From the NCBI GenBank assembly GCA_937980645.1, contig CALJPQ010000025.1:1-64000 (forward strand): a DNA stretch of 64,000 nt. The letters are read 5' to 3'. The DNA comes from an uncultured Saprospiraceae bacterium (GTDB lineage Bacteria > Bacteroidota > Bacteroidia > Chitinophagales > Saprospiraceae). The position numbers and the translations under genes are program-made. The notes under the pieces are model-generated. The model ran no database searches, was not told the DNA's origin, and saw nothing but the letters and a program-made list of their open reading frames with translations. This document shows positions 1 to 64,000 of the stretch, piece after piece (position 1 is the stretch's first letter; every line of letters begins with the position of its first letter).

Positions 1-562
1 TTCTTTGTCCGGAGGTATAAGAATGAACTGTTGTCATTATAGCTTTTTTAATCCCAAAATTATTTCTAATTATATCAGTAACAGGAGCCAAACAATTCGT
101 TGTACAAGAGGCGTTAGAAATAATAGTATCGCTCGGCTTGATGTCCTGGTGGTTGGCCCCGAGCACGAATGTGGGGATATCGTCGGATTTAGGCGGCGCC
201 GACAACACCACACGCCTGGCCCCCGCCTGTAAATGCAGCTCTGCTTTCTCGCGGCTCAGGAAGACGCCGGTGCATTCGAGCACTACATCCACACCTAAAT
301 CTTTCCAGGGGCATTCCGCCGGGTTCTTGATAGCCGAGCCGAGAATTTTCTGCCCGTTGATATACAGGTACTCGTCGTCGGCGCTCACCGTGCCCTCGAA
401 GCGCCCGTGCATGGTGTCGTACTTGAGCAAATGGGCCAGCGTCTGGTTGTCCGTCAGGTCGTTGATGGCTACGACCTCTACGTTCTCCTTGCCCAGCAGA
501 TAGCGAAAGGTGAGGCGGCCTATGCGACCAAAACCGTTAATGGCTACTCGTTTTTTTGTCAT
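1..562 (-). CDS. gap: Glyceraldehyde-3-phosphate dehydrogenase, N-terminal 187 residues (runs off the window start)
   Basis: Glycolytic/gluconeogenic enzyme that oxidises glyceraldehyde 3-phosphate with NAD and phosphate in the cytoplasm. The N-terminus carries the Rossmann dinucleotide-binding loop INGFGRIGRL at about residues 7-16. The catalytic block SNASCTTNC is also present, with nucleophile Cys153. Length and spacing match the first half of type I GAPDH; the rest lies beyond position 1. ATG at 562 is the only sensible start, and a TACCTTTG -7 box sits about 40 bases upstream. One oddity: bases 1 to about 130 are only about 32% GC, while the remainder of the same reading frame is typical GC-rich sequence, although the protein reads through without a break. 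Confidence 0.95.
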   Translation of the reverse strand, partial: MTKKRVAINGFGRIGRLTFRYLLGKENVEVVAINDLTDNQTLAHLLKYDTMHGRFEGTVSADDEYLYINGQKILGSAIKNPAECPWKDLGVDVVLECTGVFLSREKAELHLQAGARRVVLSAPPKSDDIPTFVLGANHQDIKPSDTIISNASCTTNCLAPVTDIIRNNFGIKKAIMTTVHSYTSGQR

Positions 563-602
563 GAGGATATCCGTTATTGGTGGGTGAATGACTGAGACAG
601 CG

Positions 603-610
603 CAAAGGTA
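603..610 (-). promoter_or_regulatory. -7 promoter box (TACCTTTG) for gap
   Basis: On the minus strand this is a perfect match to the Bacteroidota primary sigma factor -7 consensus TAnnTTTG, 40 bases before the gap start codon. No clear -33 TTG element is visible at normal spacing. Confidence 0.55.
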
Positions 611-682
611 GGCGATTGCTCCGGAACGAACGGCCAGCCGTAGCAAAACAGCAAGGCAATCCGCATTAGGGCTAGCCGCTAT

Positions 683-787
683 GAGGCGACATCTCCCAAA
701 GGGAGGTGTCGCCTCTAAACAAACCTAAAAATCATCTGGACTATCCCGAGGTGCCGCCTTCTCGCACCTCGAAGGCGACTCCTCGGG
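683..787. repeat. Palindromic intergenic repeat, locus 1 (two hairpins)
   Basis: First hairpin: 15-base arms at 683-697 and 701-715 around a 3-base loop, arm sequence GAGGCGACATCTCCC, with one mismatch that would be G-U in RNA. Second hairpin: arms at 745-761 (CCCGAGGTGCCGCCTTC) and 771-787, with two mismatches. The same arm sequences recur at 11.5, 13.2 and 33.2 kb, always outside genes or at their 3' ends. The sequence resembles REP/BIME-type elements in arrangement. No transposase is linked to it here. Confidence 0.85.
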
Positions 788-883
788 TGACTTTTTCGTC
801 CCAAACGGCTGCTTTTGCGCAAACTTTGCGCTGGCGTGGCGAAAAACGCCGCAGCACATCGAACACCGCGCAGGTACTCCGCC

Positions 884-1696
884 ATGTTCTCCCTCTTCCC
901 CTCTGCCCAACGGCTCAAAAAGGGCAACCGAGCGCCGTTCTTGTTCTTGCTGGCCCTGGCCTTCGCGCTGACCATGCTCATCAACCCGCATCTGCGCTAT
1001 CGGGTGTATCGGCTGCTGGACTATCCATTCCACTACGAAGACTACAAGCACTTCGGCATCCGCCTGCCCGAGCCGTTCCATATCCACGGTATTGACGTCA
1101 GCCGCTACCAGCAACGCATTGACTGGGAGCGCGTAGCCAACATGCGCGTCGGGCCAAAACGCATTCACTTCACCTTTATTAAAGCAACCGAGGGCAGCTG
1201 GATGCAAGACCCTTACTTTGACCACAACTGGAAACAAAGCCGACGGCATGGCCTCATCCGCGGAGCTTACCACTATTTTTTACCCGACATCAGTCCACGC
1301 GACCAGGCGCGTCTCTTCATCCGCACGGTGCGCCTGCAATCGGGCGACCTGCCTCCCGTGGTGGACGTGGAAGAGCAGCGCGGTATGACACCCGCCCAAG
1401 TGCGAAAACACCTCAAAACCTTCCTCGACCTGCTGCGCCAGCACTACGGCGTGCGGCCTATCATCTACACCAACCGCGATTTCTACAAAAACCACTTTGC
1501 CCACCAGCCCGATTTCAAGCCTTACGCCTTCTGGATAGCCCACTATTACGTAGGCGAACTCTCGCTGCCCGACGGCTCTACCTGGCACTTCTGGCAACAC
1601 AACGACCAGGGGCGCGTCAGCGGCATCAACGGGCCGGTGGACTTCAACGTGTTCCGAGGCGACAGCGCCGACTTGCGTAAACTTTGCCTGCCCTAA
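884..1696 (+). CDS. GH25 family lysozyme (N,O-diacetylmuramidase), membrane-anchored
   Basis: Predicted to cleave the beta-1,4 bond between N-acetylmuramic acid and GlcNAc in peptidoglycan. The 270-residue protein has an N-terminal hydrophobic segment at about 18-34 that should anchor it in the inner membrane or act as an uncleaved signal. The GH25 barrel starts at GIDVSRYQ (69-76). The acidic pair in PPVVDVEEQRG (Asp161, Glu163) is the expected catalytic DxE, and HFTFIKATEG (95-104) is the usual second strand. The start is placed at the ATG at 884 because the longer frame from 815 adds low-complexity basic sequence. The gene stands alone between gap and pirin. It could serve cell-wall remodelling rather than defence. 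Confidence 0.88.
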   Translation: MFSLFPSAQRLKKGNRAPFLFLLALAFALTMLINPHLRYRVYRLLDYPFHYEDYKHFGIRLPEPFHIHGIDVSRYQQRIDWERVANMRVGPKRIHFTFIKATEGSWMQDPYFDHNWKQSRRHGLIRGAYHYFLPDISPRDQARLFIRTVRLQSGDLPPVVDVEEQRGMTPAQVRKHLKTFLDLLRQHYGVRPIIYTNRDFYKNHFAHQPDFKPYAFWIAHYYVGELSLPDGSTWHFWQHNDQGRVSGINGPVDFNVFRGDSADLRKLCLP

Positions 1697-1767
1697 GGTG
1701 TTCAGACGGACACCTCATCACAAATCCTTGCCGCTGCAGCAGCGATGCTCTGTACGCTGAGATGCAA

Positions 1768-1775
1768 TACTTTTG
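1768..1775 (+). promoter_or_regulatory. -7 promoter box (TACTTTTG) for pirin
   Basis: Match to TAnnTTTG, 36 bases before the ATG at 1812. It overlaps the alternative upstream start at 1773, which supports using the downstream start. Confidence 0.4.
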
Positions 1776-1811
1776 GCTGCAGACGACGAGGAATTTCAGC
1801 CTTCCAACGCC

Positions 1812-2570
1812 ATGTCAGTACGCATTTTTCCCAAAGAAAAACAAGGCCGCGGCGCCTTCAACGGCGGCGAAATCGTAGAGAATAAGCCCATTGGCTTTCC
1901 GCAAGACGCCTCGCCTCTGCAGCCGTATTCCAACCTTTTCTATTGGGCGCATGCGCGCGCCATGCAGGACAGCACCATTGGCCTGCACCCGCACAAGGGC
2001 TTTGAAATCTGCTCCTTCGTGCTGGCTGGCGAAATCCGGCACTACGACACGAAGCTGCGTGAGTGGCGTCCGCTGCGCGCCGGCGATGCCCAAATCATTC
2101 GCGCAGGCAACGGCATCAGCCATTCAGAATGGATGGGCCAGGGAGCCGAAATGTTCCAGATCTGGTTTGACCCCAATCTGAACAAGACGCTTGCCCAGCC
2201 GGCCAGTTACGACGACTATCGGCTGGAGGACTTCCCCACCCACACACCGCATGAAGGTGTACAGGTGCGTACCATCGTAGGCGAAGGCAGCCCGTTCCGT
2301 ATGGATACGCCGGGGATACAGGTGCAACACCTGCGCCTGTCGGATGGCGCGCACTACCGGATGGCGGCGACACCAGGCCAGGTCTTTTCGGCTTACGTCG
2401 TCAAAGGCGAAGCGCGGCTGAACGGCCAGGAAGTGCACACCTCCGGCTTCGCACTCATAGCAGATGAAAATGCGCTGGAGGTGGAGGCCATCGGTAACGT
2501 CGAGGTCTTCGTTATCGCCTCGCCCGCCGAGCCAGGCTATCCGACCTACGAGCAGCTGCGCCGGGCGTAA
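1812..2570 (+). CDS. Pirin family protein (bicupin)
   Basis: Cupin-fold metalloprotein; bacterial members such as YhhW have quercetin dioxygenase activity, but the physiological role is generally unknown. In this 252-residue protein the N-terminal cupin has all four metal ligands of the family: His59 and His61 in LHPHKGFEI, and His104 and Glu106 in GNGISHSEW. The C-terminal cupin half (about 130-250) follows. The ATG at 1812 puts the first beta strand (SVRIFPKEKQGRG) directly at the N-terminus; an upstream GTG/ATG would fall inside the -7 box. Single-gene unit ending in a strong hairpin. Confidence 0.9.
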   Translation: MSVRIFPKEKQGRGAFNGGEIVENKPIGFPQDASPLQPYSNLFYWAHARAMQDSTIGLHPHKGFEICSFVLAGEIRHYDTKLREWRPLRAGDAQIIRAGNGISHSEWMGQGAEMFQIWFDPNLNKTLAQPASYDDYRLEDFPTHTPHEGVQVRTIVGEGSPFRMDTPGIQVQHLRLSDGAHYRMAATPGQVFSAYVVKGEARLNGQEVHTSGFALIADENALEVEAIGNVEVFVIASPAEPGYPTYEQLRRA

Positions 2571-2586
2571 GTTGCCGGCATCGGTA

Positions 2587-2630
2587 AAATATGAAGGCAC
2601 AGGACTCCCCTTCCTGTGCCTTCGTATTTA
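2587..2630. terminator. Bidirectional rho-independent terminator between pirin and the desaturase
   Basis: Perfect 12-base arms GAAGGCACAGGA at 2593-2604 and their complement at 2612-2623 enclose a 7-base loop, with AAATA/TATTT flanks. On the plus strand the hairpin is followed by TATTTATCCCTTTTT. It separates two convergent genes and its outer edge touches the desaturase stop codon. Confidence 0.8.
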
Positions 2631-3665
2631 TCCCTTTTTGCTCTGGTAGCGCCGATAGTACTCCCGGAAGGAGATCATGCGCTGCTGTTGTTCGTCCCAG
2701 AGGTGGTTGAAGACGGTTTTGAGGCTTTGCCAGAAGGTGATGCGATTGGCAATGCGGTCGAAAACCGGATTTTCGCGGTGGCACCGAGCCAATTGGTAGT
2801 TGGGCACTAGCGAGTTGAGGTGGTGGATGTGGTGATAGCCGATGTTACCGGTGAGCCAGTGGAAAAGGCGCGGTAGGTCGTAATAGGTGCTGCCTTCAAT
2901 GGCTGCGCGGATGTAATCCCAGCGGTCTTTCCAGGCTTTGTAGGTAGTTTCGTGCTGGTGCTGGACGTAGAAGAACCACACGGCAATGATGCCGAAGGCC
3001 ACGAGCGTAGGCAACTGCACCCACAAAAGCGCTTTGTAGCCCAGCAGCAGCCCTACAGCCACATAGACGGCTACGAGCAACAGGTTGTGCCGCATGAGCG
3101 CGCGACGGGCACTCTCCCACCCTTTCAGACGAATGAGCGGCAGGCGGTTCTGGATGAACACGTACCACAGCGGCCCAAGCACGAAAAGTACCGGTGCACT
3201 GCGGTAAAGCCGATAGCGCAGACGCCCCCAAAAATTCCGCTGACGATACTCCTCTACGGTGAGCAGGTCAATATCGCCGATGCCGCGGTGCTCCCACAGC
3301 ATGCCATTGTGGCCGTGGTGAAAGTGGTGGCTCTTGGCCCAGTAACGGTAAGGAATAAGGCTGAACACACTGCACACCATGCCGATAGCATCGTTGGCTA
3401 AGCGGTTGGCCGTGAAGGATTGGTGTCCGCAATCGTGCTGGATGATGAAGATGCGCACCAGGAAGAAGCCATTTACCGCCGCCAGGAGGAGCGTGAGGCC
3501 CAAAGAGAAGTCCACCAGCAGGTACATGGCCGTCCAAAGGGCCACAAAGGGCAAAAAGGAGGTGAGGATTTGGGAAATGGCCTGGCGCGTATCCGGTAGC
3601 TGATAAGCACTGACGATGGCCGGCAGGTGGCGCATCAGTTCAGGAGAAAGTGGGTAAGATGACAT
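2628..3665 (-). CDS. Membrane fatty acid desaturase
   Basis: Di-iron integral membrane enzyme that introduces a double bond into acyl chains, probably of membrane lipids. Of 345 residues, the three histidine boxes are complete: HDCGH (77-81), HHFHH (113-117) and HHIHH (278-282). Hydrophobic segments lie at about 33-75, 155-170 and 195-235, as in DesA-type acyl-lipid desaturases. The ATG at 3665 is preferred; the frame stays open for another 142 codons upstream, but that part has no family resemblance and contains the likely -7 box at 3730-3737. It is divergent from the TetR efflux operon. Substrate and regiospecificity cannot be told from sequence. Confidence 0.9.
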   Translation of the reverse strand: MSSYPLSPELMRHLPAIVSAYQLPDTRQAISQILTSFLPFVALWTAMYLLVDFSLGLTLLLAAVNGFFLVRIFIIQHDCGHQSFTANRLANDAIGMVCSVFSLIPYRYWAKSHHFHHGHNGMLWEHRGIGDIDLLTVEEYRQRNFWGRLRYRLYRSAPVLFVLGPLWYVFIQNRLPLIRLKGWESARRALMRHNLLLVAVYVAVGLLLGYKALLWVQLPTLVAFGIIAVWFFYVQHQHETTYKAWKDRWDYIRAAIEGSTYYDLPRLFHWLTGNIGYHHIHHLNSLVPNYQLARCHRENPVFDRIANRITFWQSLKTVFNHLWDEQQQRMISFREYYRRYQSKKG

Positions 3666-4083
3666 GGAACGAATTTTTCTGAAGATGCCCTCGCCTCTCG
3701 TCAGAGGCGGTCGGCGATACTTGCGGGCGCAAAGGTAGCTCGCGCCACCACAGCCGAAAGAGGCTGCCTGTTTTTGTGTGCGCATCCAAACAGCCGACTC
3801 GTCGAAAAGATGTGCCATGCCTTCGAACCGGCTGTCACCTGCCTCATTCATCTCCAGTCGGAGGACGCTTGGCACACCAATAGATATTTGGCTAAAACGG
3901 GCCACCCATTCGACGATGAAGCCATTTGGCCAGCCTATTCCGACAAAGGCTTTTTTTGTCAAAAAAAAGATTTTCCGGCGACGATTAGCGCCGCTTCGTT
4001 GGAATTTTATTCCACTTCGTCGAGAAAGGCCATAAACGCGGGAAACTTTTTTTGCGCCGATTGTTTCCCCGTGGTCATTTACA
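3666..4083. other. 418-base divergent intergenic region (desaturase / tetR)
   Basis: Contains the desaturase -7 box at 3730-3737. The half nearer tetR has several A/T runs (3953-3970, 4044-4056) and is more AT-rich than the coding DNA, as expected of a promoter and possible operator region. No convincing dyad for the TetR protein was found by eye, and no gene. Confidence 0.5.
3730..3737 (-). promoter_or_regulatory. -7 promoter box (TACCTTTG) for the desaturase
   Basis: Exact TAnnTTTG match on the minus strand, about 65 bases upstream of the desaturase ATG. No -33 TTG is visible at standard distance. Confidence 0.5.
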
Positions 4084-4698
4084 ATGCGCATGGAGCAACA
4101 AGAAAAATGGTTGAAACGGGTAGAAGAAACCTTCCTGCGTTACGGCGTGAAAAGTGTAACGATGGATGACGTGGCCCGCGAGTTGGGTATCTCGAAGAAA
4201 ACGCTTTACCAGTGGGTGCCAAACAAATCAGAACTGGTACAGCGCGTCCTGGCCTACTTCATGCAGCAGGAACAAGAGCAATGTGAGGCGCGTAAGCAAG
4301 CAGCATGTAATGCTGTGGAAGAGATTTTCTTAGTTATCGAAGCCACCGCACGTCGGATGCAGTTGATGAAAGCCAATGTGGTGTATGACTTACAGAAGTA
4401 TCACCGAGAAGCCTGGGAAAAATTGCGCGAATATCAGCAAGGATTCCTCTACGGGGTGGTACGCACCAACCTGGAGCGCGGCATCCGAGAGGGTTTGTAT
4501 CGCAGCGATTTGAACGTGGACATTACGGCCCGTCTGCACATAGCCACGGTGTTTCAACTCTTCGACGAAGACCTCTTCCCGCGTGCGCTTTACTCGCGGC
4601 AGGAACTGTTTAAGCATTACCTGACGCACTACCTGCACGGCATTACCTCCGAAAAAGGCTTAAGATTACTCGACAGCTTAAACACTCAACACTCGTAG
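4084..4698 (+). CDS. TetR/AcrR family transcriptional regulator
   Basis: One-component regulator of 204 residues. The N-terminal helix-turn-helix covers about 25-48 (MDDVARELGISKKTLYQW). The C-terminal ligand-binding half is variable and does not reveal the inducer. It is the first gene of a four-gene efflux operon (tolC, adaptor, RND permease follow at 42, 58 and 91 bases), so it most likely represses that operon and itself. Two ATGs, at 4084 and 4090, are equally possible starts. Confidence 0.9.
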   Translation: MRMEQQEKWLKRVEETFLRYGVKSVTMDDVARELGISKKTLYQWVPNKSELVQRVLAYFMQQEQEQCEARKQAACNAVEEIFLVIEATARRMQLMKANVVYDLQKYHREAWEKLREYQQGFLYGVVRTNLERGIREGLYRSDLNVDITARLHIATVFQLFDEDLFPRALYSRQELFKHYLTHYLHGITSEKGLRLLDSLNTQHS

Positions 4699-4740
4699 CA
4701 CACTTTTTCTCTGGTTTTCACCAACAAAAACCTTCAACTC

Positions 4741-6075
4741 ATGTTCCGCAAACGCTTCAGATTCCTTTTCGGAATAGGGTTCAGCCTGACGGCCCTACCC
4801 ACCCTGCTTCTGGCACAAGGACAAGCCCCTCTGCGATTGAATGACTGTATCCAATACGCTTTAGACAACCATCCCCAGATCAAAGTTGCCCGCCTGCAGA
4901 TCGCCGACGCCGAGTGGCAGGTCAAGGAAAATATCGGCATGGGGCTGCCACAAATTGGCCTTGGGGTAGGCTACCAATACTTCCTGCAACGCCCGGGCAT
5001 ACCGGCCAGCGCCATTGGCATACCAGCCCCGGGTGATGAAAAGATTTTCTTCAATGCCTTTCATAGCCTGGCGCCCAGCATTTCGGTCAGTCAGCTCCTC
5101 TTCAGCCATTCCTATTTGACTAGTCTGAAGGCAGCACGTACCTACCGCCAATACGTACAGCTCCAATTGGAAGACACCCAAAAAAAGCTGCGCGACCAGG
5201 TTACTGAAGCCTACCTGCCTGCGCTATTGCTGGAGGAAAGCCTCCGTATTTTGGACTACGATATCGGTAATTTGGAGCAGCAGCTCCGCGAAACGCAGGC
5301 CACTGTGAAGGCAGGCTTCGCCGAACAGCTCGACGCCGACCGCCTCCAGCTGGCGCTCTCTACCTTGCGCACAGAACGCGACAACCTGAGTCGCCAGCAT
5401 GATATCGTACTCGACGCGCTTAAAATGGCTATGGGAATGCCCATTGCCCAGCCGATCACCTTAGCTGACAACCTGGACGCTCTTTTGCAGCAGTATGCTT
5501 CGGTAGATGCCACAGGTACGCTCAACTTTAACAATCGCCCCGATTACACCACTCTCCTCAAGGGCCGAGAATTGAGCGCTCTGCAGGCCGACCTTTTTAA
5601 AAAATACTGGATGCCCACCCTGGCCGGCTTCTTCCAATATCAGCCGGGCTGGCAAGGCGCCTTCGGTAATGATACGCGCTGGTTCTTCATCCCTTCGGCC
5701 ATCGTAGGCGTCTCGCTGTCCATCAACCTGTGGGACGGTGGCTCCTCGCGTGCCCGCTATGAACGGGCTATGATCTCGCACCGGACTGTGGAAGCTCAGC
5801 GCGAAATGCTCGAACAGGCCATCATTCTCGAAGTCGAAACCGCCCGCCGACAACTGCTCGACGCTGTCGAACGCATTCAAAACCAGCAGAAAAACCTCGA
5901 ATTGGCCCGCCGCGTATACGAAGCTACTCAAACGAAGTACAAGGCCGGCGTCGGCTCCAGCTTCGAACTCATCAGCGCTGAACAGCGACTCTATTCCGCA
6001 CAAAAAGCCCTGATACAAGCCCAATTCGATCTGCTTAAAGCAAAAGTCGCTCTCAAAAGTGCTCTCGGCCAGTAA
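4741..6075 (+). CDS. TolC-family outer membrane efflux protein
   Basis: Outer-membrane channel of a tripartite efflux pump. The 444-residue protein has a signal peptide (about 1-26, cleavage after LLLAQG). Two outer-efflux-protein repeats follow, each with long alpha-helical hairpins rich in Leu, Gln and Glu (about 130-240 and 340-440). The opening motif LRLNDCIQYALDNHPQIKVA (31-50) is the usual first OEP helix. It sits between the TetR gene and the adaptor gene and should form the exit duct for the RND pump encoded downstream. Confidence 0.9.
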   Translation: MFRKRFRFLFGIGFSLTALPTLLLAQGQAPLRLNDCIQYALDNHPQIKVARLQIADAEWQVKENIGMGLPQIGLGVGYQYFLQRPGIPASAIGIPAPGDEKIFFNAFHSLAPSISVSQLLFSHSYLTSLKAARTYRQYVQLQLEDTQKKLRDQVTEAYLPALLLEESLRILDYDIGNLEQQLRETQATVKAGFAEQLDADRLQLALSTLRTERDNLSRQHDIVLDALKMAMGMPIAQPITLADNLDALLQQYASVDATGTLNFNNRPDYTTLLKGRELSALQADLFKKYWMPTLAGFFQYQPGWQGAFGNDTRWFFIPSAIVGVSLSINLWDGGSSRARYERAMISHRTVEAQREMLEQAIILEVETARRQLLDAVERIQNQQKNLELARRVYEATQTKYKAGVGSSFELISAEQRLYSAQKALIQAQFDLLKAKVALKSALGQ

Positions 6076-6133
6076 TCGCCAAACATGTTTGGCCTAAAAA
6101 AATTACTTCACTGAAACACATGCTAAAAAAGAT

Positions 6134-7258
6134 ATGAAACACCCACGCATCCTGCTCTTCATTGCCTTCCTTTGGGCACTTAACGCCTGTAACTCACCCA
6201 AGAACGAAGCTGCCGAATTAGCCGCCCTCAAAGAACAGCGCACGCAGATTGAGGCGCGCATCGCCGAATTGGAGAAAAAACTCAAGACCCAGCCCGAAAA
6301 AGCCCGCCCCGTTCAGACGGTAAGCATCGAGGAGGTCAAACTGCAGCCCTTCCGCCACTACATTGACCTGCAGGGGCGCGTCGAGGCCGAAGAAAGCGTA
6401 CCTGTTACCGCTCGCATGCCCGGCGCGCTGACGCGCGTGCTCGTGAAGAATGGAGACTACGTCCGAAAGGGCCAGCTGCTGGCCCAAATAGATGATGAAG
6501 TCATGCTCAAGAGCCTTGCCGAATTGGAACTCCAGCTTAAGGTAGCTCAAGACCTCTATGAGCGCCAGAAAGGCCTTTGGGAGCAAAAAATCGGCACAGA
6601 GGTGCAGTACATCCAGGCCAAAACCAACAAGGAGGCCTTAGAGCAACGCATCGCCACGACCAAAGAGCAGTGGCAGCAAACGCGCATCTACGCTCCCATT
6701 AGCGGAACGGTGGACATGGTCATGCTCAAGGTCGGGCAGGCCATCTCGCCCGGAGTGCCGCTCTGCCAGATCGTCAATCTGGGCAACCTCAAAGTCCGCG
6801 GCGACGTGCCTGAAAGCTACGTCGCCAAAGTGCAACGTGGCACACCCGTGCAGCTGTACTTCCCGGACTTGGACAAGGAGATCGCCTCACGCATCACCTA
6901 TGTTAGCCCCAGCATCAGTACAATGAACCGCACGTTTGCCGTCGAGGCTGCGCTACCTGCCGGCAGCGGCTCCTACCGCGCCAACATGATTGCTGTCATG
7001 AAAATCATGGACTACGAAAACGCGAAAGCCGTCGTGGTGCCCGTCAACCTGATTTATCAGGAAAGCGATGGCCAGCACTACGTCTTTGCTGCTGAAAAGA
7101 ACGGCGAGGAAAAGCAAGCCACCGCGCGCCGCATCCCAGTGAAAGTGGGCCGCACCTATAATGGTGTGGTCGAAATCCTTAGCGGCCTGAAGGCGGGCGA
7201 CTGGGTCATCACCTCTGGTATTCAAAACCTCACCGGCGGTGAGCTGGTCGCCTATTAA
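6134..7258 (+). CDS. RND efflux periplasmic adaptor subunit (membrane fusion protein), lipoprotein
   Basis: Bridges the RND permease and TolC in the periplasm. Of 374 residues, a lipobox LNAC places the lipidated Cys at about 19. A coiled coil of alternating Leu/Glu/Lys (about 26-55) follows directly. Then come the barrel-sandwich lipoyl-like half (VPVTARMPGALTRVLVKNGD, about 93-112), a helical hairpin (about 125-180), the second lipoyl half (IYAPISGTVDMVMLKVGQAI, about 187-206) and beta-barrel domains. Its place between tolC and the permease gene settles the role. Confidence 0.92.
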   Translation: MKHPRILLFIAFLWALNACNSPKNEAAELAALKEQRTQIEARIAELEKKLKTQPEKARPVQTVSIEEVKLQPFRHYIDLQGRVEAEESVPVTARMPGALTRVLVKNGDYVRKGQLLAQIDDEVMLKSLAELELQLKVAQDLYERQKGLWEQKIGTEVQYIQAKTNKEALEQRIATTKEQWQQTRIYAPISGTVDMVMLKVGQAISPGVPLCQIVNLGNLKVRGDVPESYVAKVQRGTPVQLYFPDLDKEIASRITYVSPSISTMNRTFAVEAALPAGSGSYRANMIAVMKIMDYENAKAVVVPVNLIYQESDGQHYVFAAEKNGEEKQATARRIPVKVGRTYNGVVEILSGLKAGDWVITSGIQNLTGGELVAY

Positions 7259-7349
7259 ACACGGCCACCTCACACCGGCCACAGCGCCGAAAACGATAGA
7301 GTGCCTTCTCTAAACCCTTCATTGTCGGGCATTTCAAAGCATCCTTTCC

Positions 7350-10300
7350 ATGAAAGACTTCAAACCCACCTCGTGGGCTATTGACAACCGCACGAGCATT
7401 TTCATCGTAACCGTCATCATCACGCTGGCGGGCATCCTTTCCTACCGGTCGCTGCCCAAAGAGCAGTTTCCGGATGTGGTGATCCCCACCATCTTCGTCT
7501 CGACGTTTTACCCCGGCGCTTCGCCTACCGACATGGAGCAACTCGTTACGCGCCCTATCGAAAAGCAATTGAAGGGCATCGCGGGCGTCAAGAAAATCTC
7601 CTCCTCATCGGTACAGGATTATTCTATTGTCATCGTCGAGTTCGACACCAAACTCGAGGTCGTCGAATGTAAAAACAAGGTGAAAGATGCCGTGGACAAG
7701 GCCAAGCGCGACTTGCCCAATGACCTTCCGCGCGACCCTTCCGTGGCTGAACTGGACATCTCCGAAATCCCCATCATGAGCGTCAACCTGTACGGCGACT
7801 TGAGCTTAGATAAAATCAAGACCTACGCCGAGAAATTGCAGGACCGCATCGAGGCCCTGCCCGAAATCACGCGTGTGGACATGGTGGGTGCCTTAGAAAA
7901 AGAGGTACAAATCGAGGTAGATAAATACAAAATGGCTGCCGCCCAGCTGACCTTCCGAGACATCGAAAACGCTATTGCCTTTGAAAACATGACCATCTCG
8001 GCCGGCAACGTGGATGTCGGTGGTATGACGCGCTCCGTGTCCATTCGCGGCGACTTCCAGGACGTGGAGCAAATCCGGAACATCATCGTCAGCTCGCAAT
8101 CCGGAGCGCGCCTCTACCTCAAAGACGTGGCCGACGTACGCATGGGTTATGCAAAGCAGGAAAGCTACAGCCGTCTCAACGGCAAAAACGTCATCACGCT
8201 CAACGTCATCAAGCGGGTGGGTCAAAACCTCATCAATGCCTCCGACCAAATCCAGGCCATTGTGCAGGAGATGAAAGCCAATGAGTTTCCGCAAGCGCTT
8301 AATGTCATCATTACGGGCGACCAGAGCCGCTCGACCCGCGTAACCCTGCACGACCTGATTAACTCCATCATCATTGGCTTCATTCTGGTTACCGTCATCC
8401 TGATGTTTTTCATGGGCGGCACGAATGCCATTTTTGTCGCACTTTCGGTACCGCTTTCGATGTTCATCGCTTTCATGGTGTTGCCAGCAGTAGGCTTTAC
8501 CATGAACATGATTGTTCTTTTCGCCTTCCTTTTGGGGTTGGGCATTGTGGTGGACGACGCTATTGTGGTCATTGAAAATACCCACCGCATTTACCACGAA
8601 GAAAAACTAGGCATCGTAGCGGCCGCTAAAAAGGCGGCGGCGGAGGTGTTCTTGCCCGTGCTTTCGGGTACGGCCACCACACTGGCGCCGTTCTTTCCGC
8701 TGGTGTTTTGGGGCGGCATTTTTGGCAAGTTCATGCACTACCTGCCCGTTACGCTCATCATCACCCTGACGGCTTCACTGTTGGTGGCTTACCTCATCAA
8801 CCCGGTGTTTGCCGTGTGGTTTATGCGCCGCAAGGACGACGAAACCGTTAGCGTTGACCCTAAAAAAGCGCGCCGGCGCGCCCTAGCGGGCTATGTGCTG
8901 TATGGCCTGGCTCTCGTGTACTTCTACGCCAATCAGAACTGGTTCATGGGCAACCTGCTCGTGGTAATGGCGCTACTGGTGGTGCTGTATCGCTACGTCC
9001 TGCACGGGCTGGTGGAGCGCTTCCAGAACAACGCCTGGCCCGCCGCTCAACGCGCCTACACCCGTTTTCTCAACTTCGCGCTGGGACGCCCTTGGACGAT
9101 GCTCGGCGCCGTCATGCTGCTGTTCGTTGTGTCGTGCGGCATTACCGCATCGCGGCAGGCCAACATTGTGCTCTTTCCAAAGTCCGACCCGAACTTCATC
9201 TACGTCTATCTGACGTTGCCCGAAGGCACCGACGTGGAAGTAACCGACTCGCTGACGCGCGTCCTGGAACGCAAAGTTGTAGAGGTGGTGGGCGCCGATA
9301 ATCCCATCGTGGAGTCTGTCATTGCCAACGTCGCCCTCAACGCCTCCGAAGACCGCTTCGACCGCACGGCCACCTCCAACAAAGGCAAGGTGGGCATTGC
9401 TTTCGTGGAGTACGCTAAACGAAACGGCGTCAGCACCCGACAGTATTTAGATAAAATTCGACAGGCTACGCGCAACCTCATCCCGGGTGCCAACATCGTC
9501 GTGGACCAAGAACAGGCCGGCCCACCCACGCCCAAGCCTATCTCGATTGAAATTCGCGGCGATGACCTCTCACAATTGGTACAGGTGTCCACCTACGTCA
9601 AGCGTTATTTAGACTCGTTAGACATCCCCGGTGTCGAAGAGCTACGCAGCGATTTAGTCGTTTCCAAACCCGAAATCAGCATCCAGATTGACCGCGAACG
9701 CGCCAACCGCGAGGGCATCAGCACCACCCAAATAGGCGGCGAGTTCCGAACGGCCATCCTTGGCAAAGAGGCCAGCAAATTCCGCGATGGAGAAGAGGAA
9801 ATACCCATCAACATCCGCCTGCGCGAAGATCAGCGTGCCAACATCAACGCCGTAGAAAACCTCAGCATCACTTTCCGCGACATGAACATGGGCGGCGTGC
9901 TGCGCTCCATACCCATGGCCGCCCTGGCCGATGTCAAGTACCAGAACACGTTCGCCGGCGTGCGCCGCCTGGACCTCCAGCGCACCGTAACGCTGTCGTC
10001 CAACATCGAGGCCGAATACCGGCCCAAGCAAACTCAGGTAGTGAATGCCGTCAAAGCTGCCCTGCGCAACTTGCCCTCTTTTGAGGGCGTTACCGTCGGC
10101 TTCCAGGGCGAAGACGCCGAGGTGCGCGACGCAGCCAGCTTCCTGGGGCGCTCGCTGCTCATCTCGGTGCTCACCATTCTGCTCATCCTCGTTACGCAGT
10201 TCAATTCCTTCGGCAAAACGCTTATCATCCTGACCGAAGTGGTGTTCTCCGTCATTGGCGTGCTGCTGGGCATCGCCATCTTCAACATGGACTTCTCGGT

Positions 10301-10706
10301 CATCATGATGGGCGTAGGCATTGTGGCCCTGGCCGGCATTGTGGTCAAAAACGGCATCCTGCTGGTCGAGTTCACCGACTTGATGCGCTCCCGGGGGCTG
10401 GCCGTCCGTGAGGCCGTCATCGAAGCCGGACGCGCGCGTATGGCACCGGTGCTGCTGACGGCAATCTCCACTGTGCTGGGGCTGATCCCCTTAGCGGTGG
10501 GTTTCAACATTGACTTCGAGAGCCTGCTCGCCACTGGCGACCCGAAAATCTTCTTCGGCGGCGACTCGGTGGCCTTCTGGGGGCCACTGTCCTGGACGAT
10601 CATCTTCGGCCTCACCTTCGCCACCTTCATCACGCTCATCATCTTGCCCGTCATGTACCTCAAGGGCTGGCAGATTAAGCAGTGGTGGAACCGCCTCTTA
10701 GCCTGA
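7350..10706 (+). CDS. RND efflux transporter permease (AcrB/MexB superfamily)
   Basis: Proton-driven inner-membrane pump, 1118 residues. TM1 is at about 14-32; the first porter domain (about 40-330) is followed by TM2-6. The TM4 proton-relay aspartates lie in GIVVDDAIVVIEN near residue 400. The second porter domain covers about 600-900. TM10 carries the Lys-Asn of GIVVKNGILLVEF near 1010. Between TM6 and TM7 (about 495-565) there are about 70 extra residues with two hydrophobic segments (YVLYGLALVYFYA and a Leu/Val-rich run), so the protein may have 14 rather than 12 TM helices. Last gene of the operon, ended by a strong terminator. Substrate unknown. Confidence 0.92.
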   Translation: MKDFKPTSWAIDNRTSIFIVTVIITLAGILSYRSLPKEQFPDVVIPTIFVSTFYPGASPTDMEQLVTRPIEKQLKGIAGVKKISSSSVQDYSIVIVEFDTKLEVVECKNKVKDAVDKAKRDLPNDLPRDPSVAELDISEIPIMSVNLYGDLSLDKIKTYAEKLQDRIEALPEITRVDMVGALEKEVQIEVDKYKMAAAQLTFRDIENAIAFENMTISAGNVDVGGMTRSVSIRGDFQDVEQIRNIIVSSQSGARLYLKDVADVRMGYAKQESYSRLNGKNVITLNVIKRVGQNLINASDQIQAIVQEMKANEFPQALNVIITGDQSRSTRVTLHDLINSIIIGFILVTVILMFFMGGTNAIFVALSVPLSMFIAFMVLPAVGFTMNMIVLFAFLLGLGIVVDDAIVVIENTHRIYHEEKLGIVAAAKKAAAEVFLPVLSGTATTLAPFFPLVFWGGIFGKFMHYLPVTLIITLTASLLVAYLINPVFAVWFMRRKDDETVSVDPKKARRRALAGYVLYGLALVYFYANQNWFMGNLLVVMALLVVLYRYVLHGLVERFQNNAWPAAQRAYTRFLNFALGRPWTMLGAVMLLFVVSCGITASRQANIVLFPKSDPNFIYVYLTLPEGTDVEVTDSLTRVLERKVVEVVGADNPIVESVIANVALNASEDRFDRTATSNKGKVGIAFVEYAKRNGVSTRQYLDKIRQATRNLIPGANIVVDQEQAGPPTPKPISIEIRGDDLSQLVQVSTYVKRYLDSLDIPGVEELRSDLVVSKPEISIQIDRERANREGISTTQIGGEFRTAILGKEASKFRDGEEEIPINIRLREDQRANINAVENLSITFRDMNMGGVLRSIPMAALADVKYQNTFAGVRRLDLQRTVTLSSNIEAEYRPKQTQVVNAVKAALRNLPSFEGVTVGFQGEDAEVRDAASFLGRSLLISVLTILLILVTQFNSFGKTLIILTEVVFSVIGVLLGIAIFNMDFSVIMMGVGIVALAGIVVKNGILLVEFTDLMRSRGLAVREAVIEAGRARMAPVLLTAISTVLGLIPLAVGFNIDFESLLATGDPKIFFGGDSVAFWGPLSWTIIFGLTFATFITLIILPVMYLKGWQIKQWWNRLLA

Positions 10707-10717
10707 AAAAACACGCA

Positions 10718-10758
10718 GCCCTTGCCCGGCACCGCAAAGCCGGCAAGGGCTTTTTTTT
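10718..10758 (+). terminator. Rho-independent terminator of the RND operon
   Basis: Arms GCCCTTGCCCGGC (10718-10730) and GCCGGCAAGGGC (10739-10750) are followed by eight T. Confidence 0.9.
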
Positions 10759-10783
10759 AAGACAAAAAAATTTTCGGCACACA

Positions 10784-10816
10784 TTTGGCTGATTGAAAAA
10801 CGCACCCATACCTTTG
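10784..10816 (+). promoter_or_regulatory. Bacteroidota-type promoter (TTTG / TACCTTTG) of the tRNA pair
   Basis: A -33 TTTG at 10784-10787 and a -7 TACCTTTG at 10809-10816 are separated by 21 bases, the best two-part match in the window. The tRNA-Thr begins 55 bases downstream. Confidence 0.7.
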
Positions 10817-10870
10817 CCGCCGTTTCCGTTGGATAGAGCGACCAGCCCACACCAGCGGTGCTGAACATAA

Positions 10871-10942
10871 GCCGGATTAGCTCAGCGGTAGAGCAGCTGA
10901 TTCGTAATCAGCAGGTCGAGGGTTCAAATCCCTTGTCCGGCT
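10871..10942 (+). tRNA. tRNA-Thr (anticodon CGT)
   Basis: Full cloverleaf: acceptor GCCGGAT pairs with GTCCGGC (one G-U). D-loop AGCTCAGCGGTAGAGC. Anticodon stem GCTGA/TCAGC with loop TTCGTAA, so the anticodon is CGT and reads ACG. T arm GAGGGTTCAAATCCCTT. The 3' CCA is not encoded and must be added afterwards. Confidence 0.95.
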
Positions 10943-10957
10943 CAACAAACAAAAAGG

Positions 10958-11031
<74 letters not shown>

Positions 11032-11046
11032 CTGCCTTACGCTCCG

Positions 11047-11081
11047 ATGCAACTGCCCGCAAAAGGTTGGTTGCATTTTTT
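11047..11081 (+). terminator. Terminator after the tRNA pair
   Basis: Arms ATGCAAC (11047-11053) and GTTGCAT (11070-11076) are followed by six T, ending just before the ATG at 11085. An upstream start for the next gene at 11067 would lie inside this hairpin. Confidence 0.6.
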
Positions 11082-11084
11082 GTT

Positions 11085-11480
11085 ATGGAACTGACCATTC
11101 AAACCCCGGCCCTGCTCTTCCCAGCCGTATCGCTGCTGATGCTGGCCTACACGAACAAGTTTCTGGCCATCGCCAACCTCATCCGGAAACTGTACTCCGA
11201 CTACGAGCGTAATCAGCACATCAGCCTGATCGCCCAAATCTCCAACCTGAGGCGCCGACTCCAGCTCATCCGATGGATGCAGGTCTTCGCCGTGGCCAGC
11301 ATCCTGCTGTGCGTCGTTACCATGTTCCTCATCTATGAGGGCTTCCAGGTCTGGGCCAAAATCCTGTTCGCCATCAGTCTGGTACTCATGATAGTCTCTC
11401 TGGTGCTCAGCCTGATGGAACTCTTCCTCTCCGCCGGCGCACTGCGGCTCCTACTACGCGACCTGGAGGAAAAGATGTAG
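11085..11480 (+). CDS. DUF2721 family membrane protein
   Basis: Small integral membrane protein (131 residues) of unknown function. Hydrophobic segments are at about 7-24, 66-87 and 91-118. A polar, basic stretch (about 25-62, with RKLYSDYERNQ and SNLRRRLQLIRW) is characteristic of DUF2721 proteins. It follows the tRNA terminator closely, so its promoter is unclear; read-through from the tRNA promoter is possible. It converges on the ATPase-nuclease gene, with repeat locus 2 in between. Confidence 0.75.
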   Translation: MELTIQTPALLFPAVSLLMLAYTNKFLAIANLIRKLYSDYERNQHISLIAQISNLRRRLQLIRWMQVFAVASILLCVVTMFLIYEGFQVWAKILFAISLVLMIVSLVLSLMELFLSAGALRLLLRDLEEKM

Positions 11481-11516
11481 CATCAGCAATGCCTCGAGGT
11501 GACACCTCCCCTCGGG

Positions 11517-11649
11517 AAAGGTACGGCTTTTCAGACGGCCCCGCCCGAGGTGTCGTCTTCGAGGTACGAGAAGGCGACATCTCGAATGATAAACAACAGA
11601 GGCGACATAAACAACAGAGACAACACCTCCCTTCGGGAGATGTCGCCTC
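11517..11649. repeat. Palindromic intergenic repeat, locus 2 (left copy of the 78-bp direct repeat)
   Basis: Bases 11517-11594 are identical over 78 bases and in the same orientation to 13190-13267. The copy contains one hairpin (arms about 11546-11560 and 11570-11584). A second hairpin, AGAGACAACACCTCCC with its imperfect complement, follows at 11616-11649, ending 4 bases before the ATPase stop codon. A partial arm is also visible at about 11494-11515. Together with locus 3 it brackets the ATPase-nuclease gene. Confidence 0.92.
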
Positions 11650-11653
11650 GGCC

Positions 11654-13171
11654 TCACCACTTCTCCTCGTCGTACTCCACCAAATACGTCCGTACCTCCA
11701 CACCCTCAATGACCTCCACACCCTCCCGCACACTCGCCGGATAGCGCACGTTGTTCGGACAAAAAACCAAATACACCCCCACGCGCTGACCCAAACTCCG
11801 ACAGTAGTACGCCAACTGCTCTCGACCCTCCAAAAACTGACGCTCGTAGTAATAGATCTTCGTCTCAATCAAATACTCCTCGCCCCTCACGTTGATAATC
11901 AAATCGCTGCGCCCCAAACCCGTATGCGCCTCTCGGTAACTCTTGCCTCCCACCGCCTGTAAAAACGCCTGAATGTACGTCTCAAAACTGTACACCAAGG
12001 CGCTCTCCTTGATGGATACGTAACGACCCTGGGCGTCCTTCTCCCGAAAGGCACTGAAGCCGCGGCGCTTCACATAAGCCTTGTAGCCCGCTATCAGACT
12101 GTCCAACTTCAGTTTACCCTCCGCATCCAGCAACTCACTCAAGGCCAGACTGCGCAAAATGCCCTCCTTCTCGCCGTTGGTGTACGGGTAAAAGGCATCG
12201 TACAGCCGCTTTTTGTAAAACGGCACCCAAAACGTTACATAGCCTTCACCGTCGTCCTTAATCAGCCCGTTCGTATGCAGCAACTTGATGGCCGGACGGT
12301 CTATGGCAAACGGAATTTTGTCTTCGGTGAACAGCAGGCGCTCCACAAACGCTCGTTCCTCGCGAGCCTTGTTCAGAATGTTCTCGAAGTTCTTGTCTAT
12401 CGAAAGGCGGGTGTACCAATCCTCAACCACCAAATACTGCTCCATCGTCAGTGGCGATACGGCGGCATAGCGCGTTACCAACTGGCGGGCAAAGCCGTTG
12501 ACCAAACCCGGCTGGCCCGCCGTAATGCGGTAAATGGCCCGCTTCACCGCCTCGTCGAACCTCTGGCCCGTCTCCGACTCGTGCTGGCCCAGCAACTCGA
12601 ACACCTCCGCTTCGGTGAAATAGGGCAACTCCAAATTGTCCGCAATGTTGAACGGCGAAGCGTTGTCGCTCACCACGTTCAAAATGTTCGTTACGCCCAC
12701 CAGTATAACACTCTTCAGGGCGTGCCGCTGGCGCGAGTGGTACAGGTTGCGAATGCTGTGTAAAAATTGGTTGAACAACTTCGGGTTCAGCCCTTCTACC
12801 TCATCTATGATGAGCACCAACTTGCCCTGCTGAAGTTGCAAGAAGAACTGCTGCCAGCCCTGGAAGGACGTGAACACCTTTAGTTTCATCCCCCATTGTT
12901 GAGCCGCTTCTATCTGGAAATAAGACATCAACGAACGCAAGGAGGCATCACGGTAGTTCTCCAGGTTAATGTGCATCACCTGGTATCCTCTGGGCTTCAG
13001 ATGCTCAGCAAGTTGAAGAAAATACGTGCTCTTGCCCGTCTGGCGCGGCGCCCAGATGGTGAAATAGCGCTCCTGCTCCACCATGCGCAAGCCCTCTGCT
13101 ATTTGTGGCCGCCGCTCGATGGTGTAGTGTCGCTCTGGGATGTTCGGGCCCGATGTGTTGAACTCTCGCAT
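11654..13171 (-). CDS. AAA-family ATPase with C-terminal PD-(D/E)XK nuclease-like domain
   Basis: 505 residues, unknown physiological role. N-terminal P-loop ATPase: Walker A APRQTGKST (41-49) and Walker B LVLIIDEVEG (118-127). A likely sensor region ILVGVTNI lies near 165 and a winged-helix-like middle at about 200-340. The C-terminal region has a PD-(D/E)XK core: GRSDLII (Asp423), then YLIETKI (Glu437, Lys439), then REQLAYY (Gln452). The architecture matches the AAA-like plus PDDEXK_9 ATPases that are multiplied in many Bacteroidota genomes. The ATG at 13171 is chosen because the frame further upstream only translates repeat DNA. The gene lies between perfect 78-bp direct repeats, and its -7 box is formed at the edge of the right copy. 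Confidence 0.85.
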   Translation of the reverse strand: MREFNTSGPNIPERHYTIERRPQIAEGLRMVEQERYFTIWAPRQTGKSTYFLQLAEHLKPRGYQVMHINLENYRDASLRSLMSYFQIEAAQQWGMKLKVFTSFQGWQQFFLQLQQGKLVLIIDEVEGLNPKLFNQFLHSIRNLYHSRQRHALKSVILVGVTNILNVVSDNASPFNIADNLELPYFTEAEVFELLGQHESETGQRFDEAVKRAIYRITAGQPGLVNGFARQLVTRYAAVSPLTMEQYLVVEDWYTRLSIDKNFENILNKAREERAFVERLLFTEDKIPFAIDRPAIKLLHTNGLIKDDGEGYVTFWVPFYKKRLYDAFYPYTNGEKEGILRSLALSELLDAEGKLKLDSLIAGYKAYVKRRGFSAFREKDAQGRYVSIKESALVYSFETYIQAFLQAVGGKSYREAHTGLGRSDLIINVRGEEYLIETKIYYYERQFLEGREQLAYYCRSLGQRVGVYLVFCPNNVRYPASVREGVEVIEGVEVRTYLVEYDEEKW

Positions 13172-13188
13172 GGCCTTTCCTTTGCGGC

Positions 13189-13196
13189 CAAAGGTA
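13189..13196 (-). promoter_or_regulatory. -7 promoter box (TACCTTTG) at the edge of the direct repeat, upstream of the ATPase-nuclease
   Basis: Exact TAnnTTTG match on the minus strand, 17 bases before the ATG. Seven of its eight bases are the first bases of the 78-bp repeat. The left repeat copy has one mismatch here (TACCTTTC). Confidence 0.5.
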
Positions 13197-13351
13197 CGGC
13201 TTTTCAGACGGCCCCGCCCGAGGTGTCGTCTTCGAGGTACGAGAAGGCGACATCTCGAATGATAAACGGCAGAGACAACACCTCCCTGTGGGAGATGTCG
13301 CCTCGCACCTAAACGGCAGAGACAATACCTCCCTGTGGGGGATGTCGCCTC
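13190..13351. repeat. Palindromic intergenic repeat, locus 3 (right copy of the 78-bp direct repeat plus two hairpins)
   Basis: 13190-13267 is the perfect second copy of the 78-bp repeat. Two tandem hairpins follow (13271-13304 and 13318-13351), each AGAGACAACACCTCCC-like against GGGAGATGTCGCCTC-like. The outer end of the last hairpin overlaps the stop codon of yraN (13350-13352). Confidence 0.92.
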
Positions 13352-13712
13352 AAAAAAACGCATCTTCGGCGTGTCGGATGGCCTTCAGCTGGCCGCGGAC
13401 GAGCAAGACGGAGATGATGTCGAAGCGGATTTGGCCTTCGTATCCAATGGTTTCCATGAAGGCGCCGGCGGTTCGGGCTATTTGCTCTTGTTTTTTACGG
13501 TTGACGGCTTCTTCGGGGCCGCCGAAGCCATCGAGCGAGCGGGTTTTGACCTCGACGAAGACTAAGCAGCCCTCCGGCGACCAGGCGATGATGTCTAATT
13601 CGCCCATGCCTGCGCGGAAGTTGCGCCGGGCGATGCGGTAGCCCTTTTCTTCTAAATAGTGGGCGGCTATGTCTTCGCCTTTGCGGCCGAGGTCGAGGTT
13701 TTCCATACTCAT
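13350..13712 (-). CDS. yraN: YraN family (UPF0102) putative endonuclease
   Basis: Small Holliday-junction-resolvase-like protein, 120 residues, function unproven. It has the PD-(D/E)XK pattern of the family: GELDII (Asp40), VFVEVKTR (Glu54, Lys56), and the N-terminal LGRKGEDIAAHYLEEKGY. ATG 13712 overlaps the stop of the upstream gene in an ATGA, which supports this start and translational coupling. Its stop codon falls within the last hairpin of repeat locus 3. It is the last gene of a porU operon. Confidence 0.88.
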   Translation of the reverse strand: MSMENLDLGRKGEDIAAHYLEEKGYRIARRNFRAGMGELDIIAWSPEGCLVFVEVKTRSLDGFGGPEEAVNRKKQEQIARTAGAFMETIGYEGQIRFDIISVLLVRGQLKAIRHAEDAFF

Positions 13713-14083
13713 TCGTACCATCGGCGCTTGCCTTCGAGTCTGTCCACATAGGGCACGTCGCCGATGCGGAATTTGAGCGGCAGCGCCATTTGCTGGCCCA
13801 TGCGGTGTTCTATTCGGCAAAAAAACGGCATTGGCGCCTGCGGCCGGACGACCACCGGGCCGGGTGTTGTTTGACCCGGTGGCTTATTCCACCCCAGCAC
13901 CAGATTTGGCGCCACAAGGGTTGTTTCTTTGCTGAGCAAAAAGCCCGTGAGAGAAAAAGCCGCCTCATCCGTCTGGGCCAGTAATGCGGCCGGAGAGGCC
14001 ACAGCCAACAGGGCGGCGAAAAGCCTTTTTGCGCTGGTTTTACCTGTGCCTACTTTTTTTCTTCTCCACCTTTCCCTTTCCAT
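13709..14083 (-). CDS. Small predicted secreted protein of unknown function between porU and yraN
   Basis: 124 residues with a basic N-terminus and a hydrophobic signal segment (about 20-36, ending SPAALLAQT). The mature part is Pro-rich (NKPPGQTTPGPVVVRPQAP) and ends in a polar tail. Family not recognised. It starts 3 bases after the porU stop and overlaps yraN by 4 bases, so it is co-translated with both. Bacteroidota often have porV after porU; this protein is far too short to be PorV. Confidence 0.6.
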   Translation of the reverse strand: MERERWRRKKVGTGKTSAKRLFAALLAVASPAALLAQTDEAAFSLTGFLLSKETTLVAPNLVLGWNKPPGQTTPGPVVVRPQAPMPFFCRIEHRMGQQMALPLKFRIGDVPYVDRLEGKRRWYE

Positions 14084-14086
14084 TTT

Positions 14087-17000
14087 TCACTTGATGATGA
14101 CCAGTTTTTCGAAGTTACTCTCTGCCGTGGCGGTCTGGCCGTTGAGGTCGGTACCGCGCACTTTGATGCGGTAGAGGTACACGCCGCGGGCCAGGGGGTC
14201 GTCGTAGTCGTCGCGGCCGTTCCAGGCGATATCGGTTACGCGGAAGCCGTTAGCTACGGCGGAGTGTTGCAGGGTTTTGACCAATTTGCCCGATACGGTG
14301 AAGATGCTGATTTGCACGTCAAGCAGTTGGCCGGCCAGGTTGTGTTCGAATTGGAAGAAGGTGTTGGTGCTGAAGGGATTGGGGTAGTTGAGCACGTGTG
14401 CTAAGGCGGCTTTGCCGTCTTCGGCCACGACGAATTCGGTGTAGCCTTCGCCGGGGTTGTTAGCGATGTCCCAGCCTTTGGCTCGGAGGGTGTGGCGTCC
14501 TGGGGTCAGGCCGCGCAGAGGGTACAGGGCCTGGCCTCGGCGGGCGTCGTCCTGGGCGCTTTCGTAGAAGTCGTTGAGCACGAGGGTTTCCAGCACGTTG
14601 TCGTCGAGCACGGCCGTCAGGTCGTGGCCCAGTCCGGCGCCGGTTACGTTCATGCCGTAGTCGTCGGTGCATTTGACCAACAGGATGGGGTTTCGGTTTG
14701 TGATGCCGCCCTGCACGAAGTCTTCGTTATTGAGAAACACCTGAATGATGGGCGGCGTGTCGTCTTTGAGGCCCTCGAAGGTGCCGCCGACGATGACGGC
14801 GGTGTCGGCTCCGGCGGCGTCGAAGGGGGTGCCGTTTTCGGCGTAGTAGCTGATTTTGCCATTGCCGAAGGCGTAGTTGATGTCTTTAGGGATGACGAAG
14901 TTGATGCTGAAGCGTCCGTCGCGGACGGTGGCGCTGCCGCGGAAGAGGATGCTGTTTTGCACTTCGAAGGGGAAGACGAAGCTGCCGGGGTCTTGCGCGA
15001 GGGTTCGGAGGGTGCGTTTTTTATCAAAGAGCGTTACGAAGACGCGGCCGTTGAAGTTGGCGATAAGGTTTGCGTTGAGGTCAGTGATTTCGCCCTCGAT
15101 GGTTACGGGCATGAGGGCACGCAGGGTGTCGGGCTGGTCGGGGTCGAACGGTTTACCGTTGATGCGGGTGGTGCGCACGCGGTAGTCTGGCAGGGCCAGG
15201 TACATGGCCGGGTCGCCCAAGAGGGTGAAGCGGCGTCCATTTTCCTGTACAGGGAAGGACAGTGCGTTTTTAGCTCTTCGCAAGACTTCGCCGATGGCGT
15301 AATAGCGCCCCTGAGCGTCGCGCTGGAAGATGACGTTCTGCACGGCATCGGTAAGGGCATTGTTGCCGTTGATGAACACGGAGCGCACGGTGGTGAAGAG
15401 GGCTACGGCGCCGGAGTTGGGTTTGAGCAGGGCCTGTTCGCCACCGGTAAGGATGGTGTAGTCGTCGAAGCCGCCAAAGGAGCAAGTTGCGGTGATGATG
15501 AGCGGGTAGCGGTGGGTGTTGTCCCAGCCGGCGATGTCGTTGTTGTCAATGACGCGTTCCTGCGCCCAGCCGCGCGGGCCGCCATGGCCGATGTACTGGG
15601 CAATGAGACACCCGCGGAAGATGTTGGCATTGATGGCGGCTTTGGCTCCCGGGATGCGCTTTTCGGAACTGGTGGCGATTTGCTGGTAGGCATCGAAATA
15701 CACCTTTTCTAAGTTAAACCAGGTTTCTGTCTGTGCCGCACGGGTAGCCAGCAGGTCTGCTTGTCGGATGTGGGCGTTAGAGTCTTCGTCGTCGGCCATG
15801 TAGAGCAGGCGCAAGCGCCAGTCGCCCAGGGTTTTGGGGTCGTTGTCGTACTCGATGATTTTCGTAACGATGGCCTGTGCTTCGGCAGGTGTGCGCGGAG
15901 TGATGCGCCCTACAGCGATGTCGAGGGCTCCTTTGAGGTCGCCGCCTTCGTTGTCGCTCAGCAGGCCGAAGTAGTCGTCGGAGGGGTAAGAGAAGATGGG
16001 GCTGAAGGACTGGAAGGTTTCAAACACCGGCACGAAATCCAGGTTGTCGGTGCTGTTGGTGATGTTGCGCGGGTCAAAGGAGGCGTCTCCGACCAGGAGC
16101 AAGTAGCGGAACTTGTTGGGCGAGCGCTGGTAAAGCATGCGCGCGAAGTCGCGGATGGCGGTGGGGTCTTTGGCGCCGGAGGAGAATTCGTTGTACAGCT
16201 GGTCAATGCGCACGGTGGCCACGTCCAGCCCACTGAAGGAGCGGCGGTGTTGGGCCAGCTGGTTGGCAGCCGCTTCGAAGTCAGGGTGATAGACGATGGC
16301 CATATCTAAGTTGGTCAGGCCGTGGATGTTCTGGTTTTCGATGCGTCCGATAGGGCGTTCGGGGCGGGGCAGGGAGGTGTTGTCGTAGAAGGCGATGAAG
16401 TTGCGCAGGATGCCCTGGGTTTCTGAGCCGAATTCGGCGATGCCGCCTGCCAGGGTGTATTGTTGGCGGCGCGGCACCTGACGGTCGGTAATCTCCCAAA
16501 TTTGAAGGCCGGTGTTTGCGCCACTCAGGCGAAAGCGGGCCGCCGGCTGGTTGAGCGTTTGCAGGTCGCGAAATTCCATCACCTGACCAGTCATAACTAA
16601 GCGGCGACGCGCCTGGATTTCGATATAATCCAGCCAGCCTTCACTGGGTACAGGGGCAGGCAGGTAGTTCACCCGCACGGTAAGGTTGTCGCCCGGCACT
16701 TGGAAAGAGCCTGCTATCAGCGCATCGCTGGCGTAATTCGCCTCGTTGTCGCTCACGAGTACGCCGCTGATACTGCCCGAGAAGGTAGAATTGCCTGCCG
16801 AGACCTGCACAGTTGTGTTGCTCTGGCTACGGCCGGCAAAGACGCAGGCTAAGCGCGCTAGCGAACCGACGACGGCATTTGAGAAGGTAAAAGTGTACGA
16901 GCGTTCGCGCGTCTGGAAGAAGTAGTCGCCAAACCAGCGTTTGCCCGAGCCTTGCGCCCAGGCGGCCTGGTGCAACAGGTTAACGCGGTCGTCTTCTATG

Positions 17001-17950
17001 CGCTGCACGTCGTCAAATTCTTCTGTTACAAACGTAGCTGCTGTGCTGGCCTGCTCCGAAATGCGCAAGCCGGAAGCATCGCCGATGACGATAAAGTAGT
17101 AGGCGAAGTTGTCGTACAGGTGGTGCGTGATGGTCAGATGGGGCAGGTTACTGGCGGGTCGGTGCGACCACGGCTGCGGCCCTACGGCGTAAAAGAGGAT
17201 GTAATCGCTGTTATCAAACTTGCCGTCGGCTTCGCCGGCTACGAAAATGGCATTTTCGATGAGGTCGTCGGGGCGTTCGGCGCCGGCCAGTTCGGGCAGC
17301 ATGGCGCCGCCATTGCCGTACAGGCGGATGCGACGCGGGTCTATGCTCTCTAAATTGGAAATGCCCAGTGAGTTGCGCAGGAAATTGAAATCTAAGCGAT
17401 AAACGCCGCTGCGGCTGACGCCGAATTTGTAAACGGTTCCGTTGCTGAGCACCGAGTTGAACGTGTTCGGCCCGCTGCGCGGGAGGGCTGGCGTCGGCTC
17501 CGGCGCTGAAATGCGTACCGTCAGCGCAAAGGAAACCACGCGCTCGAAGCCACTGCCTGCGCGACGAATGGGCACAAATTGCACCCAGCCGTAGTGCTGC
17601 TCGCGTTCCTGTACGGTTTCGGCCACAACCTGAAGCTCGTCGGTCAGGCGTTCCAGGTCGGGATGTGCTTTCAGCGAAATGGGTTCGTAGCGCACCGCGC
17701 TGACCTCCACCGTCAGGCGCGAACGACCACCGAGCGGAATGCGCTCAACGAAAAAGGGCAGCGTCGGAGCAGCGTCGGTGTGGTATGCTCCCTCAAACGA
17801 CCATTGTTCCCAGATACTGCCGTCCGGGCGCTCGATGCGACGCGGTTCCGGCTCCCAGTTCAGTGTGCGCTCTAAGCGTACAACACTTTGGCTCCACAGG
17901 GCCAGCGAACAAAACCACAGCAAGATAGCCAGCCGAAACTTCATCTTCAT
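14087..17950 (-). CDS. porU: Type IX secretion system sortase PorU (C25 gingipain-like peptidase)
   Basis: Cell-surface peptidase that removes the C-terminal signal of type IX cargo and links it to anionic LPS. Of 1287 residues: signal peptide about 1-22 (ending LALWSQS), an N-terminal beta-rich region, then the C25 peptidase domain (about 540-910). The catalytic pair is His789 in YIGHGGPRG and Cys823 in ITATCSFGG. A C-terminal beta domain follows, with the type A sorting signature LNYPNPFSTNT near 1195 and the closing GVYLYRIKVRG. The length fits PorU. It starts a three-gene operon. Confidence 0.92.
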   Translation of the reverse strand: MKMKFRLAILLWFCSLALWSQSVVRLERTLNWEPEPRRIERPDGSIWEQWSFEGAYHTDAAPTLPFFVERIPLGGRSRLTVEVSAVRYEPISLKAHPDLERLTDELQVVAETVQEREQHYGWVQFVPIRRAGSGFERVVSFALTVRISAPEPTPALPRSGPNTFNSVLSNGTVYKFGVSRSGVYRLDFNFLRNSLGISNLESIDPRRIRLYGNGGAMLPELAGAERPDDLIENAIFVAGEADGKFDNSDYILFYAVGPQPWSHRPASNLPHLTITHHLYDNFAYYFIVIGDASGLRISEQASTAATFVTEEFDDVQRIEDDRVNLLHQAAWAQGSGKRWFGDYFFQTRERSYTFTFSNAVVGSLARLACVFAGRSQSNTTVQVSAGNSTFSGSISGVLVSDNEANYASDALIAGSFQVPGDNLTVRVNYLPAPVPSEGWLDYIEIQARRRLVMTGQVMEFRDLQTLNQPAARFRLSGANTGLQIWEITDRQVPRRQQYTLAGGIAEFGSETQGILRNFIAFYDNTSLPRPERPIGRIENQNIHGLTNLDMAIVYHPDFEAAANQLAQHRRSFSGLDVATVRIDQLYNEFSSGAKDPTAIRDFARMLYQRSPNKFRYLLLVGDASFDPRNITNSTDNLDFVPVFETFQSFSPIFSYPSDDYFGLLSDNEGGDLKGALDIAVGRITPRTPAEAQAIVTKIIEYDNDPKTLGDWRLRLLYMADDEDSNAHIRQADLLATRAAQTETWFNLEKVYFDAYQQIATSSEKRIPGAKAAINANIFRGCLIAQYIGHGGPRGWAQERVIDNNDIAGWDNTHRYPLIITATCSFGGFDDYTILTGGEQALLKPNSGAVALFTTVRSVFINGNNALTDAVQNVIFQRDAQGRYYAIGEVLRRAKNALSFPVQENGRRFTLLGDPAMYLALPDYRVRTTRINGKPFDPDQPDTLRALMPVTIEGEITDLNANLIANFNGRVFVTLFDKKRTLRTLAQDPGSFVFPFEVQNSILFRGSATVRDGRFSINFVIPKDINYAFGNGKISYYAENGTPFDAAGADTAVIVGGTFEGLKDDTPPIIQVFLNNEDFVQGGITNRNPILLVKCTDDYGMNVTGAGLGHDLTAVLDDNVLETLVLNDFYESAQDDARRGQALYPLRGLTPGRHTLRAKGWDIANNPGEGYTEFVVAEDGKAALAHVLNYPNPFSTNTFFQFEHNLAGQLLDVQISIFTVSGKLVKTLQHSAVANGFRVTDIAWNGRDDYDDPLARGVYLYRIKVRGTDLNGQTATAESNFEKLVIIK

Positions 17951-18219
17951 AAACAGTCATTTTTTGTAAAAAACCGAAAGAGCGCTCCCGCGCAACTACG
18001 CCCTCGTTGGCGCAATCTGGCCCGTAAGGCGTTGCCTTTATCGGCAAAATTCCCTCGCTGTCTTCTAACGACCAACGCCGGACGCGCGTCCACTGCGCTT
18101 TTGCTCCCGGCCGACAAAAAAACGAGGCGTCGCGTTCAGATTGGCAAAACGCACCACCGAAGTTGCAGGTTTGCAAATATCCACCTTTGCAGGAAGAAAA
18201 AACGAAACAAACACCCGCC

Positions 18220-19350
18220 ATGCCGCCCGAGCATCTGCCAGTTGCACTGCTGTTATTGGCTACGGCCATTCAGCTGGCTCTGTGGGCGGGAGTCTATGCC
18301 CGCCTGGCCTTTCATCGTCCAACGTCTGCGGCCCCGCTCGACGACAGCGTCCTGCCGGCCCTGTCGGTACTGGTCTGCGCGCGCAACGAGGCCGAAAACC
18401 TGCGGCGCCATCTGCCTGCCGTCCTAGAGCAGGACTACCCGCACTTCGAGGTGGTGGTGGCCGACGATGACTCGTCCGACGCCACGCCACAAGTGCTGAA
18501 GGGGCTGGAAGCCCGATACCCGCATTTGCGCACGGTACGCCTGTCGCCCAAGACTTCAGCGGGCAAAAAGGCCGCCCTGAGCGCTGCCATTGCTGAGGCT
18601 CGACACGAATGGCTGGTCTTCACCGACGCCGATTGCCGGCCCGCCTCACCGAAGTGGTTGCGCCACATGGCCCGGCACATACTGCCCAGCAATGGCCATG
18701 CGCCGGAGATCGTGTTGGGCTATGGCCCTCTCACACCTGCGTTAGGCATGCTCAACCGCTGGGCACGCTTCGAGACGGTCTACACCGCCCTTCAGTACGG
18801 GGGCTTCGCGCTAGCGGGGCAACCGTACATGGGCGTAGGGCGCAACCTGGCCTGGCAGAAGCCTCTTTTCGCCCGAGCAGCCGGTTTTTCGGCACATGCC
18901 GACCTGGCTTCGGGCGACGATGACCTGCTGGTCAACGCCGTTGCCAATCGCCACAACGCGGTGCTGTGTTTCGAGACGGAAGCCTTCGCCTACTCATCTA
19001 CCCCGCCTACCTGGGCTGCCTGGATGCGCCAGAAGCGCCGGCACCTGAGCGCGGGCGTCCGGTACCGCACACTACATCGGGTGCTCTTGTCTGCTGCTGC
19101 CGGCTCGCATGTGCTGCATTATGCGATGCTCGGCATTGCGGTTCTGCCAGGTGCTTTCTGGCCCGCGCTCACCTGCTGGGCCGTTCGCATGGCCCTGGCT
19201 GCAGCAGTGTTTGCTCGTGTAGCCCGGCGTTTAAAGGAGGGCGATTTATGGCCGTGGTTTCCCATGCTGGATGCCGGCATGGCGCTTTATTGGGGGGTGT
19301 TTACGCCATTCGCCCTTCTTTTCCGTCATCGGCAAAAACGCTGGCGTTAA
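18220..19350 (+). CDS. Glycosyltransferase family 2, membrane-associated
   Basis: Inverting GT-A transferase that would move a sugar from a nucleotide donor at the inner-membrane face. 376 residues. One N-terminal TM (about 5-26); GT-A core with SVLVCARNEAENL (about 46-58) and VVADDDSSD. The metal-binding FTDADCRP is near 135, an acidic SGDDDLL near 232, and QKRRH (QxxRW-like) near 276. Two or three TM helices lie at about 295-370. The start at ATG 18220 is preferred over an upstream frame that lies in the promoter area. Its last 50 bases overlap the next, convergent glycosyltransferase gene. Confidence 0.85.
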   Translation: MPPEHLPVALLLLATAIQLALWAGVYARLAFHRPTSAAPLDDSVLPALSVLVCARNEAENLRRHLPAVLEQDYPHFEVVVADDDSSDATPQVLKGLEARYPHLRTVRLSPKTSAGKKAALSAAIAEARHEWLVFTDADCRPASPKWLRHMARHILPSNGHAPEIVLGYGPLTPALGMLNRWARFETVYTALQYGGFALAGQPYMGVGRNLAWQKPLFARAAGFSAHADLASGDDDLLVNAVANRHNAVLCFETEAFAYSSTPPTWAAWMRQKRRHLSAGVRYRTLHRVLLSAAAGSHVLHYAMLGIAVLPGAFWPALTCWAVRMALAAAVFARVARRLKEGDLWPWFPMLDAGMALYWGVFTPFALLFRHRQKRWR

Positions 19351-20128
19351 GCCCTCGTTTTGCCCCTTTTCCCCTTAGCAGCACGGGCCAGAACTGTGGG
19401 ATTTTGCGCAGCGGTTTGAGCCACAGGGTGAGGGGGCTGGGGGTAAGGTGATTCATTTGCCAGGCCAGGCGGTCTTCGCAGTTGGCGCGCCAGCGCTGGC
19501 GGAGCGAGGCGTTGCTCATACCACCCGTGCGCATACGGACGAGTACGCGAGGCAGGTAGCTCGCCGAAAGGCGGTGTTTGTATAAAAAACGAAGCATTAG
19601 CTCATAGTCTGCTGATAGGCGCAACCGAGTGTCGTAGCCGCCCAATGCTTCGTAATGCTTTTTATAGGTGAAAAACGTGGGATGGGGTGGCATCCAGCCG
19701 GAGCGGAAGCGCTCGGGTCGAAACGGGCCGGCATGCCAGTGGCGCACGATGCGCTCGGGGCGGTCGCGGCGCACGTACTGGAGGTCGGCGTAGCAGGCGT
19801 CGGCGTCGGTTTGCAGCAGGGTATCTACCATCCACCGTACGGCGTCCGGCGAGGCGTAGGCGTCGTCAGCATTGAGTAGGCCGATGATGTCGCCCTGGGC
19901 CAGTGCAATGCCTTTGTTCATGGCGTCGTAGGCGCCCTGGTCGGGCTCGCTCACGACCTGCGCCACATGTCGGAAGGAGCGGGCGATGTCGGCGGTGCTG
20001 TCGGTAGAGGCGCCGTCCACTACGATATGCTCCACGTGTGGGTAGGTCTGCTGTCGGACGCTTTCCAGCGTATCGCGAATAGTTTCGGCGCTATTGTAAG
20101 CCACGGTGATGATGGAAACGGTAAGCAC
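19301..20128 (-). CDS. Glycosyltransferase family 2 (WcaA/PgaA-type, soluble)
   Basis: 275-residue GT-A protein: SIITVAYNSAETI (4-16), HIVVDGASTDST (about 37-48), EPDQGAYDAMNKGIALAQGD (62-81) and the donor-site GLLNADDAY (about 84-92). No TM. A GTG at 20128 is proposed as start: it is the first start codon after a perfect -7 box at 20145-20152, and no ATG lies between the box and the GT core. The C-terminus overlaps the neighbouring gene tail-to-tail by 50 bases. The acceptor is unknown; a role in surface polysaccharide is likely. Confidence 0.82.
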   Translation of the reverse strand: MLTVSIITVAYNSAETIRDTLESVRQQTYPHVEHIVVDGASTDSTADIARSFRHVAQVVSEPDQGAYDAMNKGIALAQGDIIGLLNADDAYASPDAVRWMVDTLLQTDADACYADLQYVRRDRPERIVRHWHAGPFRPERFRSGWMPPHPTFFTYKKHYEALGGYDTRLRLSADYELMLRFLYKHRLSASYLPRVLVRMRTGGMSNASLRQRWRANCEDRLAWQMNHLTPSPLTLWLKPLRKIPQFWPVLLRGKGAKRGLNASVFADDGKEGRMA

Positions 20129-20144
20129 AAGCGTTTTTTGGGGC

Positions 20145-20152
20145 CAAAGGTA
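20145..20152 (-). promoter_or_regulatory. -7 promoter box (TACCTTTG) for the minus-strand glycosyltransferase
   Basis: Perfect TAnnTTTG on the minus strand, 16 bases before the GTG start. It lies back-to-back with the guaA box 33 bases away. Confidence 0.55.
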
Positions 20153-20184
20153 AAGGCCCCTCGATGCAGGGATGGGGCTTTCCC

Positions 20185-20192
20185 TACCTTTG
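20185..20192 (+). promoter_or_regulatory. -7 promoter box (TACCTTTG) for guaA
   Basis: Perfect TAnnTTTG ending 9 bases before the guaA ATG, which would make the message nearly leaderless. No -33 TTG at standard spacing. Confidence 0.55.
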
Positions 20193-20201
20193 CTGGCAAT
20201 T

Positions 20202-21740
20202 ATGGAAAAGATTGTCATCCTTGACTTTGGCTCGCAATACACACAGCTCATCGCACGCCGCATCCGCGAGCTGTCGGTGTACTGCGAGATTGTGCCCTAC
20301 CACCAGATACCCGAACTGACGCCTGATGTGCGCGGCATTGTGCTGTCGGGCAGTCCTTTCTCGGTCAAACAGCCCGATGCACCGCGCATTCCGCTGGAAC
20401 GTCTCGTGGGCCAGCGCCCCATCTTGGGCATTTGCTATGGGGCCCAGCTCATCGCCGACCATTACGGTGGCACGGTAGCGCGCTCCGAAACGCGCGAATA
20501 CGGCAAGGCGACGCTGGTGCTCCACGACCCTTCTGACCCGCTCTTAGCCGGCATTTCACCTCATTCGCAGGTGTGGATGAGCCATGCCGACACCATCTTT
20601 CGCCTGCCGCCCGGCTTCCGAGCCTTGGCCGGCACGGAGAGCATTGTCGTGGCCGCCTATCGCGCCGAAGAAAGCTTTAGCCCCACACCGGTGTACGGTA
20701 TTCAGTTCCACCCTGAAGTGTATCACACCGTAGAAGGCACGGTTTTTCTCAAAAACTTCGTCCTCGACATTTGTGGCTGCCAGGCCGATTGGACGCCGGC
20801 GCATTACATTGAGGAAACGGTATCGAGCCTGCGCCAGCAAATCGGGCAGGACAAAGTCCTCATGGCGCTTTCGGGTGGTGTGGACTCTACCGTAGCCGCC
20901 ACACTGCTGTACCGCGCTATCGGCGACCGGCTGTTTTGCTTTTTTGTGGACAACGGCTTGCTGCGCAAAGGCGAGTTTGAGACCGTCCTGCACACTTACC
21001 AGCAAATGGGCCTCAACGTGGAAGGCGTGGACGCCAAAGCGCGCTTTTACGCGGCCCTGCGCGGCGTGAGCGACCCGGAAGCCAAGCGCAAAATCATCGG
21101 CCGCCTGTTCATTGAAATTTTCGAGGAGGAAGCCCGCGCCCATGCAGATTGCCATTGGCTGGGGCAAGGCACCATTTATCCGGATGTCATTGAGTCGGTC
21201 AGTGTGCATGGGCCTTCGGTTACCATTAAAAGCCACCACAATGTGGGGGGGCTGCCGGAGAAATTCAACCTGAAAATTGTGGAGCCGTTACGCATGCTGT
21301 TCAAAGATGAAGTGCGACGCGTCGGGCGCGAGTTGGGCATCCCGCCAGAAATTTTAAACCGCCATCCCTTCCCGGGACCTGGATTGGGCATCCGCATCCT
21401 GGGCGACATCACGCCCGAAAAGGTGCAGCTGCTGCAGGAGGCCGACGCCATCTACATCGAAAAACTCAAGGAATACGGCCTCTACGATCAGGTGTGGCAG
21501 GCCGGTGCCATCCTGTTGCCCATCCAATCGGTGGGCGTCATGGGCGACGAGCGCACCTACGAGCGCACCATTGTCCTGAGGGCCGTCAACAGCACCGACG
21601 GTATGACCGCCGAATGGAGCCGACTGCCCTACGATTTTCTGGCCGACGTGTCAAGTACCATTGTCAACCGCGTCAAGGGCATTAACCGCGTCGTTTATGA
21701 CATCAGTACCAAACCGCCGGCCACGATTGAGTGGGAATGA
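20202..21740 (+). CDS. guaA: GMP synthase (glutamine-hydrolysing)
   Basis: Converts XMP to GMP with ATP and glutamine in the cytoplasm. 512 residues, normal length. The class I amidotransferase is at the N-terminus, with nucleophile Cys78 in LGICYGAQL and His/Glu in [10 protein letters not shown]. The ATP-pyrophosphatase P-loop LSGGVDST is near 228. The C-terminal dimerisation domain has [12 protein letters not shown] and ends [12 protein letters not shown] 20202 gives the canonical start [20 protein letters not shown]. Confidence 0.98.
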
Positions 21741-21829
21741 AAAGCGAAAACGGAAAACGAACCTTCTGTTTTCCAGCGTTTTGAGGTGAGGCCGCGCATT
21801 TTTCGCTCCTGATTTTTAATTCCTCATCC

Positions 21830-22333
21830 ATGCGATTGTTTTTTCTGCTATTGACGCTCTTCTGGCTGGCCCACACGGGCTGCTATTCGCTCAAGGGCAT
21901 TTCGATTGACCCAAAGGTAAAAACCTTCTTCGTGCAGAACATCGAGAACGCGGCGGCGAATGCTCCGCCGACACTGGCCGTGGACTTCACGGAGCGGCTG
22001 AAGGACAAAATCCGCACGGAGACGCCACTGCGCCTGGTCAACGATGCGCCGGACGCCGAGTTTAGCGGTCGTATTACGGACTTTCGCGTGGTGCCTGTGG
22101 CGCCCAAACCTGGCGAGACCGTTTCGCTCAACCGACTGGAAATCCGCCTGCAATTGCTGTACATCGTCAATGTCGAAGGCGCTGAAGGCGCCTGGCCTGC
22201 CGAGCGCACTTTCAGCCATTTTGCCGAATTTGGCGCCGACCAGGACTTGCTGAGCATCCAGGACGCTCTCATCCGACAGATTTTTGACCAGCTGCTGGAA
22301 GACGTATTCAACGCCGCCTTCAACAACTGGTGA
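21830..22333 (+). CDS. lptE: LptE family lipoprotein (LPS assembly)
   Basis: Outer-membrane lipoprotein expected to plug LptD and deliver lipopolysaccharide to the surface. 167 residues with signal peptide and lipobox (HTGC, Cys18). The mature part has YSLKGISIDPKVKTFFVQNI, the typical opening of the Bacteroidota LptE family, and an alpha/beta fold ending in a helix that contains QIFDQLLEDVF. It is followed immediately by an unknown gene and secG, an arrangement common in the phylum. Confidence 0.85.
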   Translation: MRLFFLLLTLFWLAHTGCYSLKGISIDPKVKTFFVQNIENAAANAPPTLAVDFTERLKDKIRTETPLRLVNDAPDAEFSGRITDFRVVPVAPKPGETVSLNRLEIRLQLLYIVNVEGAEGAWPAERTFSHFAEFGADQDLLSIQDALIRQIFDQLLEDVFNAAFNNW

Positions 22334-22353
22334 GGCCAAACCGCCGCATTGTC

Positions 22354-23199
22354 ATGACGCACGAACGTTTTCAACAATTCTTACAAAGCCCGGAATTGCT
22401 GTCGGCCATTCCTTACGAAGAGCTGAAGACATTGGCACTGACGTATCCGTATGCAGCCAACCTGCAGGTGCTGTTGCTGCTCAAGTCGGCCCAAGAGCAG
22501 CACCCCGACGAAGAACGCAATCGGGCAACAGCAGCCGCCTATAGCCTCGATCGCAAACGGCTCTTTTGCCTGCTGACCGAACGGGCTATTGTGCCATTGC
22601 CAGCTTTGGAAATGGAAGTGTTGGAACTAAAGCCCCTCAGCGCCTTGCCCGCCCGCGAAGCGCGCACCGAAGTGCCCACGGCCGACAGGGAGATGCCGCC
22701 CGCTACCGAGCCACAACGGACAGACCTCAGCGAAGCGATCGCCAAAGAGGAGCCATTGCCACAAGTGAATATCGCGGTAGAAGTAGCACCTGAGGTTGAG
22801 GTATCGCCCATACATCCGGCGGTTGGCGACGAAACCGCTGTGCCCTCGCTCAGCGATGAGCCTCAACGCTTTGCCACCTTTGCTGAATGGGCCAATCACT
22901 TCAACCCCGTACTGCTGACCCGCACAGCGCCTGCTGCGCTACCGACACCCGCGCCTGTAGCTGCGGCCTCAGCCCCAGGGAGAGAAACACCTGAGAAAAC
23001 GCCCGGCATTGCCCAGCAATTGGCCCAGAAAAGCGTCAGCGAAAACCCGGACATTGCCTCCGAAACGCTGGCTCGCCTGTATGCCCAGCAGGGCTATCGC
23101 GAAAAAGCCATCGAAATGTATCGGCGCCTGATGGTATTGCATCCCGAAAAAAGCGCGTTCTTTGCGGCCCAAATTGAAGTTTTGACTAAACACACGTAA
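22354..23199 (+). CDS. Conserved Bacteroidota protein of unknown function between lptE and secG (TPR-like C-terminus)
   Basis: 281 residues, no catalytic motif seen. Three parts: an N-terminal helical domain (about 1-85; FQQFLQSPELLSAIPYEEL, YPYAANLQVLLLLKSA), a long acidic and Pro/Ala-rich linker (about 90-225), and a C-terminal TPR-like helix pair (about 240-275; SETLARLYAQQGYREKAIEM). No signal peptide, so cytoplasmic. A GTG at 22330 that overlaps the lptE stop as GTGA is an alternative start. It lies 4 bases before secG. A scaffolding role is a guess. Confidence 0.72.
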   Translation: MTHERFQQFLQSPELLSAIPYEELKTLALTYPYAANLQVLLLLKSAQEQHPDEERNRATAAAYSLDRKRLFCLLTERAIVPLPALEMEVLELKPLSALPAREARTEVPTADREMPPATEPQRTDLSEAIAKEEPLPQVNIAVEVAPEVEVSPIHPAVGDETAVPSLSDEPQRFATFAEWANHFNPVLLTRTAPAALPTPAPVAAASAPGRETPEKTPGIAQQLAQKSVSENPDIASETLARLYAQQGYREKAIEMYRRLMVLHPEKSAFFAAQIEVLTKHT

Positions 23200-23203
23200 A
23201 AAA

Positions 23204-23473
23204 ATGTTAGCAACACTGACGGTATTGATTGCTCTGGTGAGCGTGCTGCTGATGGCGGCCATTCTCATCCAAAACCCTAAGGGCGGCGGCATTGACCCCA
23301 CCTTAGGTGGTCAGGCGCAGCAACTGTTTGGCGCCGCTCGCTCGACGGAATTTATCGAAAAAGCCACGTGGGTGCTCGCCGGCGCGCTGGCGGTGCTGTG
23401 CATCGTGGCTGTGCTCGTCGTAGGCTCGGGCGGCTCGGGGGTAGAGACCATTCCGTTGCAAAGCGGCGGCTAA
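23204..23473 (+). CDS. secG: Preprotein translocase subunit SecG
   Basis: Non-essential partner of SecYE. 89 residues with two TM helices (about 1-20 and 53-75) and the family motif IQNPKGGGID...LGGQAQQLFGA in the connecting loop. It closes the lptE operon and is followed by a strong terminator. Confidence 0.92.
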   Translation: MLATLTVLIALVSVLLMAAILIQNPKGGGIDPTLGGQAQQLFGAARSTEFIEKATWVLAGALAVLCIVAVLVVGSGGSGVETIPLQSGG

Positions 23474-23490
23474 GGCCGTTGGCAGGGCTT

Positions 23491-23544
23491 AAAACGCGCA
23501 AGCCCTTCCTGTTGCACATGCAGCGGGAAGGGCTTGCGCGTTTT
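23491..23544 (+). terminator. Terminator after secG
   Basis: Nineteen-base arms starting AAAACGCGCAAGCCCTTCC at 23491 and their complement ending GCGCGTTTT at 23544. The T-run is part of the stem base. Confidence 0.8.
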
Positions 23545-23608
23545 CGGGGCACACCGCGAAATACCAGGCAAAAAATTAACACAGGCTTAACGCGAAACGA
23601 TTGCGCAT

Positions 23609-23616
23609 TACTTTTG
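23609..23616 (+). promoter_or_regulatory. -7 promoter box (TACTTTTG) for the susC operon
   Basis: TAnnTTTG match 32 bases before the susC ATG. A TTG-like -33 is not evident. Confidence 0.45.
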
Positions 23617-23647
23617 CCTCGCATTTCTAATCAAATCCGTTATTTGT

Positions 23648-26600
23648 ATGAAACACACATTTACCCTTTTCGTGCTGCTCCTTCTGGGTTGGACGGCCGC
23701 AGCGCAGACCTTAACCGTTACCGGTAAGGTAACCTCCAAGGAAGATGGGGAGCCACTCATCGGCGCTACCGTCATGGTGAAGGACGCCAACATTGCCGCC
23801 ATCACAGACGTGGAAGGCAACTTCCGTCTGGTGAATGCCCCGGCCAATGGCGTAGTCGTGGTCAGCTACACCGGCTACGACCGCAGAGAAATTCCCATTG
23901 ATGGGCAGTCAGTAATTGATGTGGTGCTATCGCAGACGAATGTGCTCAATGAGGTCGTGGTTACTTCGTTCGGCATCGCACGCGATAAAAAAGTATTGGG
24001 CTATGGCTCGCAGGCTCTTTCAGGGGAAAACCTCTTGCAGTCTAACCAGACGAACTTAGTCAACGCTCTGCAGGGCAAGGTAGCTGGCGTAGTCATCAAC
24101 AACTCGGCCGGTGCGCCTGGCGCGGGAGCCAACATCAACATTCGGGGCATCAGCTCGCTCAGCAGCGACAACGACAACCAACCTATTATCGTGGTAGATG
24201 GTATCATCATCAGCAACAATACCGACGTAGTGAGCGTGTTGCCCTCGGCTGGCAGTAACGCCATCAATAGCAATGAGCAGTTCATGAACTCGAACCGCTT
24301 AGCCGACCTAAACTTAGATGACATCGAGAGTGTGAACATTCTGAAAGGCGCCGCTGCTACCGCTCTGTACGGCCAGCGAGCGGCTAACGGCGCACTCATC
24401 ATCACGACCAAGAAAGGTAGGGAAGGCCGCACCAGCATTAACTATAACTTCTCGTATGGCATCGAGAACATTGACAAGGCGCCGCGCATTCAGCGCACCT
24501 ACTACCAGGGCTTCAATGGGCTGGAACGCAAGCCACCAGCGACCGTCTTCTGGCAATATGGCCCACCAGCGTTGCCTGAGGACCGCTTCTACGACCACTT
24601 CCGAGAGTTTTACGTAACGGGGCGAAACATGAATCACTCGCTATCGTTTTCGGGCGGCAATGCCAACTCGACGTTTCAATCCTCGTTCTCGTACCTGAAC
24701 AGTGACGGTATCGTCGTCAATTCCAATTTCAAACGCGCCACTGCGCGCTTAGCGGCTACGCACCGCATGAGCCAGCGTCTGTCCGTGGGCGCCCAGATCA
24801 ATTACAACAACAACAACCAAGTAGCGCCGCCTTCGGGCGACAAGTCGGTGTTTAGCTCGCTGTGGTTCTGGTCGCCTTCGTTCGACATCAACGACCATCG
24901 CAACCCGGACGGCACTCAGAAGAACCCTTTTGCCGGCATCATTGACAACCCGCGCTATATGGCAGAAGAAAGCCCACAAGTGTCCAAAGTCAACCGCGTT
25001 TTTGGCGACATCAACCTGAACTATGACATTTTACCCTGGCTCAAGGCACGCTACCAGATAACGGCGGACTATTACAACGACAACCGTAACCGCGTCGTTG
25101 GCCCAGATCTCGACCTGGGCACTCAGGTGGGTGGCTTCATTGTGGAACAATCCATCAACTTCCGCGAATTAAACTCGAACTTCTTCCTCATGGGCGACCG
25201 GCCGTTGGCCCGCAATCTGCATTTGCACTTCACACTGGGCAATGCCATTACAGAGATCAAGAACGACTTCCTGGGAGTGCGCGGTGAGCGATTCATTGCC
25301 GCCGGCTTCTACAACATTCGTAATGCGACGAACTACTTCCCCCTACGCGGTGGCTCCCTACGCCGCTTAGTAGGTGTATTCGCAGAGGCCCGTTTAGAAT
25401 ACAACGACTACCTGTACCTGACGCTGACGGGCCGCAACGACTGGTCTTCGACGCTGCCGGAACAGAATCGCTCTTTCTTCTATCCGTCGGTCAGCCTGTC
25501 GTACATCCTGACCAATCATCTGTTGCGCGATAACGATGTGCTCAGTTACCTGAAGTTGCGCGGCTCGTGGGCCACCGTGGGTAAGGATGCTCCACCCTAT
25601 CGCATTGGCAACTACTTCTCACCTGTGCCGGGCTTCCCCTTCGGAACGGTGGGTGGCTTCACACGCGACCCAAACGTAGGCAACTTCAACCTACAACCTG
25701 AATTCACCACCGAAACGGAAGGCGGCATCGAGGCCAATTTGTTCAACAACTTCATGTCCATCGAGGCCAACTATTTTGTTCGCCAAAGTCGCAACCAGAT
25801 TTTGAGCGTGCCCATCAGTACGGCTACGGGCTATTCCAGCTATACCACCAATGCGGGTATTATCACCAACCGCGGTATTGAGCTGTTGCTGGGCCTTAAT
25901 CCTATTCGTGGGCCTTTCCGTTGGAGCATTGATTTCAACTGGACGCGCATCCGTGGCAAAGTGACGGAAATGCCCGAAGACCTGAAGACCATCACCTACG
26001 TGTCTGCCTTAGCCGGCCGCGCCGTGCTGCGCGTGGAAGAAGGGGGAAGCGTGGGCGACCTCTACGGCTTCGACTGGCGGCGCAACGAAGAGGGCCAACC
26101 TATCATTGGCACAAACGGCCTGCCTACGCTGGAGCAGGCGAAATACGTCAAGGTGGGCAATGCCCTACCCGACTGGTTTGGTGGCATGAACAACACCTTC
26201 TCGTTCAAAGGCTTCACGCTTAACTTCTTGTTGGAAATGCGCCACGGCGGCGATGTGGTGGATCTGGGCGAAAACAACGCCATCCGCAACGGTACTATCT
26301 GGTTTACCGAAGAGCGCGACATGGTCGTGCGCTGGAAAGGCGTCAATGCCGACGGAACACCCAACGAGCGAACGGCTATCCTCAACCAGGATACCTATCG
26401 AGCCTTCGGCATTAATGCCCACTACTCCTACGTCATCCAGGACGCTTCCTGGTTCCGCGTGCGCAACGCTACCCTCTCCTATCGGCTACCCAAATCGCTT
26501 CTGGGCAACCGCCTCAGCTCCGTGCAAATCGGCGTTACCGGCCGCAACCTCTTCCTCTCCACGCCCTTCCGAGGCTACGACCCCGAAGCCCTGGCCTTCG

Positions 26601-26686
26601 GCTCGGGCAGCAACCTTATCGGCTTCACCGGACGCAACACGCCCATCACACGCAGCTTTACTTTCAACTTGTCGGTAGGCTTCTAA
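23648..26686 (+). CDS. SusC/RagA family TonB-linked outer membrane protein
   Basis: TonB-dependent outer-membrane transporter that imports a nutrient captured by the partner SusD protein. 1012 residues. Signal peptide 1-20. The carboxypeptidase-regulatory-like domain (about 24-100; VTGKVTSKEDGEPLIGATV) is followed by a TonB-box region. The plug domain has ALQGKVAGVVINNSAGAPGA and NIRGISSLSSDND at about 140-180, then a 22-strand barrel ending with aromatic residues (NLSVGF). It is followed after 36 bases by susD. No glycosidase or sensor is nearby, so the substrate could be glycan or peptide. Confidence 0.93.
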   Translation: MKHTFTLFVLLLLGWTAAAQTLTVTGKVTSKEDGEPLIGATVMVKDANIAAITDVEGNFRLVNAPANGVVVVSYTGYDRREIPIDGQSVIDVVLSQTNVLNEVVVTSFGIARDKKVLGYGSQALSGENLLQSNQTNLVNALQGKVAGVVINNSAGAPGAGANINIRGISSLSSDNDNQPIIVVDGIIISNNTDVVSVLPSAGSNAINSNEQFMNSNRLADLNLDDIESVNILKGAAATALYGQRAANGALIITTKKGREGRTSINYNFSYGIENIDKAPRIQRTYYQGFNGLERKPPATVFWQYGPPALPEDRFYDHFREFYVTGRNMNHSLSFSGGNANSTFQSSFSYLNSDGIVVNSNFKRATARLAATHRMSQRLSVGAQINYNNNNQVAPPSGDKSVFSSLWFWSPSFDINDHRNPDGTQKNPFAGIIDNPRYMAEESPQVSKVNRVFGDINLNYDILPWLKARYQITADYYNDNRNRVVGPDLDLGTQVGGFIVEQSINFRELNSNFFLMGDRPLARNLHLHFTLGNAITEIKNDFLGVRGERFIAAGFYNIRNATNYFPLRGGSLRRLVGVFAEARLEYNDYLYLTLTGRNDWSSTLPEQNRSFFYPSVSLSYILTNHLLRDNDVLSYLKLRGSWATVGKDAPPYRIGNYFSPVPGFPFGTVGGFTRDPNVGNFNLQPEFTTETEGGIEANLFNNFMSIEANYFVRQSRNQILSVPISTATGYSSYTTNAGIITNRGIELLLGLNPIRGPFRWSIDFNWTRIRGKVTEMPEDLKTITYVSALAGRAVLRVEEGGSVGDLYGFDWRRNEEGQPIIGTNGLPTLEQAKYVKVGNALPDWFGGMNNTFSFKGFTLNFLLEMRHGGDVVDLGENNAIRNGTIWFTEERDMVVRWKGVNADGTPNERTAILNQDTYRAFGINAHYSYVIQDASWFRVRNATLSYRLPKSLLGNRLSSVQIGVTGRNLFLSTPFRGYDPEALAFGSGSNLIGFTGRNTPITRSFTFNLSVGF

Positions 26687-26722
26687 ACCGCTCGCCTTTT
26701 ATCCACAAAACTCTTCTTTGTC

Positions 26723-28168
26723 ATGAAAAAAATATCTGCATATAGCCTGTTGTTTGCCTTACTGGCGCTGAGCAGTTGCAAAAGCTTCCTGGGTGACGAC
26801 ACCAATATTGACCCCAACCGCACCAGCGATGCGCCGCTGAATACGCTGACGCCAACCATCATGTTTTACTCCGCCGAGGCCACTCAAAAAGCTTCGGTAG
26901 TAGTTAATTCCTACGTCCAGCATATCGGCAGTGTTACTGCCGGCGGCTTCGACGCGCAAAACCGAAACACTTTCGGTGCTACCTGGGACGACATCTACCT
27001 GAGCATTGTGCCCAACGCTAACGAAATCATCAAGAAAGCCAATGCCACAGGCTCTCCACACTACGCCGGCATTGCCAAAGTCGTGCTGGCTTACAACCTC
27101 GGGCTGGGCACGTCGCTGTGGGAGAACATCCCTTTCCGCGAAGCCGACAATCAGCTGACAAACCTGCAACCCGCCTATGACGCTCAGGAGAGCATCTACA
27201 ACGACATTCTGCGCCTGCTGGACGAAGCCATAGCCGACCTCAACAGTCCGACTACCGTCTTCAAGCCCGGAGCCGACGACCTCATTTACAAGGGCGACAT
27301 CACCAAATGGCGCAAGGCAGCATACAGCCTGAAAGCCCGCTACCTGCTTCATCTGGCCAAAAAACGCGGCTCGGGCGTGTATGCGGACATTCTCTCCGCG
27401 CTCAGTCAGGGCATCAGCGCCAACAGCGAAGACTTTCAATTAGTGTACAACGACCGCAACCTGAGCCGCTGGTATCAGGTTGCGCTGGCCAACAACACGG
27501 GCAACTTCACTACCAACTTCAGCGCAACGTTCATCAACCTGATGAACGGGACGCGCCAGGGTGTGGTGGACCCGCGCCTACCGCTCCATGCCTTCAAAAC
27601 AGTGGCCGCTGACACCGTCTATTTCGGCATGAACCCCGGTGCTGCTACGGGTGCCAACGTGCGCTACAACAACAGTACCGTCTTCTTCGGCTGGCAGTTC
27701 TCTCAGACAGCGCCGTTGCAAATGATCACTTATTCAGAATGTAAGTTCATTGAAGCCGAAGCGCGCATCCTGCAAAACGGCGGAACCCCCACCCCAGAGG
27801 CCTACGCCGCTTACCAGGAAGGCATCCGGGCCAACATGACCAAAATCGGCGTTACGACAGCCAACGTTAATGCTTTCCTGAGCCATCCCAATATTGATGT
27901 AGGCGCAGCCAATCTCACCATGAGCCACGTCATCACTGAAAAGTACAAAGCCCTCTTCCTGAACCCGGAGGCCTGGAACGACCTGCGCCGTTATGACTAC
28001 AGCAGCGACATCTTGCCAGGGCTGGCCCTGCCTGCCAACCACAACCCCGACCTCAACGGGCAGTGGATTCAGCGCGGCCATTATCCCGACTCGGAGGCCG
28101 CCCGAAATGCCGACAATGTCGCCCGCAATACCAAAGACCTCGCCGCCAAAATGTGGATTTTCCAATAA
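26723..28168 (+). CDS. SusD/RagB family nutrient-binding lipoprotein
   Basis: Surface lipoprotein that caps the SusC channel and binds substrate. 481 residues. Lipobox LALSSC puts the lipidated Cys near 19. The TPR-rich fold includes LLDEAIADLNSP and WRKAAYSLKARYLLHLAK (about 155-215), and the C-terminal SusD region has MSHVITEKYKALFLNPEAWN. This fits the shorter SusD-like group. Operon with susC and a small lipoprotein. Confidence 0.9.
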   Translation: MKKISAYSLLFALLALSSCKSFLGDDTNIDPNRTSDAPLNTLTPTIMFYSAEATQKASVVVNSYVQHIGSVTAGGFDAQNRNTFGATWDDIYLSIVPNANEIIKKANATGSPHYAGIAKVVLAYNLGLGTSLWENIPFREADNQLTNLQPAYDAQESIYNDILRLLDEAIADLNSPTTVFKPGADDLIYKGDITKWRKAAYSLKARYLLHLAKKRGSGVYADILSALSQGISANSEDFQLVYNDRNLSRWYQVALANNTGNFTTNFSATFINLMNGTRQGVVDPRLPLHAFKTVAADTVYFGMNPGAATGANVRYNNSTVFFGWQFSQTAPLQMITYSECKFIEAEARILQNGGTPTPEAYAAYQEGIRANMTKIGVTTANVNAFLSHPNIDVGAANLTMSHVITEKYKALFLNPEAWNDLRRYDYSSDILPGLALPANHNPDLNGQWIQRGHYPDSEAARNADNVARNTKDLAAKMWIFQ

Positions 28169-28198
28169 CCCGTTCACCCACTAAAAAAATTGCATAGC

Positions 28199-28642
28199 AT
28201 GAAACACTATAGTTTTCTAATGCTCATTGCCCTCGTATCCCTCTCCCTGAGCGCCTGCTACAAGGAGAAAAACCCAAACGAAGACAACTTTGAAATTATC
28301 GGCAGCGTGCCGCAGGTGTCGGAACTGACGCCCTCTACCACCACGCCTACTGCAGGCTCGACCATCGAGCTGACGGTCAAACTCAGCTACGTCAACACCA
28401 CCGTAAAAGAGTTGAAATTCTATCAACGCATTGGCACCTCAGGGGCCTATTCTTTCCTCAAGACGGAGCCGTTTACGCCTAATTTCGTGCCTGCCGAGCG
28501 CGTGCATGTGGTGAAGTATCCGTACGACGTGCCGAACGAGCCCAACAAGGCCTTTAGCCTTCAGGTAGAAGCCGTTACCACCGACGATCTGGTGTCCATT
28601 CGGCGCACCATGACGCCCACAAACGTTACCATACGTCCCTAA
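28199..28642 (+). CDS. Small lipoprotein encoded with susCD, unknown function
   Basis: 147 residues. Lipobox LSLSAC (Cys near 17), then a Thr/Pro-rich single beta-sandwich domain (about 35-145; ELTPSTTTPTAGSTIELTV). It resembles the Ig-like accessory lipoproteins (SusE-type in position) that follow susCD, but no specific family was recognised. ATG 28199 is 30 bases after the susD stop. The terminator follows at once. Confidence 0.7.
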   Translation: MKHYSFLMLIALVSLSLSACYKEKNPNEDNFEIIGSVPQVSELTPSTTTPTAGSTIELTVKLSYVNTTVKELKFYQRIGTSGAYSFLKTEPFTPNFVPAERVHVVKYPYDVPNEPNKAFSLQVEAVTTDDLVSIRRTMTPTNVTIRP

Positions 28643-28662
28643 GGGGCAATCTCTTAAAAAAT

Positions 28663-28705
28663 GCGGGGCGGTCAGGAGGTTATCCTGGTCGCCCCGCGCT
28701 TTTTT
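28663..28705 (+). terminator. Terminator of the susCD operon
   Basis: Arms GCGGGGCG (28663-28670) and CGCCCCGC (28690-28697) followed by GCTTTTTT. Confidence 0.85.
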
Positions 28706-28782
28706 AGCAGGAAGCATGGGCAGCGGTGATGTCGAGAAAGGCAGTACGGGTGATGAAAGAGCGAAGCCAAAGGCATGCGCTT

Positions 28783-29631
28783 TTAAGGCATGGAGGCATC
28801 GTCGTAGCGATCCAGTCCTAACCCTTCGATGAGCGCAATGAGTTTTTGCGCATACATCGGGTCGGTGGCATAGCCTGCTTTTTGCAGCCCGTGTGCCCAG
28901 GCGCGATAGTCGGTAGGATCAAGTTTAAACAGGGCGGCGTAGCGCTTGCTGTCTTTGAGGAACTGACTGTGTGCGCGGTAGCTGCTCCAGACATTATCAT
29001 AGCGGATGAAGAAGTCCTTGTGCGAGTCATCGGTGAAGTTGGCGCAGTGGCCGCGTTTGCAGGTTTTAGAAAAGCATTTGATGCCAAAATGGTTGTTGGT
29101 CTTGCGGGCCAATGGGCTGTCGCCGGCGTTGCTTTCCAACAGGCCTTGCGCCAGCGTAATGCTGGCCGGGATGCCAAAGCGCTGCATTTCGGCTTCGGCC
29201 ACGGGAGCGAAGCGCTCGATGTAGGCGCGGCACATTTCGAGCGAGCGTTTCACCTCGTCGGGTGAGCAGCCGTTGCGGCGTGCGAAGTCCGGGTCAACGA
29301 CAAAGCGCATGTGTCCTTTGGCATGGTCAGGCAGCGTTACCGAAGTGCGTCGCGCTTCAGAGCGAGGTGCTGCTGTGAGCACAGGCGTTGCAGCAGGCCC
29401 TGTCTCCGAGAGCACTGCGGCGGCGGCCATAGCTGCTGCGGGGGCTGGCAGGGTGGTGGGTTCCACGGAACCATAGTTGAGGTTGATGGAAATGCGGTCA
29501 GTCCAGACTAAGTAGAGCAAAGCGAGCAGAACCAGGCATTTCCAGAACAGGGCGCCATTTTGGTCAGTATTCGTGTTGGAAGAGTACGCCATTCGCCCGG
29601 CGCTGGCGTTCGTGGAGGACGTGTGTTTCAT
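28783..29631 (-). CDS. Glucosaminidase domain protein (GH73-like peptidoglycan hydrolase), membrane-anchored
   Basis: Predicted N-acetylglucosaminidase acting on peptidoglycan. 282 residues. One TM segment (about 28-43, LFWKCLVLLALLYLVW). An Ala/Pro-rich periplasmic linker (about 58-100) follows, then the FlgJ/LytG-type domain (about 125-275): FGIPASITLAQGLLESNAGD with the likely catalytic Glu, NNHFGIKC, and YDNVWSSYRAHSQFL. Divergent from the GlcNAc kinase gene, which would salvage the released sugar. Confidence 0.85.
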   Translation of the reverse strand: MKHTSSTNASAGRMAYSSNTNTDQNGALFWKCLVLLALLYLVWTDRISINLNYGSVEPTTLPAPAAAMAAAAVLSETGPAATPVLTAAPRSEARRTSVTLPDHAKGHMRFVVDPDFARRNGCSPDEVKRSLEMCRAYIERFAPVAEAEMQRFGIPASITLAQGLLESNAGDSPLARKTNNHFGIKCFSKTCKRGHCANFTDDSHKDFFIRYDNVWSSYRAHSQFLKDSKRYAALFKLDPTDYRAWAHGLQKAGYATDPMYAQKLIALIEGLGLDRYDDASMP

Positions 29632-29745
29632 CGCTCAATCTTTTTTTGTTTTAGAAAGAGCCACAAAGAAACAAAATGTTTTAAAATCAACCAAGCCCTC
29701 TTGCTCACTTTTTTTTATCGGCCCCTTCGTTTGGCTACGCAGTTC

Positions 29746-29753
29746 TATTTTTG
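29746..29753 (+). promoter_or_regulatory. -7 promoter box (TATTTTTG) for the GlcNAc kinase-pfkA-glmM run
   Basis: TAnnTTTG match about 113 bases before the kinase ATG. It lies in an AT-rich patch of the divergent intergenic region. Confidence 0.4.
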
Positions 29754-29866
29754 CCGCAAGCGCTGCCCCCCTGAACAGGCGAACGCCTTGTGTAAGCGAG
29801 GGCGGTAGCTGGCTCATTTTCAGTAGAAACCCATCTTCTCACGCACTTTTTGCACGCCTGGCTACC

Positions 29867-30715
29867 ATGGATATCGTTGCTGACTGCGGCTCTACGAAAT
29901 GCGACTGGCTTATCGTGAAGGGAGGCCGCGACCGAGATATTGTGAATACGCAAGGGTTTAGCCCTTTTTTCCACACGACGGCAGAGATTGAGGAGATTCT
30001 GCGCACACAATTGCTACCCAGGATGCCCGAAGATGCGGTAGTTCACCACCTTTGGTTTTATGGTACAGGCATACACGACGCCGAGCGAGCCGCCATCGTG
30101 TACGCGGCGCTTCAAGCAGTTTTCCCGAAGGCTGCCATTGAGGTCGAGCACGATTTGTTGGGCGCTGCCCGGGCAGTGTGTCAGCGGAGCGCCGGCATCG
30201 CCTGCATTTTAGGCACCGGTTCTAACAGCTGCTACTACGACGGGCGCCAGATAGTGGACAATGTGCCGTCTTTGGGCTGGCTGCTGGGCGACGAGGGCAG
30301 CGGCACGCACTTGGGCAAAGCACTGCTACGCGCCTGGTTTTACCGCGAGCTGCCGACCGACCTACAAAATGCCTTTGAGGCGGATCACCCGGAAGGCCCC
30401 ACGGCCATCAAGAACCGCGTCTATGAGAAGGGGGGAAATGCCTACATCGCCACTTTCACCAAATTCCTGGGGGCACACCTGCAACACCCCTTTGTGCGCC
30501 ATTTGGTGGCCGAAAGTCTGGGGGAGTTTCTCGACCGGCATGCGCGCAAATACAGTGGCCACCAGCACGTACCGGTCCATTTTGTGGGCGCCGTGGCACA
30601 TCATTTTAGCGACATCCTTTTGGAATGCTTGCGCGAGCGCAAAATGCAGCCGGGCGTCATCATGCGCAAACCCATTCACGCTTTAGGCGAATACCACCTG
30701 CCCTTTACCGAATAA
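29867..30715 (+). CDS. N-acetylglucosamine kinase-like protein (BadF/BadG/BcrA/BcrD ATPase family)
   Basis: Likely phosphorylates GlcNAc (or a related amino sugar) for recycling. 282 residues of the ASKHA fold. Phosphate-1 loop VADCGSTKCDWLIV (4-17), ILGTGSNSCYYDG (near 110), and the family signature GWLLGDEGSGTHLGKALL (near 135-152). The ATG at 29867 starts exactly at the first beta strand; the longer open frame upstream is unrelated. 30 bases before pfkA and on the same strand. Confidence 0.83.
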   Translation: MDIVADCGSTKCDWLIVKGGRDRDIVNTQGFSPFFHTTAEIEEILRTQLLPRMPEDAVVHHLWFYGTGIHDAERAAIVYAALQAVFPKAAIEVEHDLLGAARAVCQRSAGIACILGTGSNSCYYDGRQIVDNVPSLGWLLGDEGSGTHLGKALLRAWFYRELPTDLQNAFEADHPEGPTAIKNRVYEKGGNAYIATFTKFLGAHLQHPFVRHLVAESLGEFLDRHARKYSGHQHVPVHFVGAVAHHFSDILLECLRERKMQPGVIMRKPIHALGEYHLPFTE

Positions 30716-30745
30716 GCCGCCAAAACAAAGCCGACCTTTTTTCCC

Positions 30746-31732
30746 ATGAAAGACATCAAGCGAGTTGCGGTGTTTACTTCTGGCGGCGATGCTCCAGGCA
30801 TGAATGCCGCCATCCGGGCCGTCGTGCGCAATGCCCTGCATAACGACCTGCACATCTTCGGCATCCAGCGCGGCTATCAGGGCATGATTGACGGCCAGAT
30901 TCGGCGCTTAGAGACCTCTGACGTCAGCAACATCATCCATCGCGGCGGCACAGTGCTCAAGACGGCCCGCTGCCCGGAGTTTCTGACGCCTGAAGGCCGA
31001 AAAAAGGCCTATGAAAACTTACTGTACAACGACATTGACGCCTTAGTGGCCATCGGCGGCAATGGCACCCTCGGCGGTGCGCTCCAATTCGCCCAGGAGT
31101 ATCCGGACATAGCCATCATTGGCCTGCCCGGAACTATTGACAATGACCTGTACGGCACCGACTTCTCCATTGGCTTCGACACGGCCGTCAACACGGCTAT
31201 GCAGGCCGTGGACCGTATCCGCGACACGGCAGACTCGCACAACCGCCTGTTTTTTGTCGAGGTCATGGGCCGCAATTCGGGCTACATCGCCTTGCACACG
31301 GGCATTGCTGGCGGTGCGGGCGGAGTCATCATTCCAGAGGAAGATATGGACTTGGAGGAACTGGTCAAGTTGCTCAAGCGCGGCACGGCACGCAGAAAAC
31401 TGTTCAGCATTGTCATCGTGGCCGAAGAGAGTCGAATGGGCAACGTCTTCTCTCTGGCCGAGCAGGTATCGAAGCGGGTAGAGGAATACGACGACGTGCG
31501 CGTAACGGTCATTGGCCATTTGCAGCGCGGTGGTTCGCCCACGGCCTTCGACCGCGTACTGGCCAGCGTGCTGGGCTTTCATGCCATTGAGGCCCTGCTG
31601 GCCGGGCAAACGAACGTCATGGTCGGCATCCGGAATAATCAGGTCCACCATACGCCTTTGGAAGAAGCCATTTCAAAGCCTAAAAAGCCGGGCAAAGAGC
31701 TGCTCCGCATGGCACATATTTTGGCCCAATAA
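30746..31732 (+). CDS. pfkA: ATP-dependent 6-phosphofructokinase
   Basis: Phosphorylates fructose 6-phosphate in glycolysis. 328 residues, usual length. Motifs: TSGGDAPGMNAAIR (11-24), PGTIDNDLYGTDFSIGFDTA (near 130-149), EVMGRNSGYIA (near 172-182), GHLQRGGSPTAFDR (near 256-269). The Gly that marks ATP specificity is present (Gly107). The adjoining Mg-binding Asp of the GGDGS/T motif is Asn106 here (GGNGT). 24 bases before glmM. Confidence 0.92.
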   Translation: MKDIKRVAVFTSGGDAPGMNAAIRAVVRNALHNDLHIFGIQRGYQGMIDGQIRRLETSDVSNIIHRGGTVLKTARCPEFLTPEGRKKAYENLLYNDIDALVAIGGNGTLGGALQFAQEYPDIAIIGLPGTIDNDLYGTDFSIGFDTAVNTAMQAVDRIRDTADSHNRLFFVEVMGRNSGYIALHTGIAGGAGGVIIPEEDMDLEELVKLLKRGTARRKLFSIVIVAEESRMGNVFSLAEQVSKRVEEYDDVRVTVIGHLQRGGSPTAFDRVLASVLGFHAIEALLAGQTNVMVGIRNNQVHHTPLEEAISKPKKPGKELLRMAHILAQ

Positions 31733-31756
31733 CCCTGTGAACAATCCTTTGCGTTT

Positions 31757-33157
31757 ATGCCGCTCATCAAAAGCATCTCTGGTTTTCGAGGCACCCTTGG
31801 TGGTCGCGCGGGCGACAACCTGACGCCCGAAGATATTGTGGCCTGTACAGCCGCTTTCGGCCAGTGGGTCCTGAACACCACAGGCAACCCTAAAATCGTT
31901 GTCGGCACCGACGGCCGTCTTTCCCGCGAAATTGTGAGCGGTCTGGTTATCAACACCTTACGGGCGCTGGGCATTCACGTCGTCAATGCCGGCCTGAGCA
32001 CCACGCCCACTATTGAGATGGCTGTGGTGTGGGAAAACGCCGGCGGTGGCATCATCCTCACGGCCAGCCACAATCCGGCTGAGTGGAACGCCCTTAAACT
32101 GCTCAACGCCCGCGGCGAATTCATCAGTGCCGCCGACGGCCAGGAGGTGCTGCGCCTGTTGCAACAAGGCGGCTTTGAGTATGCGCCCGTGCACCGCATC
32201 GGCCGCTGCGAAGACCGAACGGACTTCATTGAGCGACACGTTGAGAGCATCCTGGCGCTGCCCGCCGTGGATGCTGAAGCCGTGCGCGCGCGGCAATATC
32301 GCATCGTCGTGGACCCAGTCAACTCCACTGGTGCCTTAGCCGTGCCGCCCTTGCTGAAGGCCCTGGGCTGCAGCTGCCAAATGATCAATGGCAACATCAC
32401 CGGCCAGTTTGCCCACAACCCCGAGCCGCTGCCCGAACACCTGACCCAACTCCGGGAGGCCGTCGTGCGCGAGCAAGCACACCTGGGCATCGCCGTGGAC
32501 CCCGACGCCGACCGCTTGGTGCTCATCGGCGAAGACGGCCAGCCCTTCGGCGAAGAGTACACGCTCGTGGCCGTGGCCGACTACATTCTGGGCCTCCACG
32601 GCCCGGGCGGCACTACGGTGTCCAACCTATCCTCTTCGCGCGCCCTGCGCGATGTGGCCGCCCGCCACGGAGCGCAATACTTCGCCGCCGCCGTCGGAGA
32701 GGTGAATGTGGTAGAAAAGATGAAAGCCGTGGGCGCCGTCATCGGCGGCGAGGGCAACGGCGGCGTCATCTACCCAGCCCTCCATTATGGCCGCGACGCA
32801 CTCGTGGGCATTGCGCTGTTCCTGACGCATTTAGCCGAAAGCAGCAAAAGCGTCTCCGAACTGCGCCGCAATTACCCCAATTATTTCATGGTGAAAGCCC
32901 GCATTGAGCGCAACTCCGACTTGCCGCTGGATCACATTTTTTCTTTCTTACAAAAAAAATATAAAGGCCTGCCGCTCAATACTGAAGACGGCCTGAAAAT
33001 AGACTTCCCCGAAGGCTGGGTGCACCTGCGCCCGTCCAATACGGAACCCATCGTGCGCCTCTATGCCGAAGCTGGCAGCCCCGAGCAAGCGCGCCATCTG
33101 GCAGAAACCATCCGCCAGGATATCGCGCTTTGCCAAGAGGATGCAAATGAGGTTTAA
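31757..33157 (+). CDS. glmM: Phosphoglucosamine mutase (alpha-D-phosphohexomutase family)
   Basis: Interconverts glucosamine 6- and 1-phosphate on the way to UDP-GlcNAc. 466 residues, four phosphohexomutase domains. Phosphoserine Ser104 in TASHNPAEWNALK, metal loop DPDADRLVL near 247-255, sugar loop GEGNGGVIYP near 330, and phosphate loop RPSNTEPIVR near 425. The TASHNP pattern and length fit the GlmM type common in Bacteroidota; phosphomannomutase activity cannot be excluded. Repeat locus 4 begins 26 bases after the stop. Confidence 0.88.
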   Translation: MPLIKSISGFRGTLGGRAGDNLTPEDIVACTAAFGQWVLNTTGNPKIVVGTDGRLSREIVSGLVINTLRALGIHVVNAGLSTTPTIEMAVVWENAGGGIILTASHNPAEWNALKLLNARGEFISAADGQEVLRLLQQGGFEYAPVHRIGRCEDRTDFIERHVESILALPAVDAEAVRARQYRIVVDPVNSTGALAVPPLLKALGCSCQMINGNITGQFAHNPEPLPEHLTQLREAVVREQAHLGIAVDPDADRLVLIGEDGQPFGEEYTLVAVADYILGLHGPGGTTVSNLSSSRALRDVAARHGAQYFAAAVGEVNVVEKMKAVGAVIGGEGNGGVIYPALHYGRDALVGIALFLTHLAESSKSVSELRRNYPNYFMVKARIERNSDLPLDHIFSFLQKKYKGLPLNTEDGLKIDFPEGWVHLRPSNTEPIVRLYAEAGSPEQARHLAETIRQDIALCQEDANEV

Positions 33158-33182
33158 CATTAAGGCGCGAAGAACTTGCTTA

Positions 33183-33324
33183 GAGGCGACACCTACTGGC
33201 GGAGATGTCGCCTCACGTGAGGTGTCGTTTTCGGGACACGAAAAGGCGACACCTCTAAAACATAGCACAAGGACACAAAGGGCTTTTTTTAGAGACAACA
33301 CCTCCTGACGGAGATGTCGCCTCT
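33183..33324. repeat. Palindromic intergenic repeat, locus 4 (three hairpins)
   Basis: Hairpins at 33183-33214 (GAGGCGACACCT/AGATGTCGCCTC), 33219-33255 (GAGGTGTCGTTTTC with GAAAAGGCGACACCTC) and 33291-33324 (AGAGACAACACCTCC with GGAGATGTCGCCTCT). The arms match loci 1-3. Located directly after glmM and before the formate dehydrogenase genes. Confidence 0.88.
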
Positions 33325-33420
33325 GTTATCTCTGAGAGAGTGCCTCTTTGGAGTGCCCCCATGCAAAACCGCTGCCTTTACCTGAAAGGCCGGGCTTAAC
33401 CCGTTGGGAAAATAGCGCTG

Positions 33421-33438
33421 TTAGCCAGTATTGGCTAA
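33421..33438. promoter_or_regulatory. Dyad TTAGCCA-N4-TGGCTAA, candidate operator of the formate dehydrogenase genes
   Basis: Perfect 7-base inverted repeat with a 4-base spacer, 20 bases upstream of the -7 box at 33459 and so covering the -33 region. The spacing resembles sites for dimeric helix-turn-helix regulators of the CRP/FNR type, but the half-site is not a textbook one. Confidence 0.5.
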
Positions 33439-33458
33439 TGACAATCCGAAAATAGCCC

Positions 33459-33466
33459 TAAATTTG
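33459..33466 (+). promoter_or_regulatory. -7 promoter box (TAAATTTG) for the formate dehydrogenase operon
   Basis: TAnnTTTG match 43 bases before the first ATG. A TTG at 33432-33434... overlaps the right arm of the dyad. Confidence 0.5.
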
Positions 33467-33509
33467 TTCGCTCATTTCAGGGCGACATTTCAACCGGGAA
33501 GCAAACAGT

Positions 33510-35162
33510 ATGTCAAAAAACATCGGATACCTCTCTGGGCGCAAAGGCCTGGAAGAGAACCTGTTCGAGCGGCTGGGCCAGTTGGCGGACGCGCACGACG
33601 GCACCGTGCCGCCGGAGGCCATGAAGCAGCTGGCCGAAGAGTACCTTATTGGCGACGCCAACGTGTATGGCAGCGTAACGTTCTATGACTTCATGCGGCC
33701 CGAAAACCGGGGCAAGAAAGTCTATATCTGCAACGGCAGTGCCTGCCTGACGGCGGGCACGCAGCCGGCCCTGACCGAACGCCTGGGGCAGCATTTTGCC
33801 GCAGAGGAAATCGGCACCATGTGCTGCTTAGGCCGCTGCTACGAGAACAATGCCTTCCATTACGCCGGCAACAACTATTCGGGTAATGCAGTGGACGACA
33901 TAGCCGCCATCCGCGAGGACCGGCAGCCGCGCCCTGACCGCTACGCCGTGCGTGCGAAAGGTACGCCCGTGCTGACGGCGGAGTTTCCGGGTATAAGGGC
34001 GTATTATCGAGTTCTGGAGGAAAGCCTACGCCGCTCGCCCGACGAGTTGCTGGCGGAAATCAAGGCCTCTGGCCTGCGCGGTCGCGGTGGGGCAGGTTTC
34101 CCGACAGCTTTCAAATGGGAGTCCTGCAAGAACACACCCGGCGACCAGAAATTCATCGTCTGCAACGCTGACGAAGGCGACCCGGGTGCCTACTCTGACC
34201 GCTACATCATGGAAGAGCGCCCGCATAGTCTGCTATTGGGTATGCTGATTGCCGGCTACATCATTGGCGCTCAGCGCGGTGTGCTCTACATTCGGGGCGA
34301 GTACCCGGAGTCCATCCGGGCCATGCGGGCGGCTATTGAGGACATTCGCCAGGCTGGCTATCTGGGCCAGAACATTTGCGGCACTGACTTTTCCTTTGAG
34401 TTTAAAATCATCGAAGCCCAGGGGGCTTACATCTGCGGCGAGGAGACGGCGCTGCTTTCCTCCATTGAAGGCCAGCGGCCCGAAGTGCGCGTGCGACCGC
34501 CCTACCCTACCCAGCAAGGGCTGTTCAACCGGCCTACGGTGGTCAACAATGTGGAAACCTTGGCCGCCGTGCCATTCATCATCCAACACGGCGGTGCAGC
34601 CTACGCAGCCATCGGGCGCGGGCGATCAACGGGCACGAAACTGGTGTGCTTAGACGGCCACTTCCAACAGCCTGGCCTGTGCGAGGTGGACATGGGCACA
34701 CCGCTGTCCACCGTGGTCTATGAAATGGGTGGCGGTTTTCGGCGGCCCGTGAAAGCCATGCACATCGGTGGCCCATTGGGCGGCTTAGTGCCCGTGCACA
34801 AAGTGCCCGGCTTGACGGTGGACTTTGAGTCTTTTGCCGAAAACGGCTTCCTGCTGGGCCATGCCTCGGTGGTGTGCATCCCGGAGGATTTCCCCATGAT
34901 TGAATACCTGGAACATCTCTTTGAATTCACCGCCCACGAAAGCTGTGGCAAGTGCTTCCCCTGCCGATTGGGTTCCACGCGCGGCAAGGAGCTGCTCCAC
35001 AAGGCACGCACGCAGCAGTACCGCATTGACCGCGCCCTCTTCGACGATTTGGTGGAGACGCTCGAACTCGGCTCCCTGTGCGCACTGGGCGGTGGGCTAC
35101 CCTTGCCAGTCAAGAACGCCCTGATGTACTTTGAAGACGAACTCCGACCGTATTTTGCCTGA
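33510..35162 (+). CDS. NAD-dependent formate dehydrogenase flavoprotein subunit (NuoE-NuoF-type fusion)
   Basis: Passes electrons from the catalytic subunit to NAD through FMN. 550 residues. N-terminal thioredoxin-like [2Fe-2S] domain (about 1-130) with Cys74, Cys79, Cys106 and Cys110. The NuoF/HoxF-like core follows: FMN loop GLRGRGGAGFPTAFKW near 190, NAD region CNADEGDPGAY near 213, YIRGEYP near 258, and [4Fe-4S] ligands ESCGKCFPCR near 483 plus a later Cys in GSLCALGG. NuoE and NuoF, separate in complex I, are fused here as in some FDH and hydrogenase diaphorases. Pairing with the FdhA gene 67 bases downstream assigns it to formate dehydrogenase. Confidence 0.85.
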   Translation: MSKNIGYLSGRKGLEENLFERLGQLADAHDGTVPPEAMKQLAEEYLIGDANVYGSVTFYDFMRPENRGKKVYICNGSACLTAGTQPALTERLGQHFAAEEIGTMCCLGRCYENNAFHYAGNNYSGNAVDDIAAIREDRQPRPDRYAVRAKGTPVLTAEFPGIRAYYRVLEESLRRSPDELLAEIKASGLRGRGGAGFPTAFKWESCKNTPGDQKFIVCNADEGDPGAYSDRYIMEERPHSLLLGMLIAGYIIGAQRGVLYIRGEYPESIRAMRAAIEDIRQAGYLGQNICGTDFSFEFKIIEAQGAYICGEETALLSSIEGQRPEVRVRPPYPTQQGLFNRPTVVNNVETLAAVPFIIQHGGAAYAAIGRGRSTGTKLVCLDGHFQQPGLCEVDMGTPLSTVVYEMGGGFRRPVKAMHIGGPLGGLVPVHKVPGLTVDFESFAENGFLLGHASVVCIPEDFPMIEYLEHLFEFTAHESCGKCFPCRLGSTRGKELLHKARTQQYRIDRALFDDLVETLELGSLCALGGGLPLPVKNALMYFEDELRPYFA

Positions 35163-35229
35163 GAAAAATCTGGAGAAAACGCGAACCTTGCCCTCACCTT
35201 CACACTGCTACAAACGTACTGCTCAAACT

Positions 35230-37980
35230 ATGGGTGCTGGAAAATTTGCCTACATCAACCATAAGCCCTGTGAAATGCGCGACGGCGAAACCGTGTTGTC
35301 GTTCCTGCGCCGCCATTTGGGAAAAGACAGCGTGCCCACCCTGTGCGACGCGCCCAATCTGGAGCCTTACGGCGCCTGTCGTGTCTGTTCTGTCGAGGTG
35401 GCCCTCACCGCCGATGGGCCGCGTCGTGTGATGGCCTCGTGCCACACGCCCATGCAGGAGAACTTCCACGTCTTCACCGACAGCCCGCGCATCCAGAAGT
35501 TGCGGCGCAACATCATCGAGCTGGTGCTGACTGACCATCCGTTAGACTGTCTGACCTGCGAGGTCAACGGCAACTGCGAACTGCAGGACGTGGCCGCCCA
35601 TGTGGGCATCCGGAAAGTGCGTTATCCGGAGGGCAAAACGCACTTAGACCGCCCCAAAGACCTCAGCCACCCGTACATGACATCCGACCTGTCGAAGTGC
35701 ATCAACTGCTCGCGTTGTGTGCGCGCCTGCGACGAAGTGCAGGGCCAGTTCGTGCTCACGATGGCTGGGCGCGGCTTTGATAGCCACATTGTCAAAGGGC
35801 TGAATGTCAGCTTTTTCGAGTCCGATTGCGTCAGCTGCGGCGCCTGTGCTCAGGCCTGCCCCACGTCGGCCATTTCCGATGTATTCGAGTCTAAATCGGT
35901 TATTGCCGATAAAAAGGTGCGCACCGTGTGTACCTACTGCGGTGTGGGCTGCAACTTAGATGTGGCAGTGGTGAATGGACAGGTCAAATCCATCCAGGCG
36001 CCCTACGATGCCGAAGTGAACCAGGGCCATACATGTCTGAAGGGCCGCTTTGCTTTTTCGTTCTACAACCATCCTGACCGCCTGCGCACGCCGCTCATCC
36101 GACGCAACGGCGAACTCGTGCCCGCTACGTGGGACGAGGCCTACGACTTCATCGCCGAAAAACTGCGCGCCATCCGCGCCCAATACGGCCCCGACGCCAT
36201 TGCGGGTATCTCCTCGGCCCGCTGCACCAATGAAGAGAACTATCTAATGCAGAAGTTTATCCGCGCCGTCATTGGCACCAACAACATTGACAGCTGCGCG
36301 CGCGTGTGCCATTCGCCCACTGCATTGGGCATGCAGCGCACTTTCGGCACTGGGGCTGCCACGAACTCCATCGAAGATTTGAAATACACGAAGTGCATCC
36401 TCATCATTGGTGCCAACCCTACGGACGCACATCCGGTAACGGGCGCCAAAATTAAACAGGCGGCCATGCGAGGTATTCCGACCATCGTGGTGGACCCGCG
36501 CCGCACCGAAATTGCCCGTTACGCCACGCATCACCTGCAGCTACGCCCAGGCTCTAACGTGCCGCTGTTGCAAATGATGCTTTATTATATCATCTCCGAA
36601 GGGCTGGAAGACCGCGAGTTTATCGCCCAGCGCACGGAGGGCTACGAGGGCTTCCGTCAGCAAATTCTGGGTCTGGACCTCGACCGGCTGGAAGCCGCCT
36701 GCGGTGTCCCGCGCGAGCAGGTGCGCGCCGCTGCGCTCACGTATGCAAAAGCCGAAGCCGCCATGTCGTTCCACGGGCTGGGCGTTACCGAGCACTCGCA
36801 GGGCACACTGACCGTGATGCTCATTGCTGATTTGGCTATGGTAACGGGCAACATTGGCCGGCGCGGCGTTGGCGTCAACCCCTTGCGCGGCCAGAACAAC
36901 GTGCAGGGCGCTGCCGACATGGGCTGCCAGCCTCACCAAGGGGCGGGCTACTTAGACGTTACCAACCCCGAAGTGCACGCTCGCTACGAGCAGTTTTACG
37001 GCGCCAAATTGCCGATGCACATCGGCTACAAAATCCCGCAGATGTATGAGGCCGCCCTCGAAGGCAAGCTCAAAGCCCTGTGGGTCATGGGCGAAGACCT
37101 GGTACAGACCGACCCAAATACGCATAAGGTCATTGCTGCTTTGCAAAAACTCGACCTGCTGGTAGTGCAGGAAATCTTTCTGAGCGAGACGTGTAAGTAC
37201 GCCACCGTAGTGTTGCCGGGTGCGTCGTTCCTGGAAAAGAGCGGCACGTTCACCAATGGCGAGCGCCGCATCCAGCGCGTCAACCAGGTGGTGCCACCCC
37301 TGCCCGGCACCAAAAGCGATGGCCAGATAGTGGTGGACATCATGAACCGCATGGGCTATCCGCAGCCCGACTACGACCCGAAAACGCTGCTCGAAGAAAT
37401 CTCGCAAATCGTGCCCTTCTTCGCCGGAGTCCGTTGGGACGAACTCGGCACCAACGGCAAGCAATGGCCCGTACAACCCGACGGCACTGACACCAAAGTG
37501 CTGCATGCGAACACCTTCAAGCGCGGGCGAGGAGCCTTCTATTTCTCCGACTTCCAGGAAACGCGCGAACTGGAGCGGTATGCCAAAGAATATCCCTACA
37601 TCCTGACCACCAACCGCGAACTGGAGCACTACAACTGCGGCACCATGACGCGCCGCACGCGCAATGCCGAAATCCTGCGCGAAGACGTGCTGCTCATCCA
37701 CCCCGACGATGCCGCGCGCCATCAGATTGCCGACGGCGATTGGGTATGCGTCGAGTCGCCTCGTGGCAAGGTGGACATCAAAGCCCGCCTGACCGACGAG
37801 GTGCGCCCGGGCGTGCTGAGCACGACGTTCCACTTCCCTGACCTGATGCTCAATCTGGTAACCTCCGACGAACGCGACACGGACGCGCTCTGCCCCGAAT
37901 ACAAGGTGGTGGCTGTGCGCATCCGCAAATCCAAGGGCGCGCGCCGGGCCATGCTGGAAGCTTCCGAACAGCACGCTTAG
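35230..37980 (+). CDS. Formate dehydrogenase catalytic subunit (Mo/W-bis-MGD, Fe-S)
   Basis: Oxidises formate to CO2 at a molybdenum or tungsten centre. 916 residues. N-terminal [2Fe-2S] ferredoxin-like domain (Cys39, 50, 53, 71). A His-Cys3 type cluster site lies near 103-116. Two [4Fe-4S] ferredoxin motifs are CINCSRCVRAC (157-167) and CVSCGACAQAC (200-210). The catalytic domain's own [4Fe-4S] ligands are Cys234, 237, 241 and 269. The metal ligand is Cys360 in CARVCHSPT, where other enzymes have Sec. The start at 35230 gives the canonical N-terminus and leaves a 67-base spacer. No Sec codon or accessory fdhD/fdsC is adjacent. Confidence 0.93.
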   Translation: MGAGKFAYINHKPCEMRDGETVLSFLRRHLGKDSVPTLCDAPNLEPYGACRVCSVEVALTADGPRRVMASCHTPMQENFHVFTDSPRIQKLRRNIIELVLTDHPLDCLTCEVNGNCELQDVAAHVGIRKVRYPEGKTHLDRPKDLSHPYMTSDLSKCINCSRCVRACDEVQGQFVLTMAGRGFDSHIVKGLNVSFFESDCVSCGACAQACPTSAISDVFESKSVIADKKVRTVCTYCGVGCNLDVAVVNGQVKSIQAPYDAEVNQGHTCLKGRFAFSFYNHPDRLRTPLIRRNGELVPATWDEAYDFIAEKLRAIRAQYGPDAIAGISSARCTNEENYLMQKFIRAVIGTNNIDSCARVCHSPTALGMQRTFGTGAATNSIEDLKYTKCILIIGANPTDAHPVTGAKIKQAAMRGIPTIVVDPRRTEIARYATHHLQLRPGSNVPLLQMMLYYIISEGLEDREFIAQRTEGYEGFRQQILGLDLDRLEAACGVPREQVRAAALTYAKAEAAMSFHGLGVTEHSQGTLTVMLIADLAMVTGNIGRRGVGVNPLRGQNNVQGAADMGCQPHQGAGYLDVTNPEVHARYEQFYGAKLPMHIGYKIPQMYEAALEGKLKALWVMGEDLVQTDPNTHKVIAALQKLDLLVVQEIFLSETCKYATVVLPGASFLEKSGTFTNGERRIQRVNQVVPPLPGTKSDGQIVVDIMNRMGYPQPDYDPKTLLEEISQIVPFFAGVRWDELGTNGKQWPVQPDGTDTKVLHANTFKRGRGAFYFSDFQETRELERYAKEYPYILTTNRELEHYNCGTMTRRTRNAEILREDVLLIHPDDAARHQIADGDWVCVESPRGKVDIKARLTDEVRPGVLSTTFHFPDLMLNLVTSDERDTDALCPEYKVVAVRIRKSKGARRAMLEASEQHA

Positions 37981-38061
37981 AACACGGAAGCCACTTCGAC
38001 ATTTACGCAGCCGTCCCATAAGGCGGTGCATATGTTTTGACTTCGTAGATCACCCATCCTC

Positions 38062-38841
38062 ATGTTTGAACACATTCTCTGGTCGGTCGAAAACGGCGTT
38101 GCCCGTATCACCCTCAACCGGCCTTCGGTTTTCAATTCCATGCATCATGCCATGCGGCAGGAAGTGCTCACGGCGCTTGACCTGTGCCGCAACGAAGATG
38201 GCATCCGTGCCGTCTATCTGACGGGAGCGGGTCGGGCTTTCTGCGCCGGGCAAGATTTGCAGGAGGTCGTTGACCCTAATGGGCCGGCACTGCACGACAT
38301 TCTGGCCTCGGGCTACAACCCCATGGTACGCGCCATTCGCCACTTAGAAAAGCCCGTCGTCTGTGCCGTCAACGGGGTGGCTGCAGGGGCTGGGGCCAAC
38401 ATCGCCTTTGCCTGCGATATCACCGTAGCGGTAGCCTCTGCTTCATTTACCCAGGCCTTTTCCAAGATCGGTCTCATTCCCGATAGCGGCGGAACCTGGA
38501 CACTGCCCCGCCTCGTCGGCCTGCAACGCGCAACGGCCCTCATGATGCTCTCCGATAAAATCAGCGCTGAAGAGGCCGCCGCGATGGGCCTCATCTGGAA
38601 AGTATTCCCCGACGACATCTTCGCCACCGAAAGCCTGCGCATCGCCGAAACGCTGGCTCAAATGCCCACCCGTGCTTTAGGCATGACCAAACGCGCACTC
38701 AACCGCGCCTTCAGCAACGACTTCAATGCGCAACTCGCCTTAGAGGACGACCTGCAAACTCAGGCCGGCCAAACACACGACTATCAGGAAGGCGTAGCCG
38801 CGTTTCTGGAAAAACGAAAGCCCGTATTTCGAGGAGAGTAA
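38062..38841 (+). CDS. Enoyl-CoA hydratase/isomerase family protein, PaaG-like
   Basis: Crotonase-fold acyl-CoA enzyme of 259 residues. The oxyanion hole regions are AGRAFCAGQDLQEV (near 55-68) and NGVAAGAGANIAFACDI (near 104-120). The stretch FSKIGLIPDSGGTWTLPRLV (near 133-152) is typical of PaaG, the phenylacetate-pathway epoxide isomerase, in which Asp replaces the second hydratase Glu. No other paa gene is nearby, so a different acyl-CoA substrate is possible. 81 bases after the FDH gene; membership of the same transcript is uncertain. Confidence 0.82.
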   Translation: MFEHILWSVENGVARITLNRPSVFNSMHHAMRQEVLTALDLCRNEDGIRAVYLTGAGRAFCAGQDLQEVVDPNGPALHDILASGYNPMVRAIRHLEKPVVCAVNGVAAGAGANIAFACDITVAVASASFTQAFSKIGLIPDSGGTWTLPRLVGLQRATALMMLSDKISAEEAAAMGLIWKVFPDDIFATESLRIAETLAQMPTRALGMTKRALNRAFSNDFNAQLALEDDLQTQAGQTHDYQEGVAAFLEKRKPVFRGE

Positions 38842-39048
38842 CCTGCTGACAATAGCTGTCGACAAGCAGAGGGAACACTGCGATTTCATCGCTCAAAGAC
38901 AACGCCTGGCTTGAATGACACTGGCGTCGCAAATTTGCCCGTCTAAAGCATAAAAAGCAGAAGTTTGCCAACCAAGACCCTTCCGCGCGGTTATACGGGT
39001 TGTGCTATGCATTGCCTGTCAGCCAATCCTTCCAACAGACTTACACCT

Positions 39049-40368
39049 ATGCGCAACACCTTACTCATTGCCGGCGTCCTGGCACTGGCTGCCCTGACGC
39101 CGTGGAGCTGCATTACCACCAACACGGCTTACACCCGCGTAGCGCCAGGTATCTGGCGCGGCGTACTGGAATTGGAGAGGTTCAGCGTGCCCGTTCGAGA
39201 CAAGGACACCATTTTCACCCTGACCGAACAGTTTCGCGAGGGCGAAATTCCCTTTCTGTTTGAGGTCAAGTACATAGATGACGAGCAGTTTTACATAGAA
39301 ATCCACAATGGCCCCGAGCGCATTCGCTGCGACAGCATTCAGTACGGGCGCGACCGTTCGCAAGCGCGCGACACGTTCAACGTGTTTTTTCCCGAATACG
39401 CCACCTATCTGCACGTTGAGGTGCGCGGTGGCGCCATGCAGGGCGAATGGGTTGTAACGACCAAAGACAACTACCGCATCCCCTTCTACGCTCACGCCGG
39501 GCGCAACTACCGCTTCACCACGCTCAACCAGAAGCCCGCGGCCGACCTGTCGGGCCAATGGGCAGCCCTCTTCGGCATCGAGGAGGATAAACCGCAGAAG
39601 GCCATCGGCGAATTTCGCCAAACGGGCAACCACTTAGAAGGTACCTTCCGCACCGAAACAGGCGACTACCGCTTTCTGGAAGGCACTGTGCAGGGGCGCA
39701 AGTTCTGGCTCTCGGCCTTCGACGGCGCGCACGCCTTCCTCTTCTCGGGCAGCATTCAGCCCGACGGAAGCCTGCAAGGTGAGTTCCGCTCCGGCACGCA
39801 CTACCGAACTCTGTGGAAAGCCTGGCGCGACTCCACCTTCCAGCTCAGCCACCCGGACTCGCTCACGACGCTGAAAGCCGGCGCACCTCGCATTGCCTTC
39901 GACTTCACCACGCCTGAAGGCAAACGCCTCGTCTTCCCGGGGCCCGAATTCGAGGGCAAAATCAAAGTCTTCACCATCATGGGCACCTGGTGTCCCAACT
40001 GCTTAGATGAGGCGCGCTTCTTGGCCGATTTTATGAAAAAAAATCCGGACGTAGCTGCCCAGATGCGCGTCGTTGGCTTCGCCTTCGAGCGCGTAAAACC
40101 AGAAACTATCAATGCGCACCTGCTCACGTACAAACAGCGTCTGGGTCTGCCCTTCGAGGTGGTCTATGCTGGAAAAGCTGACAAAAAGGCTGCGGAGGAG
40201 GTCTTCCCGGCGCTCTCCCACGTCATGGCATTCCCGACCATGATCATACTGGACAAACAGAACCGCGTGCGCAGCATCCACACGGGCTTCGATGGGCCGG
40301 CCACCTCGAAGTACGCCGACTTTCAGGAAAAATTTGCCACGCTCATGCGCCAGCTGGCACAGGAGTGA
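39049..40368 (+). CDS. TlpA-like thioredoxin-fold protein with large N-terminal beta-rich region, probable lipoprotein
   Basis: 439 residues. N-terminal hydrophobic segment with Cys21 in TPWSC, a plausible but imperfect lipobox. A Gly/Thr/aromatic-rich region at about 25-285 follows (GIWRGVLELERFSVP, DLSGQWAALFGIEED, HLEGTFRTETGDYRFLEGTV), which looks like repeated up-and-down beta barrels. The C-terminal TlpA/ResA-type redoxin domain (about 295-435) has the redox pair Cys315-Pro-Asn-Cys318 in GTWCPNC, and cis-Pro in AFPTMIIL. Probably a periplasmic or surface thiol oxidoreductase. The role of the N-terminal part is unknown. ATG 39049 is chosen as the start of the signal sequence. Confidence 0.75.
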   Translation: MRNTLLIAGVLALAALTPWSCITTNTAYTRVAPGIWRGVLELERFSVPVRDKDTIFTLTEQFREGEIPFLFEVKYIDDEQFYIEIHNGPERIRCDSIQYGRDRSQARDTFNVFFPEYATYLHVEVRGGAMQGEWVVTTKDNYRIPFYAHAGRNYRFTTLNQKPAADLSGQWAALFGIEEDKPQKAIGEFRQTGNHLEGTFRTETGDYRFLEGTVQGRKFWLSAFDGAHAFLFSGSIQPDGSLQGEFRSGTHYRTLWKAWRDSTFQLSHPDSLTTLKAGAPRIAFDFTTPEGKRLVFPGPEFEGKIKVFTIMGTWCPNCLDEARFLADFMKKNPDVAAQMRVVGFAFERVKPETINAHLLTYKQRLGLPFEVVYAGKADKKAAEEVFPALSHVMAFPTMIILDKQNRVRSIHTGFDGPATSKYADFQEKFATLMRQLAQE

Positions 40369-40392
40369 TGAGGCCCTACCTTGTTGCTATTT

Positions 40393-41625
40393 GTGAAAGA
40401 CACCGACATCAAAACCCAATCATACGACATCGTCTTTGCCGGCGCAGGTCTGGCGGGTCTGGCCACCGCGGTTGAAATGCTGCGACACCCGTTTTTTCAG
40501 CAAAAGCGAATACTGCTCATAGATCGCGACCGCAAGCAGCACAACGACCGCACCTGGTGCTTTTGGGCCACCGACGACGAACTCATTCCGCCAGTGGTGC
40601 ACCGCTCGTGGGACGGTTGTCGTTTCCTGGCGCCGGGTTTTGAGGCTACGCTTGACATTGCGCCTTATCGGTACCGCATGGTGCGCGGGCTTGATTTTTA
40701 CCGGTGGGCCGAAGGTGAGCTGGCTCGGTGGCCTAATGTCCAGCGTTTAGTGGCCAACATTCGGGACATTTGCCCAGAAAGTGGCGTCGTGCACACGGAT
40801 GCGGGCGACTTCGCGGGTGAGGTCATCCTCAACTCCGCCTTTACGCCTGTGCGACTGTTGCCCAAGGGGACGCGCAACCTGTGGCAGCCACCACTGTCGG
40901 CACCCGCAGAAGACCCTCCGCCAGGGCGCGCCACTTTTTTGCTCCAACACTTCAAAGGCTGGCTCGTGCAAACACCGGAACCGGTCTTTGACCCAAAGGC
41001 CATGACATTCATGGACTTTCGGATTGAACAACAGGGCGAAACGCGCTTTGTCTATGTGCTCCCGCTTTCGCCCCATCGGGCATTGGTGGAGTTTACCATC
41101 TTTTCGCCGGCATTGCTGCCTGCCGCCGCCTACGATGAAGCGCTACGCCAGTACCTGCACCAATACCTGGGCTTGCGCCAGTACGAGGTAGCGGAAGAGG
41201 AGTTTGGCATTATTCCCATGACCGACTATGCTTTCCCAAAACGCGCTGAAGGCCGGATTATTCACATCGGCACTGCCGGTGGCTTTGTGAAGGCCTCCAG
41301 TGGTTATGCCTTCAAGCGCACCCTGCGACGTGCCCGCGCATTTGTGAGCGCCTGGGCACAAAAGGGCGCTCCCGATACCCGACATCTACACACTCGTCCG
41401 CTTTTTCATCTGTTAGACAGTGTCTTGCTGCGCGTCTTGCACGACCAAAACGACCTGGGCGGGGTCGTGTTTACCAGCCTGTTCCGAAAACTGCCACCCG
41501 CGCTGGTGCTACGCTTTCTGGACGAAGACAGTTCGTGGCTCGACATCGTGCGCGTTGTCAGCGCCCCGCCCTCCTGGCCTTTCTCGCGCGCGCTCTTGGA
41601 GGTGCTGGTGCGAAAGATGAAATAG
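40393..41625 (+). CDS. crtY: Lycopene beta-cyclase (CrtY/CrtL type)
   Basis: Flavoprotein that closes the beta-ionone rings of carotenoids. About 410 residues. FAD-binding DIVFAGAGLAGLATAVEM near 12-29, the hallmark DRTWCFW near 55-61, and later GIIPMTDYAFP and HIGTAGGFVKASSGYAF (near 277-305). No ATG precedes the FAD motif; GTG at 40393 gives the most usual N-terminus, and TTG at 40381 or 40384 are alternatives. It follows the TlpA-like gene by 24 bases. No other carotenoid genes lie in the window. Confidence 0.88.
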   Translation: MKDTDIKTQSYDIVFAGAGLAGLATAVEMLRHPFFQQKRILLIDRDRKQHNDRTWCFWATDDELIPPVVHRSWDGCRFLAPGFEATLDIAPYRYRMVRGLDFYRWAEGELARWPNVQRLVANIRDICPESGVVHTDAGDFAGEVILNSAFTPVRLLPKGTRNLWQPPLSAPAEDPPPGRATFLLQHFKGWLVQTPEPVFDPKAMTFMDFRIEQQGETRFVYVLPLSPHRALVEFTIFSPALLPAAAYDEALRQYLHQYLGLRQYEVAEEEFGIIPMTDYAFPKRAEGRIIHIGTAGGFVKASSGYAFKRTLRRARAFVSAWAQKGAPDTRHLHTRPLFHLLDSVLLRVLHDQNDLGGVVFTSLFRKLPPALVLRFLDEDSSWLDIVRVVSAPPSWPFSRALLEVLVRKMK

Positions 41626-41722
41626 CACTGGAATGCTTTTTTGCGGAAATGCAGGCATTCTCCTGAAAAAACAGCGCACGTGGCGATTTTTGCGGGCGGG
41701 AGAGCATTCCGCTATTCTACTT

Positions 41723-43315
41723 ATGCGCGCTGAAAAAATTTTAGAGATAGCCCAAAGCCGCCTGGCGGAGGCCCGGGTGCAGCTGGAGTTGGATGACTTC
41801 GACCGCAAGCAGTTGACTCGTATGTCTGCTGCTGTGTTTGTCTGCAATCAGTTGCTGCCCGGTATGGATGAATGGATACTTTTGTATTTGATGACTCAGG
41901 GCGCTGAGGGCGCTAAGGTGTTGCACCCCTACCCTACTTCACTGGATGAGGCACTCCGCCCCTATACGATACGCCCCATGCGCCGCAAGCTGGAAGACCG
42001 GCTGCTGCGCATCAATTTTGCCAAAAAGGTGGCCCGCTACGTGGAAAAAGGCGTTTCGGTAGGTGTTGTGGTGGATTTTTCCGAAAACCCGTTAGGCGAC
42101 CTGCCGCGCAACCTGCTGCGCCCACAGATTGTACGCCAGCTGCGCAAAACAAGCGTGCCGATTGTGCCCGTTCACCTAAAGGCGGACTCCACCCAGCGCA
42201 CTAACCTGTGGCGAGCGTTTCTGAGCGGACTGACGCGCCCTACGGCCGAGCAACCCATCGTGGTACAGGTGCGCATTGGGCCACCCATTTTACCAGAAGA
42301 CCTGGCCGAACTCGACAGTAAACTCCTGTGGAGTAAGTTCTTGCAGGCAAAAATCTTCTCGCTGGGCACTGATTTTGACATTCATCCGAGCCACTACACC
42401 TCTCATGCCGGTGCTGCTCCGCAACCTTTAGCCGAGCCGGTGGATGCCGAACTGGTGCGCCGAGACATTGCCTCGCTGCCACCCGAATGCCTGATGACTT
42501 CGCGTGGCGACTTCGACGTGTACGTGGCTCCGTTTTCGGCCATACCCAACGCCATGTTCGAGATAGGACGCCTGCGCGAGCTGACCTTTCGCGCCGTAGG
42601 CGAAGGCGTGGGCAAACCGCGCGACATGGACGAATATGACCTGTATTACCTGCAGCTCATCATCTGGGACCGCAAGGCAGAGCGTATCGTTGGCGGATAC
42701 CGGCTAGGACAGGGCGACCGCATATTGCACCGTTTTGGTGTCAATGGCTTGTACGTCAATAGCCTGTTCAAAATTCGGCCGGCCTTTTATCCTATCTTAG
42801 AAAAAGCCGTAGAACTGGGCCGTTCGTACATAGTGCCCGACTACCAGCGTCATCGGCTTCCGCTGTTTTTGCTGTGGAAAGGCATCCTCCATTTTCTGCT
42901 CGCTCATCCTCACTACCGCTACCTGTATGGGCCGGTAAGCATCAGCAAGCAGTTTTCGGATGCCTCCCGGTCGGTCATCGTGGAGTTTCTGAAGCGCTAT
43001 TGCTTCGATAAGGATATGGCGCGCTTTGTGAAGCCCCGAAAGCCCTTTCGGGTACGCACCAAATCAGTGGACACCCGCCTGCTGGCCGAAATGCTACACG
43101 GCGAATTTGATGCTCTGGAAAGCCTCATCGAGGCCATGGAACCCGAGCATTTTAAAGTGCCGGTGCTCTTCCGGCAATATCTGCGGCAAAACGCCCGCTT
43201 CATCGGCTTCAATGTGGATCCGCTGTTTTCCGACTGCTTAGACGGTCTGATGATTTTAGACCTGCGCAACCTGCCGGCCAGCACCTTAGAGGCATTGCAG
43301 CAAGAAAAGGAATAA
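41723..43315 (+). CDS. Fusion of a degenerate PlsC-like acyltransferase with an OlsB-like N-acyltransferase
   Basis: 530 residues. The N-terminal part (about 1-235) follows the acyltransferase layout (VVVDFSENPLG where FPEGTR is expected, then VPIVPVHLKAD) but has no HxxxxD catalytic motif. The C-terminal part (about 270-500) is the OlsB/hemolysin-like GNAT (Acetyltransf_5) domain: FDVYVAPFSAIPNAMFEIGR, TFRAVGEGVGKPRDMDEYD and YNL-type QLIIWDRKAERIVGGYRLG. It most likely makes an N-acyl amino acid lipid (ornithine, glycine or similar). The bifunctional OlsF proteins have a comparable two-part design. 97 bases after crtY and 5 bases before aat. ATG 41723 is preferred to the upstream frame. Confidence 0.78.
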   Translation: MRAEKILEIAQSRLAEARVQLELDDFDRKQLTRMSAAVFVCNQLLPGMDEWILLYLMTQGAEGAKVLHPYPTSLDEALRPYTIRPMRRKLEDRLLRINFAKKVARYVEKGVSVGVVVDFSENPLGDLPRNLLRPQIVRQLRKTSVPIVPVHLKADSTQRTNLWRAFLSGLTRPTAEQPIVVQVRIGPPILPEDLAELDSKLLWSKFLQAKIFSLGTDFDIHPSHYTSHAGAAPQPLAEPVDAELVRRDIASLPPECLMTSRGDFDVYVAPFSAIPNAMFEIGRLRELTFRAVGEGVGKPRDMDEYDLYYLQLIIWDRKAERIVGGYRLGQGDRILHRFGVNGLYVNSLFKIRPAFYPILEKAVELGRSYIVPDYQRHRLPLFLLWKGILHFLLAHPHYRYLYGPVSISKQFSDASRSVIVEFLKRYCFDKDMARFVKPRKPFRVRTKSVDTRLLAEMLHGEFDALESLIEAMEPEHFKVPVLFRQYLRQNARFIGFNVDPLFSDCLDGLMILDLRNLPASTLEALQQEKE

Positions 43316-43320
43316 GTGTC

Positions 43321-44043
43321 ATGGCTGTTTTCTGGCTTGGTAAGGAAGACCTGACCTTTCCGCCGGTAGAGCTGGCAGAGGCTAATGGTTTGTTGGCCGT
43401 CAGCACCGACCTGCGCCCGGAGCGCCTGATAGCGGCTTACCACAGCGGCATTTTCCCGTGGTATAAGCACGACGAACACTTTTTCTGGTTCTCGCCGCAT
43501 CCCAGGATGGTACTCTTCCCCGAAGACTTAGTGGTGCATAAGAGCATGCGCTCCATTTTCAATCAGCACAAGTTTACCTACACGCTCGACCGGGATTTTG
43601 AGCGCGTTATGCGCGCCTGTGCCGAAGCGCCGCGCGAAGGCCAGGACGGTACCTGGATTACGGAGGAATTTATTGAAGCCTACACCGAGCTGCACCGTCG
43701 CGGTGTGGGGCATTCCGTCGAGGTCTGGCAGAACGACGAGCTGGTGGGCGGCCTGTATGGCCTGTCCTTCGGGCGCGTCTTTTTCGGCGAAAGTATGTTT
43801 GCCCGGGTGCCGAATGCCTCCAAAGCAGGTTTCATCGTACTGGTACGCGCTTTAGAGCGCAGTGGCTTTCGGCTGATTGACTGCCAGCAGGATACCCCTC
43901 ACTTAAGAAGCCTGGGCGCCCGTCTCGTCTCACGCACGCTGTTTATGCGCATCCTTCAAGACTGCCTGTCGGCTCCCACTCTGGCAGGGCGCTGGCGACT
44001 GGATGTGTCCGGAAAAATCGCCCTAGAAGAAAATGGCACCTGA
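43321..44043 (+). CDS. aat: Leucyl/phenylalanyl-tRNA--protein transferase
   Basis: Attaches Leu or Phe from tRNA to N-terminal Arg/Lys of proteins, making them N-end-rule substrates for ClpSP. 240 residues. Family motifs: RLIAAYHSGIFPWY (near 37-50), FWFSPHPRMVLFP (near 58-70), GTWITEEFIEAY (near 111-122), GGLYGLSFGRVFFGESMF (near 142-159), DCQQDTPHLRSLGA (near 186-199). Starts 5 bases after the acyltransferase gene, so translation may be coupled. Confidence 0.95.
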   Translation: MAVFWLGKEDLTFPPVELAEANGLLAVSTDLRPERLIAAYHSGIFPWYKHDEHFFWFSPHPRMVLFPEDLVVHKSMRSIFNQHKFTYTLDRDFERVMRACAEAPREGQDGTWITEEFIEAYTELHRRGVGHSVEVWQNDELVGGLYGLSFGRVFFGESMFARVPNASKAGFIVLVRALERSGFRLIDCQQDTPHLRSLGARLVSRTLFMRILQDCLSAPTLAGRWRLDVSGKIALEENGT

Positions 44044-44051
44044 GCACAGCG

Positions 44052-44606
44052 CTAGCGCTTAGCGAAAGGGAATTCTTCGCGCACTTCCCAGTGCTCACCC
44101 ATCCATTGGAGGAGGGCAATGCTGTTCACGGCAAACGTGCGATAGTAGGGGCGCTCCTGAAAGTCTGCCCAAATCTGGTCAAACATCGTCGGCGGCATGT
44201 CCCGATGGGCCAGCGTCATGTGCGGGTGAAAGGGCTGTTCGTTTTTTTTGTCGTAAGTAAAACGCAGTTCAGACTCCAGGGCCTTTCTCAGCTTCGTGAA
44301 CAGTGTTTTTATCTGTGGCGAAAGTTCAGGTTTGATAAAAAACACCTTTGGTGCAAAAGCACCGTAGTCATTGAGGACGACCCAAAAGGGTTTCTGATCA
44401 CTGGCGAAGCGAAGCAAGCACTCCCGGAGTTCGGGCATACGGCTTTGCTCCCAACTAAAGGGCGGCTGCAGCGTGATGTGCGCGGGGCTTTTGAGTGCAT
44501 GGCGCGGCCCCCACTTGTCGGCGATGTATTGCTTCATAGCCGTTACCTCTTCCTGAACGGCACGCGAAGGCAATATGGCAATAAAAAACAACGGTTGTTC
44601 TTCCAT
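44052..44606 (-). CDS. 2'-5' RNA ligase family protein (2H phosphoesterase)
   Basis: 184 residues with the paired HxT motifs of 2H phosphoesterases: His43-Ile-Thr45 in PAHITLQPPF and His129-Met-Thr131 in FHPHMTLAHRD. Such proteins join or cleave 2'-5' or cyclic phosphodiester bonds in RNA; the physiological substrate is unknown. Converges on aat with an 8-base gap. Confidence 0.85.
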   Translation of the reverse strand: MEEQPLFFIAILPSRAVQEEVTAMKQYIADKWGPRHALKSPAHITLQPPFSWEQSRMPELRECLLRFASDQKPFWVVLNDYGAFAPKVFFIKPELSPQIKTLFTKLRKALESELRFTYDKKNEQPFHPHMTLAHRDMPPTMFDQIWADFQERPYYRTFAVNSIALLQWMGEHWEVREEFPFAKR

Positions 44607-44699
44607 AGCAAATCGTCGGGCAAAAATCTGTTAAAAAGCGCATCAGCACAATGGTTTCTATAGTTGGCTTTATTTTTCGGTCTTAAAAGGCAACGACTT

Positions 44700-45194
44700 A
44701 TGCGCTATTGCTTTCCCACCATTTTCGCAATTCTGTTCCTGAGTGCATTGCCCACTGTGCAATCGCAGGACTATCGCACTGCTTTAGGGCTTCGATTAGG
44801 TGCTCCGCACTGTATTTCCCTCAAGCACTTTACCAGTAATGCTGGTGCCATCGAGGTATTTGCCGGTTATCGCTATCGCGGTCGAAAGGATACCTGGTTT
44901 AATCTGGGCGGGTTGTACGAGCATCATTTCCCGATTACGGGTGCTCCCGGGCTGAAGTGGTACGTAGGCGGCGGTGCGGCGGTGTTGCTCTGGGATTACG
45001 TGGATAATCGGCCACCGGCGGGCTACGCGCGCACGACGGTTTCCTTGCTCGGCGCGCTGGGACTGGATTTTAAGTTCCCTAAGGCACCGATTAACCTATC
45101 ATTGGACTGGGTACCCATCGTTTTCCTGGGCTACGTAGGCCCGTACTTTGGAGGCGGCTACGGTGCCATTAGTGTGCGATACACATTTAATTGA
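44700..45194 (+). CDS. Small outer membrane beta-barrel protein, paralogue 1
   Basis: 164 residues. Signal peptide 1-22 (ending TVQSQ). Then alternating hydrophobic/polar beta strands with aromatic girdles: YRTALGLRLGAPHCISLKHF, GLKWYVGGGAAVLLW, INLSLDWVPIVFLGY, and a C-terminal barrel strand ending in aromatic plus Asn (AISVRYTFN). Function unknown. Closely similar to the next gene in order of motifs and length. Confidence 0.75.
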   Translation: MRYCFPTIFAILFLSALPTVQSQDYRTALGLRLGAPHCISLKHFTSNAGAIEVFAGYRYRGRKDTWFNLGGLYEHHFPITGAPGLKWYVGGGAAVLLWDYVDNRPPAGYARTTVSLLGALGLDFKFPKAPINLSLDWVPIVFLGYVGPYFGGGYGAISVRYTFN

Positions 45195-45261
45195 TTTGGA
45201 TGCTATTGGTTACATCCGCGTTAAATTTTTGCACAAGGGCCTGTACAATTGCTTAGCAACC

Positions 45262-45269
45262 TACCTTTG
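45262..45269 (+). promoter_or_regulatory. -7 promoter box (TACCTTTG) for the second beta-barrel gene
   Basis: Perfect TAnnTTTG, 24 bases before the ATG at 45294. It implies that the second paralogue has its own promoter. Confidence 0.55.
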
Positions 45270-45293
45270 TTGCGTACCAAATTTTTCAAAAAC

Positions 45294-45794
45294 ATGATTA
45301 CAAAACGATTCTTTTTCGCTTTGGCCCTGCTGCTCAGCATGATGGCCACCTCGCTGCACGCCCAGGAGTACCGCACAGCTATCGGCGCGCGTCTGGGTTT
45401 TCCGTTCTCGGCATCGTTCAAGCACTTCATTTCTGACCCCGGCGCTGTGGAGCTGTTTGCTGGCTTCCGCGGCTGGACGTTCTATCGTTGGTTCAACGTA
45501 GGCGCTATGTACCAACATCACATGCCCATCGAGAGCGTAGCAGGTCTGAAGTGGTACGTGGGCGGCGGAGCCTCTGTGTATTTCTGGTCGTATGACGATG
45601 TCTGGTTGGGCTCTAACCGATACTCCAGTACGACCTTTGGCGTCATGGGTGTTGTGGGTCTGGACTACAAGTTTACCGACATTCCGCTGAACCTGTCGGT
45701 AGACTGGGTACCTACGTTCTTCATTGGCGACGGATACGTGAGCGGCTTCGGCGGCGGCTATGGCGCTCTGAGTGCTCGCTACACGCTGAGATAA
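45294..45794 (+). CDS. Small outer membrane beta-barrel protein, paralogue 2
   Basis: 166 residues with signal peptide (about 1-23, ending SLHAQ). It shares with the preceding gene YRTAIGARLGFP, FKHFISDPGAVELFAGF, GLKWYVGGGASVYFW, LNLSVDWVPTFFIG, GFGGGYGALSARY and the same C-terminal strand. The pair is an evident tandem duplication. Function unknown; 8-stranded porin-like or OmpW/OmpA-like barrels are possible. A terminator follows. Confidence 0.75.
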   Translation: MITKRFFFALALLLSMMATSLHAQEYRTAIGARLGFPFSASFKHFISDPGAVELFAGFRGWTFYRWFNVGAMYQHHMPIESVAGLKWYVGGGASVYFWSYDDVWLGSNRYSSTTFGVMGVVGLDYKFTDIPLNLSVDWVPTFFIGDGYVSGFGGGYGALSARYTLR

Positions 45795-45816
45795 ATCAGG
45801 TACAAATAGCATCCAG

Positions 45817-45858
45817 ACGGCTGTGGCCTCGTCTTCCGGACGCGACCACAGCCGTTTT
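45817..45858 (+). terminator. Terminator after the beta-barrel genes
   Basis: Perfect arms ACGGCTGTGG (45817-45826) and CCACAGCCGT (45846-45855) followed by TTT. It lies between convergent genes and may act for both. Confidence 0.8.
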
Positions 45859-45861
45859 GTT

Positions 45862-47559
45862 TCACTGCCGGGTATCGGGCGGGCTGACTTTCAGGAAATA
45901 AAGCGTTTGCAAAGATTCCGGACGCGTGGCCGGGTTGAGGAAGCGCGCATGAAGCATCGCAACATGGAAGTGCTTTAGTTCGATCGTTTCTTCTATTGAG
46001 GCGCCGGCCTGTTCCAACACCGCCCTCCCGTCAGGTGTGGTGAAGATGCCTATGGGGCTCCGACGCTGCGCCGCTAACGCCAGCAGGTCGGCGGGATCGT
46101 CGCGTCGGGGGAGGATGTGGCCGTTGTAAAAGTCAAGCGAGTGGTGGTTCATCCGAAAAAAATACAGCGCATCGGCGGACATCCCAGCCGATCGAGCCAC
46201 TTCTACCGCCCGACGGGAGTACTGATAGGGCAATAACCGTGGATAAAAATGGACGTTGAGAACAAAGCCGAGCAAAACAGCCCCCCCCACACCCAGCATC
46301 GTCAACGACTCGGCAGCCATCGTGCGTACCAAACGCCTAAATGCCCAAAGCCAGGCCAGCGTACCCAACCCCAGCGGAAGCCAAACGACCGGTGAAGCCG
46401 TCGGAAATACCCAGAGTACGATTACCCAACTCAAAAGAAGCCCAGCCACGGCGCCAATGCCCAACAACCAGCGCGGCAAGACGCCCACGCCGCGCTCCAA
46501 CGCAGCAGCTACGAGCACAGAGGCCCAGGGCATCGTGATAAAGATGTAGTGCGGCAATTTGTAGCGCGACAGCGATAACGCAATGAACGTCAGCACAAAA
46601 CCTGCCAGCGAATAGTATTCAGGCCAGGGTGCTCCCTCTACTGAGCGGCGACGCATCCACATTGCGCCACCCACCCGTACCAGCGCCCAGGGCAACAACA
46701 GGCTCCAAGGCCAAAAAGCCCACAGATAGACGTGCAGGAAGAAAAAAACGGAGGCATCATTCTTCCAGACATTCTCGCCTGTGATGCGCCCAAAACTTTG
46801 CTCCCAAAAGAAGAAGCGAAGCCCGGATACCTCCTGACGGCCATTCACCCACTTCTCCGGGTGCAGGTCGAACTGCTGCCAAAGCCCCCAACACATGGGC
46901 GCCAACACAACAGCCACCACCAAAAGGCCGGCCAACCACTCCCAGCGCAACAGCTGGCGCCACTGCCCTCGCAACAGCAGATGCCCCCCCACGGCAAAGG
47001 CCGGTGCCACTAAACCGATAGGCCCTTTGGCCAGCATGGCCAGGCCGACAGCGCCAAAGCCCAGTAGCCAATGAGACCAGTGCCCGCGCGCTACATACTC
47101 AGCCAGTTGCCATACCGCACAGGCGCTGAAGCCCAACAAAAGCGTATCGGTGCGCACATCGTTGCTTATCAATATCAGCCCCAGCGAAGCCGCCAGAATG
47201 AAAGCCGCCCGACGCGCCGCAGCTTCTGGATAATAGAGGCGGGCAAAGCGATATACGCTCCACACCCCCAGCAGCGCCGCCAACACGGAGGGTAGCTTAT
47301 AGGCCCAATTGTTCAGCCCAAACGCCGCAAACGAAAGGGCCGATAGCCAGAACAGCAATGGAGGTTTGTCCAGATAGTCGGCTCCACGGTGCTGCACTTG
47401 CAACCAGTTGCCGCTCTGCAACATCTCCATCGAGATAGAGGCATATTGAGCAGCGTCCACCTCCATGACGTCAATACTCAACCCTGCCATATAGACAATC
47501 ACTAAGGCCAGGGCCAACCAGAACTGTGTCGAGCGCAATGTTGTCTGCCAGATTCTCAT
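45862..47559 (-). CDS. Glycosyltransferase family 39-type (ArnT/PMT-like) membrane protein
   Basis: 565 residues, about 11-12 TM helices. Uses a lipid-linked sugar donor in the periplasm. The first periplasmic loop has the acidic residues and context of the family: DVMEVDAAQYASISMEML near 27-44, GADYLDKPPLLFW near 56-68. PMT_2-type helices follow, with a soluble C-terminal domain (about 450-560) that may sense acceptor. ATG 47559 begins MRIWQTTLRSTQFW, right at the first TM; a -7 box lies only 4 bases upstream. Target (lipid A, protein or other glycan) unknown. Confidence 0.82.
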   Translation of the reverse strand: MRIWQTTLRSTQFWLALALVIVYMAGLSIDVMEVDAAQYASISMEMLQSGNWLQVQHRGADYLDKPPLLFWLSALSFAAFGLNNWAYKLPSVLAALLGVWSVYRFARLYYPEAAARRAAFILAASLGLILISNDVRTDTLLLGFSACAVWQLAEYVARGHWSHWLLGFGAVGLAMLAKGPIGLVAPAFAVGGHLLLRGQWRQLLRWEWLAGLLVVAVVLAPMCWGLWQQFDLHPEKWVNGRQEVSGLRFFFWEQSFGRITGENVWKNDASVFFFLHVYLWAFWPWSLLLPWALVRVGGAMWMRRRSVEGAPWPEYYSLAGFVLTFIALSLSRYKLPHYIFITMPWASVLVAAALERGVGVLPRWLLGIGAVAGLLLSWVIVLWVFPTASPVVWLPLGLGTLAWLWAFRRLVRTMAAESLTMLGVGGAVLLGFVLNVHFYPRLLPYQYSRRAVEVARSAGMSADALYFFRMNHHSLDFYNGHILPRRDDPADLLALAAQRRSPIGIFTTPDGRAVLEQAGASIEETIELKHFHVAMLHARFLNPATRPESLQTLYFLKVSPPDTRQ

Positions 47560-47563
47560 TGCA

Positions 47564-47571
47564 CAAATGTA
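47564..47571 (-). promoter_or_regulatory. -7 promoter box (TACATTTG) for the GT39-type gene
   Basis: TAnnTTTG match on the minus strand ending 4 bases before the ATG, which implies a leaderless transcript if used. Confidence 0.4.
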
Positions 47572-47607
47572 GAGGCATCTGTGCGGCTTTCTCTTCCAAC
47601 AGTGCTT

Positions 47608-47652
47608 AAAAAGCAAGTGCCCTTTCTGAGTCATATTCAGAAAGGGCACTTG
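47608..47652 (-). terminator. Terminator of the act-cox gene run
   Basis: On the minus strand, perfect 16-base arms CAAGTGCCCTTTCTGA (complement 47637-47652) and TCAGAAAGGGCACTTG (47614-47629) are followed by GCTTTTT. It closes the 16-gene run that starts beyond 64000. Confidence 0.88.
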
Positions 47653-47672
47653 GATTGCCGCAACAGCCTGTA

Positions 47673-47966
47673 TCAGTTTTGTTGCCCTGGGCGCTCCGCC
47701 AAGAGCTCGTCGGCTTCCACAGCAGATTTGCGCCGGTTGCGCCACCACCAATAACCGATGGCACCTACGAGCAAATAAGGCATGGCCAGCATATACAGAA
47801 TGCCCGTATTTAAACCACGGCCCGCCGTGCCGCCGTTTTGCAGGTTCGACTCAGCCGACATGCGGCACATTGGGCACTGGCCCAAAGCTTCTGGCGCAGC
47901 CACAAATAATAGGAGCAGCAAAACTGTGCTGACAGCAACAACCTGAAAGAAACGTTTGCTTTTCAT
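47673..47966 (-). CDS. Small CPMCRM membrane protein at the end of the oxidase run, unknown function
   Basis: 97 residues. Signal peptide (about 1-29), then Cys31-Pro-Met-Cys34-Arg-Met36 immediately after the cleavage site, a Gly/Asn-rich stretch (NLQNGGTAGRGLNTGI), one TM (about 55-76, ending GYWWWRNRR) and a cytoplasmic tail. CxxCxM on the periplasmic face could bind copper or heme, but this is inference. Last gene of the run. Confidence 0.7.
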   Translation of the reverse strand: MKSKRFFQVVAVSTVLLLLLFVAAPEALGQCPMCRMSAESNLQNGGTAGRGLNTGILYMLAMPYLLVGAIGYWWWRNRRKSAVEADELLAERPGQQN

Positions 47967-47999
47967 CGTCCTGCGAATGTGTTTAGCATGAAAAATAGG

Positions 48000-48545
48000 T
48001 CAGCCGTAATAGGGTCGCAGCAGCAGATAACAGATAGGGCCGGTAATGGCCACATAAAGCCAGAGTGGGAACACCCAGCGCGCCATTTTTTTATGGCGCT
48101 CAAATTGACCTGTATAGGCGCGGTTGAACGTCAGGAGAATAAACGGCAACACTGCCGCAGCCAGTACAACGTGCGTAATCAGGAGGAAAAAATAGATGTA
48201 CCGGAGTAATCCCTCCCCGCCGTAGCGCGTCTCCGGCGTGGTAAAATGATAAAGCACGTACGAAAGTAAAAACAGCGCCGAGGTCATCATCGCCACATAA
48301 ATGGCGCGCCGATGTGCCTGCACATTCTTGCGCTTGATGAACCATAAAGCCATCAGCAAAATAACTGCTGTAAGCGCATTTAGCGATGCATGAAAAGGCG
48401 GCAGGAAACTGAAATCCGCACCCAAGTCCAGCTTGACTCGCCGCATGAGCACGACCAGAAAAAGCACCGCTGCCGACACTACATAGGCCAGCACGTTAAG
48501 GCGCTTCTCTAAGCGAACGGCATCTGAAAGTATTGCGTTAGACAT
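48000..48545 (-). CDS. DUF420 family membrane protein (CtaM-like)
   Basis: 181 residues, five hydrophobic segments. PPFHASLNALTAVILLM, QAHRRAIYVAMMTSALFLLS and the His in LLITHVVLAAAVLPF are DUF420 hallmarks. The family member CtaM is needed for heme-copper oxidase function in Gram-positives. Start ATG 48545 is 4 bases after the SCO-like stop. Part of the oxidase biogenesis end of the run. Confidence 0.85.
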   Translation of the reverse strand: MSNAILSDAVRLEKRLNVLAYVVSAAVLFLVVLMRRVKLDLGADFSFLPPFHASLNALTAVILLMALWFIKRKNVQAHRRAIYVAMMTSALFLLSYVLYHFTTPETRYGGEGLLRYIYFFLLITHVVLAAAVLPFILLTFNRAYTGQFERHKKMARWVFPLWLYVAITGPICYLLLRPYYG

Positions 48546-48549
48546 GGCG

Positions 48550-49182
48550 TTATTCCCGAGGCAATAGTAAAGCAATGTGTTCTACCATGCGGCCAACCTC
48601 CTTTTCATCCAGCGCGTTGTAAAAGCGCCGAATAGTTCCGGTCGTATCGGCCAGAGCGTAGTAATGCGAAACGGGCTTGACGTTATTTTGTTCGCAATAA
48701 AGGGTGTAAGCATTCACCAGCGTTGCTCGCCAGGAGTTCAGCCCTCCTGACCATACCCACGTGGCATAATCAGCACTGGGCAGCGTGCGCGCATAAGTGC
48801 GAAACTCCGCCGTGCCGTCCTGGCTGATCATGACCAGGCGAAAGTGATCCGGCACAGCGGCCGACTTGAAACCGAACTGTTTGAAGAGGCGTTCACCTGT
48901 ATCCAGAATAAATTTGTTCTCCGGCGTCAGGTCTGGGTTAGCGCCGAAATAATGAATGATGCATACCTTTTGGGTCAGCAGGTTGTCTTTGGAGCCATCG
49001 GGATAAATAACCGTTACAGGCTGTATTTTGCCGTATTCCCCCTTCAATTCTGCCTGCGCCTCTATTCGCCAATTCAAGCCGTTGCGCAGATACAACCACG
49101 ACACAGCAGGCAGGCCAAAGAGCAAAAGGGCCAGTACACTCCAAACCACAAGCCTGCGCCTCATAGATACCTTCTCTGCCAT
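48550..49182 (-). CDS. SCO1/SenC-like protein lacking the CxxxC copper site
   Basis: 210 residues. One N-terminal TM (about 10-30) and a periplasmic thioredoxin-like domain. Where SCO proteins have CPxxC after the first strand, this one has HYFGANPDLTPEN (77-89) with no cysteine. The downstream His of the copper site may be conserved (His173 in VSHYYALADTTG). It may be a copper-independent relative, or a degenerate one. ATG 49182 is chosen; ATG 49227-49225 region upstream is not used because of the hairpin, and MFKE at 49215 is a possible alternative. Sits between coxD and DUF420. Confidence 0.72.
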   Translation of the reverse strand: MAEKVSMRRRLVVWSVLALLLFGLPAVSWLYLRNGLNWRIEAQAELKGEYGKIQPVTVIYPDGSKDNLLTQKVCIIHYFGANPDLTPENKFILDTGERLFKQFGFKSAAVPDHFRLVMISQDGTAEFRTYARTLPSADYATWVWSGGLNSWRATLVNAYTLYCEQNNVKPVSHYYALADTTGTIRRFYNALDEKEVGRMVEHIALLLPRE

Positions 49183-49216
49183 AACATCTTCTCTTAAGTA
49201 GCACTCCTTAAACATA

Positions 49217-49250
49217 GAAGGCGAGGTTTGGTTGCCTCGCCTTCTCTTTT
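49217..49250. terminator. Hairpin between coxD and the SCO-like gene (possible partial terminator)
   Basis: Perfect 10-base arms GAAGGCGAGG (49217-49226) and CCTCGCCTTC (49235-49244). The T-run (TCTTTTTATT) lies on the plus-strand side, so for the minus-strand operon it is an A-run preceding the hairpin. It may reduce read-through or protect mRNA ends rather than terminate. Confidence 0.4.
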
Positions 49251-49252
49251 TA

Positions 49253-49696
49253 TTAACCTTTCGTTGTCGAAGGGTAAGCAGTTCCTGGCAGCTGATAGAA
49301 GCCTTGAGGCTTGTTGGGTGAAGGCTTAACCACCTCTTCATCTTTCTGACGAATGAGCTCACGACGTTTTCCCCAGGAGTCGCCCTCTTGGAAGAATGCA
49401 ATGATCGCCCAGACCAGAAGCAGCGTAGGCAGCAGTACACTCAGCACCAAACCGCGCACCTCGTATGCCATGTGCATAAAATAAAATATAATGAAGTAGG
49501 CCTTGTACATTGAAAAGCCTACCATCAGTAGCATGTACATGTAGTGGCCAAAGCCTTCTGTAAACTTGACACCCGGAATAAGATGGCCTTTAGCCAACAA
49601 GGCAATGACTACTTCCACAATCGTAATCACTCCAAGGATCATCAGCCCGCGAAACACTAAGGCTTTCTGCTCTTCATATGTTTGATGTCCAGCCAT
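49253..49696 (-). CDS. coxD: Cytochrome c oxidase subunit IV-type protein (caa3 family)
   Basis: 147 residues. Three TM segments (about 17-34, 53-71, 80-102) with YKAYFIIFYFMHMAYE, the motif of COX4_pro/CyoD-like small subunits. A polar C-terminal tail extends to 147. Encoded after the two subunit III genes; stabilises the oxidase in the inner membrane. Confidence 0.85.
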   Translation of the reverse strand: MAGHQTYEEQKALVFRGLMILGVITIVEVVIALLAKGHLIPGVKFTEGFGHYMYMLLMVGFSMYKAYFIIFYFMHMAYEVRGLVLSVLLPTLLLVWAIIAFFQEGDSWGKRRELIRQKDEEVVKPSPNKPQGFYQLPGTAYPSTTKG

Positions 49697-49767
49697 AATT
49701 ATCAGGTCAGATAAAGGATAAAAGAAAATGCAGTTTTAAAAAGAGGAACGGTTATGGCCACCTGAAA

Positions 49768-50646
49768 TTAAAGGAGGTAAAAGACCAAAAACACAAAGAC
49801 CCATACTAAGTCCACGAAGTGCCAATAGAGGCCGACTTTCTCTACCATCTCATAGCCGTTTCGGCGCGCCACATACAGGCCGCTGGCGGCATTGATCATG
49901 ATAATTGTCAAAATAACCACGCCCGAAAACACGTGGAAACCGTGGAAGCCCGTAATGAAAAAGAACAGAGCGCCGAAAGCCTTCGGGCCTAAACCGGCTT
50001 CCATCACCTGGCCAGCATACTCACCGCTGGTATACTTCACTAAGGGGATGTCAAACTTGCCATCGTGCTTGTGCAGCAGATAGTTATCACCTTTGGCAAA
50101 GGTTTTCGGAGTTCCATCCGGATTGCGCATTTCGGTACCATCCGGGTTCAGGTAAATACCATCAGCTATGTGACGGCTGAACGGGTTTTCCGAAACCGTC
50201 ATGTGCTCTTTAACAATAAGCGTCGTCCACTCGTACGCCTGACAGCCCAGGAAGGTCGCACCTCCCAGAATCGTCAGAAACATCCAAAAAACCACCCCGT
50301 TTTTATTTTCTCTGTGCCCTTCTTGCACCGCGCGCACCATCGTAACAGAGCTGAAAATCAGAACGAACGTCATGATAGTTACGAAAATCAGCGGCAGATG
50401 GCCTTCAACAAACGGAAATGAGGAAAAAACAAAATCGGCCTCTGGCCAGGTCGGCGTACTGAAGCGCAGTGCGCCATAGGCAATGAGGAAGCCAGCAAAC
50501 GTAAAAGCATCCGACAGCAGGAAATACCACATCATCAGCTTGCCGTAGCTGGCCTTGAACGGCTCCTTTGCGCCATCCCATGCACTTCCGTTCTCCTGAT
50601 GAACGGCGTCGGTCTCGTGTGCGTGTGCTACAGAAGTATCTGCCAT
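49768..50646 (-). CDS. coxC: Cytochrome c oxidase subunit III, long form
   Basis: 292 residues, seven TM helices. Subunit III motifs: YGKLMMWYFLLSDAFTFAGF near 35-54, FITGFHGFHVFSGV near 236-249, and the terminal WHFVDLVWVFVFLVFYLL. A soluble insertion of about 70 residues (about 150-220; NPFSRHIADGIYLNPDGTE and following) separates TM4 and TM5. ATG 50646 is used because the upstream codon is TTG. A second, shorter subunit III gene precedes it. Confidence 0.92.
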   Translation of the reverse strand: MADTSVAHAHETDAVHQENGSAWDGAKEPFKASYGKLMMWYFLLSDAFTFAGFLIAYGALRFSTPTWPEADFVFSSFPFVEGHLPLIFVTIMTFVLIFSSVTMVRAVQEGHRENKNGVVFWMFLTILGGATFLGCQAYEWTTLIVKEHMTVSENPFSRHIADGIYLNPDGTEMRNPDGTPKTFAKGDNYLLHKHDGKFDIPLVKYTSGEYAGQVMEAGLGPKAFGALFFFITGFHGFHVFSGVVILTIIMINAASGLYVARRNGYEMVEKVGLYWHFVDLVWVFVFLVFYLL

Positions 50647-50701
50647 GTTCAATTGCGTATAGGTGAGTCAAGTTGAAAATTCGCGGCCAAAGTTCGGTAC
50701 A

Positions 50702-51283
50702 TCAGGGCGATTGAACCAAGAAGAAGACGAACAAATAAACCCAGAGGACATCCACAAAATGCCAGTAGTGCACCACCAGCTCAAAGCGCAGGCGTCGGCG
50801 AGGAGTCGGTTTGAAGGGCAGCGCATAAGCGTGTATCAGCGCAACGATGAGCGCCGTAACACCGCCCAGCACGTGCATGGCATGCACGCCGGAGATAACA
50901 TAAATGAAAGAACTCGAGGGATTTACCGTAAAAGTAGCTCCCATGGCCGTCATCGCCTGCCAACCTGCGTACTGCAACACGACGAAGAGAAGCCCCAGCA
51001 CCAGAGTGGTTACCAGCAAACCTTTGTAAAGGCGCTCCACTCCGCGCGTAAATGCCCGATACGAAGCGTGCAGCGTCAAACTGCTGAGCACAATGACCGC
51101 CGTGCTCAGCCAGAAAATATCCGGCAACCTGAACTCGTACCAGTTACCTGCCGCTCGCCGCACCAGGTAAGCACTTGTAAAGGCGCCAAACATCATAATA
51201 ATAGTAGCAATGCCCACCCAGAGGGCAAACTTGAGCGGATGGATATTGTTACTGCGATATTCTCTCTGCACTATTTGCGACAT
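50702..51283 (-). CDS. Cytochrome c oxidase subunit III, short form
   Basis: 193 residues, five TM helices. LKFALWVGIATIIMMFGAFT near 18-37, YVISGVHAMHVLGGV near 127-141, and a C-terminal HYWHFVDVLWVYLFVFF. It lacks the first two helices of the classic seven-helix subunit III, as in many bacterial caa3-type enzymes. Together with the next gene it gives two subunit III paralogues in one operon. Confidence 0.9.
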   Translation of the reverse strand: MSQIVQREYRSNNIHPLKFALWVGIATIIMMFGAFTSAYLVRRAAGNWYEFRLPDIFWLSTAVIVLSSLTLHASYRAFTRGVERLYKGLLVTTLVLGLLFVVLQYAGWQAMTAMGATFTVNPSSSFIYVISGVHAMHVLGGVTALIVALIHAYALPFKPTPRRRLRFELVVHYWHFVDVLWVYLFVFFLVQSP

Positions 51284-51400
51284 AGTTTTCGTGTTGTGAG
51301 TAGGAGCGCGGATTTGTTTTTCACACCTTCGCGCTGAAAGAACTTTTTTGGGCCAATTAAAACCAATGTTTTACCGCATTATTCAATAAAACTCGCTTCT

Positions 51401-52345
51401 TCAAAGCGGGCTACCGCTTCCTGCTACAGCTACATCTATCAGAACAATCAGCAGAGATAAGGGCAGATGTAAAAAGGAGGCAAACATTTGCCGACGGGCA
51501 GCCTGATCTGTGCCTGTGCGATACAACGCCCAGCATTTACTGGCAAAATAGAGGTTTATCAAGCAGAGGGCCAGCATTGCCCAAAGGCTAATAAGCCCTG
51601 CTGCGTACCCAAAAACAGCATTCAAAAGCAATAAGAGGCAAAAACTAAACGAGAGCATTCCTACGGTCGGCGTCTTCCAGCCGGCTCGCGTAGGGAGCAA
51701 GTAAAAGCCCGCTTTTTTATAGTCTTCGTCTGCTACCCAGGCGACCGCCCAGAAGTGCGGAAACTGCCACAGGAACTGCATTACAAAAAGCATGGAAGCC
51801 ATCGAGCTCCAGTGCCCTTCCCAGGCTACCGCTCCGATGACCACAGGCAAAGCACCTGGAACGGCACCTACCAACACCGCTAAAGGGGAATAGCGCTTCA
51901 GTGGCGTGTACAAAAAAGCATACGTAACCAAAGAAAGCGTACCCAGGAAACCCGTCAACGGATTGAAAAAGGCTAAGGCACTAAGCCCAACCACAGCCAT
52001 CAGGCCGGCCAAAAGTACCGCATTTGGTACGCTCATGCGTCCGGCGGCCACAGGACGGTTCGCCGTGCGCTTCATCAGAATGTCGTATTCGCGTTCCAGT
52101 ACTTGATTGAGCGCATTGGCTGCTCCCGTAACCAAAAAACCACCCAGGGCAAGAAGGAGCCAGCTGCTCCACGCAGCCTGGCTCCCTCCTACGATGCCAA
52201 AGGATATCAGCGCCGAAAAAAGCACCATCAGCGACAGCCGAAATTTCACCAATAAGGCCCAATCGCGCACCCACTGCCGCCAGCGAGGAGCTGCTACCAC
52301 CTCAGCGCTGGCCGAGGACTTGCGAGGATGAACCGTCGAACGCAT
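51401..52345 (-). CDS. ctaB: Protoheme IX farnesyltransferase (heme O synthase)
   Basis: Adds farnesyl to heme b to make heme O, precursor of heme A for the oxidase. 314 residues, about eight TM helices. UbiA-family polyprenyl diphosphate site NALNQVLEREYDILMKRT near 80-97, and the second Asp motif WVADEDYKKAG near 205. A basic N-terminus precedes the first TM. It lies between coxA and coxC. Heme A synthase (ctaA) is not in the window. Confidence 0.95.
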   Translation of the reverse strand: MRSTVHPRKSSASAEVVAAPRWRQWVRDWALLVKFRLSLMVLFSALISFGIVGGSQAAWSSWLLLALGGFLVTGAANALNQVLEREYDILMKRTANRPVAAGRMSVPNAVLLAGLMAVVGLSALAFFNPLTGFLGTLSLVTYAFLYTPLKRYSPLAVLVGAVPGALPVVIGAVAWEGHWSSMASMLFVMQFLWQFPHFWAVAWVADEDYKKAGFYLLPTRAGWKTPTVGMLSFSFCLLLLLNAVFGYAAGLISLWAMLALCLINLYFASKCWALYRTGTDQAARRQMFASFLHLPLSLLIVLIDVAVAGSGSPL

Positions 52346-52370
52346 GTGCTTTTTTCTCGCTCTTTGTCAA

Positions 52371-54239
52371 TTAGTGACCGTGATCGTGCTCGCCTTCGCG
52401 CAGCGGCACATACTGCGGCACATACTCCTGGCCACCTTTACCGTAGTCATACGCCCAGCGCTGAACCGCGGGGATATTACCCGGCCAGTTGCCATGCCCC
52501 GGATTGATTGGTGTCGTCCACTCCAACGTGTTGGCCCCCCACGGGTTCTTCGTCGTCATTTTACGACCGTTGAAGATGGAGTAGAAGAAGTTGACCACAA
52601 AGACTACCTGCAGGAAGAAAACGATGATGGCGGCAACCGTAATGAACTGGTTCAGCTCCGTGAAATGGCGGAACGAGTCAAACGAAGCACCACCGTCGTA
52701 GTAACGACGCGGAACCCCCGCCATACCCGTGTAGTGCATCGGCCAGAACACTGCGTAGGCGCCGATCATCGTACCCCAAAAGTGAATCTTACCTAACGTC
52801 TCATTCATGAAACGGCCAAACATCTTGGGGAACCATTGATAGATACCAGCGAACATCCCAAAGAAGGCCGCCACGCCCATCACGATGTGGAAGTGTGCCA
52901 CCACGAAATAGGTGTCGTGCAGCTGTACATCAATAGCCGAGTTGCCGAGGAAAATACCCGTCAGACCACCCGAAATAAACAGCGACACGAAGCCGAGCGC
53001 GAACAGGCTGGCCGAATTGAAGCGGAAATTCGAGCCATATACCGTGGAAATCCAGTTAAACACTTTCACTGCAGAGGGGACCGCAATGATGAGGGTGAAC
53101 ACCACAAAGAAGTTACTGATGAACGGGTTCACGCCTGCCATAAACATGTGGTGCGCCCACACGATAAACGACAGGAAAGCAATGGCCAAAATCGAGAGCA
53201 CCATGGCGCGATAACCGAAAATCGGCTTGCGAGCATGTACTGAAAGCACTTCTGAAACGATGCCCATCGCCGGCAGGATGATGATGTACACCTCTGGGTG
53301 CCCCAGGAACCAGAACAGGTGCTGATACAGAATCGGGCTACCACCAATACGGTCGAGAATTTGACCGCCCACAACGATTTCGCTCAGGTAAAACGACGTA
53401 CCCATGCTGCGGTCGAACATCAGCAACAGCACGCCCGACAGCAGTACCGGGAACGACAACACACCGATAATAGCCGTGATGAAGAAAGCCCAGATGGTCA
53501 GCGGCATGCGCCACAGGTTCATCCCTTTCGTGCGCAGGTTCAGCACCGTCGTTACATAGTTGATACCGCCCAACAGCGCCGACACGATGAAGAAGGCCAT
53601 CGCAACGATCCACATCGTCATGCCTGCGCCTGAACCTTCCGATGCTTGTGGCAAAGCACTTAACGGTGGATAAGCCGTCCAACCGCCCGAAAATGGCCCC
53701 GTGCTCAAGAAAAGCGACAGGAACATCACCACACTGGCCAGAAAGAAGAACCAGTACGAAAAAGCATTAAGCAGCGGCGAGGCCATATCTCGAGCGCCTA
53801 TCTGAAGCGGAATGAGCAGGTTTGAGAATGTACCGCTCAGACCGGCCGTCAGCACAAAGAAGACCAGCACCGTGCCGTGAATGGTTACTAAAGCATAGTA
53901 GAACTCCGGGTCCAGTTTCCCAATACCGGCATCATTCACCTGAATCCACTTACCCAGCACAGGCTTGAGCCAGGCCAGGTCAGCCTCAGGGAAGCCCAGT
54001 TGCAGGCGGAAAACCAGCGACATCATTGCGCCCATCAGGGCCCAAAAGATACCGGTGATCAGGAACTGACGCCCAATGATTTTGTGATCCGTACTAAAGA
54101 TGTACGTCGTCAGGAAGTTGGACTGATACTTGTCGCCGTGATGATGCTCATGGAAGTGATCGTCATAACCCATCTCCCGGGTCAGTTTCTCCTCCAGCGT
54201 GTCTAAGGAGTCAACAGCGACTTTGGTCATTTCAGCCAT
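52371..54239 (-). CDS. coxA: Cytochrome c oxidase subunit I
   Basis: Catalytic heme-copper subunit, proton-pumping. 622 residues, 12 TM helices. Heme and CuB histidines: TIHGTVLVFF (near 118), LGHPEVYIIILP (near 296; His-Glu-Tyr of A-type oxidases with the cross-linked Tyr), WAHHMFMAG (near 348) and VVAHFHIVMG (near 434). A Lys in AVPSAVKVFNW matches the K-channel. The N-terminal extension has a His cluster (DDHFHEHHHGDK near 26-37) and the C-terminus ends EHDHGH. Spacing to coxB is 71 bases. Confidence 0.97.
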   Translation of the reverse strand: MAEMTKVAVDSLDTLEEKLTREMGYDDHFHEHHHGDKYQSNFLTTYIFSTDHKIIGRQFLITGIFWALMGAMMSLVFRLQLGFPEADLAWLKPVLGKWIQVNDAGIGKLDPEFYYALVTIHGTVLVFFVLTAGLSGTFSNLLIPLQIGARDMASPLLNAFSYWFFFLASVVMFLSLFLSTGPFSGGWTAYPPLSALPQASEGSGAGMTMWIVAMAFFIVSALLGGINYVTTVLNLRTKGMNLWRMPLTIWAFFITAIIGVLSFPVLLSGVLLLMFDRSMGTSFYLSEIVVGGQILDRIGGSPILYQHLFWFLGHPEVYIIILPAMGIVSEVLSVHARKPIFGYRAMVLSILAIAFLSFIVWAHHMFMAGVNPFISNFFVVFTLIIAVPSAVKVFNWISTVYGSNFRFNSASLFALGFVSLFISGGLTGIFLGNSAIDVQLHDTYFVVAHFHIVMGVAAFFGMFAGIYQWFPKMFGRFMNETLGKIHFWGTMIGAYAVFWPMHYTGMAGVPRRYYDGGASFDSFRHFTELNQFITVAAIIVFFLQVVFVVNFFYSIFNGRKMTTKNPWGANTLEWTTPINPGHGNWPGNIPAVQRWAYDYGKGGQEYVPQYVPLREGEHDHGH

Positions 54240-54310
54240 AGCCAGATGTAATGTTTTAGTAGGTGAACGTTGGGAAAAGGGCCCCCGGTGTTCTTGTTTC
54301 TCTCGTATGT

Positions 54311-55453
54311 TTAGAGGCTGGTCGTTTCCGTTTTAGCAGGAGCATTCGCATCGCTCGCCGGAGGATCAATATCCAGCACTTTGCCTTTGTTCGGGTCTTC
54401 GTCCTTGCCCCGAATTTGCGACATATAGTAAGACTCTTGTTGCTTATACCAGGCATCGAACTCCTCCTGGGATACTACACGGATGATGCGCTTCATCGAG
54501 TAGTGTCCCTTGCCGCACAATTCGGCGCAGGCCAATTCGTACTCGAACTTCTCCCAGCGCTTCGGCCCTTGCGGGTCGGTCGGGTCATAGGGCTGGTGGT
54601 ATTCCGGATACTTGCGCAGTTCATTGCGATATTCTGCCGTCGTCTTGATGGGTGTAAATACAAAGTAGGTAGGCATACCCGGCACTGCGTCCATCTTTAC
54701 CCGGAACTGCGGCAAGTAGAAGTTATGCAGCACATCTTTGGCAATGATGCGCACGCGCACCTTCTTATTGACCGGCAAATAGAGTTCCTGGCTGACAATC
54801 ACGTCGTCCCAGTTCTTGCGATCCCTAAAGTCCTGGCCAATTTGATTGGTCGCCGTAGTAAGGCGATAATCGCGCGCACCCAATTTGCCATCCGGCCCTG
54901 GATAGCGAATGATCCAGTTGAACTGCTGACCCGTGGCCTCAATCTCGATATAATCTTCATTCTCACTCACGTCGGCCATGATGGTGTTCCAGGCATCCAG
55001 GCCGCGCACCACCAGCAGCGTCATAACTACTGCCGGCACTGCCGTCCAGATGATCTCCAGACGATCGTCGTGCGAAATGAAGGATGCCTGACGATCTTCG
55101 CGCCAGCGGTACTTGAAAGCAAACCAAAACAGCGCAATGTGTGTGATAACGAAAACGATGCCCGTAAAGAACAGCGTAACGTTAAACATGCTGTCAATGG
55201 CGCCACCGTGCTCAGAGGCTGCCGAATGTGGACCGTATCCCAGCAGTTCATTCTTGTAGTAATAAGACGAAATAAACACCGCGGCCAGGAATACGACCAA
55301 AAAGCCCAAGGAGAGCACGGCATTCCACCAGCTGCTTTCGCGCATAACCTCGCGCTCGCCCTTAATTTGAGCCGTCAGTTCGACTACCCGGGCGATTTGA
55401 ACCAGTACGATGCCAACGAGAATGATGCAAAGAAGAATAAGTAGCGCAGTCAT
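54311..55453 (-). CDS. coxB: Cytochrome c oxidase subunit II (CuA)
   Basis: Accepts electrons from cytochrome c at the binuclear CuA site. 380 residues. Three hydrophobic stretches at the N-terminal side (about 3-20, 45-65, 90-112); two of them are the usual membrane hairpin. CuA motif CAELCGKGHYSM near 306-317, and upstream His in KDVLHNFYLPQFRVK near 247. No heme-binding CxxCH in the tail, so it is aa3-like at this subunit although the operon has caa3-type accessory genes. ATG 55453. Confidence 0.95.
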   Translation of the reverse strand: MTALLILLCIILVGIVLVQIARVVELTAQIKGEREVMRESSWWNAVLSLGFLVVFLAAVFISSYYYKNELLGYGPHSAASEHGGAIDSMFNVTLFFTGIVFVITHIALFWFAFKYRWREDRQASFISHDDRLEIIWTAVPAVVMTLLVVRGLDAWNTIMADVSENEDYIEIEATGQQFNWIIRYPGPDGKLGARDYRLTTATNQIGQDFRDRKNWDDVIVSQELYLPVNKKVRVRIIAKDVLHNFYLPQFRVKMDAVPGMPTYFVFTPIKTTAEYRNELRKYPEYHQPYDPTDPQGPKRWEKFEYELACAELCGKGHYSMKRIIRVVSQEEFDAWYKQQESYYMSQIRGKDEDPNKGKVLDIDPPASDANAPAKTETTSL

Positions 55454-55540
55454 TGCGGTAATTTTTTTGCTTAAAAACGCAGAAATATCCGACGGGTTTA
55501 CGCAGGCTCTAAAACGCCATACGCTTAGAATCGTTCTAAA

Positions 55541-57124
55541 TTAATGATGATCGTGCCCGCCTTCTTCGCCATCAATGTATACGCCTGTAGTGTGATGCAG
55601 GCTTTCCTCCAAAAACGGATCGCGCAGCGGCAGCAGCGGAGCACGCTCCAATTGGCGGAAGAAGAAAAACAAGAAGAGGCTCAGGAAACCGATCAAAACA
55701 CCGATCTCCTGGAAGCCCGGCAGAGTGTAGCCTAACTGGAAGCCTCTGCCGGTTTCTTCATGATGGCCGTCGTGGCCATCATGGTCGCCGGCGTGGTGGG
55801 CATGCTCACCGTGCGTATCGGCTTGGGCGCCGCCATGCGCGGGCTCCTGGTGGTCAGTGTCCTGGGCACCCTGGCCGGTTACGGGAATTTTTTCCGTAGG
55901 CTGCTGCTCATTGCCCTGATGGCTTTGCTCGGCAGCAGCGGCACTCACACCTGCCAACACGCGCGGCATTTTGCTCACGTCGGGCGCCTGGCTCAGGTCT
56001 TTGATGTCGCTTTTCAGGCTACCGTGATGACCGCCCTCCGAGTGTTCCATTGCTTCGATGGCAGCAATGCGCGCGCCCGGCTTGATCATATAGAAGAAGT
56101 CGAGCCAGTGGCCAAAGAACACCAGTAGCGCGGCAAAGAACAGCGTACCCGCCTTGCGCTTGGTGTCGTTGCGCATCAGCACGAAGAACGGCACAACGAA
56201 GTTGAGCACCAGATTACCCCAGAAAAGCACCGGGTAGTTATCCATGCGCTCTTTAAAGTAAATAGTCTCTTCGCCAATGTTGCCGTACCAGATGAGCATG
56301 AACTGGTCGAACCACAGGTAAGTCCAGAAAATGCTGATACCAAAGAGGTATTTGCCTAAGTCATGCAGATGCTCGCGTGTTACGTATTCCAGATAGCCCT
56401 TCGATTGCAGGTAGAGGATAAGCGCAATGAACAGCGCCAAACCACCCAGGAAGAGCGAAATGGTAGAATACCAGGCAAACATGGTGCTGTACCAGTGCGT
56501 ATCAATAGACATGATCAGCTGCCAGAGGAACACCGTGCTCAAAAAGCCGCCCAGCGGCAGGAAGGAGGCCGCCCACTTGCGCTCGCGCTTGTAATAGTCG
56601 AAGGAGGGCGTTTCATGCTCATCCTGAGCCAACGAATTTTGGCGCAATTTATAGGCCCAGAAGTACCAGATGGCTAAAAAGCCTACGGTACCTATGGTGA
56701 AAAAGACCGGATTGAGGAATCCTGCCTTGCCAGCGATAATCTCGTCATAGACACTGCTGGACGGGTCGGTAATACCCGGCGTGTTCCAATGATACAAATG
56801 GTGCAAGTGCCCCCAGACGCCGATGACCACCACCAGCAACAGAACAATACCTACCAACATAAACTGGCTCATTGCCTCCCACAAGCGCTTGATGACCACC
56901 ATCCAGCCCGCAAAGGCCGTAATCTGGCCGCTCAGGAAGAACATGGCCGTGAAGGCTATGCCCGTGAAAAACACGGCATTGTGCAGGTAATTGGTCCAGA
57001 AGCGCGTGTAAAAGGCGTCATCGCCCACGGCCGACCATGCGAGGCATACTGCCCCAATGACCATGCCTATGATCAAATTGCGCTTCAGTTTGCTCTCAAA
57101 AACGAACTGTGTATTCAGGTTCAT
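55541..57124 (-). CDS. actF: Alternative complex III subunit ActF (quinol:cytochrome c oxidoreductase)
   Basis: Membrane subunit with about ten TM helices, homologous in part to ActC/NrfD. 527 residues. WQLIMSIDTHWYSTMFAWY near 201-219 and TYLWFDQFMLIWYGNIGEE near 268-286 are typical. Between the ninth and last helices lies a long soluble insertion (about 355-460). It is rich in His: ten in residues 425-455, with HAHHAGDHDGHDGHH. The C-terminus ends in HDHH. Last act gene before coxB (87 bases). Confidence 0.9.
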   Translation of the reverse strand: MNLNTQFVFESKLKRNLIIGMVIGAVCLAWSAVGDDAFYTRFWTNYLHNAVFFTGIAFTAMFFLSGQITAFAGWMVVIKRLWEAMSQFMLVGIVLLLVVVIGVWGHLHHLYHWNTPGITDPSSSVYDEIIAGKAGFLNPVFFTIGTVGFLAIWYFWAYKLRQNSLAQDEHETPSFDYYKRERKWAASFLPLGGFLSTVFLWQLIMSIDTHWYSTMFAWYSTISLFLGGLALFIALILYLQSKGYLEYVTREHLHDLGKYLFGISIFWTYLWFDQFMLIWYGNIGEETIYFKERMDNYPVLFWGNLVLNFVVPFFVLMRNDTKRKAGTLFFAALLVFFGHWLDFFYMIKPGARIAAIEAMEHSEGGHHGSLKSDIKDLSQAPDVSKMPRVLAGVSAAAAEQSHQGNEQQPTEKIPVTGQGAQDTDHQEPAHGGAQADTHGEHAHHAGDHDGHDGHHEETGRGFQLGYTLPGFQEIGVLIGFLSLFLFFFFRQLERAPLLPLRDPFLEESLHHTTGVYIDGEEGGHDHH

Positions 57125-57186
57125 ATCGCAAAACCGGTGTGAGCCCGGAATTTTAGATGTTTTAAGTCAGCAGTGAACAGACGTTT

Positions 57187-57888
57187 TTACTTACTTTGTT
57201 GTAAAGAGCGAATGTAGTGGATGACCTGCCAGCGCTCCTCGTATGAAAGCTTATCGGCATAGCCTCCCATCACGTTCTTGCCGTACATGATGGCGAAGTA
57301 ATAGCGGCCTTCTTTGGCCTGCTTCATTTCATCGTCCGTCAGATTTTTAGGTTGAGCCAGATACTTCGAGTTCGGCATGGTAACGATGTAGCCCTGTCCA
57401 TCGCCTTTTTCGCCGTGGCAGATGGCACAGTACAGGTTGTATAGGTTTTTGCCGCGCTCCAGGCCCTCTTTGGTCAGAGGAATAGGGTTGGTCGTCATTT
57501 CCTTTTCGCAACGCAGGCGTTCCTCTTCCGTATCTTCATAATAAAAAGGCACTTGCCCGTTGACGGGCGCCGCTATAGCGTTGGGAGCATTCTTACCGCG
57601 TACCACGTCAAGCGCTCCGGCACCTGCGTAGTTCACTGCAGTGTAGCCACGCGCTATGGTACCCGCCACCGGCTTGCGCGGCTGCGACAAGCGCGCTTTG
57701 GGGAAGGTGCTCTCTTCGTCCCAGTGATTCCAGCTGTAATTTGCCACCACGTTGGCCTCATACGTAACCGGGTGATACATGTCGGGCATGTATTCGTGGC
57801 CCGTTTTATTCTTGCCTGCCGGCGAACACAAAGAGAAGAGCCAGGCAAACAGAGCGACTCCCAGAATGGCGCCAATTGCGTATTTCAT
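57187..57888 (-). CDS. actE: Alternative complex III subunit ActE, monoheme cytochrome c lipoprotein
   Basis: 233 residues. Lipobox LFSLC (Cys21) anchors it to the periplasmic face. A long N-terminal segment precedes the cytochrome domain with CAICHGEKGDGQG (heme-binding Cys and His near 158-162) and a distal Met ligand in GKNVMGGYADKL near 203-214. It relays electrons from the ActA/ActB hemes and clusters to the oxidase. Confidence 0.93.
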   Translation of the reverse strand: MKYAIGAILGVALFAWLFSLCSPAGKNKTGHEYMPDMYHPVTYEANVVANYSWNHWDEESTFPKARLSQPRKPVAGTIARGYTAVNYAGAGALDVVRGKNAPNAIAAPVNGQVPFYYEDTEEERLRCEKEMTTNPIPLTKEGLERGKNLYNLYCAICHGEKGDGQGYIVTMPNSKYLAQPKNLTDDEMKQAKEGRYYFAIMYGKNVMGGYADKLSYEERWQVIHYIRSLQQSK

Positions 57889-57940
57889 GTTATTCCTTTT
57901 CTGTTGATGAAATGGCTTTCTAAACGAAAACAGCGGTTAT

Positions 57941-58471
57941 TTAGATGGTCTTTTCGTGTACCTCCGCGGCCCCCGTGCGCTGGAAGAATTCCTTGAAGCT
58001 GGATACCACGCGCTGCTCTACCTCCGTCACGTCAAAGGCAATGCAGAATTTGTCGTCGCTGATGCGGTTGTCCAGAATTTTGGCCTTCACACCGGGCCAC
58101 ATGCCGCAAATCGTGTAGAACGTAATGGTCATGCCCCAGGCCGCGAAGAGCACCGTCATCTCAAACGTTATCGGGATGAATGACGGCACGGGCCAGTAGG
58201 GCTTGCCGCCGAAGAGGATGGGCCAATCCTTAGCCAATGCCCACGACATGAACAGGAAGCCGAACAGGGCACCTGTGGCCCCGTAAACAAAGCCCAGGAT
58301 ATGCAGGCGGCTCTCGCTCAACCCCAGAATAGGATCCAGGCCGTGTACTGGGAAGGGCGTGTAAACATCCATGATGTCCAAATGGCCCTGGCGCGCCGTC
58401 TTTACGGCGCTTTTTAGTTCCTCCTCGTCGTTATAGAGGCCGTATAATACTTTCTTGCTTTCAGCAGACAT
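57941..58471 (-). CDS. actD: Alternative complex III subunit ActD (DUF3341)
   Basis: 176 residues, two TM helices (about 57-75 and 94-115) between soluble ends. The N-terminal YGLYNDEEELKSAVKTARQ and TPFPVHGLDPILGL (near 40-53) are DUF3341 signatures. Sits between actC and actE with 35- and 52-base gaps. Confidence 0.93.
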   Translation of the reverse strand: MSAESKKVLYGLYNDEEELKSAVKTARQGHLDIMDVYTPFPVHGLDPILGLSESRLHILGFVYGATGALFGFLFMSWALAKDWPILFGGKPYWPVPSFIPITFEMTVLFAAWGMTITFYTICGMWPGVKAKILDNRISDDKFCIAFDVTEVEQRVVSSFKEFFQRTGAAEVHEKTI

Positions 58472-58506
58472 AGTGTGTTATTCTGTTTTGCTGATAAAGT
58501 TGGGCT

Positions 58507-59937
58507 TTAGTTTTCCTCCTCTTGCTTTTCGGCAACTTGCTGGGCGTGATGATGGGCGTCCTTGTGTGCCTTCGGGCCAATGTATTGGTCGCCGGCCACC
58601 TTCAAGATAGCCTTCACCTCTGCAATAGCCACCACCGGCGCTAAGCGTGTGAAGATCATAAAGAGGAAGAAGAACAGACCAATGGTGCCTGTGAAAATCG
58701 AGATTTCTACCCACGTAGGCGTGTAATAGCTCCACGAAGAGGGCAGATAATCGCGTGCCAGCGTGGTAGCGATGATGACGAAGCGCTCGAACCACATGCC
58801 GATATTGACCACGATGGACAGGAAGAACGTCCACCAAATGCTGCGGCGAATGCGGCGCGACCAGAACAGCTGCGGGCTGATGACGTTGCAGAACATCATA
58901 CCGAAATACGACCACCAATACACGCCGAATACGCGGTTGTAGAAGGCGAATTGCTCATAGATGTAACCCGAATACCAGGCGATGAACAACTCCGTCAGGT
59001 AGGCCACGCCCACAATCGTGCCCGTGAGCACAATCACCTTGTTCATGGAGTCAATATGGTTGATGGTGATATACTCCTCTAATTTCAGCACCTTGCGAGT
59101 AATCACCATCAGCGTTTGCACCATAGCGAAGCCAGAGAAAATAGCACCGGCCACAAAATAGGGCGGGAAAATGGTCGTGTGCCAGCCCGGAATGACCGAC
59201 GTGGCGAAGTCGAACGACACAATAGTGTGCACTGAAAGCACCAGTGGCGTCGAAAGACCAGCCAGAATGAGCGAGAGCGACTCCCAGCGCTGCCAGTGTT
59301 TGGCGCTGCCCGTCCAGCCGAAGGAGAAGATTTCGTACATCTTCTTACGGAAGCCAGCTGCACGGTCGCGCACCGTAGCCAGGTCAGGCACCAGACCCGT
59401 GTACCAGAACAGCAGCGATACCGAGAAATAGGTCGAGATAGCAAACACGTCCCACAGCAGCGGCGAGTTAAAATTGACCCACAGCGGCCCGCGTGTATTA
59501 GGGAAAGGGAAAATGAAGAAGGCCAGCCACAAACGGCCCATGTGAATGAGCGGGAACTGACCCGCGCAAACCACGGCGAAGATGGTCATGGCTTCGGCAG
59601 CGCGGTTCACACCAGTGCGCCAGCGCTGGCGGAACAGCAACAGGATGGCCGAAATCAGCGTACCGGCGTGGCCAATACCGATCCACCATACAAAGTTGGT
59701 GATGTCCCAGGCCCAGTTGATGGTGCGGTTGGCGCCCCATTCGCCGATGCCTTTCCATATCGTCCACACAACGGCGAATACATACAGCGCCGTAAAAGCC
59801 GAAGCCACAGAGAACGCTAAAATCCACTCGCGAGAGGGCGCGCGCTCAGTAGGCACGCACAAGTCTTCCGAAATCTGATGGTAAGACTTATTCCCTTCGA
59901 TGAGGACATGTCTGACGGGTGCTACGGGTTGAGACAT
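58507..59937 (-). CDS. actC: Alternative complex III subunit ActC (NrfD-like quinol-binding subunit)
   Basis: 476 residues, ten TM helices of the NrfD/PsrC fold. NFVWWIGIGHAGTLISAILLL (near 85-105) is the quinone-pocket helix, GRLWLAFFIFPFPNTRG near 133-149, and GWHTTIFPPYFVAGAIFSGF near 252-271. Expected to oxidise menaquinol next to the ActB iron-sulfur domain. Confidence 0.95.
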   Translation of the reverse strand: MSQPVAPVRHVLIEGNKSYHQISEDLCVPTERAPSREWILAFSVASAFTALYVFAVVWTIWKGIGEWGANRTINWAWDITNFVWWIGIGHAGTLISAILLLFRQRWRTGVNRAAEAMTIFAVVCAGQFPLIHMGRLWLAFFIFPFPNTRGPLWVNFNSPLLWDVFAISTYFSVSLLFWYTGLVPDLATVRDRAAGFRKKMYEIFSFGWTGSAKHWQRWESLSLILAGLSTPLVLSVHTIVSFDFATSVIPGWHTTIFPPYFVAGAIFSGFAMVQTLMVITRKVLKLEEYITINHIDSMNKVIVLTGTIVGVAYLTELFIAWYSGYIYEQFAFYNRVFGVYWWSYFGMMFCNVISPQLFWSRRIRRSIWWTFFLSIVVNIGMWFERFVIIATTLARDYLPSSWSYYTPTWVEISIFTGTIGLFFFLFMIFTRLAPVVAIAEVKAILKVAGDQYIGPKAHKDAHHHAQQVAEKQEEEN

Positions 59938-60000
59938 ATCGTTGTAGTGTTGGGTGTATTATCCTGATTTGAAAATAAAATCCGGGCGCCAAAGGACACC

Positions 60001-63000
60001 TTAAGAATTGTAAATTTTAGCCGAATAGCGCACGCCAGGGCGGACGTTAATTTCCTCCAGCACCTGATAGGCCAGCTCCTCTTGTTTTTTGATGGCCTGG
60101 CTGACAGCACTGTTCGGATTATTCAGGTTGCCGAATATGATGGCGCCCGTGGGGCAAGCCGTCTGGCAAGCGGAGCGCACGTCGTTGTCTTCGATGGGGC
60201 GCCCTTCGCGCTTGGCCGTAAGTTTGCCTTCCTGGATACGCTGGATGCAGAAGGAACACTTCTCGATGACTCCGCGACTGCGCACTGTAACGTCAGGGTT
60301 GAGCACCATGCGCACTAAGTTATCGGCATAGAATGGGATGTCGCCTTCTTCCACGCGGAACAGGCGCTCTTCATTGGCCGGGAACGTGTCGGCAGTGGTG
60401 TAATCCAGCCAGTTGAAGCGGCGCACCTTATAAGGGCAGTTGTTGGCGCAATAGCGCGTACCGATGCAACGGTTGTACGCCATTTGGTTAAGGCCCTCGG
60501 CCGAGTGGTTAGTAGCGTTCACCGGGCAGACGTTTTCGCACGGCGCGTTGTCGCAGTGTTGGCACATCATGGGCTGATAGACCACCTTCGGATTCTCCAG
60601 ATCGCCGTAGTAGTAGCGGTCAATGCGCAGCCACGTCATTTCGTGATGGCGTCCGACCTCGTTTTTGCCCACGACGGGCACGTTGTTTTCGCTTACACAA
60701 GCCACCTGACAGGCGCCGCAACCGATGCAGGCGTTCATGTCAATGAACATGCCCCATTTAGGCCCGGTACCAAAGTAATCTGTACGGTCAGGGTACAGCG
60801 TCTGCTCGTTCAGATGGCTGGCATGTTTGTGGAAGTTGGCCAACTTCTCGCGCAATTTGGGCAAATCGTTGACGTGTGCCTGGAAGATAATCGAGCGGTC
60901 GGTCAACGATCCCTGATAAGCCAGCACTTGTTCGTCGGCGTTGATGGTCTTGCCGCTCTTTTCATCTTTGGCTGCCAGACCCATCGTGTGGTGGTGCTGT
61001 ACGCACGCAAAGTTCTTTTCAGCACCTACTTTGCCCGACACTTTGGCCTCTTTGGCGAAGTACTGGATGAAACCGCCATCTATGGGCAGCCACGGGTTCA
61101 CGTTGACGCCGTAGCCTACGCCGCAACCACCACTTTCGCGACCACCGCCCAGCGCAATAGCCACCGTGCCCGGTGCCTGACCAAAGGCGCGCACCACCGT
61201 GCAGACGTGCTTCTTGCCGTTGACTTCCACCTCGACTTTATCGCCGTCTTCCAAGCCCATCCAGCCGGTCATCTTGTTTTTGCCATCCCATTCTACCGGA
61301 ATGCTCAGGTAGTTGCCCCAGACGGTGCGGTTGACTGGGTCGGGCATCTCCTGCAGCCACGGGTTGTGGGCATATTGGCCGTTGCCGATATTCACGGACT
61401 CATAAAAAGCGATTTCTACCGCAGCAGAACCGGGCTGCGTCACCAAAGCCGGGTTCAGGCTGACGCCCGGGCTGAACGACACGGTGCGCGGCGCAGGAGG
61501 CACTTCGAATACGCCGTCGTGCAGGCTCATGTCCCAGAAAGCCGCGCCGGTAGCGTATTTCGACTGCTTGGCCTTCATGTCGTTGGCCCAGTGCGACTTG
61601 AGGTATTGGTAATAAGGTTGTTCGTCCTGGCGGTTGAGATTCGGGCTATCGGCCCATTCCAGCAGCGACAGCTCGGCCTGGCGCGTATCAAACAGCGGCG
61701 CAATGGTCGGCTGTATCAGACTGTAATGGCCCGTCTTTGGCTCGGCATCGCCCCAAGACTCCAGCAGGTGATGCGCCGGAGCGGCATAGGTACACAGGGC
61801 TGTGGTTTCGTCCATGATGCCTGAGAACGAAATGCGCGTATTCACTTTGGCAAAGGCCTTTTTGAACTGGTCGGCATTCGGCAGCTCGTAGGCCGGATTG
61901 GCGCCCCACACGATGGCGATAGCCACCTGACCAGCATCCATTTCGCCAATAAGGCGCATCATATCGCGCTCGTCGCCCTCGTGCAAGTGATTGAGCACGC
62001 TGAAATCAATGGTATTGTTGATGTTGCCAAGCAGGTCGTTAATCTTGTTGACGATGATCTGCTCCATCACATTGTTGGAGCCGCACACCACCAGCGATTT
62101 GCCGCGCAGGGCTATCAGGTCGGTAGCTGCCTTCTTGATGCCGGCCTTGGCCTTGTCGTTGAGAGCCGGGCCGCTGATGGTCGGCGCACCAGCGTGTTGA
62201 GCAATCTCGTTGTAAAGCGCACAGATGGCCGCGCCCATCTCGCTAGGGCGTATCTGGATGCGCATATCGGCATTAGAGCCGGTGAGACTCATGTGGCTTT
62301 CCACCTGATAGTGGCGCGACATGGAGGGTTTGTCGAGCGACTGAATTTTGCGGCGCGAAGCATAATCGCGGGCATGCTCAATGGGGCTTACCCACGTGCC
62401 GAGGAAGTCGGCGCCGAATGAAACGATGACGTCAGCATCCGCAAACTTGTAGGTCGGAATGCCGCGCACGCCAAAGCAGACCTGATTGGCTGCCAACAAA
62501 GCCGCATGCGACACCGAGTCATACGTGATGACGCGCGTATTCGGGTATTTAGCCAAAAACTCACCCAGGGCTTTCTTGGCCGTAGGGCTGATGATGGTAT
62601 TCGTGATAATACGGATGTTACCGCCCAGTTGCAGCTGCCCCTTGATTTTTTCATCCAGGTCTTTCCAGGAAAGTTTTTTCACCTCGCCGCCCTCTTCGAT
62701 TTTGCCGGGATGCTTCAGGCGGCGCGTATCGTACAGGCTCAGTACCAAAGCCTGAGCACGCGCACTGGTGCCACCGGAGGTTACGCTGCTGAGGGTATTG
62801 CCTTCAATCTTGATGGGGCGGCCTTCGCGCGTCTTTACCAGAATGGCGCAGTAGTCGCTGCCATTGACGAAAGAGGAGGCGTAATAGTTAGCCACACCCG
62901 GCACGATAGCGTCGGGTTTGGTTACGTATGGAATGGCCTTACGCACCGGGATTTCGCAAGAGGCAGCCACCGTAGCAGCGCCCAGGCCAAAGCCCATGAG

Positions 63001-63150
63001 TTTGAGAAAGTCGCGGCGAGAAGGCATCCAGCCGCCGGGTGCATCGGCCAATTCTTCCAATAAAAACTCCTGTTCAGCCGATTTCAGGAAAGCGTCCTCG
63101 CGGTTCAAATCGTCGGCGCTGACCCAGATACCGTTGTCTTGATGCTGCAT
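60001..63150 (-). CDS. actB: Alternative complex III subunit ActB (Tat-targeted molybdopterin-like and Fe-S fusion)
   Basis: 1049 residues. Internal Tat-like signal SRRDFLKLMGFGLGAATVAA near 43-62. An FdhA-like domain without a recognisable Mo ligand (about 70-720) is followed by an FdhB-like domain with four cluster sites: CIGCGACQVAC near 812, CQHCDNAPCENVC near 856, CIGTRYCANNC near 889 and CSFCIQR plus CQTACPTG near 965-1005. ActB is known to carry three [4Fe-4S] and one [3Fe-4S] clusters and no molybdenum. 55 bases after actA. Confidence 0.95.
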   Translation of the reverse strand: MQHQDNGIWVSADDLNREDAFLKSAEQEFLLEELADAPGGWMPSRRDFLKLMGFGLGAATVAASCEIPVRKAIPYVTKPDAIVPGVANYYASSFVNGSDYCAILVKTREGRPIKIEGNTLSSVTSGGTSARAQALVLSLYDTRRLKHPGKIEEGGEVKKLSWKDLDEKIKGQLQLGGNIRIITNTIISPTAKKALGEFLAKYPNTRVITYDSVSHAALLAANQVCFGVRGIPTYKFADADVIVSFGADFLGTWVSPIEHARDYASRRKIQSLDKPSMSRHYQVESHMSLTGSNADMRIQIRPSEMGAAICALYNEIAQHAGAPTISGPALNDKAKAGIKKAATDLIALRGKSLVVCGSNNVMEQIIVNKINDLLGNINNTIDFSVLNHLHEGDERDMMRLIGEMDAGQVAIAIVWGANPAYELPNADQFKKAFAKVNTRISFSGIMDETTALCTYAAPAHHLLESWGDAEPKTGHYSLIQPTIAPLFDTRQAELSLLEWADSPNLNRQDEQPYYQYLKSHWANDMKAKQSKYATGAAFWDMSLHDGVFEVPPAPRTVSFSPGVSLNPALVTQPGSAAVEIAFYESVNIGNGQYAHNPWLQEMPDPVNRTVWGNYLSIPVEWDGKNKMTGWMGLEDGDKVEVEVNGKKHVCTVVRAFGQAPGTVAIALGGGRESGGCGVGYGVNVNPWLPIDGGFIQYFAKEAKVSGKVGAEKNFACVQHHHTMGLAAKDEKSGKTINADEQVLAYQGSLTDRSIIFQAHVNDLPKLREKLANFHKHASHLNEQTLYPDRTDYFGTGPKWGMFIDMNACIGCGACQVACVSENNVPVVGKNEVGRHHEMTWLRIDRYYYGDLENPKVVYQPMMCQHCDNAPCENVCPVNATNHSAEGLNQMAYNRCIGTRYCANNCPYKVRRFNWLDYTTADTFPANEERLFRVEEGDIPFYADNLVRMVLNPDVTVRSRGVIEKCSFCIQRIQEGKLTAKREGRPIEDNDVRSACQTACPTGAIIFGNLNNPNSAVSQAIKKQEELAYQVLEEINVRPGVRYSAKIYNS

Positions 63151-63205
63151 ATCGCTGGAAGGATGGAATGTAATAAGAGAAGTGGGTTAGGGAAAGGTGA
63201 GCAGT

Positions 63206-64000
63206 TTAATAGTGGCACTTCTGGCACTCTAAGCCGCCAATGTCGGCCACCGTTACTTTTTCGCGCTTGCCGCCCTTGAGTTCTTCGTGGTAGCGGGCAT
63301 ATTGCTGGTAGTAATCGTTGTCTTTGAACTTGACTTCCGTCTGGCGGTGGCAGTTGATACACCAGCCCATGCCTAAGGTGGAGTATTGATATACCTCCTC
63401 CATTTGCTCGATGGGGCCGTGGCACTGCTGGCAAGCCACCTGTCCTACGGCCACATGTTGAGCGTGGTTGAAATAGGCGTGGTCGGCCAGATTGTGAATG
63501 CGCACCCACTCAATCGGGCCTTGAATCTTGCCGTTCGAGTCGTTTTTGAGCGCTTTGACGATGCCTTCCCATTGGGTTTCGACCACCATGCGGCCCGCAT
63601 CGTTGAGCGTGGTGAGGCCGTTATCGGCTACGTATTCCTGGCCTATCCATTTTTTGTACAGTTCTTCGATCTGCTTCTCCGTCCAGTTTTCGTAGTCGGG
63701 AATGTACTTGTTGGTGATCGGGTCGTAGCCAATGGAGGCGTAGATTTTTGTGATTTCGGCCGTGCCGGAGACGGTACCTTTTTTCACCACGGTATGGCAA
63801 TTCATACACGTATTAGCGCCCGGGATGGAGGCGTGCTTAGAGCGGCGAGCCGAGTCGTGGCAATACTGACAATCAATTTTATTGGTACCTGCATGCAAGG
63901 CATGGCTAAAGGCAATGGGTTGCTCAGGCTGATAGCCTTGCTGACGGCCCATGCGCGTGGCGTTATCCACCGTTTTGTAGCCGAAGATGAGCGTTGCAGC
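63206..64000 (-). CDS. actA: Alternative complex III subunit ActA, multiheme cytochrome c (N-terminus beyond the window)
   Basis: The visible 264 residues contain five CxxCH heme sites (CQYCH, CMNCH, CQQCH, CINCH, CQKCH), the number expected for pentaheme ActA. The frame is open to position 64000, where it reads AATLIFGYKT before the GTG at 63970, so the signal/anchor segment is missing. It is the first act gene; the operon promoter lies outside. Confidence 0.93.
   Translation of the reverse strand, partial: AATLIFGYKTVDNATRMGRQQGYQPEQPIAFSHALHAGTNKIDCQYCHDSARRSKHASIPGANTCMNCHTVVKKGTVSGTAEITKIYASIGYDPITNKYIPDYENWTEKQIEELYKKWIGQEYVADNGLTTLNDAGRMVVETQWEGIVKALKNDSNGKIQGPIEWVRIHNLADHAYFNHAQHVAVGQVACQQCHGPIEQMEEVYQYSTLGMGWCINCHRQTEVKFKDNDYYQQYARYHEELKGGKREKVTVADIGGLECQKCHY

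Follow-up and report, generated by a model that had tools for sequence, protein, structure and literature searches.

The two perfect 78-bp direct repeats that bracket a single ATPase-nuclease gene in the analyzed stretch of DNA (64,000 nucleotides, hereafter the window) probably represent the 5' end of this gene, doubled by an old tandem duplication, after which the second gene was lost. This reading builds on the parts of the locus and their order, a joint in the middle of a hairpin, hairpins of the same types dispersed over the genome, a patchy identity of the paralogous genes and rearranged neighbors. As a whole, the locus is most likely a product of ordinary repeat-driven gene turnover in a genome rich in small hairpin repeats. 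A gene placed between perfect repeats is recast in this way as a testable history, a tandem duplication via extragenic hairpins followed by loss. The analysis also draws attention to the AAA_35-nuclease family, which is multi-copy, recombines between its copies in the genome of the window and is found at rearrangement junctions.

The 78-bp repeat and its hairpins

The two copies of the repeat are 100% identical, have the same orientation and are offset by 1,673 bp from start to start, with one gene between them, as the earlier note had described; the gene is on the minus strand. The copies constitute the only exact direct repeat of at least 20 nt in the window (the maximum in 20 shuffles was 17 nt); Tandem Repeats Finder with periods up to 500 found nothing. 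The similarity is embedded in a larger hairpin array, 13190-13351 and 11496-11650. The repeat was not made as a bracket for the gene: its 78 bp are composed of a 30-bp part of the gene's leader, a 37-bp palindrome (type A) and a tail of 11 bp. Read along the gene strand, the 5' part of the locus has the order B, B, A, leader, gene, B being a second type of palindrome, and the 3' part has the order B, A, leader stub, half B (Table 1).

Table 1. Features of the ATPase-nuclease locus, in coordinates of the window
Feature	Position	Strand	Basis or remark
78-bp repeat, upstream copy	13190..13267	+	leader part, A palindrome, tail
78-bp repeat, downstream copy	11517..11594	+	exact match to the upstream copy
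Predicted ATPase-nuclease gene, 505 aa (AAA_35 ATPase, putative C-terminal PD-(D/E)XK-like site)	11654..13171	-	profile match, family alignment, model
Leader of the ATPase gene, 48 bp, contains TACCTTTG	13172..13219	-	core common to paralogues in two species
Type-A palindrome, upstream, 37 nt	13220..13256	+	covariance model
Type-B palindrome, upstream, 33 nt	13272..13304	-	covariance model
Second type-B palindrome, upstream	13319..13351	-	covariance model
Type-B palindrome, downstream	11617..11649	-	begins 4 nt past the stop codon
Type-A palindrome, downstream, start of the putative ghost copy	11547..11583	+	covariance model
Leader stub of the putative ghost copy, ends at TACCTTT	11517..11546	-	leader comparison
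Second half of a type-B palindrome, fused directly to the stub	11496..11516	-	18/21 to the best B
yraN-like gene (presumed name)	13350..13709	-	in G019 and G002 adjoins a gyrB/parE-like gene (presumed name) instead
Small membrane protein gene, DUF2721-like (presumed name)	11085..11480	+	in G019 adjoins a 381-aa gene instead

The mechanically defined open reading frame encodes 569 aa and starts with an ATG at 13363. The true start of the gene is probably at 13171 (505 aa), since it is from this position that the family alignment and the conserved leader extend. The leader element TACCTTTG is one that we take to resemble the -7 element of Bacteroidota. The leader core GTACCTTTGnCCGCAAAGG lies upstream of the window gene (C25), of its paralogue C20 and of the copies C47, C50, and C29 of the congener G019; the core reads GTACCTTTAGCCGCAAAGG in the leader of the C26 pseudogene, and only GTACCTTTGG is retained in the leader of G019 C111. 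No type-A palindrome was found upstream of the C26 pseudogene, G019 C47 and G019 C50. Because the core precedes paralogues in two species, some of them without the A palindrome, the 30-bp leader part of the repeat belongs to the gene and not to the hairpin.

Type-A palindromes (37 nt, 96.9% of cells paired) and type-B palindromes (33 nt, 94.1%) were searched for with covariance models built from hairpins of the same genome, which gave 70 A matches (strands not merged) and 85 B matches, the latter corresponding to 68 places after the strands were merged by hand. Only 6 of 48 A and B midpoints fell inside ORFs of at least 200 aa, compared to 79% of all positions in the same stretches, which had been selected for containing 78-mer matches or ATPase pieces; three of these six lie in the false N-terminal extension of the window ATPase ORF. 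At several of the loci examined A and B form pairs of alternating orientation, and the arms of A recur in B in swapped order, as circular permutations. By their sequence and placement, A and B are to be regarded as dispersed REP/BIME-like extragenic elements, which were not made for the ATPase gene. Further clusters of A/B hairpins occur in the window at 683-784 and 33183-33323. Covariation is weak as evidence of RNA function: each hairpin has three pairs with two-sided change, and the covariation score was matched by 30 of 500 shuffles for A and by 116 of 500 for B. A known RNA element as the identity of the repeat was rejected, the RNA search of the window having returned only two tRNAs.

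The abundance of these elements raises the question of chance. With about 138 A/B matches (70 A and 68 B) in 3.94 Mb, flanking hairpins are expected for some gene, and the two could have been inserted independently on either side of it as ordinary REP elements. We consider this extremely improbable, as the identity extends 30 bp into the leader, outside the dispersed element: the 78-mer search of the genome gave 41 matches, 38 of which lack its first 15 bp, and these 15 bp are covered only by the two window copies and by the copy preceding the paralogue C20 (19607-21121).

The downstream stub and its probable origin

The downstream side of the locus contains A, leader and half B, and the coding region is absent. 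Past TACCTTT the leader stub continues as CCCGAGGGGAGGTGTCACCTC, which is half of a B hairpin; its 18/21 identity to the best B was reached by none of 20,000 random 21-mers taken from seven stretches of the same genome. In the paralogue C20 the parts are arranged alike, B-A-leader-gene-B. The following history would account for this. The unit B-A-leader-gene, about 1.66 kb long, would have been duplicated in tandem, probably by recombination or template switching between direct type-B hairpins 1,655 bp apart, the distance at which the downstream B lies in direct orientation relative to the upstream B. A deletion would then have removed the second copy between a point inside its leader and the middle of the type-B hairpin at its own 3' end, and the remnant, A-leader-half-B, would be what occupies 11496-11583. 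A tandem second unit from which the segment between the leader and the middle of B is removed gives exactly the observed stub. The order of these events and the role of the B hairpins as crossover sites are what we infer. REP sequences as junctions have a precedent in E. coli, where they are reported for 22 of 90 sequenced novel junctions (PMC3161906). The duplication was not perfectly clean: the two copies have unequal B-to-A spacers, with an extra 18 bp in the downstream one. Neither the two-gene stage nor an empty site with one repeat was seen among the genomes covered, one per species.

It is rather unlikely, though conceivable, that a one-step local event, slippage or a template switch between hairpins, copied only A and the leader to the 3' side of the gene. 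Such an explanation needs a single event instead of two, and hairpins are dense at the ATPase locus; besides, 14 of the 22 REP-located junctions of E. coli are reported to be too short for homologous recombination (PMC3161906). However, the stub stops precisely halfway through a B hairpin, as predicted if a second copy that had its own B at the 3' side was lost, whereas slippage would require an adjacent B by chance. Returning to duplication with subsequent loss, the deletion of the remaining gene by recombination between the 78-bp repeats, proposed in the earlier note, is plausible.

Family copies, paralogue exchange and neighboring genes

The genome of the window harbors two intact copies of the family, one pseudogene and one C-terminal piece. 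The pseudogene (C26, L015 3306-3867) has an internal deletion and retains its leader together with parts of its two ends. Congener G019, the only other genome with close ATPase copies among the 60 searched, has 10 family matches, among which three are full-length (55-81% identity) and one is a piece at a contig end (77% identity). More than one family gene is present in 19 of 80 related loci: 13 of them are arrays of Ca. Omnitrophus magneticus, four (L147, L151, L181, and L224) are tandem pairs, in L207 the genes have opposite orientation, and in L182 the second piece lies further off. Locus L151, from a metagenome assembly, has the order leader-gene-leader-gene with gene copies of 99.3% identity, and its leader forms a 19-nt direct repeat across the first gene; by analogy, it shows what the undamaged counterpart of the tandem state supposed for the window may look like. 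In L147 (3492-6575) the ORFs of two neighboring ATPase-nuclease genes are 100% identical throughout, while their leaders, spacers and flanks are unrelated, which would be due either to ORF-bounded gene conversion or to an assembly effect, the assembly being a metagenomic one. The two copies in L224 are 88% identical, and in L181 blastn finds no DNA similarity between the tandem genes. The arrays of Ca. Omnitrophus magneticus SKK-01 (L194, L199, L213-L223) occupy 13 contigs with three to four full or partial tandem copies among the matches listed and have a period of about 1.6 kb; this assembly is described as faulty (PMC10066038). The copy numbers in the two genomes bear out the statement of the earlier note that the family is multiplied, and its idea of local amplification agrees with the putative tandem remnant downstream of the gene and with the intact tandem copies in other genomes.

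No phage match of the family was found. Plasmid carriage is represented by 15 records, the best among the eight listed being the homologue on the Haliscomenobacter hydrossis plasmid pHALHY03 (NC_015513.1 39493-41010, L229; 58.5% identical), and such a plasmid-borne copy is a possible route between species. Titles and opening parts of abstracts among the matches listed for AAA_35 (PF14516) contain nothing on tandem copies of the family, which does not prove absence from print.

The two intact copies of the studied genome, C25 and C20, differ unevenly along their length. Pairwise identity in 75-column windows ranges from 46% to 98%; codons for the same amino acid are identical in 250 of 375 cases, with a run of identical codons at aa 459-483 (a run as long occurred in 40 of 5,000 permutations) and a between-window spread of synonymous identity that was reached in none of 2,000 permutations. 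Judging by both tests, these two paralogues have exchanged sequence, a signal established for the C25-C20 pair only. Among five pairs with G019 copies, three gave no exchange signal, including the within-genome pair G019 C47-C50. Against G019 C50 a milder spread was seen (reached in 72 of 2,000 permutations for C25 and in 129 of 2,000 for C20) and the long run was absent (536 and 1,161 of 5,000, respectively). Taken together, there is a hint that the ATPase family recombines often.

The neighborhoods of the copies have changed as well. The window has the gene order yraN - ATPase - DUF2721, and the two genes that adjoin its outer members in congeners, the gyrB/parE-like and the 381-aa ones, are direct neighbors on contig 10 of the same genome (88740-90632 and 90964-92109). 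In G011 the blocks RND-DUF2721 and yraN are located on one contig in the other relative orientation and with neither neighbor pair, which means that this region has undergone more than one rearrangement within the genus. The reciprocal junction on contig 10 was checked for traces of an ATPase gene or a hairpin and showed none, a result that argues against the ATPase having been the site of exchange at this place. As for the other copies, whose neighbors we presume to be a symporter, an ABC transporter and an amidohydrolase (RND above is likewise a presumed name), contig 47 of G019 has the order symporter - ATPase - ABC transporter, and in the genome of the window the symporter is found next to the ATPase of C20, the ABC transporter next to the pseudogene of C26. 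The other neighbor of C26, a gene of 430 aa about 1 kb away, adjoins in G002 the amidohydrolase, and the amidohydrolase is the other neighbor of the C20 ATPase; in G019 and G011 the 1.5 kb that follow the amidohydrolase showed no 430-aa gene. Such a swap of neighbors between C20 and C26 would be expected after a crossover between two ATPase copies, with the reservation that fragmentary assemblies are involved. Both intact copies, C20 and C25, stand at junctions rearranged relative to the congeners.

Hairpins, the predicted nuclease and known systems

Search with the A model in 31 genomes of the genus, including that of the window (stricter filters, 136 candidates scored per genome), revealed eight with at least 16 matches: the studied genome, G006, G007, G009, G014, G016, G022, and G023. 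Only the first of them has close ATPase copies; G009 contains weak pieces with 25% and 42% identity. Conversely, G019, with its several close ATPase copies, gave no A matches, and 85 kb of it searched without filters yielded nothing above 16.7 bits for A. The distribution of type A over the genus thus does not follow that of close ATPase copies, and the action of the ATPase on the hairpins that the earlier note had suggested is not demonstrated; as a mobilizer of the hairpins the ATPase was rejected, because A-rich genomes mostly have no close ATPase and ATPase-rich G019 has no A. In some congeners the A palindromes form inverted doublets of about 110-215 bp (G006 C32/C393, L068 and L069; G023 C335/C326, L064 and L065; G014 C111/C534, L071 and L070), some of which are enclosed by an outer palindrome in a REPIN-like manner, and in G014 C534 the A palindrome is repeated in tandem with a period of about 65 bp.

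Type B was abundant among 50 genomes only in that of the window (85 matches), G011 and G025 having one each. The 85 kb of G019, which cover its yraN locus and four ATPase loci, contain a degraded B-like hairpin (25.1 bits, E 0.0034) some 52 bp upstream of the start of an ATPase copy. A second match there (19.8 bits) is about 7 kb away from an ATPase copy, and a further 300 kb of G019 gave one match, of 15.6 bits. In unchanged register, the 3' flank of G019 C47 agrees with the B arm at 11 of 15 positions (at least 11 occur at 73 of 599,580 background positions), and only 8 are shared in G019 C50 and in the H. hydrossis plasmid copy. These traces are a weak sign that the ATPase may act on the type-B hairpin.

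The hairpin of 25.1 bits, set beside the single match in the further 300 kb, would also suit a transposable cassette composed of the hairpins and the ATPase gene, in which the repeats are the ends and the nuclease moves the whole, as do two further facts: both intact copies of the studied genome carry B on either side in direct orientation, and intact copies in this genome and G019 mostly adjoin different genes (C20 and G019 C47 share one neighbor). This explanation is nevertheless very unlikely. The Pfam profile search found no transposase domain in the window protein; DNA similarity of the paralogues in other genomes stops near the ends of the ORFs; the occurrence of type A does not match that of close ATPase copies. 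Moreover, an exact direct repeat of at least 20 nt across the gene is present in only 1 of 34 family loci, the window itself (the 34 comprise five loci of the studied genome and G019 and 29 of the 80 related ones; five have one flank under 500 bp). The earlier note named family members without the repeats as one part of what would speak against its proposal, and the absence of such repeats from 33 loci leaves of its cassette the local amplification, with the movement unsupported; the repeat pair is not evidence for a mobile cassette.

The protein itself matches AAA_35 (PF14516) with 59.9 bits (cut-off 27). Residues G46, D123, and E124 of the ATPase motifs are invariant in all 46 aligned sequences and K47 is nearly so; E414, D423, E436, K438, and Q452 are likewise invariant (46/46). 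In the model of all 505 residues (mean pLDDT 86.4, pTM 0.82) D423 is located just ahead of the strand 424-428, E436 and K438 lie in the strand 431-439, and residues 415-420 are poorly modeled. On the grounds of this conservation and the model, a C-terminal PD-(D/E)XK-like nuclease site is predicted. The label of a defense system was rejected: the PADLOC matches are weak and fall on the ATPase part (best two E 0.00096-0.00097, 15.9-16.1 bits), and the best NCBIfam match has 12.3 bits at a cut-off of 790.

The predicted nuclease allows a more far-reaching reading, to which we give little credence. The AAA_35-PD-(D/E)XK family might spread and homogenize by stimulating recombination at its own copies, in a homing-like manner without intron or intein, the nuclease promoting gene conversion, tandem amplification and exchange of flanks, possibly with the type-B hairpin as a partner in cis. 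We counted in its favor the uneven synonymous identity of C25 and C20 in both tests, the L147 copies identical over the ORF with unrelated flanks, the position of both intact copies at rearranged junctions and the abundance of B, among the 50 genomes, only in that of the window, with its best trace in the 385 kb of G019 searched without filters lying some 52 bp ahead of an ATPase copy. The remnant-free junction on contig 10 was counted against it, and so was the pair G019 C47-C50, the lack of an exchange signal in which reduces its odds. If it is true that the nuclease drives exchange, this would be a possible reason for unexplained ATPase-nuclease expansions in Bacteroidota and beyond.

Among known systems, the best solved folds for residues ~1-325 are those of the archaeal AAA+ ATPases PABY2304 (2qen; Z 18.4, rmsd 3.2, 296 residues aligned) and SSO1545 (2fna; Z 16.5, rmsd 3.9, 293 aligned), and the list also includes ORC/Cdc6 and NLR-type proteins. 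However, the identity to the archaeal proteins is only 14%, and the alignment does not reach the C-terminal nuclease part; the search for solved relatives by sequence gave one match, with E 0.61. The DUF1703 proteins (PF09820 and PF08011) of Cardinium cCpun share with the window protein the architecture of an ATPase with PD-(D/E)XK and the large number of paralogues, and these families are reported to expand, with intragenic recombination between paralogues (PMC6387759). In contrast to them, the window protein has no PF09820 match at E up to 1, and its PF08011 (PDDEXK_9) score of 12.8 bits is below the cut-off of 25.5.

As to the hairpins, A and B resemble REP and BIME elements in being imperfect palindromes of 20-40 nt, present in high copy, extragenic and paired in alternating orientation; REPs are also described as inverted doublets and tandem clusters (PMC3116915). 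A difference is that none of the aligned sequences (25 of A and 18 of B) has a GTAG tag at an end. RAYT-driven REPs were rejected, as no PF01797 match exists in the genome of the window (40 contigs, in which a gap is possible). All seven other congeners with at least 16 A matches have PF01797, and so do at least 10 congeners without A matches; none of 20 PF01797 loci, a subset of all such matches (four from A-rich genomes, ~1.5 kb per side), contained an A hairpin. REPs tagged with CGTC are reported to have no dedicated transposase (PMC3733652); type A carries CGTC too, but within its arm and not at the end.
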